Shown here: one piece after another, positions 1 to 64,000 of the stretch
Numbering within the stretch: the stretch's first letter is position 1
How the letters are laid out: every line of letters begins with the position of its first letter
Assembly (NCBI RefSeq): GCF_036711975.1
Contig: NC_091972.1
Span: forward strand, 31,439,001-31,503,000
Length of the DNA: 64,000 nt
Source of the DNA: Onthophagus taurus
Taxonomy: Eukaryota > Arthropoda > Insecta > Coleoptera > Scarabaeidae
Reading direction: 5' to 3'
Notes under the pieces: model-generated
Database searches by the model: none
The model's input: the letters and a program-made list of their open reading frames with translations, nothing else
Told to the model about the DNA's origin: nothing
Made by a program: the position numbers and the translations under genes

Positions 1-133
1 TAAATTCTATCTTCCGCACCATCCTTTCATAATCTTGCTTATTAACGGGTGTGTTTTCAGCGTCTTCTTCGACATCTTCCATTGGGTCTCCTAATCTTTC
101 ATCTTTAATATCTGCTTTCTTTACGCTTTCCAT
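1..133 (-). CDS. Partial acidic ORF running off the left edge
   Basis: An ATG at 131-133 on the minus strand opens a reading frame with no stop that leaves the window at base 1, giving about 44 codons. It is rich in Asp, Glu and Lys (for example GDPMEDVEEDAENTP). I do not recognise it. It could be the first exon of a host gene or an accessory ORF of the Harbinger element whose transposase remnant lies just to the right in the opposite direction. Being cut by the window edge, its reality cannot be judged. Confidence 0.3.
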   Translation of the reverse strand, partial: MESVKKADIKDERLGDPMEDVEEDAENTPVNKQDYERMVRKIEF

Positions 134-149
134 AGATTTTTTATTTTAA

Positions 150-668
150 CTCCGGATGAATTACAATTACTGGGGCTTTCCTCAATACTCAATACTCAAG
201 ATTGCAATATTGTTTTGTGGGGAATCTCTGATGCAGATTATTGCGTCCTTCATGATATAGATTCACGGATGTTGGTTGTCAAGGTAAAATAAAAAGGTCA
301 GATGGAGAAACATTAAAGCAAACTATGTTTGGCAGAATCTGCGAAACAATTAACTTATTTTACTCTCTGAAGAATCTATGAATGTTCCATATATGGTTGG
401 TAATGATTACGTTTGGTTTTCATAAAATGCTTTTATTGTAATATCCGCCGTTTTTAGAGTTCTGTGAAAGCCAATATATTTGGTACCAGAAAAAGTTACA
501 AAATTAGTTTTAGCTTGTATTTGTTTTCACAATTTTTTGAGGAAAAGTAGAAGTTCGAGCAACATTTATATGTATATTTATAGCAACATATTATATATAT
601 TTTTTTTACTAATTATTTGTAGGGTTGACCAGGATAAGTACGAATCTCGTGTTTGCATTCCATTGTAG
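150..668 (+). pseudogene. PIF/Harbinger transposase remnant (C-terminal half)
   Basis: Read with frame changes, the plus strand gives segments typical of Harbinger (DDE_4) transposases: a block resembling the conserved 'VDVGCQGR.SDGG' region (here TDVGCQGKIKRSDGE), then a stretch resembling 'PYVIVGDDAF', and finally VTKLVLACICFHNFLR, matching the usual C-terminal '.KIVLACC.LHNFLR'. Stops and frameshifts make it non-functional. No terminal repeats were recognised. Confidence 0.6.
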
Positions 669-1314
669 TTTGTAAATTAAATAGATACTTAATCCAATAA
701 TGTATTTGATAGACAATAAGATTATATCTAAGTAATGTATGAATGAAATAATATACTTGTGGGTATACTTTGTCTAAGGTTATATTTCGTATTTAAGAAA
801 AAATGAACCATTTTTCATATATAGTTTCTCTTAGCCTTATCCATCATTGCTACAATATGTTCTTCAGCTTTCTTCTTCGACGGAGGAATTCAAATTAAGG
901 TTTCCTCAATGTTGTCGTCGTGGTTATGATATGTTATAAGTAGGGTTGGTCACAGACTACTAGTAATGGTTCTTTCTAAACTTAAATAAGGTATATTTTA
1001 GTTTGTGTTGAAAAAAATGCGTAAAGGTTTGTTCCTGTTGAGAAGCAGCCACATTTATATTGGGCTATATGTCGCTTTTTGCACAAGACTTTGATCTAGA
1101 TCACACAAATCGTAAATTAGTTAAATTCAGCTCCTCTTTAGAAAAATTTTATGTCATTTAATTAAATTATTTTTATTTTCATTTTATTAACAAGCACATT
1201 ATCGATCGAGGACTTTCTTCAGGTTCAGCATAAGTTCCACACCTTTGCGTTCCCCAACATAAATCAGTTCTACAAGGTAGGGAATTAAATTTTAGTGATT
1301 CATTTCAGCCTCTT
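669..1314. other. AT-rich spacer, no gene recognised
   Basis: No ORF, RNA gene or structured repeat could be supported here. It is the 3' flank of coleoptericin-like copy 1. A TTTATT at 1315-1320 (AATAAA on the minus strand) at its right end is a plausible polyadenylation signal for that gene. Confidence 0.4.
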
Positions 1315-1402
1315 TTTATTGAATATAATGGTAATACAATAATATTTAAGTTATCTTGAACAATAAATAACATGATTTTTAACTACAAAAAGTTGATACC
1401 TT

Positions 1403-1780
1403 CTACCATCTGCGTTGAACCCCAATACTCCAGTTAGGTTTAGACCTATTGGGTCCTCTAATAACTTTACTCCAAGCTCCAGTTATTTTAGTTTGATCAG
1501 TTTTGTGACCAGCGTTGATACTGGCAACAGTATCCTTTCCAACTCTATCAACGCCACCTCCTACACTCCACGGATACGGACTTTCTGTACTTCCCCCGAT
1601 TTGCGTACCACCTGGAGCAAAAGATCTTTTGTTTCTAACGTGGTGATCAACATTTACAAGTTCATATTGTTCAGGTACGTATTGTTCTACAACCAGGTAT
1701 TGTTGATATTGATCTTCAGGAATAACAAAAGCAGCAGAAAAAGCCACCAACGCAAATAAACCTATGTATTTGATCATCAT
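1403..1780 (-). CDS. Coleoptericin-like antimicrobial peptide precursor, copy 1
   Basis: Encodes 125 residues: a hydrophobic signal peptide (about 1-18, ending SAAF), an acidic Gln/Tyr-rich propeptide, an RNKR furin-type site at 49-52, and a 73-residue mature peptide that starts SFAPGG and ends with WSKVIRGPN.SKPNWSIG...RRW. That C-terminal block is the hallmark of coleoptericin, acaloleptin and related beetle peptides, which are secreted after infection and act on bacteria. The start is MMIK at 1780: the ATG lies directly after a splice acceptor, and a longer ORF beginning at 1801 is only intron read-through. The 5' UTR intron is 1781-1867 with donor GTAAGT at 1867. A TATA box and two kappaB-like sites lie upstream. 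Copies 2 and 3 at 5.3-5.7 and 10.6-11.0 kb are close paralogues. The family call rests on motif recognition. Confidence 0.93.
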   Translation of the reverse strand: MMIKYIGLFALVAFSAAFVIPEDQYQQYLVVEQYVPEQYELVNVDHHVRNKRSFAPGGTQIGGSTESPYPWSVGGGVDRVGKDTVASINAGHKTDQTKITGAWSKVIRGPNRSKPNWSIGVQRRW

Positions 1781-1965
1781 CTGTAATAAAAAAGAAAACA
1801 ATATCTTTAATCGTCAAGTTCCATTATAACTTATTATTGATATCAATCTGGTGAGAAAGGCACTTACTGTGTAAAAGATGTATCGGGCGACTGTATAAAA
1901 ACAATTATGTAGATCTGTTAACTGAAGAAATTTGACTTTGTTTCCTAACTTGAAGTGAGTTGAGT

Positions 1966-1972
1966 TTATATA
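1966..1972 (-). promoter_or_regulatory. TATA box of coleoptericin-like copy 1
   Basis: TATATAA on the minus strand, about 100 bases before the 5' UTR intron donor. The position matches TATATAT in front of copy 3. Transcription would be expected to start about 30 bases downstream, near 1940. Confidence 0.6.
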
Positions 1973-2005
1973 CTCTAACGCACAATGTATTGCATATTTG
2001 ATAAA

Positions 2006-2015
2006 GGGGAATTAC
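2006..2015 (+). promoter_or_regulatory. Proximal kappaB-like site, copy 1
   Basis: GGGGAATTAC, a close fit to the GGGRNNYYCC-type site bound by insect Rel factors (Dorsal, Dif, Relish), about 35 bases upstream of the TATA box. The same spacing and near-identical sequence occur in front of copy 3. Function is inferred from position, conservation and family knowledge. Confidence 0.55.
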
Positions 2016-2188
2016 TGTGTCCCGCTCTTTCGCCTTGCTTTTTTTAGGGATTAATGAAGTGGAAACCCGGAGACCCATACAATCTTATCGTCTAATTAGT
2101 ACATTGTGGGCTTTTACAAAGATAATTCTATTTATATCCGTTACTACAAATCGTATTAAAGTTAGAGGAGTTTATTTAACCTTTGCAA

Positions 2189-2198
2189 GGGGAATTCC
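2189..2198 (+). promoter_or_regulatory. Distal kappaB-like site, copy 1
   Basis: GGGGAATTCC, a canonical kappaB core, about 215 bases upstream of the TATA box. The same decamer is present at the equivalent distal place upstream of copy 3 and is degraded upstream of copy 2. Confidence 0.5.
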
Positions 2199-2219
2199 AT
2201 TTCAGCATAATTTCTTTTA

Positions 2220-5200
2220 ATATCAAAAATACTACAAGAAGTTATCTCAACTCATTCAACTATTAATAAACATTAAACGATAAAAACTTATTTAAACTTA
2301 TCATAAATACGGAGGTTTTTACGCGGTTGTTATTTAAAAATAATAATTGTAATTGTTTGACCTTCCGTATACAATGTTGTGCGACCTTAAATACATAAAG
2401 TCTAATTGTAACAGATTTGTCAAGAAAACTGTCAATTTAATTTGTATACAGTAACAAAGTAAGCGAAACGCCATTTTCAATCGAGAGAATATTAATTAAA
2501 ATAGTTTTTTAATTTCAAAATATTTAGGCATAAAATTGTTTTGCATATTAGTCTTATGCAAATCAGTTGTGATTTAATATAAAATGTCAAAAATATTGGA
2601 ATAAAAGGTTTGAGTCAAAACGCCCATATTTGTATGATCTCATCTATTCCTCCGCAGAGTAGCGTTTCTGTAATATTAGCAAAAATTAGACTTACAACTG
2701 AGTAAGGTACCATAATCTGCTGAATACAGATTGCTGACACCTTGCTAGGTGACTGAAATCTTAATATTGTAAACTCATTGAAATTGAAATTACGATAACT
2801 TTTATACATATGGGAACGCAAACGGTTCTATTCAATAGCTCTATAGTTATGTGGGACAAGAAAGGCAAAATAAAAAAAGCAGAAATCAAGTATCCAGCAG
2901 TCAATCAGCAGCTAGCATTTGGCAGAGAAGTATCTTTAAATCCTCAAATCAAAGGTTAAACAAACAATCCAGTGTTCAAAAAGAATAACGTCGGTAAACA
3001 TATAAGTTTAAAGCTACCGAAAAAGAGGCTGCAAAAGCAGTGCAATCGAGCATATAATAAAACCTCCCTCTTCGGATAAGCAGTATGCCCTGTTGCTAAA
3101 AGTAAGTTAAAAGAAGAAAGTTAATGTAGAAAGCCATATGAAATAGAGGTAAATCCAAGCGAACAATGTTTTTATGATCTGAAACACGATGATGCAGTAA
3201 TATTTCAAACCATGTGTCACGTGTATTCCTTGCATCCGTTAAAAAATTGCACCAGGGGCAAGGCATTATCAACTTTAAAAAAAGAGCACCCGTAAATTTT
3301 CAACAAACATTCCGCTATCTACTGCAGGACCTGATGAAAACATCCATCAAATGATTGCTATACAAACAACGAGAATTATTATTACGGGTATTCGTTTTAT
3401 TAGACTCTCTTGTCATTGTCACTACAACTCCTCATAGCCATATTTATGGGCTGCTGGACAACAAATGCAGACAACAATGTCATGAGCAGGCAGATGTTCT
3501 TAGCCACCTCATTGTGCAGTTGTATCCTTACGGGCCACGCCTGAGGCGATAAGGACTCCTTTTTTTGGCAGACATTGCTCGGGACGATTTGGTTGGATGT
3601 TTTGGGATAGTAAATTCCCGCGTGTAGCTGTATGCCACAACGGTAGTCCCGTTCGGTCTTAGTGGAATCTAATGGAGCCTGTAACAGTTTTTTGTATCGT
3701 CAACAGTGTATTTAAGACGCAAGCAACAAGGTAGATCTTTTGGATAGCAGTATTAGTGGCGAGCATTGCCTTATCGACTTCATCGTGGTACGACAAATCT
3801 TCCATTCTTCCCTAAAAATATTCTTTCTTCGATATTTAGGCATAATTGTAGAGAAAGCAGACGCTTTTCTCTACATCTTTGCTACTATTTAGTTATTTGG
3901 AAGGTTGTCGCTTCATCTTTTCATAGTTCTTTATCCTTATGGTGGTTTATTCCTAGTTATTCTGACAATTTGTTCCTCTGTTATGTAATCGATGTATTCA
4001 TTTCATTTTTCTTAATTCCCACTCATTGATGTTATCTATTCTGTATCAAAAATGTTAATAATTAGATATTGCAATTAAGGTATCCCCATCACAGATCGAC
4101 TGCTTAATGTGGTTAGAGATGATATTTTGTTGTGAACCTAGCGGAGCCCATTCTAAGCATACAAACACTGCATAAAACTTACAAATATAATTACATGGCT
4201 TTGCCGCTTACACGGAAGATGAGCTTACTTCCCGTGATAATTTTACCTTAGAGGGACATGGTAGTAGCGTTGATGATCATCCGGCGACGTCTAAGCAATC
4301 AGTGATTATCGACGAAAGCTGTCACAATGATTTTAATGTTGTTAGTTATTATACCTCAGTTTAGTCTGGCATATACGCTGCCAAGGAGAGTTTAACGATG
4401 TTAAATAACAATGGGCTCTAAGCAGTTCAATAAACCTAGTCAGGTAAACTGGTTCGTACCAAATGGGTACGTTGTTGTGAATAGGGTTCTTGTTGTCACA
4501 AAGCTGGTAATGCGCGTTCAGCAAATGATCCTCTTATTGTGTAGGATATCACTCCAGTCTATAGACACTCTATACCCCACTCTACAGACTCTTTGTATGA
4601 AGCTCCATCTATATCTCCAAAACCTGTAATCATGTAACATTCGAGATATTGTTTCCTCCCTGTTAATCATGTTCAATTAAATTTTGCTCTTCATAGTGCT
4701 GATTGGCCATCTGTTAGATTTTATCAGTGTTAATAAACCTCAAACGTTACAACTCCTTTTTGGAAACTATTTATTGCACATTTTACCGCTTTATGCTTAT
4801 AAATAAATGGTAGTTATAAGTGAACTATAAAATTCACATACAGCCATACCTTTTGACCTACGTAAATAATGTTGTAAGCAATGTTCAGTCAGACTCAAGA
4901 AAGATGATACGCATAGAAACGTTTTTTTGTAAATTGCTATTGTGAATTGCTGTACTAATGTACTTGAAATTGTTGATTGTTATTTTGCTAGTGTCTACAG
5001 TAACGATGACTTAGCGTTCATTGAACAAAGCTTGATTACATTGAATATGTAACTAGAAAGCAATATCATGGTTGGTACAGATCTATGATTTTAATTTAAT
5101 AACGATATACTTTATTATTTTCCATTTGTAATTTACCTTTTTCCATTAATGATATATCATAATGTGATCAAGTTGAACATTCTAGATTTTTTAAATAAAA

Positions 5201-5230
5201 GTTGTAAATAAATTTCATACAAGGGTTTGT
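2220..5230. other. Long spacer between copies 1 and 2, no gene recognised
   Basis: About 3 kb of mostly AT-rich sequence with only short, unconvincing ORFs. The stretch around 3300-3800 has a more even base composition and might be a decayed mobile element, but no domain could be named. TTTATT at 5232-5237 (AATAAA on the minus strand) is a likely poly(A) signal for copy 2. Confidence 0.4.
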
Positions 5231-5318
5231 TTTTATTGAATGTTATGGCGATACAATTAAATTAACAATTTTTGATAAATAAATAAGGTGATATTTAACT
5301 ATAAAATGTTGATATTTT

Positions 5319-5693
5319 CTACCATCTACGTTGAACTCCAATACTCCAATTGGGTTTAGCCCTATTTGGTCCTCTAATAACTTTACTCCACGATCCAGTT
5401 ATTTGAGTTTGATCAGTTTTGTGACCAGCATTAATACTGGCAACAGTATCCTTTCCAACTCTATCAACGTTACCTCCTACACTCCACGGATAAGGACTTT
5501 TAGTGCTGACGCCTATTTGTGCACCACCTGGCGCAAAAGATCTTTTATTTCTAGCGTGGTGATCAACATTTATCAGTTGATATTCTTCCGGTTCGTAATG
5601 TCCTACAAGGAAGTATTGTTGATATTGATCTTCAGGAACAACGAAAGCAGCGGAAACAGCCACCATGGCAAGCAAAGCAATGAACTTGATCAT
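5319..5693 (-). CDS. Coleoptericin-like antimicrobial peptide precursor, copy 2 (promoter disrupted)
   Basis: Encodes 124 residues with the same plan as its neighbours: signal peptide ending SAAF, acidic propeptide, RNKR processing site, 73-residue mature peptide beginning SFAPGGAQIG and ending WSKVIRGPNRAKPNWSIG. The intron acceptor is followed by ATAATG instead of ATGATG, so translation must begin one codon later than in copies 1 and 3. The 5' UTR intron is 5697-5797 (donor GTAAGT). The coding region is intact, but a 2.2-kb transposon lies inside the TATA box, separating the gene from its upstream sequence, and the distal kappaB site is lost. The coding sequence looks functional; expression is doubtful. 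Confidence 0.92.
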   Translation of the reverse strand: MIKFIALLAMVAVSAAFVVPEDQYQQYFLVGHYEPEEYQLINVDHHARNKRSFAPGGAQIGVSTKSPYPWSVGGNVDRVGKDTVASINAGHKTDQTQITGSWSKVIRGPNRAKPNWSIGVQRRW

Positions 5694-5888
5694 TATCTGT
5701 TATAAAAAAGTAATATTTTTAATCATACAAATTATAACTTATTAACAAAAAAATGTATGGAAAATTGCTGTATTAATTTGATGAAAAATACACTTACTGT
5801 TTATAAGATTTATGTGCGGATTAACTGTGTTGAAACCAATTGTGCAGACGAGATATTTGATTTTATGGTTCGTAACGAGAGCCGCACC

Positions 5889-5895
5889 GAATATA
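5889..5895 (-). promoter_or_regulatory. Residual TATA half left beside a transposon, copy 2
   Basis: On the minus strand TATATTC remains directly next to the transposon end. Alignment by eye with copy 3 (GCGTATATATTCGGCG) shows the ancestral copy 2 promoter read GTGTATATATTCGGTG and was cut in the middle of TATATAT. The TA duplication leaves a shortened TATA-like hexamer on the gene side. Confidence 0.6.
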
Positions 5896-8095
5896 CAGTA
5901 CTAGCGTAAAGTAACCCCCCCCCTGTTTAACTTCTGAACAGATTGAGATATCAATATGAACAAAAAAACGTCAGTTTCTATATTTTATCAGCACAAATAT
6001 TTTCTTATGAAAAATTTTGGTATTACTTTTAGTTTTTCCGGAAAATGGAACAGCTTTGTTTTTTTAAATGGAACACCCAGTATATTATGGTATCTTTCGA
6101 AAGAATAAAACAATACGAATTCAACGATACCTCACAATCAAATATCGGTTTATTAGTTTTTCGCATAAAAATTAAACAAAATGCGGAATTTCGCCGGAAA
6201 AACCAACGTATCTTCGTTGACTACCTGTCGAGATACAATGGGCCAGATAAATGGTGGACGGTCAGTTAAAGGTCGGTCTACGCTCGGGTTAAGCAGGGTT
6301 AAATCAGCAATTCTTTTAGAATGTTTTTATGAAACAATCAATACAAGAAAAGGATAAAAAGAAAGTTCTTTTTAAAACATCTAAGAAAAAATTGTCATAA
6401 CAACAATTTTAAAGTTTGTAGGTACTTTGAAATTTTGTATTTAAGGCAACATGCAAATATTTTCCTTCATTTCTATCTTTGAATTCTACCCGACCAAGTA
6501 TAACCAAAGAGAGGCGAGATCAAAATGGCTAGAAGGAGTTTAGAGCACAATATCGAAGCAATTTTAATATTCGCTCGTGCTGACAGAGCGACGAGAGAAT
6601 CTACATGAAACAGAGCGACAATTTAAGGAACGATTTCCTGAACATCCAATTAGTCGAAAATATTTAAGAGAACTTGCGAATAAGTTTTTGGAAACTGGAA
6701 GCGTCGAAGACCGCAAAGAACTGGTCGTCAGATATTAACAGAAGTATTTAATGCGCCCATGATGTCGTCTGCTGCTATCGCATCAACGTGTGATGTGTTA
6801 AATATTTCCACGTCGTTGTTGGACGACGTGGAAATACTTAAAGAAGAATAAATATCATCCATTTTAAATAAAAATGCTTCATGAATTAACAGAAGATGAC
6901 CCTGATATAGAAGAACAGAATTTTGTGAGCTAATGACAAATATGGTTGAACGAAATCGATTATACTTGAAACATATTTGTTTCAGTGATGAATGTACTTT
7001 CTTTTTGGGAGGAAAATTGCATCGGCGTGATGTTAATCCACATGAATATCGTGAAGTTATCACTCAATTTCATTATAAAGTAAATGTTTTTTTTTTCAAG
7101 ACTTTTGCAAATTGTACAACAGAATCCTGACGATTTTGAAATGGAACTATAGTGTTTCATCAAGACGGAGCACCTCCACATTATGCGCCAATGGTACGAA
7201 ATTATCTTGATAAAAATTTTAATGGACAGCAAGATCACCAGATCTGACACCTTTAGATTTCTTTTTATGGGGTTATTTAAAATCCAAGGTATATGAAATT
7301 CCGTTGGGTAGTATTGAGGATTTAAAACAAAAAATTATTGACGTCTGCCAAAATATTGATCATCACATGTTACGCCGTGTGAGAGAGGAAACACTACAAA
7401 GATGGTACCACTGCCTAGAAGTTCAAGGTAATCATATCGAACAATTTACTTAATAGTTGATTCTTAATAAATAAAAAATTCTTTTATTATTCAATAACAA
7501 CACTAAGCAAATTTTTCAACCGTTACCTATACTAGCAAAATCTTTAATAAGAAAATTTAATTTCTTATATTGACTTTTTTTCTTTATAAATATTTTTTGA
7601 TAAAATATGATTAATTCATAAATTTAATATACTTCCACCCAACTTTTATTTCATTTCTAAAAAAAATAAGTAATTGAACTTGCAATTTTAAATCCGTCTT
7701 AGCTTGAGCGTATACCGACCGTTAACCTACCGTCCACCATTTACCTGGCCGATTGCATTTCGACAGGTAGTCGACGAAGATACGTTGGTTTTTCCGGCAA
7801 AATTCCGCATTTTGTTTAATTTTTATGCGAAAAACTAATAAACCGATATTTGATTGTGAGATACCGTTGGATTCGTATTGTTTTCATCTTTCGGAAGATA
7901 CCATAATATACTGGGTGTTCCATTTAAAAAAACAAAGTTAATCTATTTGCCGGAAAAACTAAAAGTGATGGCAAAATTCTCCATAAGAAAATATTTGTGC
8001 TGATAAAATATAGAAACTGACGTTTTTTTGTTCATATTGATATCTCAATTTGTTCGGAAGTTAAACAGGGGGGGGGTTACTTTACGCTAGCACTG
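5896..8095. mobile_element. Tc1/mariner-superfamily element with about 390-bp terminal inverted repeats
   Basis: The ends are CAGTACTAGCG (left) and the complement of CAGTGCTAGCG (right), flanked by TA on both sides (5894-5895 and 8096-8097), the standard target duplication of this superfamily. The inverted repeats run inwards to about 6290 and from about 7705, an unusually long pair. The inside codes for a decayed transposase on the plus strand. The insertion interrupts the promoter of coleoptericin-like copy 2. Copies of the same general design occur at 52093-54063. Confidence 0.9.
6525..7453 (+). pseudogene. Mariner-like transposase, broken
   Basis: Starts MARRSLEH with an N-terminal helix-turn-helix region (FPEHPISRKYLRELANKF, GSVEDRK) and continues to the catalytic core with FSDECTFFLGG (first Asp), FHQDGAPPHYA (second Asp) and, in another frame, SPDLTPLDFFLWGYLKSK (third Asp region), then a C-terminal LEVQGNHIEQFT. 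Several frameshifts and stops break it. The core resembles the better-preserved transposase at 52.5-53.5 kb, which has a DD41D spacing. Confidence 0.8.
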
Positions 8096-8139
8096 TATAC
8101 ACACCGAACTTGCGCATAAACTGTTGCATATTGGATTAA

Positions 8140-8149
8140 GGGGAATCAC
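8140..8149 (+). promoter_or_regulatory. Proximal kappaB-like site of copy 2, displaced by a transposon
   Basis: GGGGAATCAC lies where copies 1 and 3 have GGGGAATTAC, but has one further mismatch to the kappaB consensus. It is now about 2.2 kb from the copy 2 TATA remnant instead of about 40 bases. The matching distal site near 8270-8279 has decayed to a TAGGAATTTT-like sequence. Confidence 0.45.
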
Positions 8150-8799
8150 TACATCCCACTGTTTAATTGTCGTTTATTTTTTGGAGATTCATTTACGTGG
8201 TGGAGTCCCAGAGACCCGTATAATCTAATCTACTGATTAGTACATTATTGTCCTTTTGATTCTTACAATAGGAATTTTATTTAAGCCATTTTTTTGTTGA
8301 CAAAGAAACAGCAAAAAATAATCTATAAATGTATTAATTGCAAGTACTAAGATGGTGATGACAATTGTTATCTTTAAATCATTTTTAATGTGTTAACATT
8401 ATGTCAATTGTAGAAACAATATTTATTATGTTAACGTGTATTTCGAAGAAAAATATTTGTGTAATACATTCTAGCAATTTTTAAAGATAAATACATAGTT
8501 ATATAAAGTTAAAATAATATATGCAGTACCTACCTAACTTAAAAGAAGTTGATGTTTGATCAACCCAACCCAACCTTCTTATAGAATGGACATTTGCAGA
8601 GAGTTTTGCACCAAGCTAGATTATCCTTGTAGACTTGTCACAGTCTTTGTGGACAAAATTGGGCCCCGGTCGTTGTCAACGTCCGGATAAAAACATTATG
8701 ATCGCTAACGAAGAATCGCTGGAGAGTTGAATTTGATTTACAAGCAGTATAGACGTCAGTTAAGTCCATTTAAACGAAAATTGTTTAAACATCATTGAG

Positions 8800-9754
8800 A
8801 TGGGACGCAAAAAATGCTCTTCGGAAGGAGAAAGACGCCTAATATGGAAGATGTTAGAAAAATAGAAAAATATAACTAATTTATCGGGCAAATTAGTTAT
8901 ATTGGGAGTTCGCCGAAAAAAGTTCGAAATGCGCTCAAACATTATCGAAATAATAAAAATTTTTCAAATCAAAAACGATCAAGACGCAGAAAAACCTCAA
9001 AACCAGAAAATTTTCTAATTGTCTAACAGGCGCCCAAAGATCTTTTTGCTACTTCTTTACAGATAAGAGCCACAATGCAGCAGGAATATGGTGTCAACAT
9101 TGCAAGTAGGACTGTCAAATAACTTCTGGAAACCAATCTCCAGGGATGCCAAAGTTTAAAAAACCGACGGTTTCGCTTGGAAACCATAAAAAGCACTTGG
9201 AATTCGTAAAAAGCCATATTCAATCTCTTCCCTCTTTCTGAAATTGCGTAATTTGGAGCGACGAATCTAAATTCAATCTATGCGGAACATGTTATATGCG
9301 ATGTGCTGCAAATAAAGAGTTAGATCCAAAGTACTTCGTCGGCGGAAGTGTAATGGTATGGGGTTGTTTTAGCGAGCGTGGTGTTGAACCTATTGTTCAA
9401 ATAATAGGAAAGCTAAATGCCATAGCATACCAAAATTGTTGTTGAACCACCACCCATTATCCCATATTTGAAAAATTTGCCGTTGTCAGTTTATTCGAAA
9501 ATGGTTTTCGCAAAACAATGCCCTGCCAAAGGTCTGAAATAATGATTTCAGAATCAAGCAATACCACTGCCGGTTTGGCCTGTACAGAGCCCAGGTTTAA
9601 TCCAAATGAGAACTTATGGACAGTTATTCAAAGAAGAGTTATGATGACGCTAAAACCAAAGACGCTACAAGAATTATGGGACGTTATCGAGCAAGAATAT
9701 CAGAAAATGGTAAAAAGTAATGAGTGTTCAACTTACACTCTATGTATATTCTGA
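8800..9754 (+). pseudogene. Tc1-like transposase remnant
   Basis: Begins MGRKKCSSEGERRLIWKML, a typical Tc1-type N-terminal DNA-binding start, and passes through frameshifts to WSDESKFNL (first catalytic Asp), SVMVWGCFSERG, and a C-terminal FNPNENLWTVIQRRV (around the catalytic Glu) ending EQEYQKM. Stops and shifts make it dead. A putative right end near 9968-9998 was noted, but no matching left inverted repeat was found, so the limits are open. It lies between the divergent copies 2 and 3 of the peptide cluster. Confidence 0.8.
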
Positions 9755-10292
9755 ATATTTTCAAGCTTATTAAGTGATGTTTAAGTTTTATTTACAATGA
9801 AAACATTTCTGTAAAAAAAATCGTGTATTTCTGTTTTTCTTTTCGTTAGTTTACGTCTCACTACAAAATATGTTTAATAATAATAATTAATAAATAAATA
9901 CTTTTAAGTTCCTTATAGAAAACTTTCATTCTGCGTCGATTTTATGCGCCTTTAACTAGATTCAGTACGGTGTGCTAATTAGCGTGCCACCCCTGTATGT
10001 TTGAGTAGTTCTATACATGAGGATGCACGTGAATCTTCAGTAAAGATCTGCATTGTGTTTAAAATTGCAATAATCGGTTGGTAGTCCATCTTTTACACTA
10101 CCAGTTTTCTACCTTATGGATAGTAGAAAGATTTGGGTATGTATCATAGAACAAGTTAGCCACTTTACTATAAAATCTTCAGATTTCTTCAAAACATGTA
10201 AATCTACCGGCAGTTTTAGTAATAATTGTATTAATCTCAAAATAACTTCATATTTAGTTTGTACTGAGAATATTATTTATTTAAGACGGAAT

Positions 10293-10302
10293 GGAATTCC
10301 CC
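10293..10302 (-). promoter_or_regulatory. Distal kappaB-like site, copy 3
   Basis: GGAATTCCCC, i.e. GGGGAATTCC on the minus strand, about 160 bases upstream of the TATA box of copy 3. It equals the distal site upstream of copy 1. Confidence 0.5.
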
Positions 10303-10413
10303 TTGTAAGAATCAAAAGGACAATAAACATTAGATTAGATTGTGCGAGTCTCTGGGACTCCACAACGGAGATAAATCTCCGAAAAAGAAACAACGATTAA
10401 GCAGTAGGACGTA

Positions 10414-10423
10414 GTAATTCCCC
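10414..10423 (-). promoter_or_regulatory. Proximal kappaB-like site, copy 3
   Basis: GTAATTCCCC, i.e. GGGGAATTAC on the minus strand, identical to the proximal site of copy 1 and about 40 bases upstream of the TATA box. It is a likely Rel-factor site for induction by infection, by analogy with insect antimicrobial peptide promoters. Confidence 0.55.
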
Positions 10424-10463
10424 GTTATCCAATATGCAACACTTTATGCGCTGGTCCGGTGCG

Positions 10464-10470
10464 TATATAT
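10464..10470 (+). promoter_or_regulatory. TATA box of coleoptericin-like copy 3
   Basis: TATATAT in the context GCGTATATATTCGG, about 110 bases before the 5' UTR intron donor at 10573. This intact promoter shows what copy 2 looked like before its transposon insertion. Confidence 0.65.
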
Positions 10471-10646
10471 TCGGCGCACTTCTCGTTTCAAATCATAAAG
10501 TTAAATCTCTCGTTTGCACAGCTCGGCAATTTGATTTCAACGCATTCAATCGGAACAAAAATCTCTTAAACAGTAAGTATCTTACTCTTGATAATAAGTT
10601 ATAATGAAAGTGGACGATTAAATATATTCTTTTCGTTTTATTACAG

Positions 10647-11024
10647 ATGATGATCAAGTGCATTGCTTTGTTCGCCTTGGTAGCATTTTCCGCTGCTTTT
10701 GTGATTCCTGAAGATCAATATCAACAATACTTCCTTGTAGGACATTACGAACCGGAAGAATATGAACTGATAGATGTTGATCACCATGCTAGAAATAAAA
10801 GATCTTTTGCGCCAGGTGGTACACAAATAGGCGGCAGCACTGAAAGTCCTTATCCGTGGAGTGTCGGAGGTAGCGTTGATAAAGTTGGACAGAATACTGT
10901 TACCAGTATTAATGCTGGTCACAAAACTGATCAAACTCATGTAACTGGATCATGGAGTAAAGTTGTTAGAGGACCAAATAGGGCTAAGCCCAACTGGAGT
11001 ATTGGGGTTCAACATAGATGGTAG
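10647..11024 (+). CDS. Coleoptericin-like antimicrobial peptide precursor, copy 3
   Basis: Encodes 125 residues: signal peptide about 1-18 (MMIKCIALFALVAFSAAF), acidic propeptide, RNKR furin-type site at 49-52, and a 73-residue mature peptide starting SFAPGGTQIGG and ending WSKVVRGPNRAKPNWSIG with a terminal HRW. Family knowledge: such glycine- and proline-containing beetle peptides are made by fat body and secreted into haemolymph against bacteria. The ATG follows directly on the acceptor of a 74-nt 5' UTR intron (10573-10646). TATA and two kappaB-like sites lie upstream, and AATAAA signals follow at 11070 and 11107. This is the copy with the most complete promoter. It is divergent from copy 2. 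Confidence 0.94.
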   Translation: MMIKCIALFALVAFSAAFVIPEDQYQQYFLVGHYEPEEYELIDVDHHARNKRSFAPGGTQIGGSTESPYPWSVGGSVDKVGQNTVTSINAGHKTDQTHVTGSWSKVVRGPNRAKPNWSIGVQHRW

Positions 11025-11069
11025 AAAATATTAACATTTCATAATTAAATATCACTTTATTTATTTTTC

Positions 11070-11112
11070 AATAAATTGTAAATTTAATTGTATCACCATA
11101 ACATTCAATAAA
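11070..11112 (+). terminator. Polyadenylation signals, copy 3
   Basis: AATAAA occurs at 11070-11075 and again at 11107-11112, 46 and 83 bases after the stop codon. Either could direct cleavage; the second has counterparts downstream of copies 1 and 2. Confidence 0.5.
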
Positions 11113-11655
11113 AACATGCTGGATTGATTTAGATTTAATTAAATTCTAAAATTTAATACCCTCAGAATTGTACAAGATTTGGGATACTAAATTCCAGGCG
11201 GTCGAAGTGTTACCAGTTTTACAGTCACTTAGAATTTTTTAGTACAATACTCTGCATATTATTTAATCATTGGAATATATATCAGTGAGAATATACAGAT
11301 TGTTGTGCGGCCTTCATAAAAAGTTAACTAATAGATTTAAAAATTAATAAAGAACAATATGGTTGAAAGTTTCAATGAATACTGATTATATCAAATATTT
11401 CAAATGTTAGAGCACCTTGTCTGTAACATCCTTATAGGTTTGAAAAAATTAAGTAAATAAAAATTAACACATTTTATTAGAAGTCCATTGTGATGGACAG
11501 AAAAAATAGTACAAACATTCTTTTTCTGCTATTGCAATTTAACTACATATATTCACGTAAATATAGTGTCATCTGGTGTCATCGTGAATTACGGCAGATG
11601 CTAATTCTAGACAAGGCCACCGACAGTGTTATTACCGTACTACTGCAAGGTTAGC
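11113..11655. other. Spacer, no gene recognised
   Basis: AT-rich sequence between coleoptericin-like copy 3 and a transposase-derived remnant. Nothing could be supported. Confidence 0.4.
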
Positions 11656-11659
11656 AAAA

Positions 11660-11990
11660 ATGTTGAATAAAATACATGATATAATATTTGATGAGTATGT
11701 AGCTGTTCTAGATTCTTTAAAGGAAGAATATATTGAAAGATTTTCAGACTTTGACGAACACATTTCCATGAAACTAGTATTTGAACCACCTTTAGTGGAT
11801 ATATCCGAGGTTCCTGAGGAACAACAAATGGAGATATTTAAGTTAGGGCAAGATAGTATCCTCAAATCCCTTTTTGACACTAAAAGGGATCCCATAGAAA
11901 TCTGGTAAAATGTTGTTGAATATCCATGCCTACGAGCATGCAAGTGGTTTATACTATCCTGCTTTGGAAGTACTTATTGCTGCGATGAAG
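11660..11990 (+). pseudogene. ZBED5-like / hAT transposase C-terminal remnant
   Basis: The 82-residue ORF at 11660-11908 contains FEPPLVDISEVPEEQQMEIF followed by LGQDSILKSLF and EIW, and after a stop and frameshift continues as VEYPCL..CK and a block like 'STYCCDEGSF'. This order matches the hAT dimerisation region of ZBED5/GTF2I-repeat-like proteins ('LS..EQ.QLIEL..D..L...F....FW..V..EYP.L...A...L..F.STY.CE..FS'). It is a transposon-derived fragment, not a host gene. Confidence 0.55.
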
Positions 11991-12439
11991 GATCTTTCGT
12001 AAAAAATGCGTCCTGATTTCTGAGCTAAAGTAGTAATGATTTTGCCAAAATCAGTGAAAATGAAAAGGTACAATTGAACCACTAAGTCGGTCTGCTCAAA
12101 CCGATGAAACTCTGGTGTAGTTGCTAAGCCCGTCAATATGTGAAAAATACATTTACATTAGTTAACAATTAATTTCGGCACGTTTTACTCATATTCTCTG
12201 TACACAAAAGGAAATTTCAATCTATACTAAACATCGACAAGTAACTGCTTCAAATTGTTTCACAAAAAGACGTTATTATTCTTACTTCTTTATTAACATT
12301 AATAATTACAGGAATACAAAAAGAAAAATACAAACGTAGTAATATACAAAAAATAATAGGTAGTAATGATAACAATTGTAAGATATATGAATATATCAAA
12401 ATGGAAAAATAATATTGTACATATTATGAATGGCAATCA

Positions 12440-14890
12440 AGGCGAAAAGGTATTTTAGCGATTAATAATTATGAAGTGATCTATGATTTTATTGTTAATG
12501 AATGACCAGGTATCGGTAAAAATGTCGCATTCTGCGGAAATCTGGTTATAATAACTACATATCAACGACACTGGGGAGCGTTGAGACAACACTGTTCTGT
12601 TGAAGTTGCAATAGAAAACACGCGTCGATTTAACATTAAGTCTTGGTACGTTAAAATTGATCATGTATAAAATCTGTGAACAGTCAATCAAACCGTGCGA
12701 TTGTTATTCTACGTATTGACAGTGACACTACATCAAATCGGTTCAGTAATATACTGTAATCAATACCTCTAGGGGGATATATTTGGTCAATTCGGTAAGA
12801 CAAAAACTTTAAGAATAATCTTACAATGTGCTCTAATAAATTAACATGTACAGCATAAAAAGGTTGCCAAATCAAAGATGCGTATTCAAGGCGTCAACGA
12901 ATCAGAGCATTAAAAATAGTAAGAAGGCTAACGGTTGAAAATTCTTTACAATTGCGATATATAAAACCATAAGTTCGATAACATTTCGCGCACAGATTAT
13001 TGCATGGTCTATGAATGTTAGTTTTGAATCAAAAGTTACCCCCAAGTCTGTAATATTATTAGTGCACCGCAAGACTTCATTACCAATGCAGTACTCTGTG
13101 TGCATCAGCGAACTTCTGGTATAGAAAACAACGCGTACTTCGACACATTTAGAGACAATCGGTTATTCGCGCATCACTCGATAACACTATCCAAACCACT
13201 CTGGAGAACAACACTATCCGCTGAAGAGCGAACTGAGGTAAAAATTTTTAGGTCATCAGCAAAAAGTAGTTTACCGCAATCAATGGAGTCCGTGATGTCA
13301 TTGATGAAGATGAGAAATAGAAGTGGATCCAGGTTTGAACCTTGAGGCACTCCCGATGTTGGCCGAATAGGATACGAACTGTAGTTGAAGTATCTGACGC
13401 ACTATATCTCAAAGGTAAGACTCCATAAGGGAGATCAAAAGTTTCCTAAATCCAACGGAACTCAACTTGCGCAACAACGCATATAGACCCAACTGATCAA
13501 AGGTCTTCTGAAAATCTAGGTAAACAACATCTACTTGGCCTCTATCATCTAACACATCGGACACAAATTGTGTAAAACAAACTAGGTTTGATACAGTTGA
13601 TCAATTCTTTACAAAATCATGCTGGAAAGGTGTTAATATGTGCGTAGATATATTTGTATAAAATTGACTCAAATACCTTGGAGAAGCCACACAGTAACGA
13701 AATAGGTCGATAGTTCTCAATATTGCTAAAGTCGCCCTTCTTGTGGATTGGACAAATAAAAGCTTTCTTCCACTGTGTAGGCATTTCGCACTTTTTGAGA
13801 ATTAAGTTGAAAAGATACAGTAGGGGAGTATCAAAAATAGTGGCGCAATCTCTTAGCAAGAAGCTGGAAATACCATCAACACCCGCGGAAAGTTTATTTT
13901 TGGCATATCGCAACGCCGAATTTATATCCTCGAGAAGGAAACCACTGATTTGAAGGGTTTAGTCCAATGTTAACCCAGAACCGGACAAATTGTGAGGATC
14001 CGAATCAATGTAGACCTCACCAAAATATTCAGCGAACCCGTCAACAATCGAGGAACTCGTAGTTATTCATTTTGCCTGTAGTTCATAATACCAGGTATCC
14101 GAGAAGAGCCCTTTCTGGATTGTACATAGCCCCAAAAGCCCCTCGGGTCACTACAAATTGCATTCTCAGTATCAGTTATATATTGTTTGTAAGCAGCGTT
14201 TATCATAGTCTTGGTGAGCATTCGTTGATGCTTGAATAATTCCAAATAATAAGCGGTTCGATGCTTTTTATATTTATTATGTATGCTTCCTTTAACCAGA
14301 AGAGCCTCTCTAATGTCTTTTGTGAACCAGAGCGGGTATTTCTTTTTTCCAAGCTGCAAAAATCCAAATTTTGGCACAGCGATATCACATGCTTTATAAA
14401 TGAGCTCGTAAAATGTTGCGCAAACAACCTCCGTTTCATTATAAATTATTGACCAATCTGTAGAGCTTAACAAATTGTAGAGCAACGGAATATTCGCTCG
14501 TAAAGTTATAAGTAGGCACACTAGATGTAGCTTGGAATTCAGGCGAAGTAGATTCTAAACAAGAAAATATCATTTGAAGTGCGGGATGTTGGCGATTTTC
14601 GACCACAATAGGGTCTAAATCTTCGGAGACCACACAAGGGAAGTTACAAAATACCAGGTTCAACAAGCGGCTATTGGTGTTAAGGACATTGTTTGCCTGA
14701 GTGAAGTTGTTAAATGATTCATAGTTTAAGAGAGCTGTACCAAGGAACATTAAAGTCACCCAAAACCATAATAGGGTCATTGGCAAGATAGTTCAATGTT
14801 TGGAGCCGCTCTAAAAATGTCTCAAAGACTTCAACAGAAGTGGATGAAGGTATATAAGCAACGAAGACAAAACACCAACGGCCATTCAGC
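12440..14890 (-). mobile_element. Non-LTR retrotransposon (jockey/CR1-type), decayed
   Basis: Read from high to low coordinates the pieces follow LINE order: endonuclease remnants at 14439-14786 (WFW.TLMFLG, a changed GDFN-type block), a linker at 14063-14521, reverse transcriptase fingers at 13617-13913 (SAGVDGISSFLLRDC, WKKAFICPIHKKGD, NYRPISLLCGFSKVFE), palm remnants at about 13345-13610 (QVDVVYLDFQKTFD), and thumb at 12902-13105 (NITDLGVTFDSKLTF). Remaining C-terminal pieces reach about 12450. Stops and frameshifts throughout. No clear tail or target duplication was identified. Confidence 0.8.
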
Positions 14891-15348
14891 CAAAAATCTT
14901 TACACCAACAACATCTATTGAAGCTCGCGAAACACCTAATAAATCCAAACGTCGATCACAACGATATTCTTCAGAAGATGTTATTGTATTATTCCTTTTG
15001 AAGCATTTTCTTACCGCCAAGGAACCATAACTACGAAGTATTCAACAAAGTTCTGTCTAATTATAAATCTTTTATTTCAGCTGAATTCTCTCTCTGTACT
15101 TTGTTTCATCAGAGCAATGTTACAATGTATCGAACATGTTGAACTCATCATAGGAATTTAATTCTGAACTCAATTCTAATAATATACCAGAAGAAATTCG
15201 CCATCTTTTCATAGCTAAAGTTGCTACTATCAACTTTACTAAATAGACTGCTCCTAGATTTGATATTATTTTTAGCCGGGCTGAGGGGAGCGGTGCCTCT
15301 CGTCACCGTGACCTACAAGATCTATTGTAACTTAAACCCTCCAACAGT
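14891..15348. other. Unassigned spacer between LINE pieces
   Basis: No ORF or repeat could be assigned. It may include the decayed 5' part of the LINE to its left. Confidence 0.3.
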
Positions 15349-15700
15349 TTAGGACAAATGTAGGTCCTTGATGAACCTTAATATTGCTAGAAGGTCTTGT
15401 TCCTTTATGTCGATAGATGTCAGGTGTACTTTACCGAAAATTTTATGTCTTAGACGGCCTCTGTTGACGCATTCACACAATATATGTTCAGCAATCTCTA
15501 ACTCGTCGTTACCAAGTCGACAAGTTTGATCCACAGCGTGTCCAAGGAAGAGGTAGTATTTTAGGGGCGCATGGTCGGTAAGGAAGCCTGACAGCGACCT
15601 TAGATCACCTTTGCTGCGGAATAAAACCTCTTTAGTTTTGTGCAGAGTCATCAGTGCAGTCACACGTGTAGCTCTGAATTGCCTTTAGGGCGGCCCGACT
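15349..15700 (-). mobile_element. LINE C-terminal fragment (zinc-knuckle-like end of ORF2)
   Basis: The minus strand encodes LTDHAPLKYYLFLGHAVDQT followed by CRLGNDELEIAEHILCECVN and IFGKV, matching the post-RNase H Cys/His end of jockey/R1-type LINE polyproteins ('TGH..L..HL...G......CR.C..E.ET.EH.LCECP......R....G'). Only this end is present. A related, clearer case is at 49413-50042. Confidence 0.6.
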
Positions 15701-16225
15701 CTGCTATTCCGGATCCAACTATTATTGCCTTTATATTATAGATACAAGATGTTTATGATGTCTTCATTTTATTAAAACAGCACAACATACAACGTTTTTC
15801 GCGATGAAAAATATCAGTAAACATTACTCTAAAATAAAAATAGAATTCATCATCTGCATAATAATTTTTATTTACAACAATATTAAGTGTACAAGAGAGT
15901 ACTCTACAACTCAAATATTTTTTGTATATTTTCTTTTCATAATCTAATAACATTTAATAAAGACATATAGATAATAACGTCTATAGTTTTCTTCTCTCTA
16001 ATAACAAGCGTATTTTTTTAAAAACCTACAATAAAAATGGTTCTCTTCAAATGAGCAAGTAAATAATACTGATCAAATCACAATATATTTGAACGTTTTG
16101 GCACAAAAAATGTAACTTATATTATTCATTTTTTATCACAGGAAATAACACATGTTAAGATCGTTATTTTCGAAAGATCGATCTAAAAATCTAAGAGCAA
16201 ACTATTCTTTATGTAATTTTTTCTT
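15701..16225. other. FKRP 3' flank / 3' UTR region
   Basis: AT-rich sequence directly downstream of the FKRP stop codon. It probably contains the 3' UTR; no unambiguous poly(A) signal could be chosen. Confidence 0.35.
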
Positions 16226-19200
16226 TTACGGAAAATGCATAACATTTAAATCAGGATATTGGGCATTTTCAATTGACCCTCTACCAAACTTTAACTCTAA
16301 AAAATCTCTTATATTATTAGGACTCGGTACGTTTCGGCCACAAAAACTAATACTCGACATGGGATGCAAAAAATGATCGGGAAATTCCATTCGTTTACGA
16401 TTCAAGTTCCAACCGTCTAAAGACATTGTTCCATTTTTAGCATAAAACGGAAATATGTTCACAAAAATTCGATTCTTTTTACTATAATGAACGCGAAAGT
16501 AGTTCCCCTCCCCAGCTTTTTCCCAATAAAACCCTTTCAAATCAACCACAGGTTTAAATTTCGCTCTTTCCAACCAAACACATCTAGATAGATCATCCCT
16601 ATTGACCCCTACATCAACGTCGTAATCCCATGGAAGAATATCACCATGTTTCATAGCCCCCAATAAACTACCACCTTCCAACCAATATCTTATACCACAA
16701 TCTTCAAGATTCTTAAAAACATGTAAAGCGGTTTTACGTAAATTTGACATACAACATGGAGGAGTTAATTTTTTTTCAATTAAATATGATGGTAATGAAG
16801 AAACAACTGGAGGAAAGCAACGGGATGTATTTTTAGTACACCCATACCATTGTTCTGTTTCGTCTTCTTTAACTAATTTTATTTTAAAGGAACGATATAA
16901 ATTTTTTAATGCTTCTTCTTCAAGTCTTCTCATCCATTGAACATGACGATTCTCTAATGGAGGTTTACCATCTTGAAAAATGACACCTTGTAAAATTTTA
17001 ACCTATAAAATATTAGATCTTAATGCAAGATTTTTTATATTAGACGAACCGGAAAGTAATGTTTTTCTGCGCATGTCAATATTCGATTGCCATCTATCCG
17101 ATCATTGTATACCACAAAGTCATGTTAGGCTAGGTACTAGGTATTTTCAGTCAGCCGATAATTTAGTCGATGGACATAAATATACTAAGCTTATGGCTAG
17201 GCACACCCATTCGATTTTCAGTCGGCCGATAGATTAGTTTATGGACAGAAATATATTAAGACTAAAAATCGACTGTGTGTGCCTAGCCTAAATATAAAAG
17301 TTGAGTTGATATGCAGTTATGTTGTATATGCACCTACACTATAACTGCAGATTTACTGAGTCGGTTTTAAATTGATAATGCATTGCGATTTCAAACCAAT
17401 CCGACTAAGTTGTTTCGTTGACGAACAATCGACTGTGTAGCCTTAGACATCTTAGGCCCTTCGCACACCAACGCTACACAACTACAACAATACTGTAATA
17501 AAATGGCTCTAATACTGTGCAAGGCCTTCAATCAAGTGATGACAATATTATTGCAGCTTATAACTACTATAGAAAAAAGACAGCGTCCAAGCCTTTTCTG
17601 CACCCTTTCGAAAATAAATTAAAACATTGTAATTATATAAGCAGGGATATTTATCGATGTGGTCGGCAACCGGTCGCTTGGAGATTCAATATGCTGAGTC
17701 ATTCATAGGTTAAGTAGCGTTGGTGTGCGAGGGGCCTTAAGACACAAAATAATCAAAAAGGACACTGATGGAAACGACCCATTGATGTAGGAGGTACTGT
17801 ATTTTTTGACCTCGATTTAAATCCCGCCATCTTGAAAAGCAGACCCAAAGGCACAGAATAACCAGAAAGATCACTAGGAGTATGTTATTGGTGGTTAAAC
17901 CACATAAACCACTCGTCTGATTTACAGTGGTTTAACCACCAATAACAGCAAGCTAGTCGAAGTCATTAACGTATAAGAATTTATAACATAAACCGATAAT
18001 TATTAATAATTCACAAGTATCTTTGGTAAATGTAAGCAAAAGAAGATAGAAAAATAACATCCACATTCGCTACATATTTTCTGTAACGTGGATGGCACAC
18101 ATGGCAATAATTCGATCTAATCTAGGCCCTTGTAGTTCAGTGCACTCTCGAAATTTAATTCTCTGTTTTACTTTAGAGTGTAATAAGTAACTTAGAGGAA
18201 ATCAAGGAACGATTTAATGAACAGATTATTTACAAGAGAAGAATATTATTTCTTTTTATTAAAAGTTAAAAAAAAATAAGGAAGAGTTTTGGTAAATCCC
18301 TTGAAGAATATCAGCGGTTAACGAGATATGACATCTTAAAAATTAGAACTGAAGAAATATATATATTACACATTTTTGGAAGAAAATTTTACGAAATCCA
18401 TATTGGAATTGGCTATGGAGGACGAAATAGAATGATTAAAGAAGTTAAATCAAAATAGAAGAACAGATTACAGTAGAAATTGTTATGATATATTTAAATC
18501 TTTGTGAACCCTGTCAAAAAAAGTTGTTAATTGATATGCAGTCACAAGCAGACGACGACTATAAGGTTATAATGGTTTATCAAGCCCATCTGACGAAGTT
18601 TATTCAACTCAGAGCTGTTAAAACAAAACAAGCCGAAGAAGTTGCTTATCATCTTCTGAACATATTTACAATTTTCTCAGCTCCTTGCATTTTACAACGC
18701 GACAATGGCAAGGAATTTGCAAATAAAGTTATTGAAGAAATGTGTAAAATGTGGGGTGAACTCAAACTCGTTCATGGCAAATCGATACTTAGCCAAATAC
18801 AAGGTTCGGTTGAGGAAGCCAACCAGGACATAGAAAATATGTTGTCTACTTGGCTTGAAACTAATAATACCATAAAATGGTCTAAAGAAATGAAATGTAT
18901 CCAATTTATGAAAAAACGGGTTCATCTTTTAGAAGCAAAGTTTGCTTGAAAACACATTTGTCAACAAACACTATTTTCGATATCGTTATAGTGGAAGAAC
19001 TTGAAGAGGTGTCAAAAGAGCACTGTAATACAGATATTGTACTTGAAAGAATAACTCCAAACGTAGACAAAGACAATGAAGCAGAGAATGAAGGCAATGT
19101 GGAAATAGAAATACACAACCCTACTGAAAATGTGCAATTAACAACTGTTGGAACTTCGGCTACAAATTCGCCGGAAATCTGCAAAGTACGCACTAGAAAA

Positions 19201-22200
19201 GCAAGCTAGCAAAATATTATACTTTTCAAAAGTAAACTATCCAGTAGCTACTGTAGAAGAAAACGTACTTATAAGAATTCCAGATGTAAGAGGTAAAGCA
19301 GACAGCCGCAATGTTATAACAGTTATGTCTACTCAAAATGAAAAACTTACTACAATTACTAGTTCTAGTGATAATGTTAGTTCTAGTTTTAGTAGTTATT
19401 TGGCGCTAGGTTGTAGTATACTTTTATTGAACTAATACTAGACCTAGACCTAAAAACATTCTGGTTTAACCGTTTTGAGAGGCGCACCGCTAAACTCGAA
19501 ACTTTCTAGTTCTAGGTAAAGGGTTAGTTCTTATTCAGCATCAGGTTGTTGTAGACATACGGGTTTAGTCTAGTTTTAGTTTTATTCCAATAAAAATACA
19601 CAATAACATGCTGCTGAATAACAACTAAAACTAGAATTAATATTATCACAGGAACTAACACCAGACCTAGAAATAGAAAGTTTCAGGTTTAGCCATGCTG
19701 TGCATCTCCCACGACAACTAAACCCAAATGATTCGAGTTCTAAATCTAGTTTTCGTTGTAATGATAGTGTTCTCTCATTGTGCGTCTCTCAAGACGGCTA
19801 AACTCCGCTTCTACTTCTACAGTGAGTACGATATTTATTGAGCCAAAATTCCCAAAAAAGGAAATAATCAATAACGTTCTATTCTCTGAAAGCACCAGTT
19901 ATTCACGGCTTCTACGTTATTTCTCGAATATTTTTTGCACTTTTGGTGAATATCTCAGAAACTAATTAACGGATTTGCAGCAAGCTTTTGTTGTGAAAAA
20001 TTAAGTTATAAAAAATATAAATTCAATTTTTTTGAAAAAATAAACCAGGTAATAAAAAACGGAACAAACAAAGAAACTTTTATTGGATTAATCGAGCCAC
20101 AGCTGCTAATTTGATAAATTTTAAAAGTCGTCCTCACTAGATATTTCACTATCAGAAATTGCAACAATTAAGCTTTCTGTTGCCTCATCAATTCGAACCT
20201 CGTTTTTTAAATAATTATTTTCAACTTTAACAACATTTTGACAACACTTCAACAGTTTGTAACAGTAACCGACGAAAATTTTTCTTCTGTCACAGTTTTC
20301 ACAACGATTAATTTAAATAATACATTTCTCTTCGCTACTTTGTTTTTAACTTGAGTCCATATCATTTCAATCCGATTTAAATCGGGGTGGTAGGATGGGA
20401 GCCTTAAATCCACATGTCCGTTTTCTTCTAGCAGACGATCGAATTTGTAAACAATGTGTTGTTTTTTATGATATTTAATAATATCATACAGCTATGGCTT
20501 ACGCAAATTCGGCGAAAAAGGTATAGTTTTACTTAGCAACCAGTCCATCATATCTGCTTTTTTTGATTTGCAAGTAGGCGCTTTATATAGTACTTGTACA
20601 TTATGATATAAGATTTAGAATTAGCTTCTCTGTAAGCCACTTCTCATAATTTTGCGAGTTCATGTCGCTATGGTAGTCTCCACCTTTGGTTTACTCCAGA
20701 TTTAAAAATCAAGAGACATTTAGGTATGAAACCCGTTTCACTACCAGCGTGAACAATAACTAATCGATTGCCGATATAGGTGATAGTAAACCATTAGTGG
20801 TATTGTCTGTCCAACTATTCGGACTAGTATGACCTGCGTGAATGTAAGTTTCATCTAAACAGATGATAGGTCTACCTTGGCTCTAATTTTATCCAAATAA
20901 TTCAACCTTAAAGCGCGAATAGCAACCGCCGATTGTCCTTAGTTTTCCTCCACTTAAATCCAAGGTTTTTAATAATTGTCAGCAGGGAGGTATGTTTTCC
21001 CGAAAAGTTATACTCCGTATTTAATTTTTAAAAATCATGAAATTATAAATCCTATTTCTAATATCCATTTGTTGCCATTCCGATATGTTGGTTTTCGTGC
21101 ACGTTCTCTTACGTTTTTTAGAAGAACTGAATGTTATATTATCATCACCATTGTTTGAAGCTTGTAAATCGCAACCTTCATGTAAGATTCTCTTTATAGT
21201 TGTCAGAAACACTCCTGTAGCACTCCTGACACTTGATGGTAACATTATACAATTCTTTCAAACAGTTAAAAACTTGGGGGTGATGATGGATTCTGCATTG
21301 TCCTGGCAGTCCCAGATTCAGTCTGCCTGCAGGAAGGTTTATTTCTGTTTCTACTCCCTAAGCAAACTTGGTTGTTTCCGTCCCCCTATTGTTCGTCGCA
21401 ACCTCTATTACTCTTTAATTCTCCCTCATTTGGACTAAGCCGATGCCGTGCACCCAGACCTCTTGATTAGTCTCCGTAACAAATTAGAGAGATTACAAAA
21501 TAATTATCTGCGCTTTATTTTCGACCTGAGAAAGTATGACCATGTTACACCATATCGTAATCACTCGAGATGCTCACCGTTGAGAACTACCTTATACAAG
21601 ATACTTTCCTCTCAATCTCCAATTTACCTGTTCACTGCATTTCAGTTCCTGGCATCTCGGGTTCTTCCTAGTAGAGCACAGTCTGATGTCTCACTCATGT
21701 TTCCCGTTCATTGTACTAAAATATATCAGAGATCATTCACTGTACAAGCTCTGTGGAATAATTTACCCACAGAGTTGCGTAATGCTCGTAGCTTTTCCGT
21801 ATTCAAGGTTTCGCTAAGAAATTAGCTGTTTTCATTTTTGATGTCATCTGCTTCTTCTTATTTGCTCTTTTGCAATCACCTTTCGCTTGATCTGATTTTC
21901 TTTCTTTCTTGTTCTCTCCTATTCTTTTTCTGTTATTTAACATGTAGACTTAGGGCCGGTTCTTCAGTTGCTAGATAAACTCCAGTTAAGTAAATCTCGG
22001 TATAACTTGAAAAGTCAACTCTCGTCAGTTTAAAGATCGATATATCGAGAACCGTCCTATGAAAAAAATTGCGGTTAGCTTTGTTGTATTCACTGAACAT
22101 TTCTACGTAACATATGTGAATTTGCAAATCTTCGACTCCGCGATTTTCCTAAAATCACGAGTTAAGAGGCTACTTTACCATACAGCTCAGCAAATTACAA

Positions 22201-25200
22201 AAAACATACATTATTTATGAAAATATTTGGATGAAATTTTGTACATAGCTTCTTCTAACAATTCTACATAACGCATGGTGAAAATTTTTAAAGTTTTCCA
22301 AAAAAAGGGGTTTTTTTCCTCAATATTATAGAATTTGGTCGTTCTTTTTTAGCTTGCATGATAGTATACTTGAAAATAGTAACATTTTTCAAATAAATTT
22401 TTTCAAAATTTTTAGTTATAAAGGAATAGTTTGTAATTTGCTAAAATTGCAATAAGGTAGCGTAAAAATGAATATTTTCCGTCAAGATTCCCACGAAGTA
22501 TTACCACCGCGTTAGTCCCGCCTCCTGCCGACTGAGCGGCGCTGACATCGACTCTCTTCATCGAAGCTCCTTGTTTTATCTATTACTTTTTAATGTGGTA
22601 GAGAAAATAATCATTTCCAAAAGTACGTTTTGAACTTTATTTTCCGTGATTTTCTACTAATAATTGTGTAATTTAACAAAATTTTTGAATTTATAGTCAA
22701 TAGTTGTTATTTTATTGTGTACTATAGTGTTAGTTTAATTTAGTTTGTGTAAAGTTTTTATAAACAATGGGTAAGTATGTTCATCTAAAAAACTACCCCT
22801 TAGCATTTGAAGATGTTCTCGAAAAAGGAGTAATAGACGGTAATAATTTACGATATAAATTTTTATAAAATCTAAAATTTCATATTTTATAGTCCGAGAT
22901 TTAATTGAAAAATGTATTCATTCCGAAAGGTAAGTTAAATTTTATTAATTTTATTGTATAAACTGTGGCACACATAAAAAGGACTTATTTAAAAAGAATA
23001 AACCATCACAGTAAAAATTAAAACGATACATTATTTGAAGCGATACCATAAGATAAATAATACAAATGATGCAGAACCAAATACTGATGGTGGAGAATAA
23101 TCCATTCAACTGCAACAAAACTCACATTAAATTTATTAATGAGTCAAAAGAAGGGCTTAGCAGCTCATTTCTTTTATGTTTTATGTGCGGGATAAAAAAG
23201 AAGCTTTACACTGAAGAAAGCAAAGAGTCTATTGAGATAAACTCTGCTGTTGTTTCTGTTATCTGTCGGTACCGGATATACACAGGCTGAAGAATTATTG
23301 TTATGTGTGGATATACCATTTATGTTAACAAAACCATTCCAAAAATATCGAGAAACCGTAAGTGACATGGCATAGCAGTCTATGAAGAACGCAGGTAAAG
23401 AAGAATTAATTTAGTTACAGCTTCAGAAGAAGTAAATAAAAACTGAATAAAGACTGTAAACGCTAAACGCTCGAACGTCAATTACGATGCATCATCCGGA
23501 GTGGTACTGCTATAAAATAATTGTATACATAAAAAAAAATACTCGTGTATACGGGGTAATTCAGGTAGGTAGCGAAAGCCGATCAGGGTAATGATAGCAA
23601 TTCGGTTATAATTTATGAGTGACATTTCACACGAAGAATATAAAAGAAAGAAGAATTTATTAGAAACTTGCAAGATGGATGCATTAACAGAAATAAAATA
23701 CAAATTCTTACCAGAAGCTAAAGTACCAATCAGATATGGATCCAAGAAAGGTATCTGTGCCTAACTGCATCGAGATTTGGTGATGTATGTAGGATGAGAA
23801 ATGACACGTCTTGCTTAAATAAAGTTAAATCAATCTTGTACTCGAAATTTGCTAGAAATAATAGCACTAACATGGCTAAGACTATGAATGGCTTGCATTA
23901 AAAAAATTTGAAAGTAAATATAACTTGCCAGCAAACTTTTGAGCTCTATTCATCCGTAGGATGTACGGATTCTTAGTTGCAAGTCCAAATGAAACAATAA
24001 AAAACGAAAATGCCATCGTCGAGGTGAAGTGTCCAGCGAATTTCAAGAGCTTACATCTATTCAACGATGGCAAATTAAAATTTCCTAAAGATTTTTCTAG
24101 TCAGGGCTGTTTTATTTATTACACTATTAGCCATATTTTGTATACTTGAATCATTATTTAATATTATTATTAATTAGGTATTACATATTATTTCATTTAC
24201 TTATACAAGGTGATACAGACCATGCAGTCCATTTTTTTAAACAGAAATATTAAAAAAGTTCGAATGAAAAGTAATAATATTCATAAAGGAACCACATTTA
24301 TTCAGCTATTTTTTCTTTAATTTTTGTAACTACCTGTGTTTTCAAATAAAATTACTTACACGGTTACTCTGAGACACCTGTATATCAAACGAACGCATAA
24401 TAATACAACAAAGATATAATTTATAAATGTTGTACCGAACTTTTCACATTCCCTGTATTGCAAATATATCTATTTTAATATAAAATGGAGTTATAAATGT
24501 TATTTTCGTTTCAAAATGATATAAATGTTTTATGCCTCGCAAAATTATTTATTGCATTTGAAATTGATTTTTGCCTTACATTCAATTGAATTATAAACCC
24601 ATAATCTTAGATGTTCTCAACTTCTTTCTCTAATTTCTCTATTAAAAAATTAATATTCTATTCATATCGAAAAAAAGCATTAAAAAACTGATATTTGCGT
24701 AATGTAAATTGTTGTGAACCAAAATACTTAAAAAAACAAACGTAGTAAAAAGGTGGGCTACGACTACGATTATTAATAAAAAATCAAAATAATAACTAAA
24801 ATAATAAATAAATTGGAAAGTCAATAAAAAGATTGATTGTAATTCATAATTAAGAAAAATTGTTAATAAACAATAATATTTAGAAGAAGTCGTTTAATTT
24901 CTTCATTAACAACATCGACGAGAAAAAGAATCGTAATAAAATAAACACGATGTTTTTTTATCTATAAAGGGTCGGGCCTAGTAGAAAATAAACTCCGCCT
25001 CGTTGCTTCCGAACGTCCGTCGTCTGCGCCCCTCAGAAACTGACCGACCTGGTAAAGTGGGCTCTTAAATGAAAAAAGTAGCCTATTTTTGACGGTGCCG
25101 GCAACTTTGTCCACTTTGCGATTTTTTTTCTCAAAAACTATCCGACTCAAATTTGAACAGGTGATACCCTGATGTGTTCTTAATGATGTGCATATTTAAT

Positions 25201-28200
25201 TTTTTCGATATTCCATATAGTTTCGCGGAAAATCGCGGTTTAGTAAGATTCGGTATAGTCGAACACGGCTGGTTGGATTTTAACGCGGTTTTAACCAAAA
25301 TATGGCAAATAATTCTGTTTGTCGAATCCTGTTATTGGGTTTTCAAAGTTTTGTCTCCATAATTTTTTTAAAACAATTTACCCGTGCTATAAATTAAAAA
25401 GAAACAGAAATAAGTCATGCGGGGGGAGAGGGGTTCCGTTCAGTTAGAAAAAGTGGTGCTGGTTGTGTTCCAGACTGGCTTCGACGTGGCGTACTGAAGT
25501 CTGAAGGGATTCTGGTAGTTCCGTCTCAGAATGTAACAGACTCTCAAAGACGCATTCCGCGCCCTGGAATATTTTTCGTATAATTATTTTGTATCTGTTT
25601 GTAATATTTATTTATTTCATTTTACCTTCGCGCGAATTTTTTTCAATATCTTACAATATATTACACGGTATATGCGTGAAAGGTAAAGGTAAAATGAAAT
25701 AAACAAATACTACAGAAAAATACAAAATAATTATACATATATAATATATAATTATTCTATGACGCGTCTTGAGCGTCTATTACGTTCTGATGCAAGGTCT
25801 ACCGGAATCCCTCCAGACTAGACTTCAGTACGCCACGTCGAAGCCAGTCTGGAATACACACCAGCATAATCTTTTCCAACTGAACGGAACCCCTCTCTCC
25901 CCGCATGGCTTATTTCTGTTTCTTTTTAATTTATAGCTCGCGTATAGTGTTCTAAAAAAATTAATGAGACAAAACTTTGAAAACCCCATAACAGGATTCG
26001 ACAAACACAATTTTTACATGTTGGTTAAAACCGCGTTAAAATCCAACCAGCCGTTTTCGACTATACTCCAATTTACTAAACCGCGATTTTCCGCGAAACT
26101 ATATGGAATATCGAAAAAATTAAATATGCACATCATTAAGAACACATCAGGGTACCATCTGTTCAAATTTGAATTATTTTCGTCGGATAGTTTTTGAGAA
26201 AAAAAATCGCAAAGTGGACAAAGTTGCCGGCACCGTCAAAAATAGGCTACTTTTTTCATTTAACTCGCGATTTTAGGAAAACCACGGAGTCGAAAATTTT
26301 CAATATGCTACGTAGAAATGTTCAGTGAATACAACAAAGCTAACCGCAATTTTTTTCATCGGACGGTTCTCGATATATCGATCTTTAATCTGACGAGAAT
26401 TGACTTTTCAAGTTATACCGAGATTTATTTAACTGGAGTTTATCTAGCGACTGAAGAACCGGCCCTTAGTTTCTTTTTCTTTTCTCATAGTTGCCATATC
26501 AATTATTTATCTTAATTTGATACATACATTGGGTCTTTTTGAAAACATCGCCTCTTGTGTTAACTTGACCTTTTGTCAACCTTATGTTAATTTTACAGAA
26601 TAAAGTATATTTCTCTGTTATTATTTTAATTCTGGCTGGCAAAAAACTTATTATTATTAGCACTTACAACACGGTTTTATTTTCATTTGGAAAAATTGTC
26701 TTAAAATAATGATACACCTTAAATATAACACCCTTCATCTGAGAATTAACTTCCTATCTTTTATTTCTCACTTCCATTGATTTCTTTTCATAAGAACTTA
26801 CACTGCAAATGGATAAAAGAACTTATGTTACGTAAATCGATTGCAATTCACGATAAACAAACGCCCATTGCAAGTATGAGCAAGTAAAAACACACTTGTT
26901 ATGCCGCCGCCAATGACTTTCGGGGTATCGGATCTTATAGATTCCAAGAATCTGACGTAGTGGTTTTCTGAGTAATTTGGTTCAACAAATATCGTACCGG
27001 CTCGGCTGTAGGTCTAGTGTTAGTTCTGGTGATAGTATTAGTATTAATTCTGCCAGGTTGTATATTTTTATTCAACTAAAACTAGATCGATTTCGTTACT
27101 CGAACTTGTTTATGAAGAAGGTTGCAACAAGGCAACCGTGAAGTTTTTCAAAAAACGCATGGCTTAACTCGAAAGTTTCTAGTTCTATGTTTACTGTTGG
27201 TTCTAGCAAATGATCTGGCAATGTCATTCGCCTCGCTTCTCTCTGGATAGGCCATAACGTGTTAAAAACTGCCCTATTGATATACAGGGAATGTTTGTAA
27301 ACAATTTCAGCGTTTTGATTTACTTCTGTTTATAATATTTTTAATTAAAAATGGATTAGAAAGGGTTTGGGCTAAAACTAATTGATAAATATATTTACTG
27401 AACATAAAGTTAACATAAACATGCCAGTTTATAAACATTGGATGATCAAGGATGGAGGGGATCAGGGATTACTGTATATGTCTGAGACAAACAAATGTTT
27501 ATAAAAGCAAGTGGCTGTGCTAGATTGGTGGTTCTAGCTTTAAAACAACATTACTTTCCGGTTACCATAATCTATCTAATTCAAACTAAACGCCATCAAA
27601 AAATTTAAAAGAAATCATCAAAAAATAAACCAGTACATTAAATATTAAATTATTCATGCAAAAACTTACACTATAATTTAAATATGATGTTTGTAGATAT
27701 AAAGATAATGGAAATGGTGCCAAAAGAGCATTTGGCAATTCATTTAAAATTCCACTATTCAAAATAGTGGCATGTTTCCCAGAAACCAGCCCACATTGAT
27801 ACCCTTTGATCATATCAAGTCGAACCATCCACAATTTAGTTTCATGACTAACATTAAAACATTTTAAATCGGTGTAAGTAACAGGAATAGCCAAAATGGC
27901 ATTGGGCTTATTAGTTTCATGTAAAATGTATTCTAAAATATCCCTATGAGGTAATCGAGTGGAATCAGGTAAAAATAAAACATACTTTGTATCAATCTCA
28001 AAAATGGGATACTTATCTTTATATGAAACGCTTAACGACGGTTTTAAACTCAATATTTTAATGTTAGTCATGTTTATGTTATCGTCAATCTCCAAAGGTG
28101 GGTACGGTGCCTCATCTGAGATAACGTAGACTTTAACGTTGGGGTAGATTTTCGTAAAAGAGTAAATAGTCGGGATAACATCGTTTCTATCCAGTTGAAA

Positions 28201-28380
28201 ATCTCTTATTATTATTGTTACGAGATCACCCAAGTCTTGCACGTTCGACTTTGAGGTTATGTGAGAATTTTCTTTATCGGGAGTAGAAAATATGATAAAA
28301 TTTGCGAACAGACGCCAGGTTGAATAAAGTAAAACTATGTTTACTAAAACCACTAGAAATCCAAAAGGTTTTATACGCAT
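16226..28380 (-). CDS. FKRP: Fukutin-related protein (FKRP), LicD-type ribitol-phosphate transferase
   Basis: Two exons: 28380-27670 (237 codons) and 17002-16226 (258 codons plus stop), joined in phase 0 across a 10,667-nt intron with GTAAGT donor and TAG acceptor. The product is 495 residues, the same length I recall for human FKRP. Residues about 7-30 form a single N-terminal membrane anchor, giving a type II Golgi protein. The first exon carries the glycosyltransferase-like stem domain (VTIIIRDFQLDRNDV, APYPPLEI, LYLQTSYL). The second has WYGCTKNTSRCFP, TPPCC, the LicD signature [20 protein letters not shown] with DYDVD at 363-367 (metal-binding Asp residues), FRVHYS and ELKFGRGSIENAQYPD. 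Known role in animals: adds ribitol 5-phosphate to the alpha-dystroglycan O-mannosyl glycan. The start is the first Met before the anchor. The intron is filled with mobile elements. All key motifs are intact. Confidence 0.95.
17125..17291. repeat. Small inverted-repeat element with two internal direct repeats
   Basis: The ends TTAGGCTAGG (17125) and CCTAGCCTAA (to 17291) are inverted copies. Inside, a unit of about 75 bases beginning TTTTCAGTC and holding GCCGATA, TTAGT and GGACA is present twice in direct orientation (from about 17146 and 17215). It is a MITE-like element in the FKRP intron. Confidence 0.55.
17455..17736. mobile_element. MITE with TTA target duplication (Harbinger-type ends)
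   Basis: Inverted ends GGCCCTTCGCACACCAACG and the complement of GGCCCCTCGCACACCAACG, flanked by TTA at 17452-17454 and 17737-17739. A 3-bp TTA duplication with G/C-rich ends starting GG is typical of PIF/Harbinger MITEs. At 282 bp it has no coding capacity. It lies in the FKRP intron. Confidence 0.75.
17884..17946. repeat. Perfect 20-bp inverted repeat (hairpin)
   Basis: GTTATTGGTGGTTAAACCAC at 17884-17903 is exactly inverted at 17927-17946, with a 23-base loop. It could be a tiny MITE or a foldback remnant. It lies in the FKRP intron. Confidence 0.7.
18195..19330 (+). pseudogene. KRBA2-like (Ginger/gypsy-type) integrase remnant
   Basis: A degenerate H2C2 zinc region (GYGGRNRMIKEVK, LCEPCQKK) is followed by the integrase core: MQSQADDDYKVIMVYQAHL with the first Asp region, LTKFIQLRAVKTKQAEEVAYH, the second Asp in LQRDNGKEFANKV, and VEEANQDIENMLSTWL around the catalytic Glu. 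Downstream frames add an acidic linker and a C-terminal block (KYALEKQASK, DVRGKADSRNVI). The whole order matches KRAB-A domain-containing protein 2-like transposon integrases. Frameshifts and stops break it. It is oriented opposite to FKRP, within its intron. Confidence 0.75.
19350..19820. repeat. Degenerate TAGTTCTAG/CTAGACCTAG repeat tract, copy A
   Basis: A tract dominated by short irregular motifs (TAGTTCTAGT, CTAGACCTAG, AACTAGAA) around a more unique core with AAACTCGAAACTTTCTAG. A related tract with AACTCGAAAGTTTCTAG lies at 26985-27235 in the same intron. I do not recognise the repeat family. Confidence 0.55.
20090..21245 (-). pseudogene. DDE (IS630/Tc1-like, DDE_3) transposase remnant
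   Basis: On the minus strand the N-terminal ORF at 21245-21021 (TTIKRILHEG, KKRKRTCTKTNISEW) is followed by frames reading 'YLDETYIHAGHTSPNSWTDN'-like sequence (first Asp), a GGDYHSDMNSQNYEKWLTEK block, and near 20340-20480 DLRLPSYHPDLNRIEMIWTQ with the final catalytic residue. This order is that of a widespread insect DDE_3 transposase family. Many stops. Limits are approximate. Confidence 0.7.
21225..21945 (+). mobile_element. 3' end of a jockey/CR1-type LINE, interrupted by a 4.5-kb element
   Basis: The plus strand encodes the LINE thumb and C-terminus: IIQFFQTVKNLGVMMDSALSW, KLGCFRPPIVRRNLYYSLIL, NKLERLQNNYLRFIFDLRKY and FTVQALWNNLPTELRNARSF, with one in-frame stop. The 3' UTR is split by the element at 21953-26465 and appears to resume at 26469 up to an AATAAA-like end near 26600. 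Confidence 0.8.
22766..24110 (+). pseudogene. Mutator-like transposase plus YqaJ-type nuclease remnant
   Basis: After a possible first exon (MGKYVHLKNYPLAFEDVLEK), the frame at 23066-23290 has FNCNKTHIKFINESKEGLSS, FLLCFMCGIKKKL and IEINSAVVS, resembling the insect Mutator-like transposase domain. Further frames give YDASSGV (usual 'YDASSGVA.IIG'), then a YqaJ-like region: a frame reading RFGDVCRMRNDTSCLNKVKS and, at 23961, YGFLVASPNETI with AIVEVKCPANFK, matching the YqaJ nuclease core 'GFL.ASPDG......EVKCP'. The Asp of ASPDG is replaced by Asn here. Stops and frameshifts show decay. Family names are by recognition only. Confidence 0.6.
25065..26263. repeat. 1.2-kb near-perfect palindrome
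   Basis: The left arm (25065 to about 25630) is inverted in the right arm (about 25690 to 26263) around a short centre near 25660. Landmarks: TTAAATGAAAAAAGTAGCC against GGCTACTTTTTTCATTTAA, and CTGGCTTCGACGTGGCG against CGCCACGTCGAAGCCAG. No coding sequence. It is probably a foldback element or MITE nested in the 4.5-kb transposon. Confidence 0.85.
26985..27235. repeat. Degenerate CTAGTTCTAG-type repeat tract, copy B
   Basis: Shares short motifs and the core AACTCGAAAGTTTCTAGTTC with the tract at 19350-19820. It lies near the 5' end of the same FKRP intron. Confidence 0.5.
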
Positions 28381-28933
28381 ACTCGTTCTTTTTGGGGCTT
28401 TAGTTAAGTTTGATCACTCATTTTAACTGTCAACTTGACGTTTTAAAATAACTATGGATGATTAAAATGAAGTTAGCCACAAAATTAATTAAAGTTTGGT
28501 TTGATTAATATAAAAATATAATTTAAAGTATCTTCATAAAATTGTTTTTAATTGTATTTTAAGGTATATTAATTTAGCGTTAATTGATTTTAATTTAATG
28601 TTCTAAAATAAATCGGATTTAACGTGAAGTTAGTTACATAAAAATGGAAATAGAAAATTATAAAAAAAAAACTTTGTTACTTTAAAAATATATTATTAAG
28701 ACTTAAATTAGTAATTAATTATGAAATAAAAAGGCAAATAAGAGTATTAAAATTTATTTAAAACACATCACACAATCCACATTCACAAAAGAATATCCAG
28801 GGGTGGTCACAAAAGATTGATTATAATCTTTGGTTTATTTCCAAACATGTATAACAGAATATTATACATGTTTATACATTATACATAAGCGTATTTAGAT
28901 TAATAAATAATAAAATAAATACACATGGTTGAA
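28381..28933. other. FKRP promoter region and SLC25A17 3' flank
   Basis: The 553 bases between the FKRP start and the SLC25A17 stop, both genes on the minus strand. Very AT-rich. TTTATT at 28834-28839 (AATAAA on the minus strand) is a plausible poly(A) signal of SLC25A17. No TATA box of FKRP could be singled out. Confidence 0.4.
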
Positions 28934-30009
28934 CTAAGCAAGTTTCTTTCTATGGTTTCTTAAAAATATAATAAACACAAACCGTACAATCTTTTCGTAC
29001 ATAACAAACATAAGAGCTGCAGTTAGAACAGTTTGATAGAGTTTGGCTTCGAGTCCACTAAACAAAGCAGCTGGCCCCTTTTTCTTGAGCAAAGCGTACA
29101 ATAATACTAAAGTGTTGATCTTATTTTTTCCATGACGTTGTCTTGCTTGAGCCAATTGAATAGGGTAAGTCAAGACTGTAGCCACAGCTTTAGCAGCAGC
29201 ACCCATTAAAAAGAAAGCGAGGGTTGATTTCGCTGGAATGTTACGTTTTAACGCTTCATAAACGGTGAATTGAATAGCTGGATTTGAGACTAGAACTAAA
29301 GAGGATCCTACTCCAGACCATAATGCTGATAATCCTTCTGTATTCATTATATGAACCATGCCATCTAATAAACCGGTAAAGAATTTTTGCTTTTCAACCT
29401 AAAAAATTATAAATTAGAGATAGAGTGAGGTTAGGTTTTTTTAAAATTTTTTTTTTAAGTACTTTTAGACGACTATTTACTACCCATAATGGGCAAGTAA
29501 CTAAAACGTTGATTATTCCAGCTATTATCCCAAGTTTTAAGTCTCCAAAAGTGGAACTTTTTTGTAGAGCTTTAAGGCCATGGAATGAATAGAAATAAAC
29601 GAAATTTGAGGCACCTAAACTCACTAAAACTGGAGCTAATCCTCGATAAAGGGCTTCACTATTAACAAAAAAATGTTTTATTATAAATAAGTGGTGAAGC
29701 AAAAAACTTACATTCCTTCTGTTTTGAGAATTTGTGTTAAAATTTCAAAAGTACTCAGATTTTTATTGTTGTTATCTTCAACTAAAAGTAATTAATGGAT
29801 TATTTTAAGTAAAAACCTCAGGAATAATAGAGCTCACCTTGTAATCGAAATCTAATTGTGTCCAATGGGTAGAAAACAGACATTGAAAAAATGCTACCCT
29901 AAATATACAAAGATAATTAATATTATCTACATTAAATTGAAATACTTACGGTAGCACCGGCAATAGCATGAACCAACGTTTCATAGCTAAAAAGAATATT
30001 TCTTGGCAT
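28934..30009 (-). CDS. SLC25A17: Peroxisomal membrane carrier SLC25A17 (PMP34-like)
   Basis: Five exons, deduced from splice sites and frame: 30009-29950, 29898-29838, 29781-29712, 29658-29463 and 29398-28934, giving 283 residues (human about 307). Three mitochondrial-carrier-type repeats are visible: PLDTIR at 31-36 (canonical PxDxxR), then [15 protein letters not shown] and [10 protein letters not shown], then [32 protein letters not shown] and [20 protein letters not shown]. The PLWVVN and [16 protein letters not shown] blocks are specific to the PMP34 branch, which exchanges CoA, FAD, NAD and related nucleotides across the peroxisomal membrane. The start [12 protein letters not shown] aligns with the family N-terminus. 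The exon 4 donor is a non-consensus GTACTT. The gene is compact, unlike its transposon-filled neighbours. Confidence 0.94.
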
Positions 30010-30604
30010 AATATATTTTTATAAATACAAATTAGAAACAATTAAAATTTGCGATGCGAATCGTTCGACGATCGCTCAAAAACTAAAGTCATCGTTTAAT
30101 AAACTTACGTACTTTGAGTGCATGGTTATTATATCATCTTTTATAGATAAATTTGATTGAAGCAAAGGTTATATACGGCCGGTTATTTTATTAAGAATTT
30201 TTTTATTGGAATGAGAACGTCGTAGGCATCACGCGACGCCGGGCGACGACGTCGGATCGATCAGCCGACGGACCGGAGACGGAAGTCTAACTAAAGTTAA
30301 AACCAAAAAGTTACTGTTTCCGTATTTAATTCTGTTAACGTAAAAAGTTAATTGAAATTCCCAATAATAACGGTTTATACAACAGTTTTTAAGAAGTACA
30401 TTTCACAAAAACTGTAAAAAAGGAAAATGGAATTTTTGTTTTTTTTATAATAGAACTGATAAGAAGTAATGGGTTGTTACTGATTAAAATGTATTGTATT
30501 TTAATGAGGATTTGTAATTTGAAAATGTATCTTGTTATAATTTAAAATTTAAATGAAACGTAATAAGGTTAGATTTAAATTTGACTATTTAACAATATAA
30601 AATG
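30010..30604. other. Upstream region of SLC25A17 with a GC-rich patch
   Basis: Mostly AT-rich, but 30215-30290 is rich in CG dinucleotides (GACGCCGGGCGACGACGTCGG), unlike its surroundings. It may be an upstream exon or promoter patch. No ORF was recognised. Confidence 0.35.
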
Positions 30605-31322
30605 TTTGTAAAATCGAGTGCGAGAAGTTACCCCCCAAGATTGTTCTAGAGTTGTTCAACATTGTTCAAAAGCGGCAAATAAAAAAAATAAAAACTCGGC
30701 AAAAAACGTTATTTATTAAAACCATTATTGGAAAAATCAGATTTTCTTTGTTGTTCTAGTTGTTTTTCTAGAAAATCAAAATTTTGGGATACAGCATTGC
30801 AAAGTTATAACTGAAAATAGGTTTGGCTGGTAAAATGTCTAGTTGATTGCTGTGACCATAGTTTTTCTATTTTCAATTCCATATAATAATAATAATAATT
30901 AATTTATTGACCTGATAACAAAAACCTGATACAAAAATATAATAACATTAATAACATATCAAAATAAAAATACTATTAATTAAATCAAGTCAACTCGGAC
31001 GATTGTCAGAGGAGGTTTAGATAAACAATTCTGATTTTCACAATCGTCCGAAAATACTATAAATAAGAAGAAAACAGATAAATCGAGAAAACACGCAAAA
31101 ACACAAAAGAACAAAAACAAAATTGTTTTTTCAACATTTTTTCAACATCAAAAAACAAATTGTAATTTAAATGCTTTTTTGAAGGCAAGCACTGATTGTT
31201 TAGAGCGCAAAGCTTCCGGCAAATAATTCCAAAAATCGGCAATTGTGTAAGAAAAAGACCTTTTAAACAGTTGGGTGCTATGAGGCAGGATAGACAAGCA
31301 GTTCTTTCTGCGGATGTTTATA

Positions 31323-32553
31323 GAGGGTGTTTTTTTAAGCCAGATAGAACTTACGAAAGGGTTAACTGTCAAACGAACTGTGATACTGCGCTCATTTTTT
31401 GATATTTATGATCAGTATACTCTGGCAAATCATCATGAACAGATTGACGCTTGAACAACGCTACCATATTATCCAGATTTACTTTGAAAATCCGTCATCA
31501 ATTTGCATAACTTATAGACGACTTCGTGATTTGTATGGCGCACATAATCGTCCATCTGAGCAAGCCACCCGTCGAACTGTGGAGAGATTTCATACTACAT
31601 AGTCTCTAAATGATGCAATAAAATCACCACGTCGAAGAAATGTGCGTGCTGAAGAGAATATCAGCGCTGTAAACGAAGATTCAAATTTATAGATTCGTTG
31701 TCGGTCGCAGGAATTAGGGCTTTCTCCGTCTACTACGTGGAAAATTTTGCCCAAAGATCTTGGCCTACACCCGTTTAAATTCCAGCTGGTGCAGGAATTA
31801 AAACTACGAGACCATCATATGCGTCGTTCTTTCGCCGATTGGACTCTAGAGCAGTTGGAAACTGATCCGATGTTTTTGATTGACATTTTTGCCTTAACGG
31901 GCCGCATATGGAGTGAAACCAATCCACAACAGACCCTACAGACTCCATTACATCCAGAAAAATACACCGTTTGGTGTGGTTTGCACGCTGGTGGCATCAT
32001 TGGACCTTATTTCTTCAAAAATAAAGTCGGAGCTCGCGTTACCGTCAATGGAGATCGTTACCTCACCATGATCAATGATTTATTGTTTGAAAATATGGAT
32101 GATATTGATCCGGGCGAGATGTGGTTTCAACAGGACGGCGCTACGTGCCATACAGCGACCGCAATCATCGACTTATTCAAATCAAAATTTGGCGATAAGT
32201 TGATTTCGAGAAATGAACATGCCAATTGGCCTCCAAGGTGGTGCGATTTGACACCTCTCGATTATTTCCTTGGTTTATGCTGATAAACCAGCAACAATAG
32301 ACACCTTGGAAACCAACATTGTTCATGTTATTCGTGACATACGGCCAGCAATGCTCGAAAAAGTGGCCCAAAATTGGACTTCCAGAATGCGCTTCGTCAA
32401 GAACAGCCGCGGAGCCCATATGCCCAAAATCATTTTTAAATGTTAAACGCTATAGATTGATCTTTCGATCACAAAAATTTTTTTGTTTAAAATTTAATTT
32501 TTTGTGTTACTTTTTTCAATTTAAAGTTCTATCGGCCTTAAAAAAACACCCGT
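31323..32553. mobile_element. Mariner-like element nested in the LINE
   Basis: Ends GGGTGTTTTTTTAAG and its inverted copy, with TA on both sides (31321-31322 and 32554-32555). Removing the element and one TA restores the LINE reading frame (..TDVHN then INIRRKN..), which proves the order of insertion. 1,231 bp. Confidence 0.88.
31435..32446 (+). pseudogene. Mariner-like transposase (DD41D spacing), broken
   Basis: Starts MNRLTLEQRYHIIQIYFENP with an HTH region, then GLSPSTTWKILPKDL, RIWSETNPQQTLQTPLHPEK, YTVWCGLHAGGIIGP, FQQDGATCHTATAIID and LTPLDYFL, ending MPKIIFKC. The second and third catalytic Asp (QQDG and PLD) are separated by 41 residues. Two in-frame stops, a deletion that removes the first-Asp block (before RIWSETN) and a frameshift near 32280 inactivate it. 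Confidence 0.85.
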
Positions 32554-34241
32554 TATTATGAACGTCCGTTCTAAATCTGATTTTATTGTGCAGGTAAGCC
32601 GGAGTTTTGAACATAATAATTTTGAAAAATAATACTCCCTCATGAAAAATTCTCTTTGCTTTCATACTCAGCCACCGTATCTCGGGCAAAAGATTGTAAA
32701 AGATTCTTTGATTTCGACGTATACCAAATATCAAACGGAGATACGCCCCCTGGACTCGTTGGACTCGTGCCGCAGCATCTGCATGCAGATGAGGTCCATA
32801 AACAGCGTTGCAGTGATTAAACCGAGAAAGTATCAACGTACCAGTGAGCAAGGCTCTACTTTGCGTGCTTAAAATGTGACGGTTGGCGTATAAAAACTTT
32901 AGCGTGGCATACGAACATCTAATTAAGTGATTGATATGTGTATTAAAACGCATATCCGAATCCAGCCATACTCCCAAGAGTTTCACAGTATCAACTACGC
33001 ACAATTCATCGCCGCCCACACGAATGCTCAATGATGCTCTGGCAGGACCAAGGTCTTTACTTCTACCGAATATAATAGCTGATGATTTCGGAAAAGCTGA
33101 AACGGAAAGCTTAAATATAGTTGTGTATCATCCGCATAAGGTTGTAATTTACAGTAACGGACGTATAACGAGAAGGCACTAGTATAGTATAGGATAAATA
33201 AGCAACATTTGATGACTGATAGTGTCAAATGCCTTAGAATAGTCAAGCGTCACCAGGGCCGCATCAAGGCCAGAATCAGAGGAGCGCACAATGTCATCTG
33301 TAAGGTTTAAAAGAGAAGTAGCGCACGAAAAACCCGGACGAAAACCCGATTGGGAATCAGGCAGAAGATTATATTGAGTTAGGTGTGTTTGCAGCTGACG
33401 ATCCACAATTTTTTCAACAACCTTGGAAAGGCCGAATAGAAGACAAATGAGCCTTAAATCGCTATAATCGGAAGGATTTGGTTTTTTGGGTATTGCAACA
33501 GCAATAGACTGTTTCCAGATGGTAGGGTATACATTTTCTGTTAAACAAAAATTTACGATATGTAAAATGTATCCAGATATAAAAGGAAAACACATCTTAA
33601 CAAATTTTAGTGCTATGCCTAATCCATACCTAATTAACCTTCTTAATTAACCAGAAAAACCTTTTTTCCCTAGTTTAAACGTAAAACACATCTAGAACAA
33701 TTTGAATCAGCAAAGTTTGAGTGATTTTAAATTGTTCTATGTATTTTAATTCTTAATATGTAATTTAAAACTACTGACGCACGAATTACTGACTGAAACT
33801 TCCTAAAACTTTAATTTTCAAAGAGTAAAGTGTCCTTTATAGAGTTGTTCTAGTGAAAATAATAGCTGTTCCAGATTGCTTTAGGTTTAATAAGTATATA
33901 TTTGTAACATGGAATTGAAAATAGAAAAACTATGGTCACAGCAATCAACTACACATTTTGGCAGCCAAACCTATTTTTAGTTATAATTTTGTAATGCTGT
34001 ATCCTATAATTTTGGTTTTCTAGAACAATATTAGAACAACTAGAACAACCCAGAACAACAAAGAAAATCAGATTTTTTCAAAAATGGGTTGCTAGTCAAA
34101 AAATCCCTTTTTTCGGTTTTTCTCGCCAAGTTTTTATTTTTTCTATTTACCGCTTTGGAACAATGTAGAACCGTTCTAGAACAACAATGAAAAATTTAAA
34201 AACCAAAAATGGGGGGCTGACTTCCCGCACTTTGTAAAATC

Positions 34242-34690
34242 ATAAAATTTGAAGTGCTCTTTCAATCATCTAAAGTGCTTACCTAAATATTGAATTGCAT
34301 AATAATAAAACCCTTCCAGCTAAACGCTTATGCCTTTATGAGCCTGGTTGAAACCCTTTTTCACGACCTTTTTGTTGAGCCACCTTATGTGTTTGCGAGA
34401 ATTGAGGAGGAAGACGCGATGAAAATACAAAAAACTTTGAAAATGATAAAGATAAAGTAGCCGAAAATCTTGCTATTGAAGAGAGCAAAAGAAGATCTAA
34501 CAAGATTAACAGGACATCATTTTATTGGAAAAAAAACAAAAAATGGTCCACGTCGAAATGTAAGAACGTGCGCAAGAACACAATAAGATATTTGGACGAC
34601 CACCTAATAATAATCACCATTAAGACTTGCATGAATAAATATGTTCAAAAACAATAAGACAACTAAAAAATGTAAACAACGAGAAGAACA
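34242..34690. other. Spacer between the long-TIR element and an RTE-type LINE
   Basis: No feature could be supported. The right part is purine-rich and may be the decayed 5' region of the LINE that follows. Confidence 0.3.
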
Positions 34691-36050
34691 AAAAGATTAT
34701 GAGTATGGGAACATGGAACGTACAAGGGATGAGAACAAAAACAAAAAAAATCGTTGACGCAAGATGACGAAAGAATGTTCAGATAGTCGTGTTAACAGAA
34801 ACAAAAAGGTATAGGTGTGGAACATCTAGAAGAATGTTCCGAATCAGAATGAATTGAAAGTCTTAGGGGATTTAAATGCATGAAGGGGAAGAAGAACAAA
34901 TAGCGAAATTGTAGGCAGATTTGGAGAACAGACAACGAATAAACTTAGAATCCAAAATGGTTTCTTTAAACATAGGGAAATATATAAATACACATGGCAT
35001 CAAGAAACAAGACAACTCAAATCGATTATAGACTACAGTGTCACGAAACTAAATTCTAACTTAAAAATCCAAGATACAAGAGTTTGCAGAAGCCTAGAAT
35101 GCGTATCTAAACACTAAATTAACAATAACCCGCAAGCTATACAACGCAATATAACACAGATAGCTTATTACACGACAGCATAAAGTACCTATACCATTAG
35201 TCAAAAAAATCAAAAAATACAAAGGGGACAAACGCAATGCAAACATACTTAGTGCTTCTTGACGCAACACGAGAAGCAGCTAAGGGAGCCTTAGGTGAAT
35301 AACAAAGAATGGAACGAAGACCTGCAAAAACAAAAAACATACCAGAAATTGCTGAATCAGGTTACACCAGGGAACAAAGTTGATCATAGAAGGGAACAGT
35401 CAAAATATAAAAAACTGATAGACTAATTTAGCCGATACATGGGACGCATACTTAGGAAGATCACGCTTGTAGCCTAATACGACCCTTAAAAAATGATAAC
35501 AATGAAAAATTAAACGTACCACTCATACCTGCATCAGTTTGGAAAGAACATTATGGAAGCAAATTGATAGAGCAAAGATTTCAGTACATAACACAAACCC
35601 CAGAAACACATAGAGTAGATGGTCCTGAGGTAGAAATAAAAGCAGATCAAGTAAAAAAGCACTGAAGGCAATGAAAAACAACAAAGCAAGCGGTCCAGAG
35701 GGAATTCAAATTCAACTAATAAAAAGGCGCCGGACTCATTGCTAGAAATATTGGCAGATATCTTGAAGACTTTGCGCATGGCGAAAAAATCCAGAGGCTT
35801 GGAAGAAAGAGTGGATAACACCAACCCATAAAAACAACGAAAAGGAGATAGAAAGAACTGTAATAACCACCGATGTCTAATAGTTACAAATTCCTTAAGC
35901 AGACAATACGGTCGAATAGTAACAAATTTGATACAAGAAGAATGGGTACCATGTGAAATGGAAAAACAAGCAGGATTCTAAGCGGGTAGAACGTGCATGG
36001 ATAATATATTTAGTCTAATGAATTCAATAGACGAGAGTGCCACGTTTTTT
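34690..36050 (+). mobile_element. RTE-type LINE fragment (endonuclease to reverse transcriptase)
   Basis: The plus strand reads SMGTWNVQGMRTKTKKIVDA and QIVVLTETKR (apurinic endonuclease start), later ALKAMKNNKASGPEGIQIQL (reverse transcriptase fingers), then RQYGRIVTNLIQEEWVPCEM and RTCMDNIFSLMNSI. Many stops and frameshifts. It stops before the palm active site. Confidence 0.7.
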
Positions 36051-38001
36051 GTAAGGAAGGATTACTTAGCTCCAAAATCATATTCAACATATTATCATAA
36101 GCTGAATAGTAAATTAACTGAATGTGCATTAGTAGTATAGGTACCAGATACTCTGCGTTAATCAGCATTCAGCATGTGAATATATTTCTGGTAAGTAAAC
36201 ACAAATTAAAAATCTTTCGTCAAGGAAGACCCTCTAATATTGTGTTTTATGTAGGTTATTGTCGCATTTCATGTCAGTAGCAATATAAATAAGCACAAAT
36301 GCTTCATGCGTTGGAATACTGATAATCCCCATGAACTAAGAGAGCATATTTGATCCTCTCCGAAAGTAAACATATGCTGTGGCATTTTTAAGTTTGGAGT
36401 ACTTACTCCATATTCTTTTAATGATTAGTATACAACGGAAAATTCTTACCTAAATAAACTACAAAATTTTATTATAGACAATCTTCCACTTCTAAATAAC
36501 TATTAAACTAACTAATAACTATTTGTGGCTTCTTGTTTTCATCTTCAGAAATTTTACCTATGTTGTACATCGTTGTCAAGGCTTGTAAAAAAATTATCAG
36601 TTGTCTCATATCTCCCTGTAGCATGCTATATCCACACTCCCTGATCCTTCTAACCCTGTTATCATATCTAAGACAACACGCTGTCCCGGTTGCATTCACG
36701 ATGGTTTATTAGTTTTTCGATGTATATTTAGCAATTATGAGCATATGAGTTATATTGTCACAGTTTGCCCAAATCTTTATCAAATACTTTCCTGGTTTAG
36801 ATGGAATATACTGTTTGAAGGGGTACCTTACACGGATTGTGAACAACGTTAGTCGATAAGTATATTTTCATTAAGTATGCATCTTGTAGAGTGGATAGCC
36901 ATAAGTTAAAGAAAGCTCTAATCAGTGATAATTTGTTTAAATCTTGAAAATGATGAAAACGTAAAGATTAGGAAATGAATCTGATTTTAGCCATAGACTC
37001 CTTGAAGATAGAGCGTCTATCTTCTACATTTCCATAAGGCACTATTCTTCATACTAACTTCTGCGTTAGTGCACTGAACGACGTTACCACCGTAGTAAAA
37101 TATCATCTGTACCTTTATCAGTTAGCTGAACCGATCTTCGTTCGGCCAAAATTTACATTGAATTAGGTAAAGTACCGAGTAGATGGCAAAATAGAAAGGT
37201 TTCGAATTTCCAGAAACACTACAAATTCCCACCACAAAGTAAACAAAAAGTTAAATTCGAGTATATTTCTATTCTATATTTTTGTACAGGATGACATGGC
37301 ACTTATTTCTGTAATCTTACTGCTTATAACAACAGTTTCAAGATTAGTTTTATGCGAACAATCTCTTGAAACGGCACGGCATAACTTAACACGTGCGGCG
37401 ATACTGGCAATAATCACTCATTGAATTTGGAAATAGGTTTATCAATAAGTTTCACAATTTCACGAATTAAAGTCACATCAATTTAAAATAATGTACAAAA
37501 TGTTGCAATCCCGCTTCAAAATCGTTCAAATATAGTGCAGCAGAAATCGATTAATGAACAAGTTTTTGACCTACCTTAATAACTGGGAATGTTATGAAAC
37601 TTATACATCTAACTATCTCAAAGACAATTTCTGTTGATATTTTGCTCTGATAATATCTGGAATATCGCGAAATTTCATTTAATACGTATATTTAATATTT
37701 AGAGTCCAAAAATTTTTATCTACATTATTTTTATATTATTTTATCTACTTAAATAATTTGTATTATTGGAAATTTAATACATTTAGTTTATTGTTAAATC
37801 TTTTCCTTTTAATTTTGGACTACATTAAAATATTTTCGTAACTTTTAAACCACTTATATATACACAAAAAATAGATAAAGACCAAATAATCGTACGACAA
37901 ATGTTTAAGATAAAATTATTATTAAAGTGTTCGTCCTTGACTTTTCAAATTTGTAACCAAACTATAAACGAGTAATTTAATTCTGCTTGTTGTGTATACT
38001 A
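36051..38001. other. Unassigned 2-kb region
   Basis: AT-rich with no recognised domain. One minus-strand ORF at 36508-36699 (63 residues, Cys- and Arg-rich start NATGTACCLRYDNRVRR) looks less random than its surroundings and might be a fragment of an unrecognised element protein. I cannot name it. Confidence 0.3.
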
Positions 38002-38335
38002 TATAAAAATTTAACGTCAAGGTTATTGAATTAATTGATGTTGAAAATTTATTGTCATCCTACTAAGAATATTATTTCGTCATACAATTTTTAAAAAACA
38101 TTTAGTAACAGTATTTATAAAAAAATGTTAACACGATTTAAGGAAGTACGTAAATAAGTTGTTTCGTTCTTTTAATGATTTGATCTCATATCAATATCAT
38201 CGTTGTTTTTAATCTGTTTCATGACAAAGCAGAAAAGAGAAATGTATATTTAGATTTCAGAGTATAGTTACTAAATTTCGTTTAATGTTTGATATTTCTA
38301 CAAAACATAATTATCTAGATTTATAAAATAATCTT
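38002..38335. repeat. 340-bp direct repeat, left copy
   Basis: Nearly identical by eye to 41876-42227, in the same orientation, with a handful of substitutions and one small indel (a 20-base difference after ATTTATAAAAAAA). Shared landmarks are AAGGAAGTACGTAAATAAG and GACAAAGCAGAAAAGAGAAA. The pair brackets the nested LINE block at 38.6-41.7 kb. Confidence 0.85.
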
Positions 38336-38639
38336 TTGGAAAAATTAGCTTCGAGTAATTTAATATATTAAAATTTATAATATATTAATATTTAAATTCA
38401 ACTTCATCTTCTACGGAATATCAGTTACGTAAAGTGTATACAATTGAATCAAAGAAGTTTTAGTCCATTGAAGAGATTGAGAAACTGGTAGGTCTACGAT
38501 TGAGAGGAATGTGCATGCTAAGTGTCCATCGAGAGAAAGTGTAAATTGGAAGCAAATTCCAATAGATTTAAGATTTCATAACGCTTTTAGGAAACCTTTT
38601 GTGATTAGTAATCATTATTAGCTGATTGTTAATTGAAAC

Positions 38640-39221
38640 AATCGTAATGTAACGGAACATGGAACATGACATATACGGAGCACAAAAGACGGTATGGGGA
38701 ATGATAAGAAGATGGAAATTTGCAGTAATAGACTACACATAAACACAATAAGTCGATGAGTCCTTCTGGAAAACTTACTTCGAGCAATAGTACGCGGACG
38801 TCTCCGAAAAGAAGGACAAGGAAGAGAATGAGAAAGAAGATGAAAGTACCGAAGAAATCCCAAAGATACCAGAAATGACGGTGAAATACGCAAGAAAGAT
38901 TAAAAATACCTGGGCTAAATAACATACCAAATAAGCTTTTGAAATATGGAGGACAACAATTAATGGCAGAACTTACAAAGCTCTTCAATGCAATAGTATT
39001 AACCAAAGAAGTCCATAATAAAAGAAAAAAGAGCATAATCATTCCCATATTCTCTGTTACGCTCAACCATGAAACTTTTCACAAAGATTATAGCAGCAAT
39101 AATGCGCCAGTATGTAAACATATCGAAGGAACAACAAGGATTTAGGAAAAATAGACCAACCGTGGATGCCATCTTCATAATTAGGCAAGCAGTAGAGAAG
39201 GGTATAGAATATGGAAACATT
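38640..39221 (+). mobile_element. RTE-type LINE, left half
   Basis: Reads IYGAQKTVWGMIRRWK, NNIPNKLLKYGGQQLMAELT, and KLFTKIIAAIMRQYVNISKE followed by QQGFRKNRPTVDAIFIIRQA (reverse transcriptase fingers/palm start), broken by frameshifts. At 39221 it is cut by a minus-strand LINE. The right half is at 41018-41690. Confidence 0.75.
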
Positions 39222-41017
39222 TATATTTATTTATTTATTTATGTACATAGGACACAGCACAGGACGAACCTAATAAAAGCTGAAAAGAATAAGAACAAAA
39301 CAAAATAATAAAGACACAAAATAACATCAGTAGTGAAAAGTAGTAAAAAAATAAAATAAAATAAGATAAGTAAAATAACCGATCAAAAATTCTGATTGAA
39401 ATTAAGGAAACATTCTATAAACAAGTAAAAAATAACAACAATAAGGAATTGCTGATTGTAATGTTAACAATGATACGGCTTGCTCCCAACAGCAGTTAAG
39501 GTCGATTTTTTAAACGAGCTAATGTTGATAAGAATTAGTAAGTGTTGTAGGAGTGAAAAAGAGAAAATCATATCTCAACATTCTGGGCGGAACATGCAAA
39601 TTCACTAGAGACGTAAGCGAAGTCGAATTATACATATTATGTGTTAATTTATAGAATAGCAATACGAATACATCACTAGCAAAACGTCGCTGAGTCAGTC
39701 GCAGAAACCGAAAAGATTGGCACGCCGAGTCGTAGTCAACATAGGTGATATGAGACTTCCGACATAAAAATCGAAGGAATCTCTTTTGGACTAGTTCTAA
39801 TCTTACACACGTACATGTCATATTTAGGATTCCAGACGACGAACAATAATTTAAAACGCTGAATACATACGCAAAGTAGAGAGTTTTTATGGAACTGATA
39901 TCAGTGAAATCAGTCGCTGATCTCATGAGAAATCCAAGCATGCGAGAAGCCTTGTTGACCACCGAGTCGACGTGCTCATTAAATAAAAGTTTACTATCAA
40001 AGGTCACCCCCAAATCTTTTATAGACGTGACTCTCTGCAACAATTCCCCACCAATAAAGTAATCAAAACGTATGGGATTAGCTTTCTTTGTAAATGTGAT
40101 GGTAACACATTTACTAAAATTTAGGCTAATAAAATTTATCAGACAATATTGAGCAAGGCCGAGGAGATCGCGCTGAAGAGCAAAACAATCCTTAGGGCCA
40201 GATACACGGCAGAAAATTTTTAAATTGTCTGCATACATTAAACAGTTTGAACGTTTAAAACAATGAAAAATATCATTAATGTAAATATGGAAGAGCAAGG
40301 GGCCAAGGATGCTTCCCTGAGGGCCACCTGCGAGGAGAAACCTCTAATCCTGACACACTGCGTTCTATCAACCACATAGGAAGCGAGCCACTGTTGTATG
40401 TTTGCTGGGCAAACCAACTTGCTCTATTTTATTTAATAATAACAGATGATCAACCTTATCAAATGCTTTGATAAAATCAGTGTATACGGAGTCAACTTGG
40501 TAGTTATCGTTAAAAGAATGCAAAATATAATTAGTGTATTCAAGAAGATTAGTCTCTACTGAGCGACCAGCAAAAAAACCATGCTGTCGTTGGTCTAAAA
40601 CATTCTTAACAGTGTAAAAAATTGGTTTATAAATTAAGCTTAGGCAGTAGAGAAATGAGCCTGTAATTTTTGACGGAACTTCTACTGCCAGATTTGAATA
40701 TAGGCACAACTGTGTCACGCTTCCATATTTGCGGAAAGACGCATTCTCTTAAAGATCTATTGTACAAAATTGTTAAAGGCTCACTAAGAGATTCACAGCA
40801 GTTTTTAATGAGAACAGGAGGTACACTGTCGCCGCCGGGCCCTCCAGTAGAGTTAACCGCTCCCAGAGCTCTCAAGACCTCAGCCTGCTCAAACTGTAGG
40901 GACTGGTCGCAAAAGCGCGAATTTACAAGGAGAAAACCATTGTTGCCACACGTAATCCGCGATGAGCGAAATACCGAACCGAAATAATTGGAGAACAGAT
41001 CGCAGATGTGCGATCTT
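39222..41017 (-). mobile_element. 5'-truncated jockey/CR1-type LINE inserted in an RTE-type LINE
   Basis: From high to low coordinates: reverse transcriptase fingers at 40875-40627 (GGDSVPPVLIKNCCESLSEP, NYRLISLLPKL), HGFFAGRSVETNLLEYTNYI and AFDKVDHLLLLNKIEQVGLP at 40718-40368, a long ORF at 40298-39519 with YADNLKIFC (usual YADD changed to YADN) and the thumb (IKDLGVTFDSKLLFNEHVDS). The 3' end is a (TTTA)n tract at about 39222-39240. The endonuclease is missing. Confidence 0.85.
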
Positions 41018-41690
41018 TTATATGTTTCTTAAACCTCACCAAAGCGTTTGACAGGATAAGATTAAACAACGTATTTGATAACCGAAAAAAGGAAATATGT
41101 GCCGCAAACCATAATGGATATCATAAAACAACAAAGCCACAATACTAATTGTATAACCACTCACATACTAGTTGATCAAAGACTGACAGAGGAAATACAA
41201 ACGCCAACTGGAATCCGACAAGGAGATTCTGTAAGCCCGTAATTATTCAATTTGATAATGGAAGAGATAATAAACCATATCAGAGACATAGAAGGGGTTA
41301 CTCATTCACAACGAGCAAAATCAAAATTGTCTGCTTTGCGGATGGTGCCGTTATCGTAGCAGCGAAGACGATTATTATTATTATGCATTATTATTATTAT
41401 TTACAACAGCTCCTACACACATCCAATGTAAAAGCTACAGCCTTCAACCTGCAAGTATCCACTACAAAAACCAAAAGCCTCGTTGTATCTAAAGAGCCAG
41501 TCAGATGCAAACTTGATCTAGAAAACAAAGTAATAGAGCAAGTTATGTCAATCACCTCATATCAAAATACAATACAGAAAGCAAACAAAACCAGCCGAAT
41601 ATCTGGGGCAATTAGGTTCGTAATCTGGAACTACACCTATATGAATAAAATGGCAAAAGTAAGAATATACAAAATCTGATAGACACCCAT
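41018..41690 (+). mobile_element. RTE-type LINE, right half
   Basis: Continues the left half at the conserved 'LTKAFDRIRLNNV' (palm), then TPTGIRQGDSV, CFADGAVIVAA (active site YADD changed to FADG), and a 98-residue frame with STTKTKSLVVSKEPVRCKLD. Joining 39221 to 41018 restores the element order. Confidence 0.75.
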
Positions 41691-41875
41691 ACAACAAAAC
41701 GAATACTAGCATTACAACTAACAATAACTGCAAACTGGAAACTTTCGGGTTAAGCCGAGTGTTTTGGAAAAAATTTTTGACGTTTCGGATGTTATGTTGC
41801 AACCTTCTTCAGAAACAATTGTATATGTCAACGTAAGCGGTAATGAAACTCATGAAGCCATTATTTAATAAAAGT

Positions 41876-42227
41876 AGTATATAACAATTTAACGTCAAAG
41901 TTATTGAATTAATTGATATTGAAAATTTATTGTCATCCTACTAAAAATATTATTTCGTCACACAAATTTTAAAAAACATTTAGTAACAGTATTTATAAAA
42001 AAAAGGAAATACGAAAAAATTAAAATGCTTTAAGGAAGTACGTAAATAAGTTGTTTCGTTCTTTTAATGATTTAATCTCATATCAATATCATCGTTGTTT
42101 TTAATTTGTGTCATGACAAAGCAGAAAAGAGAAAAGTATTTTTAGATTTCAGAGTATAGTTACTAATTTTCGTTTAATGTTTGATATTTCTACAAAACTT
42201 AATTATCTAGATTTATAAAATAATCAT
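41876..42227. repeat. 340-bp direct repeat, right copy
   Basis: Direct copy of 38002-38335. It starts soon after the right end of the LINE block and a short tract with the motif TTGCAACCTTCTTCAGAAAC, common in mobile-element flanks. No LTR-type TG...CA ends or primer-binding site were visible. Confidence 0.85.
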
Positions 42228-42779
42228 CAATTCTTAATGTTCTTTTTTTGTCAATGGAGTAACCTTTGACAATTTTTATTCTTCAATTGATAACAACAGA
42301 TCTTCTTATCTTACACTCAACAAATACGTATTGAATAATTAAATTGAATACAAGAGGGAATCCCAAAAATCGTATGGTTCCAATGCAGGTAAAATGGGAG
42401 GTAAAACTAAAGAAAGTAATGGTTTTGAGATGAAAAGGTTAACAGGACTGATCTTTCTATTTACCATACAGGGTACCAATTCTGTAGAAACTACAAAGAG
42501 GTATACCACAATAAAGTAACCCAAAGTTGCGATGAATTATAATTTTACAATGGGAGATGTTTAGTTTTATTTCTAATTTAGAGTTTCTAAATCTCATGAA
42601 AAGGTGGATGTGCAATTAAGAGCCTAAACCAATTATGATTAACCGAACGTCATTTTTTGAAACCAATTTTATTTATTTATAAATTATTAACCTATAATAA
42701 TCTGTATTACTCTAAAATCATGGACTTGCATATTTTATTCCAAATAGACACACTATTTTTGTTCACTTTGCGGTTTAAA

Positions 42780-43035
42780 TAATTCACATTTGCTCTAGTT
42801 AACACCGCGTTAGTCTGTATGTCTGTCCAGGCTATTCGGAGCATTCTTCTATGCAACTATATCTCGATTGCTTCCAGGCGATTGATCGATGATTTAGAGT
42901 CCATATCTTAGTTCCATTTAACAACACCGACCAGACGTAACCTTTGATCATTCTTTGACGCAATTTTAGGTTTAAGTTGCCGTTACAAAAGAATGATTTC
43001 ATTCTCAGAAAAGTTGTGCGAGCTGTGTCAATTCT
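42780..43035 (-). mobile_element. RTE-type LINE C-terminal fragment
   Basis: The minus strand reads MKSFFCNGNLNLKLRQRMIK, YVWSVLLNGTKIWTLN and a frame like 'AWKQSRYSCIEECS', matching the C-terminal 'R..M...Y.FSVLLYGCE.WTL......LEAFE...YRRML' of insect RTE-type LINEs. Only this piece remains. Confidence 0.6.
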
Positions 43036-43050
43036 GCACCGTACATATTA

Positions 43051-43830
43051 TTGCAAAAAGTGAAAAGAATACCAATGGAATGCTCTGATATCAAAGATAG
43101 TGAATTCTGTGAGTGTATTAGAAGTGAACCAGGGGTAAAAGAAATTGTACTTTATAGTGATAATAGCAATAGTGGCAAAAAAAATGAGTCCTCCGAAAGT
43201 GAGCTAGAAAACATTTTGAATGTACGCAATATAAGACGTGATCGGGTGCTTTCAAGTTCTTAAAGTGATAATGTAATGTTGCTACCTATCATATCCTCCA
43301 TTAAATCAGAAGGCTCTCAAGTTTTGGATAAAAATGTGCCCATACAGGAGCAAAATTGAAATCAGTCCTTGGAATATTTTACATCCGGGGAGCATGTGAC
43401 GCGAAAAATTTGAAACTTTTATATTTGTGGAATACAAAATGGAGACCAAGCTTCTTTTCCAGCACAATGAGTCAAAATAAGTTTGAAGAAATATTGAAAT
43501 TTATTCGATTTGACATAAAAGATGATAGAAATCAACGTGTGAAAATGACAAATTTGCAATAAGTTTATTGAAAATATAAACCTGGTGCAAACATTACAAT
43601 TAATGTGCAACTTTTTCCAATTAATGCCAGATGCGGGTTTACACAATATTTGCCTAATAAACCTGACAAATTCGGCATTAAATTTTGACTGTCTTCTGAT
43701 GTTCAAACAACGTATGTTGTAAATGGATTTCCTTATTTTGGAAAGAATGAAACGCCAGCAGCATCGTAATATCTGGGTCAATTTGTGGTACTTAAACTTA
43801 TTGAGGAGTATACTATGTAAGGAACGACCA
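43051..43830 (+). pseudogene. piggyBac-type transposase remnant
   Basis: An acidic N-terminal part (43051-43263, Ser/Glu/Asp-rich) is followed by IFYIRGACDAKNLKLLYLWN and FFSSTMSQNKFEEILKFIRF, the piggyBac-type 'LWS...GRP.F..TMS..RFE.ILRFIRFD' block, then frames with KPGANITINVQLFPINARCG, LPNKPDKFGIKF and ASYLGQFVVLKL. These are the blocks around the first catalytic Asp and beyond. Frameshifts inactivate it. No inverted repeats or TTAA sites were confirmed. Confidence 0.75.
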
Positions 43831-44259
43831 TAATGTTATGACGACTTTTCGAAAAAACACTTTTTTGAAAAACACCCTGTATCTCTGAAACCGTAAGAGA
43901 TATCAATATGCGGTTTTCGCCATTAAGTTTCTTATAAAAATCGAGACTTAGGCAGTGATATCATTTTTCCTCTATCTCTTATAGAAAGAGGAATTTCTCT
44001 TTAAATGTGTCCAATTTGGCCCACCCTGTACATATTCTTTTATTTTTATTGAATTACACTCTATTAGCTTTATAACCTTGTAAAAGAAAAACTTTGAGGA
44101 CAGGAGAATTTCCAAAAATGGAAACTGCATTCATGATATGTATTTAAAAAGAGATCTCGTCATTGGACTAATTCATGTGACTATTATGTGAACATTATGG
44201 AAAAGATGAGTTTTGTGTTAGTAGAGGCTGAATGGCAAAATTTAGAAACAGATAATTCC

Positions 44260-44680
44260 CCAGAAATTTGATGATTACTGATGAAAAGCTGTCTAACAAG
44301 CAATTTCCAAGCAATTACACCGTTTTAAAAAAGTTGGCTCAACACATTAGAAAGGAAAACTAAAGCCCTAATCAAATATACAATACAGACGAGTCTGCTT
44401 TATTTCATAAAATCCTTCCAGATAAAACTTTGGTGGGATCTAACGAAAAAATAGTACCAGGGCATAAAACAATTGATCAGAATGCAATCTGCTTAACAAT
44501 TACAAAACGCCTTAAAAGATAAATTTGTACCATGCCGCATGTCTACCTTCTTCATGTAAAAAATGACATCTTCGTTAATTAAGAAATGTTGGAAAAACTT
44601 AAACGGACAGCAAAGAAGAATGGGAAACCGAAGATTTGATGATTGGCCATAGTAAAACAAAACATAATTGCTGCATAATT
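44260..44680 (+). pseudogene. Tigger/jerky (pogo-type) transposase remnant
   Basis: Frames on the plus strand give LTDEKLSNKQFPSNYTVLKK and YNTDESALFHKILPDKTLV with VPGHKTIDQNAICLTI, corresponding to the 'YN.DETGLF....P..TL......PG.K..K.R.T' block of jerky/Tigger transposases, with the first Asp in NTDES. It is fragmentary with stops. Confidence 0.6.
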
Positions 44681-44699
44681 AAAGTCAACAGCCAAAAAC

Positions 44700-45990
44700 G
44701 AAACAAACACAAATTACATATTTTCTGTAAAATGAATATTCATTACTTTGTTTTCTTACTATAAAACAAAAATTTTTAAAATAACATAATTTATACTTTA
44801 TTTTTTTAATATTTCCGTCAATTTTAATGCATTTTCTTTTATTTCCTGAAATAACAAGAATTCCAGTAATCCGAATTGCCCTTCTTCTAATTTATTCGGA
44901 TTATTGAGTCATTACTGTACGTATATTTTTAAAACTAGTCATTTTGACGGGTTTTGGTAGAGATAGCTACAACGTCTCAACTGTTGATAGTTCTAGTGTT
45001 AATTACTGTGATTTCTTTTAATTGTTTATTTGATAGGTACTTCGAATGTTATTATTAATTCAACAAAAAAAGATTCATTTTTACCATTTAAAATCGCATT
45101 AAGTATTATTTAACAATACCAGACTTACCCTTTCACATAATATTTTTTATGTAAATACACTTTTATGACGTATTATAAGAAAAACCGATTATGCACACCG
45201 CAAAAATTGTGTAAAATTGCACAAAAAACAATTAATAATGTTTTTGTTCTTATTTTAAAAATAAATTCTATTTTTTAGTACCTACTTACTTTGAATAAAA
45301 TGTAAAAATAAAAATAATCCATATTCCAAATAAAATTTTCCTAAACTGGATCACATTTCCAAGGTGTGTCTTTTTCCTTCCCATTACCCTTTTTTTCTTT
45401 CGCACTTTCCTTTTTCTTAATTTCGACATTAAATAATTAAAAACAAATATATACACAAATCATCACCGCATTTCTTTTAAACCTGTGTAAACTACAAATG
45501 AAAGTATATTTCACTTCACTTTGTGAAAAAGAAATTAACTAAAAAATGTTAAATTATCAGTAACAAACCGCTTATCTCAAAACCAGTCCAACTACAATGA
45601 AAGTAAGCCTAGAATTTTTATTAAAAAAAAACGTTTACTATAAGGATAATTTCGCAGGGAAATAAAAAATTTCTCATTGATTAATTATGTTTGTGTTGAA
45701 ACATCATACAATAAATAAATTCTCGTAATTAAGATCATATAAAAACGATTACATTTACTGGTCAACAATATATTTATTTTCTTACAAGACAAAATAAAAT
45801 AATAATAAAAAAACAATCATAATTACGTCTTTGTAACGGATTAATAATAATTAATTAGATGACGATTATGGAATTAATTTTGATCGCGCATCTTATTTGA
45901 CGCAGTAATTAAATGAATTTTATGTATGAATGTGAACACAAGGATTTTTAAAACCACCTTAAATTCTATTATTTATTTATATCTTATTTT
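44700..45990. other. AT-rich spacer downstream of nicalin
   Basis: No feature recognised. The part nearest 45998 should contain the nicalin 3' UTR; several TTTATT motifs could be its poly(A) signal on the minus strand. Confidence 0.4.
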
Positions 45991-45998
45991 TTTAATTA

Positions 45999-48900
45999 TT
46001 AATTTATCTTCTTCCTTCCTTTGGTCAAATTGCATACAGCTGAGTAAACTGATGGGAACTTTTGTATAAAGGCGTATACACCTAAGAGGTACAAAACTAT
46101 CACACATGTTAATACTAAATCAAATACAGCTGGTTTTACACTACAAACAAATAGAAAGTGTTAATAATTAATTAGAAATTGTGCGAGAGTAGTATTAATT
46201 TACCTGTAAACATTCATAACACTTTTGGTAACATCATAAAACATAAAATCGGGGTCTCTTTTATCGGGTGTGGCGTAACTAATTCTTACATCTCGCAGGT
46301 ACTTTGAAAATGTATCTTTTAAGAAATTTACTACTGCATTGTCTTTTTGGCACAAAATTTGGGCTGCTCTTGGTTGAGTACTTAAGTAATCCATCCAAGC
46401 ATCTATTGAAGACATTTCAACTTTCTAGAAATTTCAAGCGTCAAACCAATCTAAACAGTTTTCTAAATATGTTCTTACCAAAGATTTTCCAAAAACTTCC
46501 CCTAAAGAAACATTATAAATCTGACTAGCTAAAGCTTCAGCAACTATTTCCGTATTTCTTTTCAAACGATCCAAATCGGTATTTTGTTTAGTATCAAGAA
46601 TTGTTCCTCTTAAAGGATCCTTATGGCTTTTCAATGACGACAAAGTAAACGCTGGTAATCGTCTTATACTAAACCGCTCGTGCTCCCAAGCCAGCAAATC
46701 TTCGGCCAAATTAATTTTTTTATGCACCCCTTCCGTTGTTATTTTCGGGTAACGTTCAGAAACTGATTTCATGTTTTTGTAAAATATGGCTGCTGGCGCT
46801 CCTTCTTTTGGCGGTTTCGAAACGTGCATGTACAGAGAATCGCCCGCCGCTAATGTGTCTAAACACATCACATAAGCCGCTTCCTGAATAAATTTATAAG
46901 CAATAAAAAATTGGAGATAATGTAAATATATAAACGTTTTACGTTAATGCTTTTCGATTTGTTTGTTTTAAAAATAGTTGGTTAAAATTAATAAGATTTA
47001 TGTAAGTTATTTACACGCATTTGATTTTGTAATTTATTTTAATAAATAAATCTCACAATTTCAAGACCGTTTCATTACTATTTTAAATCGATAAATTATA
47101 AATATCCTTTATAAATATCAATATAAATACTTATAACATTTTAGATAAGAACAATAGACGTGGGAGAAAAGTTCTCCGTAAGTTCCCATAGATATTAAGA
47201 TAGGTCAAAAATAGTTCTAGGTTTATTAGATTTAAAAATTTCACTCATTTATAAATCGTGGTAACTGGTACGAAGAGCAGATCCACTGATGTAAGTACTA
47301 TATGGTGTTAGAATGATTATAATGGTAGTGAAGAAGATTGAGAGGAGGACCAAGAGTGTGGATAGTGAGATAACTTGCGACTGCGTTAATTAAAAAGGAA
47401 TATAATGGGGAATACTGAAAGTAGAAACAATCAGAGGAAAGCGACAAGATTAGCAGGGCGTTATAGAGTGGGAAGAGTGCCATAACTAACGTTGAAGGGA
47501 AGTATGGCAGACCACTTGCATACTCAAATGGGGAAGGTAGAGCTAGCGGATGAGGAGAGATAAGTGGGAAGAGGTAAAGGTAATGCAGGAAGATGAGAAC
47601 GAGTTGAGTTCAGTAAGATTCATGTGATACGATTACAGTGTAGGACAGTATAGAGTTAAGAGAACAGCAGGGTTTAAATAACTAGAAACAGAGAGTTGCA
47701 CAGAGATCTAAATGGAGAGGAGAAAATGTATAGGAGAGTGGCTGATTTGAGAAGGACCGTAGCAAACAATGGAAGGGAAGAACAAAAAAAGAGATGGAAA
47801 GTGGAAACAGAAAGGAAGTGGAAAATAATACATTGGTGGCGAGGGAAGGGGTGGTAGTTAATGAAAAGCAGGAATGGTAAAAGAGAACTGAGAAGAGACG
47901 CTGTATGGATGGAATAGGTCAGTGGCTATGTTACTGGTCCCACCCACGCCCAGGTAAAGGAGGAAAGTTCACTTATCAAGTTGAATACTTGACAAGTGAC
48001 TGTCCTCGGATACAGGACAGTCTTACGTTAGCACACGGCTAGAAAAAGAAAAAAGTGATACTGGAAGAAGAACTTGCTCCGACTTTGATCATGGAATGTT
48101 AAATCATAGAATAAGAAGACCAAAACATTATTATGAAAATGAATAGGAATCGAATATAGGTATTGAGCGGAAAACTGAAAAATGCTTAAACGACGTGAAC
48201 AGGTTGCAGTAAGATTAGAAGCATCCAATGAACATCCATTTCATTTTATTAGTGTATTATTTTATCACCAGTGTATACGCACTGGTCAGCAAACCAAAGA
48301 AAGAAAAAAGAATTTTTACAACCAGCTTCAGGATCTCCAAACAACACCAACTCGTGCTGATGGGAGATTTTCAACGTCAGGATCGGAAATGATGTCATCG
48401 ACAGAATAAACATCGATACAACAAAGAAGTCGTTAACCAAAGCGGAGAGCTGCTGCTAAATGTATGCGTCTTTTAAAATCTATAAATAAATACCTAATTT
48501 TCCAACAAGAGTCAACACAAATCCACCTTCTCAAATAGCAGCGGCAAAGCAACCACTATTGACTACCTAATAACAAACGAACATATTCCCCATCGCGAAT
48601 AGTCGATGTCAAAGTGTTGTCATCAATACACTTAGGAAATTATACTAGAGAAATTGCGAAATGAAACCATACTAGACCCACAGTATAACAATGTACATTA
48701 AAATGACATAACGCTTGAGAAAGTGAAGACAAACATAGCTAAATTAAAAAACAGAATGGCCCCAGACCTAGACGAAGTGACAAACGAACTTAAGTACAGA
48801 GAGGAACATTACCCATTCCTCTATACTGGCCAATTACCCAAAGAACGAAATACCAGGATGACCATATCACTTTTCAATAAACGATTATAACTAGCGATCT

Positions 48901-51900
48901 GTACTAATAATTCAAATATCAGAAAAACAATAGGGTTTCAGAAACAACAGATCCACTGAAAATCCAGACATTACTGTTTTTCCATCACAGAAGCACTCGA
49001 CTACGTGAAATTAAAAGATGTGATTAAAACTCTAAAACAAAAATCAATCGATCCCAACATAATAAGTATAATAACAAAAACAACAGACATGTATAGAAGT
49101 GACAAACACCTATAGTATAGAAGTAACAACTATACCAAGATCAAATTGAATGGTGAACTAACGAAAGAAATCCAGATTGCATTGGATGTTCTTTAATGAA
49201 ATAGCCTAAGCCTTGCTTATTTAATTTCATTATGGGCAAAATTATTGAAAATGTTAAAGAAATAATAGGAAGATATACATTAGGAGTTGAGAAGATAAAG
49301 ATGCTACGCAGATGACGCAGTACTTATCGTCGGCAGTGAAGATAATCTGCAACGCTTGTTTCACAAATTATACCAGACGGCCAACCACTATAACATGGAA
49401 TTATCAATACTACATTACATTACACTAAATAGACTACATATCGGGTAGGCGGACCAATCAACCTTGCACCGCGACCCTAAGGATCTATTGTACCCCGATA
49501 GATATCGTTATCAAATTTCACCGTGAAGTCAAATGCTTTTAACGAACATTAATACCTTACTCGGTGAAAGGTCATTCAGATCCTTTGAGGAGATAAACTG
49601 CGACCCAAAAATCGAGAATCTGGCACGGTTAACAGCAGGGCACTGGCATAAAACATGCTCATCCGTCTCTGCTTCCTCCGCACATAGTCGGCATTCAACA
49701 TCGTCGGCTAAACCCAACAAGTTTAGGTGTGCTTTTAATCGGCAATGCCCAGTAAAGACACCCATTAGAACTTTTATGCTGCTATGAGCAAATCCTAAAA
49801 AGTTCCTGGGTTTGACAGTGGCGATGTTAATTAATTAATACCTTAGCATGTCTCATTCCAGGAGAACTTGTCCACAGTAGGCGAACTCTTTCTTCAGCCC
49901 ACAATCCAATCCTATATTTGGCCTATATTAACTACTGGTTCCGGTCCCACAAACGCTTTAGCGCTGCCCTCTCGTGCTAGCTCATCTGCCGCTTCATTGC
50001 CAGCAACCCCAGAGTGACCCGGGACCCAGATCATAGAATATATATCAATACTAAAAACAACATCAATGTTATTTAACTATCTCGGGCAATAGAAATATCA
50101 TAAACGAAGTATGATACAATCAAATAAAGCAGCAAGGTCAGCTTACGGGATGTAAGTAATATGGAAAAACAAGCCATAACCATTAGAAGTAAAATACATA
50201 TTTATAAAACAATAGTACAAAGCAAAGAGCAGACATTTTGAGAATGGCTGAGATGAGAACGTTAAGGTCGATAAGCGTGACCTCCACACTTCACGACAGA
50301 AAGTGTGGAAATACGGCTGACAAGTGAGATATAAGATTGGATGTGCGAGAACTGATTAGCAAAAATCGCCAAAATAGTAGTAGGGAAGCCGCATAATATA
50401 TGACCACTGGGAAGACCTCCCAAAAGGCTGACTCATGGACATCGATATCGCAAGAATGGAACGAACAGAACTAGGACAGGGAAAATGCCTGTTAAGACAA
50501 AAAAGAGAAGAAGGAAAATTAAAGTCACTATAAATATAAGAAACTAACTAATTTTAAGAGTTTGAAGCAAATTTTTGGAATATTGTAATACTTGAAGGAG
50601 CGAAAGGTTATAAGGTACATATAGGAGAAAAATATTTATCCAATTTATATTGTATCGATAAATCATTCGTTTTTTTATAATTTAATGTATTGTTGATTTC
50701 CGATATTTTCATATATTATATTAGAGTTATACCGTTGAACTCAAGTTAGTAATAAATATTAGCAAAATAATTTGCTCAGTTGCCATTTTAGCTAGTAAAT
50801 GTCCTATGGCCGATCTAGACTTGAATTAATTGTCGTTGTAAGTCTACTGTACTTAGATACTTTTCAGCGTTCTGTCGACCCAGCCAACCTCAGATTAAAC
50901 TCAACCTAAATGTCTTCTAGTGTACAATAGATCACGAACTCATCGAATTAATGCAGAAATTTTGCATGCTAGAAGAAACAAGACAAACCTTCTTAAGATT
51001 ATCTTCGAACAATTATTTAAAAACAGGTCTTAAATTCTACAATAAACCTGTCGATGCTATTTTAATGTAGAAGTGGCAGATTGAAATCATTTATCACCAG
51101 ATCCGCGTTTTCATGATGATTGGCCATTACAATGGATTGTCTTGGAAATCGGTCAGAATACAGCAACTGTGTGCACTATAAGATATTATTTCTAGTGCAA
51201 ATAACATTGAAGTTCAAGAAATGATCTTTCAGTTACATCGCATTATTACAGCGGACGATCTCACGACTGTCCTGAATAAAAATTTAGTACACTACAAAGC
51301 TTTTGTTGGATTCAGAAACGCTTTGTGTTTATGATGAAAACTTTCTTTTTATGACGATTTTCTATACTGTTGAGAAAGTAAATATATCTGTGTTTAAGGC
51401 AGTTATAAGTATAAGTGTAAGGTTTTGAACATATTTCATTGGTTGATCAAGTAACAGCAAAAATCTTCATGCAAACGCATTCAGTATATGTTGGATTTCG
51501 ACTAGGCACTGGTTTATCTCTGAAAAGAAATCTTTCCAAAACCCAGCCAACTTTTTTCTACATCGTCAAAGTTAAAGTATTATTACTTGATTAAACTTTT
51601 ACATAATGACGTGGTTTAAATTTTTTATATCAGCTCAATCGGACTGTAATTTTCTGGAGGCGAGGTTGTAATAACTTCATTACAAAAACCAATTCAAATC
51701 AGCGCTGATTTCGCTATCAAGATCGCTTTGTCCGTTATCTCCTTTAATTAATGGTCAAGATTATCTCTGCGTCTTCGTTTTTCCAAGTTGGATTGGGACG
51801 AAAGGCATCATACTTTCAAAAGAATTATTCATCACTTGATGATAAATATCATCAAGCTACCTTACGTGGATGAATTTAATTAACTCTTAGTCTTCTATTT

Positions 51901-54900
51901 GATGTCATTTCCGGATCATCGACGGTTAAACCATTAACTTCCAAATAGTTTAACCGCCGATTATTCGACTTCTGGATTTCTAGCAGCAAGTGGAATGTTC
52001 GAGCAGAAGAGAAATAAGCATAAGAAGTTTTTACAACGATTGCGGTACAACCTTTGTATAAAACATTGGAGTTGACAAAGTGCTGCGTTCTACAGGGTGT
52101 TTCATTTAAAATGACATATGCTTATATCTCGAAAACCAAAACTCGAATCGAAAAAGTTTCAAGTAAATTTTTTTTCGTGAAAAGGGGGGCACAGGGTACA
52201 CATGAGCAGATTTTTTTTTCGGGTTGCCTAAAGGCCCTTCTGACGTCATTTTTTCAAATCGCACATATACTTTTTTCTTTAAACTTCTTGAACAACTTGA
52301 CAAACTAAGTATTTTTTGCTTAAAAATTTTTTTTCTTAAATTCTGCGTTATGAAGATATCTACAAAAAGAAAAATAAAACAACATTTCTCAAAATGTAAT
52401 TAAAAAAATTTAATTAATAAAAAAGCGATTTAATTAATTGTAAAATAGCACTAAAATTCTTCTTCATTTTTGAAATCACCTTAGAACATTGATTAAAATT
52501 TATAAAGTTACCTTTATACATCGATTAAATGCTTAAAATGATGACCATTCACTTCTAAACATTTCTGAATTCTCATTGAAAACGTTCTCTGCACATTGCC
52601 AAGCATTTCTTCAGTTATTGATTCGCAAGCTGTTCTGATACGGTTTTTCATATCGTTTGGTGTTGTTGGAACCTGATTGTAAACTTTCTCTTTGAGGTAA
52701 CCCCAAAGAAAGAAATCGGGAGAAGTTAAGTCGGGTGATCTAGCTGGCCAATTCACCGCTCCATTACGTCCTATCCATTTTTCAGGAAACATTTCGTCGA
52801 AAACTTCTCTTGTGGCTAGAGCATAATTAGATGGACATCCATCATGCTGATACCATAGCGCAAGTCTTCGCTCCTGAGTAAGGTCTTCTAACAAAACCGG
52901 TAAATCGTTCAACAAAAAATTCCGATACTTTCTGCCATTCAAATTGCCATCAATAAAAAAAGGTCCAATTATTTTATTGCCAACAATGCCGCACCAGACC
53001 AAGGTTTTTGATGATCAACTTGTCTTAGCCAACGAGGATTTTCATGTGACCAGTAGTGCATGTTATGACGATTTATTTGGCCGTGATTGGCGAAAGAGGA
53101 TTCGTCGAAAAATAGTACATTGAAGAAAAAATTTTCTTTAATCTTAATTTTTCCATAGCCCAAGTACAAAATTGAACACGATTTTCAAAATCATCGCCAT
53201 GTAATTGTTGGTGTAGAGAGACATGATACGGATGAAACTTATTAAGTTTCAAAATCCGATGTACACTCCTTAACGAAATGCCTGAATCTTTTGACAATTG
53301 ACGGCAACTTACATGAGGATTAGCTGCTAAAACAACTATTTGATTTTGTTCATTCGTAACCGATCATGCACGTGTTCGTTTTTTTCCTTCACGTTACCAC
53401 ATTCCAGAAATTTTGTAACTATTCGATATAAAGTTTTAGGACAACATAAATGCGATGGGCCTCAGCGAAATTTTCACGACTTTCACCGTAAGCTAACACC
53501 ATCTGAATTTTCTGTGGAGTAGAGAAGTGCTCCATTTTTGCTTTGATGACAATGATTTTTTCGCTTGAAATTATTATCCTACGTGCAAGTTAGCGCACAT
53601 CCAAACAAGGTTTAGAACAGTATTTATTCGATTTATAAACATTAAAAGAAAAAAATTTTAATCAATTTTCTAAGACGATTTCAAAAGTTAAGAAGAATTT
53701 TAACATTATTTTACGATTAATTAAATCGTTTTTTTTTATTAATTAATTTTTTTAATTACATTTTGAAACATGTTATTTTATTTTTGTTTTTGTTGATATC
53801 TTCACAACGGAGAGTTTATGAAAAAAATTTTTTAAGCAAAAAGTAATCAGTTTGTCAAGTTGTTTAAGACTTTGAAAGGTATATCTGCCATTTGAAAAAA
53901 TAAAAATGACGTCAGAAGGATCTTTAGGCAACCCTGAAAAGAATTCTGTTCATGTGTACAATGTGTCCCCCTTCTCACCAAAAAATTTTTACTTGAAACT
54001 TTTTTCGATTCGAGTTTTTGTTTTTGAGATATAAGCATATGTCATTTTAAATGAAACACCCGGTATATTTTCTGCAGCTCAAAATAATAGACAGAAATAG
54101 TACACAAATTAAGCGACGTTTTCACTTCCAACATTTTTATACATATAAAGTGGTCAATATCATACTTATTCAAATTGAGGTTGTGTTGAACGCATGTAGG
54201 GGTGTTACCCCTCAAGAATAACATTAAAATTTACCAAAAACTTCGACCAAAGTTATTTAACAATTAAAATTTCACTTAAAGAAATTTTTAAATTTTTACT
54301 AGTTGAATAATAAATGTTTCTAGCTTTAATTATTTCATGGTATTTCATCAATATCTGAAATATTTGAGTAGGTATCATAATTAGTTTGACATATTTAATT
54401 AAACATAAAATAAACAATTCAATAAGCGTAAAGTATGAATTTAGAAATAACTTTCTTTCTACAAGCAATTCAGTCTGGTTGAGGAGATCTGAGAACGAAC
54501 TTTGGAGCTAAAAAATTTTGGAAAATATCCCAAATTTATTGAAAAAGTTATGAATTTATGATAAAAATTTTTCATTGTTAAATGGTTATTAATTTTTAAC
54601 AATTTCTAAAATTCTTGTCGTTAAAATACCTATTTTTTTTCAAATCCCCTGTAATTTTACACATTATTGACCATTCTGTATACTGCTTTAATATTGACAA
54701 TTAAATAACCAAATGAATACTAATTTAAAAATATATCTCTAGTGGCTGTTATTTATTTGATTTAAAAATAGTTGCGTAAGTTTTATGGGATTTATCTAAG
54801 CAATTTACACATAATAATTTATCAGTTTAAGTAAATATTACTAACCGTAAAAGATTAAGGATTATATATTGTACCCTATTAATACTTACTTGAATAATTG

Positions 54901-55992
54901 TACCATCTAAACTATCTAGTTGATCTTCCAACCATTTTTTACTCCCTTGGTAATTTAATTTACCACCTCCAGTTAATAAAAATACAATATTGTACTTCCC
55001 TCTTGTTCTTGGATCTGAATACAAAGTGGAAAATAATCGTACAAGTTCTAATAACATTGAAACACCAGATGCATTTGAATCAGCACCAAAAGATAACTCC
55101 TAAATAAATAAAAATAAATTTCTTTATAATCTAAAATTAAATCAAAAAGATTACCGGGGCTACTCCAAAACTATCATAATGAGCAACAACAGCTATTGTT
55201 GGTGTTTTTCCATCATTACTCTGTCCAACTAAAAAACCTTGAATTGTAGCAATTTTTATGTCAGTTTTTTGATTTGGTGATTTTGGATTTATGATGACTT
55301 GATAACCATTAGCAGAAATTGATGTTACCATTGATTCAAAAGCTGACTTAGTTTTATCATCAGTAGCCAAACTCTGAGAGATTTCTTCCACTATTAATGA
55401 TAAATCTGGTGTTGCAGTTGAAAAATAAACTGGTATTGAAATCTCTTGAGCTAACATTGCATCTTCTAATATCAAAAGATGCTATAACATTTTAATCAAC
55501 ACATTAGGTGATGCACAAATGATTTTTCTAAGCTTACTTCTTTTTCTTCTGGTGTTAACAACAATAAATTATTAGGAATAACAACCAATAAAGCCCCAGC
55601 TTTTGTTCGAATATGCCTAAAGTGATCCACAGTTAAATCTTGTAATTTTACAACCACACAATGCCTTGAAGTGGTCCATCCAGTTAAAGATCGTGCTTCT
55701 AAACTTACAGCAGCACTTCGGCAACCTAAAACCAACAAGATTTCATTACTAACCTATTTTTAAAAAGCCAAAAAATCACCTTAACTTATTTAAACCAATA
55801 TTTAATTAAATATTCTTAATACTCACCATGTGATACTCCGTGCAGGTCAAAATGTTGCATTCTATAAACGGGAAATTCATGGGAAGCTATTACCGGGCTT
55901 GCTGGGGCCACTAAAATGAAAATCGGTAGGAATACTAAGACGTAATAGGGTAAGTACCCTTTAAAAATTTCTTCCGCCTCCTCCAACCACAT
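45999..55992 (-). CDS. NCLN: Nicalin (ER membrane, BOS complex subunit)
   Basis: Seven exons from splice sites and frame: 55992-55827, 55725-55538, 55481-55155, 55099-54890, 46883-46479, 46424-46204 and 46140-45999, giving 552 residues (human 563). An N-terminal signal-anchor at about 13-33 is followed by the M28/nicastrin-like lumenal domain (SLEARSLTGWTTSRHCVVVK, VVAHYDSFGVAP, GADSNASGVSMLLELVRLFS, LTGGGKLNYQGSKKWLEDQL, VMCLDTLAAGDSLYMHVSKP, INLAEDLLAWEHERFSIRRL) and a C-terminal membrane helix at about 511-531. Known role: with NOMO and TMEM147 it forms a translocon-associated ER complex; it is not an active peptidase. Exons 5 and 6 are separated by a 54-nt intron that would otherwise look like two in-frame stops. 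Intron 4 is 8.0 kb and contains several mobile elements. The coding sequence is intact. Confidence 0.95.
48040..50560 (+). mobile_element. RTE-type LINE in nicalin intron 4
   Basis: In order along the plus strand: endonuclease (GDFNVRIGNDVIDRINID near 48360, then TTIDYLITNEHIP), reverse transcriptase (ALDYVKLKDVIKTLKQKSID, KLNGELTKEIQ, CYADDAVLIVGSEDNLQRLF near 49310 with an intact YADD) and a C-terminal tail (NIRPLGRPPKR-like and HGHRYRKNGTN near 50400-50480). Stops and frameshifts throughout. The element is split at 49413 by a second LINE. A purine-rich stretch at 47330-48000 upstream may be more of it. Confidence 0.75.
49413..50042 (-). mobile_element. 5'-truncated LINE fragment with RNase H, 11-bp target duplication
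   Basis: The minus strand starts at about 50030 with SMIWVPGHSGVAGNEAADEL (RNase H C-terminal signature) and continues to GVFTGHCRLKAHLNLLGLAD and CRLCAEEAETDEHVLCQCPA, the Cys/His end of R1/jockey/I-type ORF2. TATCAATACTA occurs directly on both sides (49402-49412 and 50043-50053). It is a clean 5'-truncated insertion into the RTE-type LINE. Confidence 0.85.
50561..52090. other. Unassigned part of nicalin intron 4
   Basis: About 1.5 kb with no recognised domain. A short inverted motif (GGTTAAACCATTAACTTCC near 51928, then AGTTTAACCGCCG) suggests small repeats. Possibly a decayed transposon. Confidence 0.3.
52093..54063. mobile_element. Mariner-like element with about 400-bp terminal inverted repeats, relatively young
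   Basis: The ends CAGGGTGTTTCATTTAAAAT and the inverted CCGGGTGTTTCATTT are flanked by TA (52091-52092 and 54064-54065). Inverted arms reach about 52490 and 53670. The transposase on the minus strand is largely preserved, so this is the youngest-looking DNA transposon in the window. It sits in nicalin intron 4. Confidence 0.88.
52514..53535 (-). pseudogene. DD41D mariner-like transposase, nearly complete
   Basis: Starts MEHFSTPQKIQMVLAYGES at 53535. The first catalytic Asp lies in VLFFDESSFANHGQINRHNM (53110 region), the second in ALWYQHDGCPSNYALA, the third in SPDLTSPDFFLWGYLKEKVY, with 41 residues between the second and third Asp. The C-terminus is QKCLEVNGHHFKHLIDV. A frameshift near 52990 (between WSGA and MVWCGIVGN) and frameshifts or stops in the first 100 codons break the ORF, but 162 codons of the core are open. 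Confidence 0.85.
54066..54889. other. Remaining part of nicalin intron 4
   Basis: AT-rich, no feature recognised between the mariner-like element and the donor GTAAGT of exon 4. Confidence 0.5.
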
Positions 55993-56289
55993 TTTAATTC
56001 AATTTCGAATGAATTTTCACCGTGAAAAACGTTTGTTAACTTCGTTTTTGACGTATCACCTAATTATGAGCGGCCGCATGGATTTTCGTGAATAGGCAAC
56101 CTATTATTCAAAATTGTAGCTTGGGTTGTCTATCTTAAATCTTCGTTAATTTTAATATGTAGGTTTGATTAAAAAAGTATTTATTTTAAAAGTATGGAAT
56201 AAAGTACACGGGATAGTTCCAATCTTTCACAAATGTTTCGCATTTTAAATTCATATGACACATAATCAATACTAAACATTTTCAATCAA
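55993..56289. other. Nicalin promoter region
   Basis: Upstream of the nicalin start codon; contains a small G/C-rich motif (GAGCGGCCGCATGG near 56070). No TATA box could be chosen. Confidence 0.35.
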
Positions 56290-58010
56290 TATCGATTTTA
56301 GCAAATGATCGATTTCCTCTTGAAGTATTATGTCCCAAGTAATCTGTTATTCGTTCTGTACAATTTGCAATGTCTGCAGAATTTGCACCAAGTTCCTCAG
56401 ACTCTTCTCCATAATGTCTTAAACCTGCTCATTAGTCAAATCACGGTAAGATATTAACGTCTCCTCTGCAAATCAATTCATAGAACGTCTTGCAACATAG
56501 AGACGAACGTTATTTGTGGGGAGACTGGGTCTTTCAACTGATGAACAAATAGAAGAAAACGGGGTTCTACCTGCAAACTTTACGCTGCAACATTTCTGAC
56601 ATCTTCGTCTGAACTTTATATTGCCATCATCTTTTCCAATCAGAATCGCGATTCATCACCTTAAACTTTGATGTCAGTGTTGAACGGAAAACCATCGACA
56701 GAACAAATTTTAGCATATGCTTGATTTTCTCTTGAAGTGTTATGTCCCAAGCAATCTGATATTCATTCTGCACAACTTGCAATACATGCGGAATTTACAC
56801 CAAATTTCTTAGACTCTTCCCCATAATGTCTTAAACTTGCTCATTATCCGAATGATCGGGGGATCCGTGTGATCACGGTAAGAGATTGACGTCTCCTCTG
56901 CAAATCAATTCATAAAACGTCTTGCAATATTATAGGGACGAACATTATTTGTGGGGAAACTGGGTCTTTCAGCTGATGCATAAATAGAAGATTATGGTGT
57001 TCTACCTCCAAACTTTACGCTGCGACATTTCTCACATCTTCGTCTGAACTTCATATTGCCATCATCTTCCCCAATCAGAATCGAGATTCATCACCTTAAA
57101 TTTTGATGTCAGTGTTGAACGGGAAACCATCTACAAAACAAATTTTAGCATATGCTCGATTTCCTCTTGAAGTATTATGTCCCAAGCAATCTGTTATTCA
57201 TTCTGCACAACTTGCAATGTATGCGGAATTTACACCAAGTTTCTCAGACTCTTCCCCATAGTGTCTTAATCTTGCTCATTAGCCGAATAATCAGGGGATC
57301 GGTGTGATCAAGATAAGAGTTTAACGTATCTTCATCAAATCAGACCATAGAACGACTTGCAATATAGAGACGAACGTTATTTGTGGGGAAACTGAGTCTT
57401 CCAACTGATCAATAAATAGAAGAACATGGTGTTCTACCTCCAAGCTTTACGCTGCGACAGTTCTCACAACTTCGTCTGAACTTCCTATTGCCATCATCTT
57501 CCCTAATCATAATCAAGATTCATCACTTTAAACGTTGATGTCAGTGTTGAATGGAAAACCATCTACAAAACAAATTTTAGCATATGCTCGATTTCCTCTT
57601 GAAGTATTATATCCCAAGCAATCTGCTATTCATTCTGCACAACTTGCAATATATGCGGAATTTACACTAAGTTTCTCAGACTCTTCCTCATAATGTCTTA
57701 AACTTGCTCATTATCCGAATGATAGGGGGATTGGTGTGATCACGATAAGAGATTAACGTCTCCTCTGCAAATTAATTCATAGAACGTCTTGCAATATAGG
57801 GACGAACGTTATTTGTGGGGAAACTGGGTCTTTCAACTGATGAATAAATAGAAAAATATGGTGTTCTACCTCCAACCTTTACGCTGCGATATTTCTCACA
57901 TCTTCGTCTAAACTTCATATTGTCATCATCTTCCCCAATCAGAATCGAGATTCATCACGTTAAACTTTGATGTCAGTATTGAACGCAAGACCATCACAAA
58001 ACCGATTTTA
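56290..58010. repeat. Four tandem units of about 430 bp
   Basis: The landmark GATTT(C/T)CTCTTGAAGT recurs at 56311, 56723, 57158 and 57590 (spacings 412, 435 and 432), each followed in the same order by TATGTCCCAAG(C/T)AATCTG, ACGAACGTTATTTGTGGG or ACGAACATTATTTGTGGG, and CTTCGTCTGAACTT. The units differ by scattered substitutions, so the array is not recent. On the minus strand each unit reads weakly like a Tc1-type transposase fragment (GDESRF, DDGNMKFRRRC), but with stops. Confidence 0.88.
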
Positions 58011-58439
58011 TGGTCGATTATCATATTGGATAGTATTTGCCTTACAATACCTTACCTCGGTTCTAGTCGAGATGAGAAAAGTATCAATCGATCTGGACAT
58101 TGCAAGAATTTCCAGAAGAGAAAAACTCTCGGCTCGGTAAGATTTCTTCGAAGAAGAAGGAGGAATACTCTATGAACCAGGCATAGCAAAATAACAGTAA
58201 AGCCGGCTCTACACAATGCTATGAACGCTCGCTCCAACTTTAGACCGAACGTTTGAGACAAATTAAGTCCGACAATTGGTGTGACAAATGTTGTAAACAG
58301 TTTGGTACAAACTTTGCTCCAGTTTTAACAATTTTGATTTTTCCTTAATTGTAGCTTTTCGGACGACAAAAAAATGTAATTAAATTTTTAAAGAGCTCCC
58401 AACGAAAGCAATAGTAAGTTTTAGACTTATCTTATTATC

Positions 58440-59110
58440 GCTACATTTAGATTAATATATGTTCCTATGATGTGGTAAATGGCGGAAGTAACAATGATTC
58501 CAAAGCCACCTGAGGAAGTGTCGTCGTACAGGCCGATTTCCTTGTTGCCCGTAATTTCAAAATTATTTGATAAGCTATTTCTTAAAAGATTAAAACCGAT
58601 AATAGAAGAAAAGAACCTAATCCCTTCGCACCCGTTCAGGTTCAGAGAAAGCCACTCTACAATAGATTAGATAAACAGATTACAAATATTATTGAAAAGT
58701 CTTTAGAGGGAAAGGAAGTTTGCTCTGCAATATTCCTAGATGTGGCCCAAGCTTTTGATAAAGTCTGACACAAAGGCTTACTTCATAAATTGAATAAAAT
58801 CTTGCCACAACAACACTCTCAATTGATAAAATCATATCTTAAGCCGGCTCTACACGATGCTATAGGATAATATTTTGAAATAAAGCAGGAGGCCTATTCT
58901 AGCTTAAGAAAGATCCAGACTGGAGTGCCACAAGATAGTGTGGTCGGCCAAGTACTCTACTTGTTATAAACTAGTAGTATTCCTGATCTTGAACAGAACA
59001 CCATTGCAACGTTTGCAGATTACACAGCTATCATGGCAATAGGAAAAAATCATGAAAAGGCTGCTGACACGTTAAAATTATGTTAGTGTTAAAATTCTCA
59101 CATTTGTAAA
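58440..59110 (+). mobile_element. Jockey-type LINE fragment (reverse transcriptase)
   Basis: Reads AEVTMIPKPPEEVSSYRPIS, LLPVISKLFDKLFLKRLKPI, then frames with IFLDVAQAFDKV, QTGVPQ and TIATFADDTAIMAIGKNHEK (active site FADD intact in another frame), broken by stops. A piece of about 25 bases (AAGCCGGCTCTACACGATGC, 58841) interrupts the palm and repeats a sequence at 58199, suggesting a remnant of another small element. Endonuclease and thumb are missing. Confidence 0.8.
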
Positions 59111-59889
59111 AGTTTCTTTCCGAACGAGAACATGGTGCAAAATGGAATTTAAATATCAAGTGATTGCAATTTTAAAACTTTTTTCATATTTATAAAATAA
59201 TGAACTTAATTGTAGTTCAGACTGTAGTTCTAAATCTAAGATTTAATAATCTATTCGATTGTGTTGTTACAAATAAGAAAAAGCTTGTAACGATGTTCTT
59301 TGATTACTTTCTAAAAACAACTTGTAAGGAGTTAAAATAATATAAAAATTCTTAAAAAAGTTCTTGTGACAAATTAAAAGTTAATTATTGTTGATCAGTG
59401 TAATAGGTCTATGCATGTACTAACGAGCGTTAAGGTCATCAGATTGTATTTAACCTGCACATCTCTCAAGATCACGGTGAGACCTTTCATTTCGGACGTT
59501 TCGGAAGCTTTTGTAGATTAGGCAATTATTTTTTTAGTTAAATTTCCTGAAACATCGATAAATCTTCACTTACAATTAGTCATAGACATAATTTGATGGT
59601 GTAAATGAGTCGTAAATAGCTATGAAACTCGGTGTAATTGAGTTTATTTCTGTAGGAGCAACGACTTACAGATTACTCTATGCAATTTAAACAGCTTTTT
59701 ATCTTGATAAAAGCATTGAAGGCTAATTGTGTGCACTTCAACCCGTACAAGCAAAGTACTGTAAAGAGTGATGGGTGTATTAACCTTTAAAAATAGTAAT
59801 TTAATTTGCTAATAAAACTTTATTATACATTTTATAAAGCTTATAAAAAATCTTTGGTACATCAAAAGTCTTAAATACAATACTTTTAA
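59111..59889. other. Spacer and GPCR 3' UTR
   Basis: AT-rich, no gene recognised. TTTATT at 59819-59824 (AATAAA on the minus strand), 66 bases past the GPCR stop codon, is a plausible poly(A) signal. Confidence 0.45.
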
Positions 59890-60830
59890 CTACGTTTGTT
59901 CTTCTTTTTTAAAACATACGAAAATCCTTCTTTGAAAAAATTTACTTAAAGTAGGTAAAAACACCATACAAACTAATGTTCTTAAAGGTACAGAACTATA
60001 ATGAAGCATCGCTAAAAGTATAGCTTCGTATTCGCTGATATAAAAGTTATGTAAAGGGGGAATTTTAAAAGATTCGACGTCATTAATTGTTTTATTTTTA
60101 GCTAAAGTATGCATAACGTACGGTACATTTCTTGGTAAAAAAGTTAAGAAACACGTCAACGTTAACATAATACACAAAATAATTAATCGTTGCGTTGACA
60201 AAACATTCTTAGCGTTACTTAAAGAACTAGCGGTTTTACTTTTGTATAATTTAAAAATTAACAACAAAAACGACAAAGTTAATAATCCCAAAGGTATAAT
60301 GACTTTAAAACTTAATAAAAGATGTTGTAAAAGATCACCGTATTGAGTATTAATAACCGTACAAAGAGTAACATTAAAACCATCTAATTTAACTTTTAAA
60401 GTCGTCGCTAATGTATATTGAGGTACGCTCAAAGATAAGCAAACAGACCAAATTAACAAACACGGGAATATAATCGAAACGTCGGTTTTCTTTCTTCGGT
60501 AATCAATCGTCAAGTTCCTGCTTGTTGTTGGAGTCTCGTTCTTTTTTACTAAACATTCATTCGAGTCATCTCCATTACAAGATGTCAAAGGATTTTTTCC
60601 TTGGGAGGCTTCGTGAAAATGAAGATTCCAAATTGAGATCACGTGGAAGTTTAAACAGATTATTAAGTAGATAGAGAGGGAATTTATTAAGATTTCTCCT
60701 CCGAGGAAAGGTGGACAAAAATTTGAAGGGAATATCCAGGTTTCTGAATGGAGTAGGAGAATTTCTGGAACGAGAAGAATTATGGTTAAAATATCGACGA
60801 AAAGAAGTTGGATAATGATTAGGATTATAC
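59890..60830 (-). CDS. Rhodopsin-like GPCR, last exon (partial gene)
   Basis: The exon begins after a TTTTTTTTCAG acceptor (60831-60832) in phase 1 and runs to a stop at 59890, about 312 codons. Membrane segments appear in order: helix 2 (IIIQLLFVDILTIILLVPEI), helix 3 after a conserved Cys (NFCPPFLGGEILINSLSIYL), helix 4 (IIFPCLLIWSVCLSLSVPQY), helix 5 with Pro (LLLSFKVIIPLGLLTLSFLL), helix 6 (LIILCIMLTLTCFLTFLPRN) and helix 7 (AILLAMLHYSSVPLRTLVCM). The usual DRY after helix 3 is replaced by NFHVISIWN, and helix 7 lacks NPxxY. Cys in FNVTLC could pair with the helix 3 Cys. A long second intracellular loop precedes helix 4. The exon(s) with the N-terminus and helix 1 were not found and may lie further right or outside. 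Ligand unknown; an orphan or diverged peptide receptor is the best guess. Confidence 0.75.
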
Positions 60831-61499
60831 CTGAAAAAAAAAAAAATAATAGAAAATTATTAGAAATTTAATTTATTAAAGTAATTATGGTTTATTAATT
60901 TTTTGTTTTTTAGTCAAAATATTTTAATTTAATTACTGAAAATTCATAGCGATATGATAATTTTTTCACTTAGTTAATAAGATTAAACTCATTACATTAA
61001 ATATTACATCTTGCTAACATTAATTTTAAGAATTTAGTTCTAGATACATGAGTCGATTGTCAGATTGAGTTAGAAGATGTGATTAACTAAAAGAGGTGGT
61101 TATTCACAAAGCCCTTTATATCTGCTTCGCTCGATGTCGGTGTCGATATTTCGACACCAACATTAGACAAGAGACAACTTAAACCTATTCCTGTTTAACC
61201 TGATAATGGACTAAATTATAAATTGTATCTAAACATAGAGCGATAAATGCATTTCAGCAAATTTGGACATACCGAAAAATGTTTGCGCGAAAGTACTACT
61301 TTGGACATACCTAGGTACTGTTTTAGTTGAATTTGGGCTATATAATGAGTAAGGACAAAGAACAAAGGTTGAATACAACTATGTGATGATCGAAAATAAA
61401 GAATGGATCTAGAATGGGAAGATTAAGATTTTCGAAAATCAGAAGAGAAAAAACAACTAGAAGTAACCAACACACCGAAAGCAAAACAATTACCGACGA
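60831..61499. other. GPCR intron start, no gene recognised
   Basis: AT-rich. A short perfect hairpin GGTGTCGATATTTCGACACC lies near 61138-61157. Nothing else could be supported. Confidence 0.4.
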
Positions 61500-61840
61500 C
61501 TCTGACAATGAGATAGGTCTACGAACAAGAACAAACAAGATATGGGAAGAAAGGGAAGAATGGAAGCTGGGCATAAAAAAGTTGAACTGATAAAGGAGTT
61601 TCCACAGAAAAAATTGGATATATTGGTAATAACAGAGACAATAAGGAAAGAGAAAGGGAATACAGAAGTAACTGGAGGACATATTATGATAAATTGTAGG
61701 GTGGACGAAAACGAAAAGGCAGTAGAGATCGATTGTCTGAAGGAATTCACACTACGACTATAAAAAATATAGAAGGAAAAGCTCGGACTATGGTGGTAGT
61801 ATACGCGCCAAATAGAGATAACAGAAAAAAGTGAAGGATA
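61500..61840 (+). mobile_element. RTE-type LINE endonuclease fragment
   Basis: The plus strand reads FPQKKLDILVITETIRKEKG, NTEVTGGHIMINCRVDENEK, CLKEFT and, in other frames, a VVVYAPNRD-like block. This matches the start of the endonuclease domain of insect RTE-type LINEs. Hydrophobic minus-strand ORFs here are only its complement. Confidence 0.65.
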
Positions 61841-62229
61841 GACTTTAGGATTAACTTAACTTATTAAAAGACCAAAATTTATGTATTTAACTGTATACTT
61901 TGGAATTAAACGTCATCAAAGATAATGACAAAACATGATATAATGAACATCATCATATCCTGAAGTTTTCTGCTTGATTTGCAGGAATGTATAACTTATT
62001 GAAAACTTTTGAAGTCATAGGTTATCATTTCAAAGTCTGTAAAGTGCCTTTTCTTGGTCGAGAGCCTTTTCTAGGTAATTATAACTAATCTACTAAATCA
62101 TAATTTGCAATGTGGGATTTTTTTTAGTTTTATGCTCTCTAATGGAATTTGTGCGTAGTCTGTTTGGCGCCGATGGTCTCTAGATAATCTTAGAAAAACG
62201 ATTAAGACCCTAGATAGAGTACAGACTTG
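61841..62229. other. Unassigned spacer
   Basis: No feature recognised. It may be decayed LINE sequence between the endonuclease and reverse transcriptase fragments. Confidence 0.3.
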
Positions 62230-62480
62230 AAGCAGAGAAAACAACAGGCAGAAATAAGGATATATAGCTAATCTTCCTGGATCTAACAGCACCTTTCGAG
62301 CAGATGACAACATATATGGAATGTTGCAACAAGAACAGCTAAACTGAATCGAAAGTCATCGGATGACTTAAGATTGGAAAAGGCAATTACAGTCTAGGTC
62401 CACTACCGTTCATAAGCCACATGGATACAATAACAAAACAAGTCAAATAAAACCGAAGAGTTTAAGAGAATATAACACAA
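62230..62480 (+). mobile_element. RTE-type LINE reverse transcriptase fragment
   Basis: Frames give DLTAPFEQMTT and SLGPLPFISHMDTITKQVK, similar to the 'GDSLSPLLF...MD.I.K.VK' motif that precedes the YADD palm of RTE-type LINEs. It is a weak remnant. Confidence 0.5.
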
Positions 62481-64000
62481 AGTAAATATCACAAAAAAAC
62501 TTTCAAATATGGAAAACCTTACATTAAAGAAGAAAAAATACGTGGAGAAAATGTAGTACGGTGATAGTATCTCCCAATTAGAGTCGAAAAATACTGGAAT
62601 CTGCAAATAGTGGTCCAACCATCTTCAAAGCTGCGCTAATATTACATCATAAAGCCTCGTTATTATTAAAGGCGAAAACGGGGTTGTGAAGCTCAGCAAG
62701 GAATAATTTTCATTGGCGAGGTCCAGTTAATGCAATTAAGATCAGATTTTAAATAATAGAGGACGTAATGTTAAGCATAGTCAGGATGGTTAATCTTCCA
62801 AGCTTATCAAACATCGAAATCTATATTGTTGTATTTTAATGCATCAAAATCGCCATTTAATATCGTTATTGGTGACTCCGAATGGCTGAAAAAGGAATGT
62901 AGAAAAAAAATCTGCTTCCTCTTTAATAGTATAAAGTTCCGTGTGAAAAGATTAAGGGATAAATGATGATATGGTGATTATAGGAGGAAAAGTGAGTTGT
63001 AAACGTAGAATGATAAATAGAAACTGAGCATCGTGAATTTTAAGTTCAAAGTTAGCGAACTCAGTGCTTTCAGCAGCACTGTTTTTTAGTAATAAAATAT
63101 AGCTCGAATGTCAGAGTAACCCGTCGAGTGCCACGTCAAGTACTGCACTACGGATGTGCCACCTGATGGACGTAACTTAATAACCTCAAAAGAGCTAATC
63201 AAATCGTTAAGGACCATTAAATACGCTAGACTCTAAACAGCTGGAAAGGAACAGTAATCGACATGCCCTTACTCGCGTGTAAGTCGCACTACATATCAAT
63301 TGAATACGTCTTTTTATAAAGAAAAAACTTAACCCAGCAAGCTTAACCACTTTACATACAAATAAAACGGAACTAGATGTTTTGGCTTAACTAAACAATG
63401 AAACTTAACTAAACTGATATAGAAGCTGAGATAGAATACATTCAAGAGTTCTAGAGGACATTTAAAATTGTATTGAATTTTGAATTTTTTATATAATTTA
63501 ATTAGGTTGATACATAATGCTAGTGAAGAACAAGTAAATAACATTTACAATTAATAATTTAATAGTTGTGTAAAGATTGAAATATTTTGAAACATTTTCA
63601 ATATGTAAAGGAACTAGACATTTTTATGTTGTCAAGTTGTTTTTACTTTTTATATTATTTTTTTCTGTTTATGTTGAGGAACAATGTGCCTAATAGTTGA
63701 CCTGTAGTCAAGCTAGGCATTCGTTTTAAACATGCCAGAAAACTGGGAAGACACAAATTGCACACCATATCTTCTACAATATTCAAACAAAAATTTACAA
63801 TCGATGGTAAATTTTGTTGAATTCGGCTTAGAATATAAGAAGATATAAATAAGCATTACAGATAGCTATGTAATTCATATAAAAGAACATTTTACAAAAA
63901 ATTGGTCTTGCCTTTCAACATCTACGGTTGTACTCTGCTACTTTGTTGGGTTTTAAAACACTTTTTTGCTCACTTCGTATCAATCACTGTTGTGGTTGAA
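62481..64000. other. Right-edge region without recognised genes
   Basis: About 1.5 kb with no supported ORF, RNA gene or ordered repeat. If the GPCR has upstream exons, they could lie here or beyond the window, but none was identified. Confidence 0.4.

Follow-up and report, generated by a model that had tools for sequence, protein, structure and literature searches.

It is well established that transposons can alter the promoters of stress and immune genes, and the general lesson of such insertions is not new. Hsp70 copies carry more insertions than other gene sets, and the heat-shock promoters in question are, like the one studied here, proximal promoters of an inducible gene family (PMC2793543, available portion). 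Natural insertions in Drosophila immune loci, such as FBti0019386 upstream of Bin1, can change the infection response of the neighbouring gene (PMC8439047, sections at hand), and the promoter of a moth moricin gene requires kappaB and GATA sites close to where transcription starts, according to the accessible part of PMC5457402. For the transposon itself, the closest description that we found is the aphid LTIR-like DD41D mariner (Lsra-like), for which the excerpted text of PMC5490172 gives terminal inverted repeats (TIRs) of more than 460 bp and an element of more than 2.3 kb as criteria. A search of the open-licence literature, by which absence is unproven, yielded no earlier case of an insect antimicrobial-peptide gene with a transposon in its TATA box. 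Here we describe a 2,200-bp element that lies, with certainty, within the TATA box of a coleoptericin gene.

The window that we analysed is a stretch of 64,000 nucleotides (G000:C7:31439001-31503000) within a genome of 290.8 Mb on 33 contigs, and the coleoptericin copies and other features in it are as follows:

1403-1780, minus strand: coleoptericin copy 1 (PF06286)
5319-5693, minus strand: coleoptericin copy 2, an intact ORF of 124 aa (genome place L001)
8760-9760, between the head-to-head copies 2 and 3: broken Tc1-like transposase remnant
10647-11024, plus strand: coleoptericin copy 3 (PF06286)
16226-16933 and 27586-28380, minus strand: fukutin-related gene in two pieces (LicD E 1.7e-14, FKRP stem E 3.2e-43)
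39519-40238, minus strand: ORF of 239 aa with no Pfam match at E 0.001

The remnant at 8760-9760, two fragments of which gave no Pfam match at E 0.001, is presumably Tc1-like, judging by motifs such as WSDESKF, and the two fukutin-related pieces, separated by about 10.7 kb on the minus strand, follow exon order. Copy 2 matched the Coleoptericin model with E 1.8e-25 and 90.2 bits, above the curated Pfam cutoff of 25; by this match it is a member of the Coleoptericin family (PF06286), predicted to be an antibacterial secreted peptide that is induced by infection. Searching the genome with the copy 2 protein gave nine matches, seven of them strong (71-100% identity, all on the contig of the window) and two weak and partial (42-45% identity). 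Copies 2 and 3 are arranged head to head, and their upstream regions are inverted and related. The seventh copy lies outside the window:

G000:C7:31374378-31377737, match 1501-1860, minus strand: L007, a coleoptericin copy with an open mature region

L007 lacks the first four residues and the start codon at the expected place, its leader reads TATATAAA, and the proximal kappaB-like site described below was not found at the corresponding place. It is likely a pseudogene or a differently spliced copy and, because the start codon region is missing, it was left out of the promoter alignment and the coding comparisons.

The promoter alignment therefore comprised six copies, namely copy 2 with its flanks joined, copies 1 and 3, and L004, L005 and L006. 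In all six the parts follow one another in one order, with the GTRATTCCCC kappaB-like site first, then the ATGCAAC/TTATGCGC block and the TATATA core, and after these the start region, the leader and the splice donor. Some 30 bp separate the core from the conserved CATAAA-like start region downstream of it, the donor after the leader reads CAGTAAGT, and the same box is visible in the L007 leader. The GTRATTCCCC block stands near the box in the joined flanks of copy 2 and in the five other aligned copies, a pairing of kappaB-like site and nearby TATA box that is expected of kappaB-driven insect antimicrobial-peptide promoters; Rel factors may bind the site and drive induction after infection. 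In copy 2 as it is today, the parts next to the gene are:

5697..5797, minus strand: predicted leader intron, 5' of the copy 2 ORF, with conserved GTAAGT donor and AG acceptor (six-copy alignment)
5798..5866, minus strand: predicted first exon of copy 2, with a CATAAA-like start motif near 5866 (six-copy alignment)
5890..5895, minus strand: residual TATA half, TATATT, which includes the gene-side TA duplication at 5894-5895
8096..8099, minus strand: other TATA half, composed of the TA duplication at 8096-8097 and the TA at 8098-8099

When the two flanks of copy 2 are joined at one TA, the gene strand reads GGTGTGTATATATTCGG, and the counterpart in copy 3 reads GGTGCGTATATATTCGG. The earlier note on this DNA had claimed that an element with a TA duplication split the TATA box of copy 2, and this agreement with copy 3 bears it out; the assignment of the split site as a TATA box rests on the six-paralogue alignment. 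Using a hand-entered TBP matrix, we scored copies 1 and 3 and L004-L007, whose boxes are intact, at 6.69-11.96 bits, and copy 2 at 10.09 bits as joined flanks and at 3.96 bits today in the same register (about 0.3% of window positions score at least 3.96 bits and 0.005% at least 10.09). Because of the score and the register of the residual TATATT, the copy 2 box is, as predicted by this matrix, weakened and not erased, and TBP may still bind it.

The element between the two halves is composed of the following parts:

5896-8095, plus strand: non-autonomous long-TIR Tc1/mariner element, 2,200 bp, its transposase remnant on the plus strand
5896..6303, plus strand: left TIR, on the gene side, ending in a run of nine C
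6504..7453, plus strand: transposase remnant in several broken frames (stop-to-stop frames)
7688..8095, minus strand: right TIR (inverted-repeat alignment)

The TA duplication flanks the element at 5894-5895 and 8096-8097, and the inverted arms are 91% complementary over 412 nt, a length that includes 4 flank bases, the repeats proper being about 400 bp. One of six fragments scanned from the window copy matched the DUF4817 helix-turn-helix (E 8.4e-6). The 21-bp end motif occurs exactly 278 times in the genome (135 + 143, a count that includes relatives such as L039 and L040) vs 0 for the reversed control, far beyond a chance occurrence. With its TA duplication and terminal inverted repeats, the element is by sequence a member of the Tc1/mariner superfamily, in agreement with the earlier description of a mariner-type element of 2,200 bp. 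We scored 40 of 375 candidates from a DNA search; among these at least 38 are full-length family copies at 94-100% identity, the window copy included, and the copies closest to the window element have 98% identity.

Thirty of the at least 38 full-length copies were aligned. All 30 have a TA on both sides (the right-hand TA was inside the query, the left-hand TA was not), their median pairwise difference is 1.4%, with 1.28% between the window copy and its nearest neighbour, and no stop-to-stop frame in any of them exceeds 124 aa, so that none is of transposase length. Open transposase frames of 363 aa were found in 4 of the 150 matches scored, at 87-92% identity in the searched stretch. Of two that were examined further, L039 carries the exact motif at both ends, at a spacing of 2,348 bp, and L040 at the left end only. 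L039 matched the DUF4817 helix-turn-helix, with HTH_Tnp_Tc3_2 below its cutoff and no DDE domain model matching at E 0.01, and its second and third catalytic D, as assigned by eye, are separated by 41 residues (DD41D). This spacing is seen in L039 and not in the window copy, because the frame of the latter is broken. On these sequence features, the element is a non-autonomous member of an abundant long-repeat Tc1/mariner family, which adds to the earlier note.

Two further observations concern individual family members. The window copy has an A at position 5900, base five of the gene-side repeat end, where the 29 other aligned copies have G, a change that may lower its mobility. L033 (G000:C15:4830439-4835626) and L034 (4676270-4681457) lie 154 kb apart and have distance 0 over the aligned element, although their flanks differ; movement in the very recent past or gene conversion would explain this.

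An element of this abundance makes a misjoin in the assembly conceivable, which would mean that the insertion has been misplaced. However, the TA duplication is perfect, the joined flanks restore the paralogue sequence, private changes set the window copy apart from the other copies, and no second, element-free copy 2 occurs among the nine coleoptericin matches, and we hold an artefact of this kind to be extremely improbable.

Around the duplicated TA, 29 of the 30 insertion sites read YATATR (16 of them TATATA), vs 85 of the 5,664 TA dinucleotides in the window (1.5%; binomial P 4e-52). The same target hexamer is present in all seven coleoptericin TATA boxes, with copy 2 counted as joined flanks. 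The insertion into a TATA box is therefore explained by YATATR target choice, from which such an event is expected now and then. Recurrent TATA-box hits, which would amount to a preference for promoters, were not borne out, as sites of at least 8 bits make up 5 of the 30 insertions and 8 of the 85 control YATATR sites (Fisher P 0.32), and no host gene promoter was recognised by eye at the six insertion sites inspected. The sites of L013 and L020 run into frames that we take to resemble retroelement ORFs; L020 is the best-scoring TATA-like insertion site, and the 313-aa frame downstream of it presumably resembles a Penelope-type reverse transcriptase with a GIY-YIG end.

The age of the insertion was estimated from changes private to the window copy, which in the 30-copy alignment amount to 13 substitutions over 2,184 sites and 3 indels. 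This is at most about 0.006 per site and, with a dS of 0.152 between copies 2 and 3, places the insertion at about 0.078 of the time since these copies split, a rough value in that sampling further copies could lower the private count and the dS comes from a 372-nt coding comparison. The insertion would thus be young, falling roughly in the last 8% of that time, and the private count and the 98% identity to the closest copies agree with the recent insertion that had been proposed. Divergence of the TIR arms was rejected as a clock: the arms differ by about 8-9% but match opposite arms elsewhere at 88-93%, and the difference is therefore family-wide. Since the insertion, neutral change in the 372-nt frame would be expected to bring 2.2 substitutions, 0.10 stops and 0.51 frameshifts, and the probability of an intact frame without selection is 0.545. 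Because the insertion is young, an intact copy 2 frame is expected even without selection. The earlier note was right that the coding region is open (5319-5693), but openness is ruled out as evidence of function, since it would be seen with P of about 0.55 in a gene under no selection at all.

Beyond the element lie the displaced parts of the promoter:

8112..8139, minus strand: displaced block conserved among paralogues, with ATGCAAC and TTATGCGC (six-copy alignment)
8140-8149, minus strand: proximal kappaB-like site GTGATTCCCC, intact, shifted by the element
8269..8278, minus strand: distal kappaB-like site, altered, reading AAAATTCCTA, where copy 3, L004 and L005 have GGAATTCCCC

The proximal kappaB-like site was originally 40 bases from the TATA box (copy 2 as joined flanks) and is similarly close in the aligned paralogues; it is now 2,244 bases from the residual TATATT, and the displacement that the earlier note described is thereby confirmed. 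Beside this site, the GATA-like TTATC is altered to TAATC in copy 2 (8133-8139); it is TTATC in copies 1, 3, L004 and L005 and TTATG in L006. The distal site has 4 changes in 10 bases, for which P is 5e-7 if all of them came after the insertion (0.008 over the whole branch, uncorrected for the site having been chosen), and because of the former value it was probably altered for the most part before the insertion.

This probable early decay, the altered GATA-like site and the coding sequence together lend some weight to the idea that the copy 2 promoter was already failing and that the element was tolerated since little was left to lose. In the coding sequence, the dN/dS of copies 2 and 3 is 0.45 vs 0.11-0.27 in the 14 other pairs, and the residues unique to copy 2 number 5, against 1 unique silent change, although L004 has 6 unique residues, so that copy 2 is not extreme. 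We consider prior failure possible but doubtful: copy 2 has fewer resolved derived changes than copy 3, both in the displaced block (7 vs 12; 10 unresolved) and in the leader (3 vs 6; 12 unresolved), the proximal kappaB-like site is intact, the motifs were chosen after being seen, and L006 is also without the GATA-like site, as copy 1 is altered at the aligned distal site. General decay of the copy 2 promoter is thus unsupported; with fewer derived changes than copy 3 it does not appear to be generally faster evolving, and beyond single motifs we see no sign of decay in it before or after the insertion.

The explanation that we favour, and regard as fairly probable as a whole, is that a transposase encoded elsewhere in the genome moved a young, non-autonomous long-TIR element in trans, and that the element inserted at its preferred YATATR, which in this case was the TATATA core in the TATA box of copy 2. 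What remains is a weak hybrid box, CTG-TATATTCGG, correctly spaced from the start region, and the kappaB-like site and the ATGCAAC and TTATGCGC blocks, the conserved upstream module in its entirety, have been pushed 2.2 kb away. Copy 2 would then lose most of its infection-induced expression and keep basal transcription that is weak or leaky, its function would be covered by copies 1 and 3 together with the other cluster, and the frame would still be intact for want of time. Loss of induction is favoured because none of six kappaB patterns has an exact match inside the element and because the box drops in TATA score, from 10.1 bits to 4.0, and on this reading of the sequence copy 2 has most likely lost most of its infection-induced expression. 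Against the loss, the in-register TATA-like match outscores 99.7% of window positions, and the gene-proximal 300 bp of the element contains three sites with one mismatch to GGGRNNYYCC vs 0.37 expected. Enhancers, moreover, can act over 2 kb.

Copy 2 might accordingly still respond to infection, with the residual TATATT and the start region as core promoter and with kappaB input from 2.2 kb away or through the copy 3 promoter. The residual box is in its original register, the proximal site is intact, and the related, inverted upstream regions of the head-to-head copies 2 and 3 would suit such an arrangement. However, the predicted TATA score is down by 6 bits, and the kappaB-like site stood 40 bases from the box in the joined flanks and stands at a similar distance in the paralogues, as the moth moricin sites stand near their start (PMC5457402, in its accessible part); we think a retained response unlikely.

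The gene-side repeat end could also act on its own account, its G-run GGGGGGTTAC and AT-rich end replacing the kappaB-TATA module as a new promoter. The G-run, 16-25 bases from the junction, is one of the three sites with one mismatch to GGGRNNYYCC and falls near the place of the lost site; permissive promoters are described in Tc1/mariner ends (PMC6446368, portion available), and the fly gene Bin1 gains an infection-only start site from a transposon (PMC8439047, sections at hand). On the other hand, the G-run has two mismatches to GGGGAATYAC, the coleoptericin family's own form, it is no exact kappaB match, and the transposase promoter should point away from copy 2, because the remnant reads on the other strand. 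A new promoter from the element is in our view very improbable. Slightly more far-fetched still is that the repeat end (G-run, then TTAC, plus the target TA) is a portable promoter half that recreates a weak TATA box and a kappaB-like site at about the old distance; if true, copy 2 would keep or change its infection response, and the family could rewire TATA-box genes wherever it inserts.

The locus offers a clean natural case of promoter splitting, in which related antimicrobial-peptide genes adjoin and one has been hit base-exactly in its TATA box by an insertion so young that the gene has otherwise stayed as it was. When the target hexamer of a transposon equals the TATA core, target choice alone can lead it into core promoters. 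The case also corrects two inferences, as the divergence of the repeat arms cannot date the insertion here, and function does not follow from an intact frame.

Compared with the aphid Lsra-like group, as far as the excerpted text of PMC5490172 describes it, the family shares the TA duplication, long TIRs (about 400 here vs about 460 bp) and, in L039, the DD41D spacing, with a size of about 2.2-2.35 kb here vs more than 2.3 kb there. Set against the criteria of that group, the window element has TIRs of about 400 bp and a length of 2,200 bp, and L039 has 2,348 bp between its end motifs. Unlike the aphid elements, the window copy and the 29 others are without intact transposase, and the family's ends differ in sequence from those printed for the aphid elements in that source. 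The Tc1/mariner blurry promoters likewise have an AT-rich end beside a gene, but they read into the transposase, whereas copy 2 lies on the outer side of that end (PMC6446368, portion available). FBti0019386 adds sites and an infection-used start, as established by experiment, whereas here, as read from the sequence, promoter context is removed (PMC8439047, sections at hand). Finally, the heat-shock insertions named in the available portion of PMC2793543 are the P element and MITEs, with no mariner among them, whereas here one element splits the TATA box itself.
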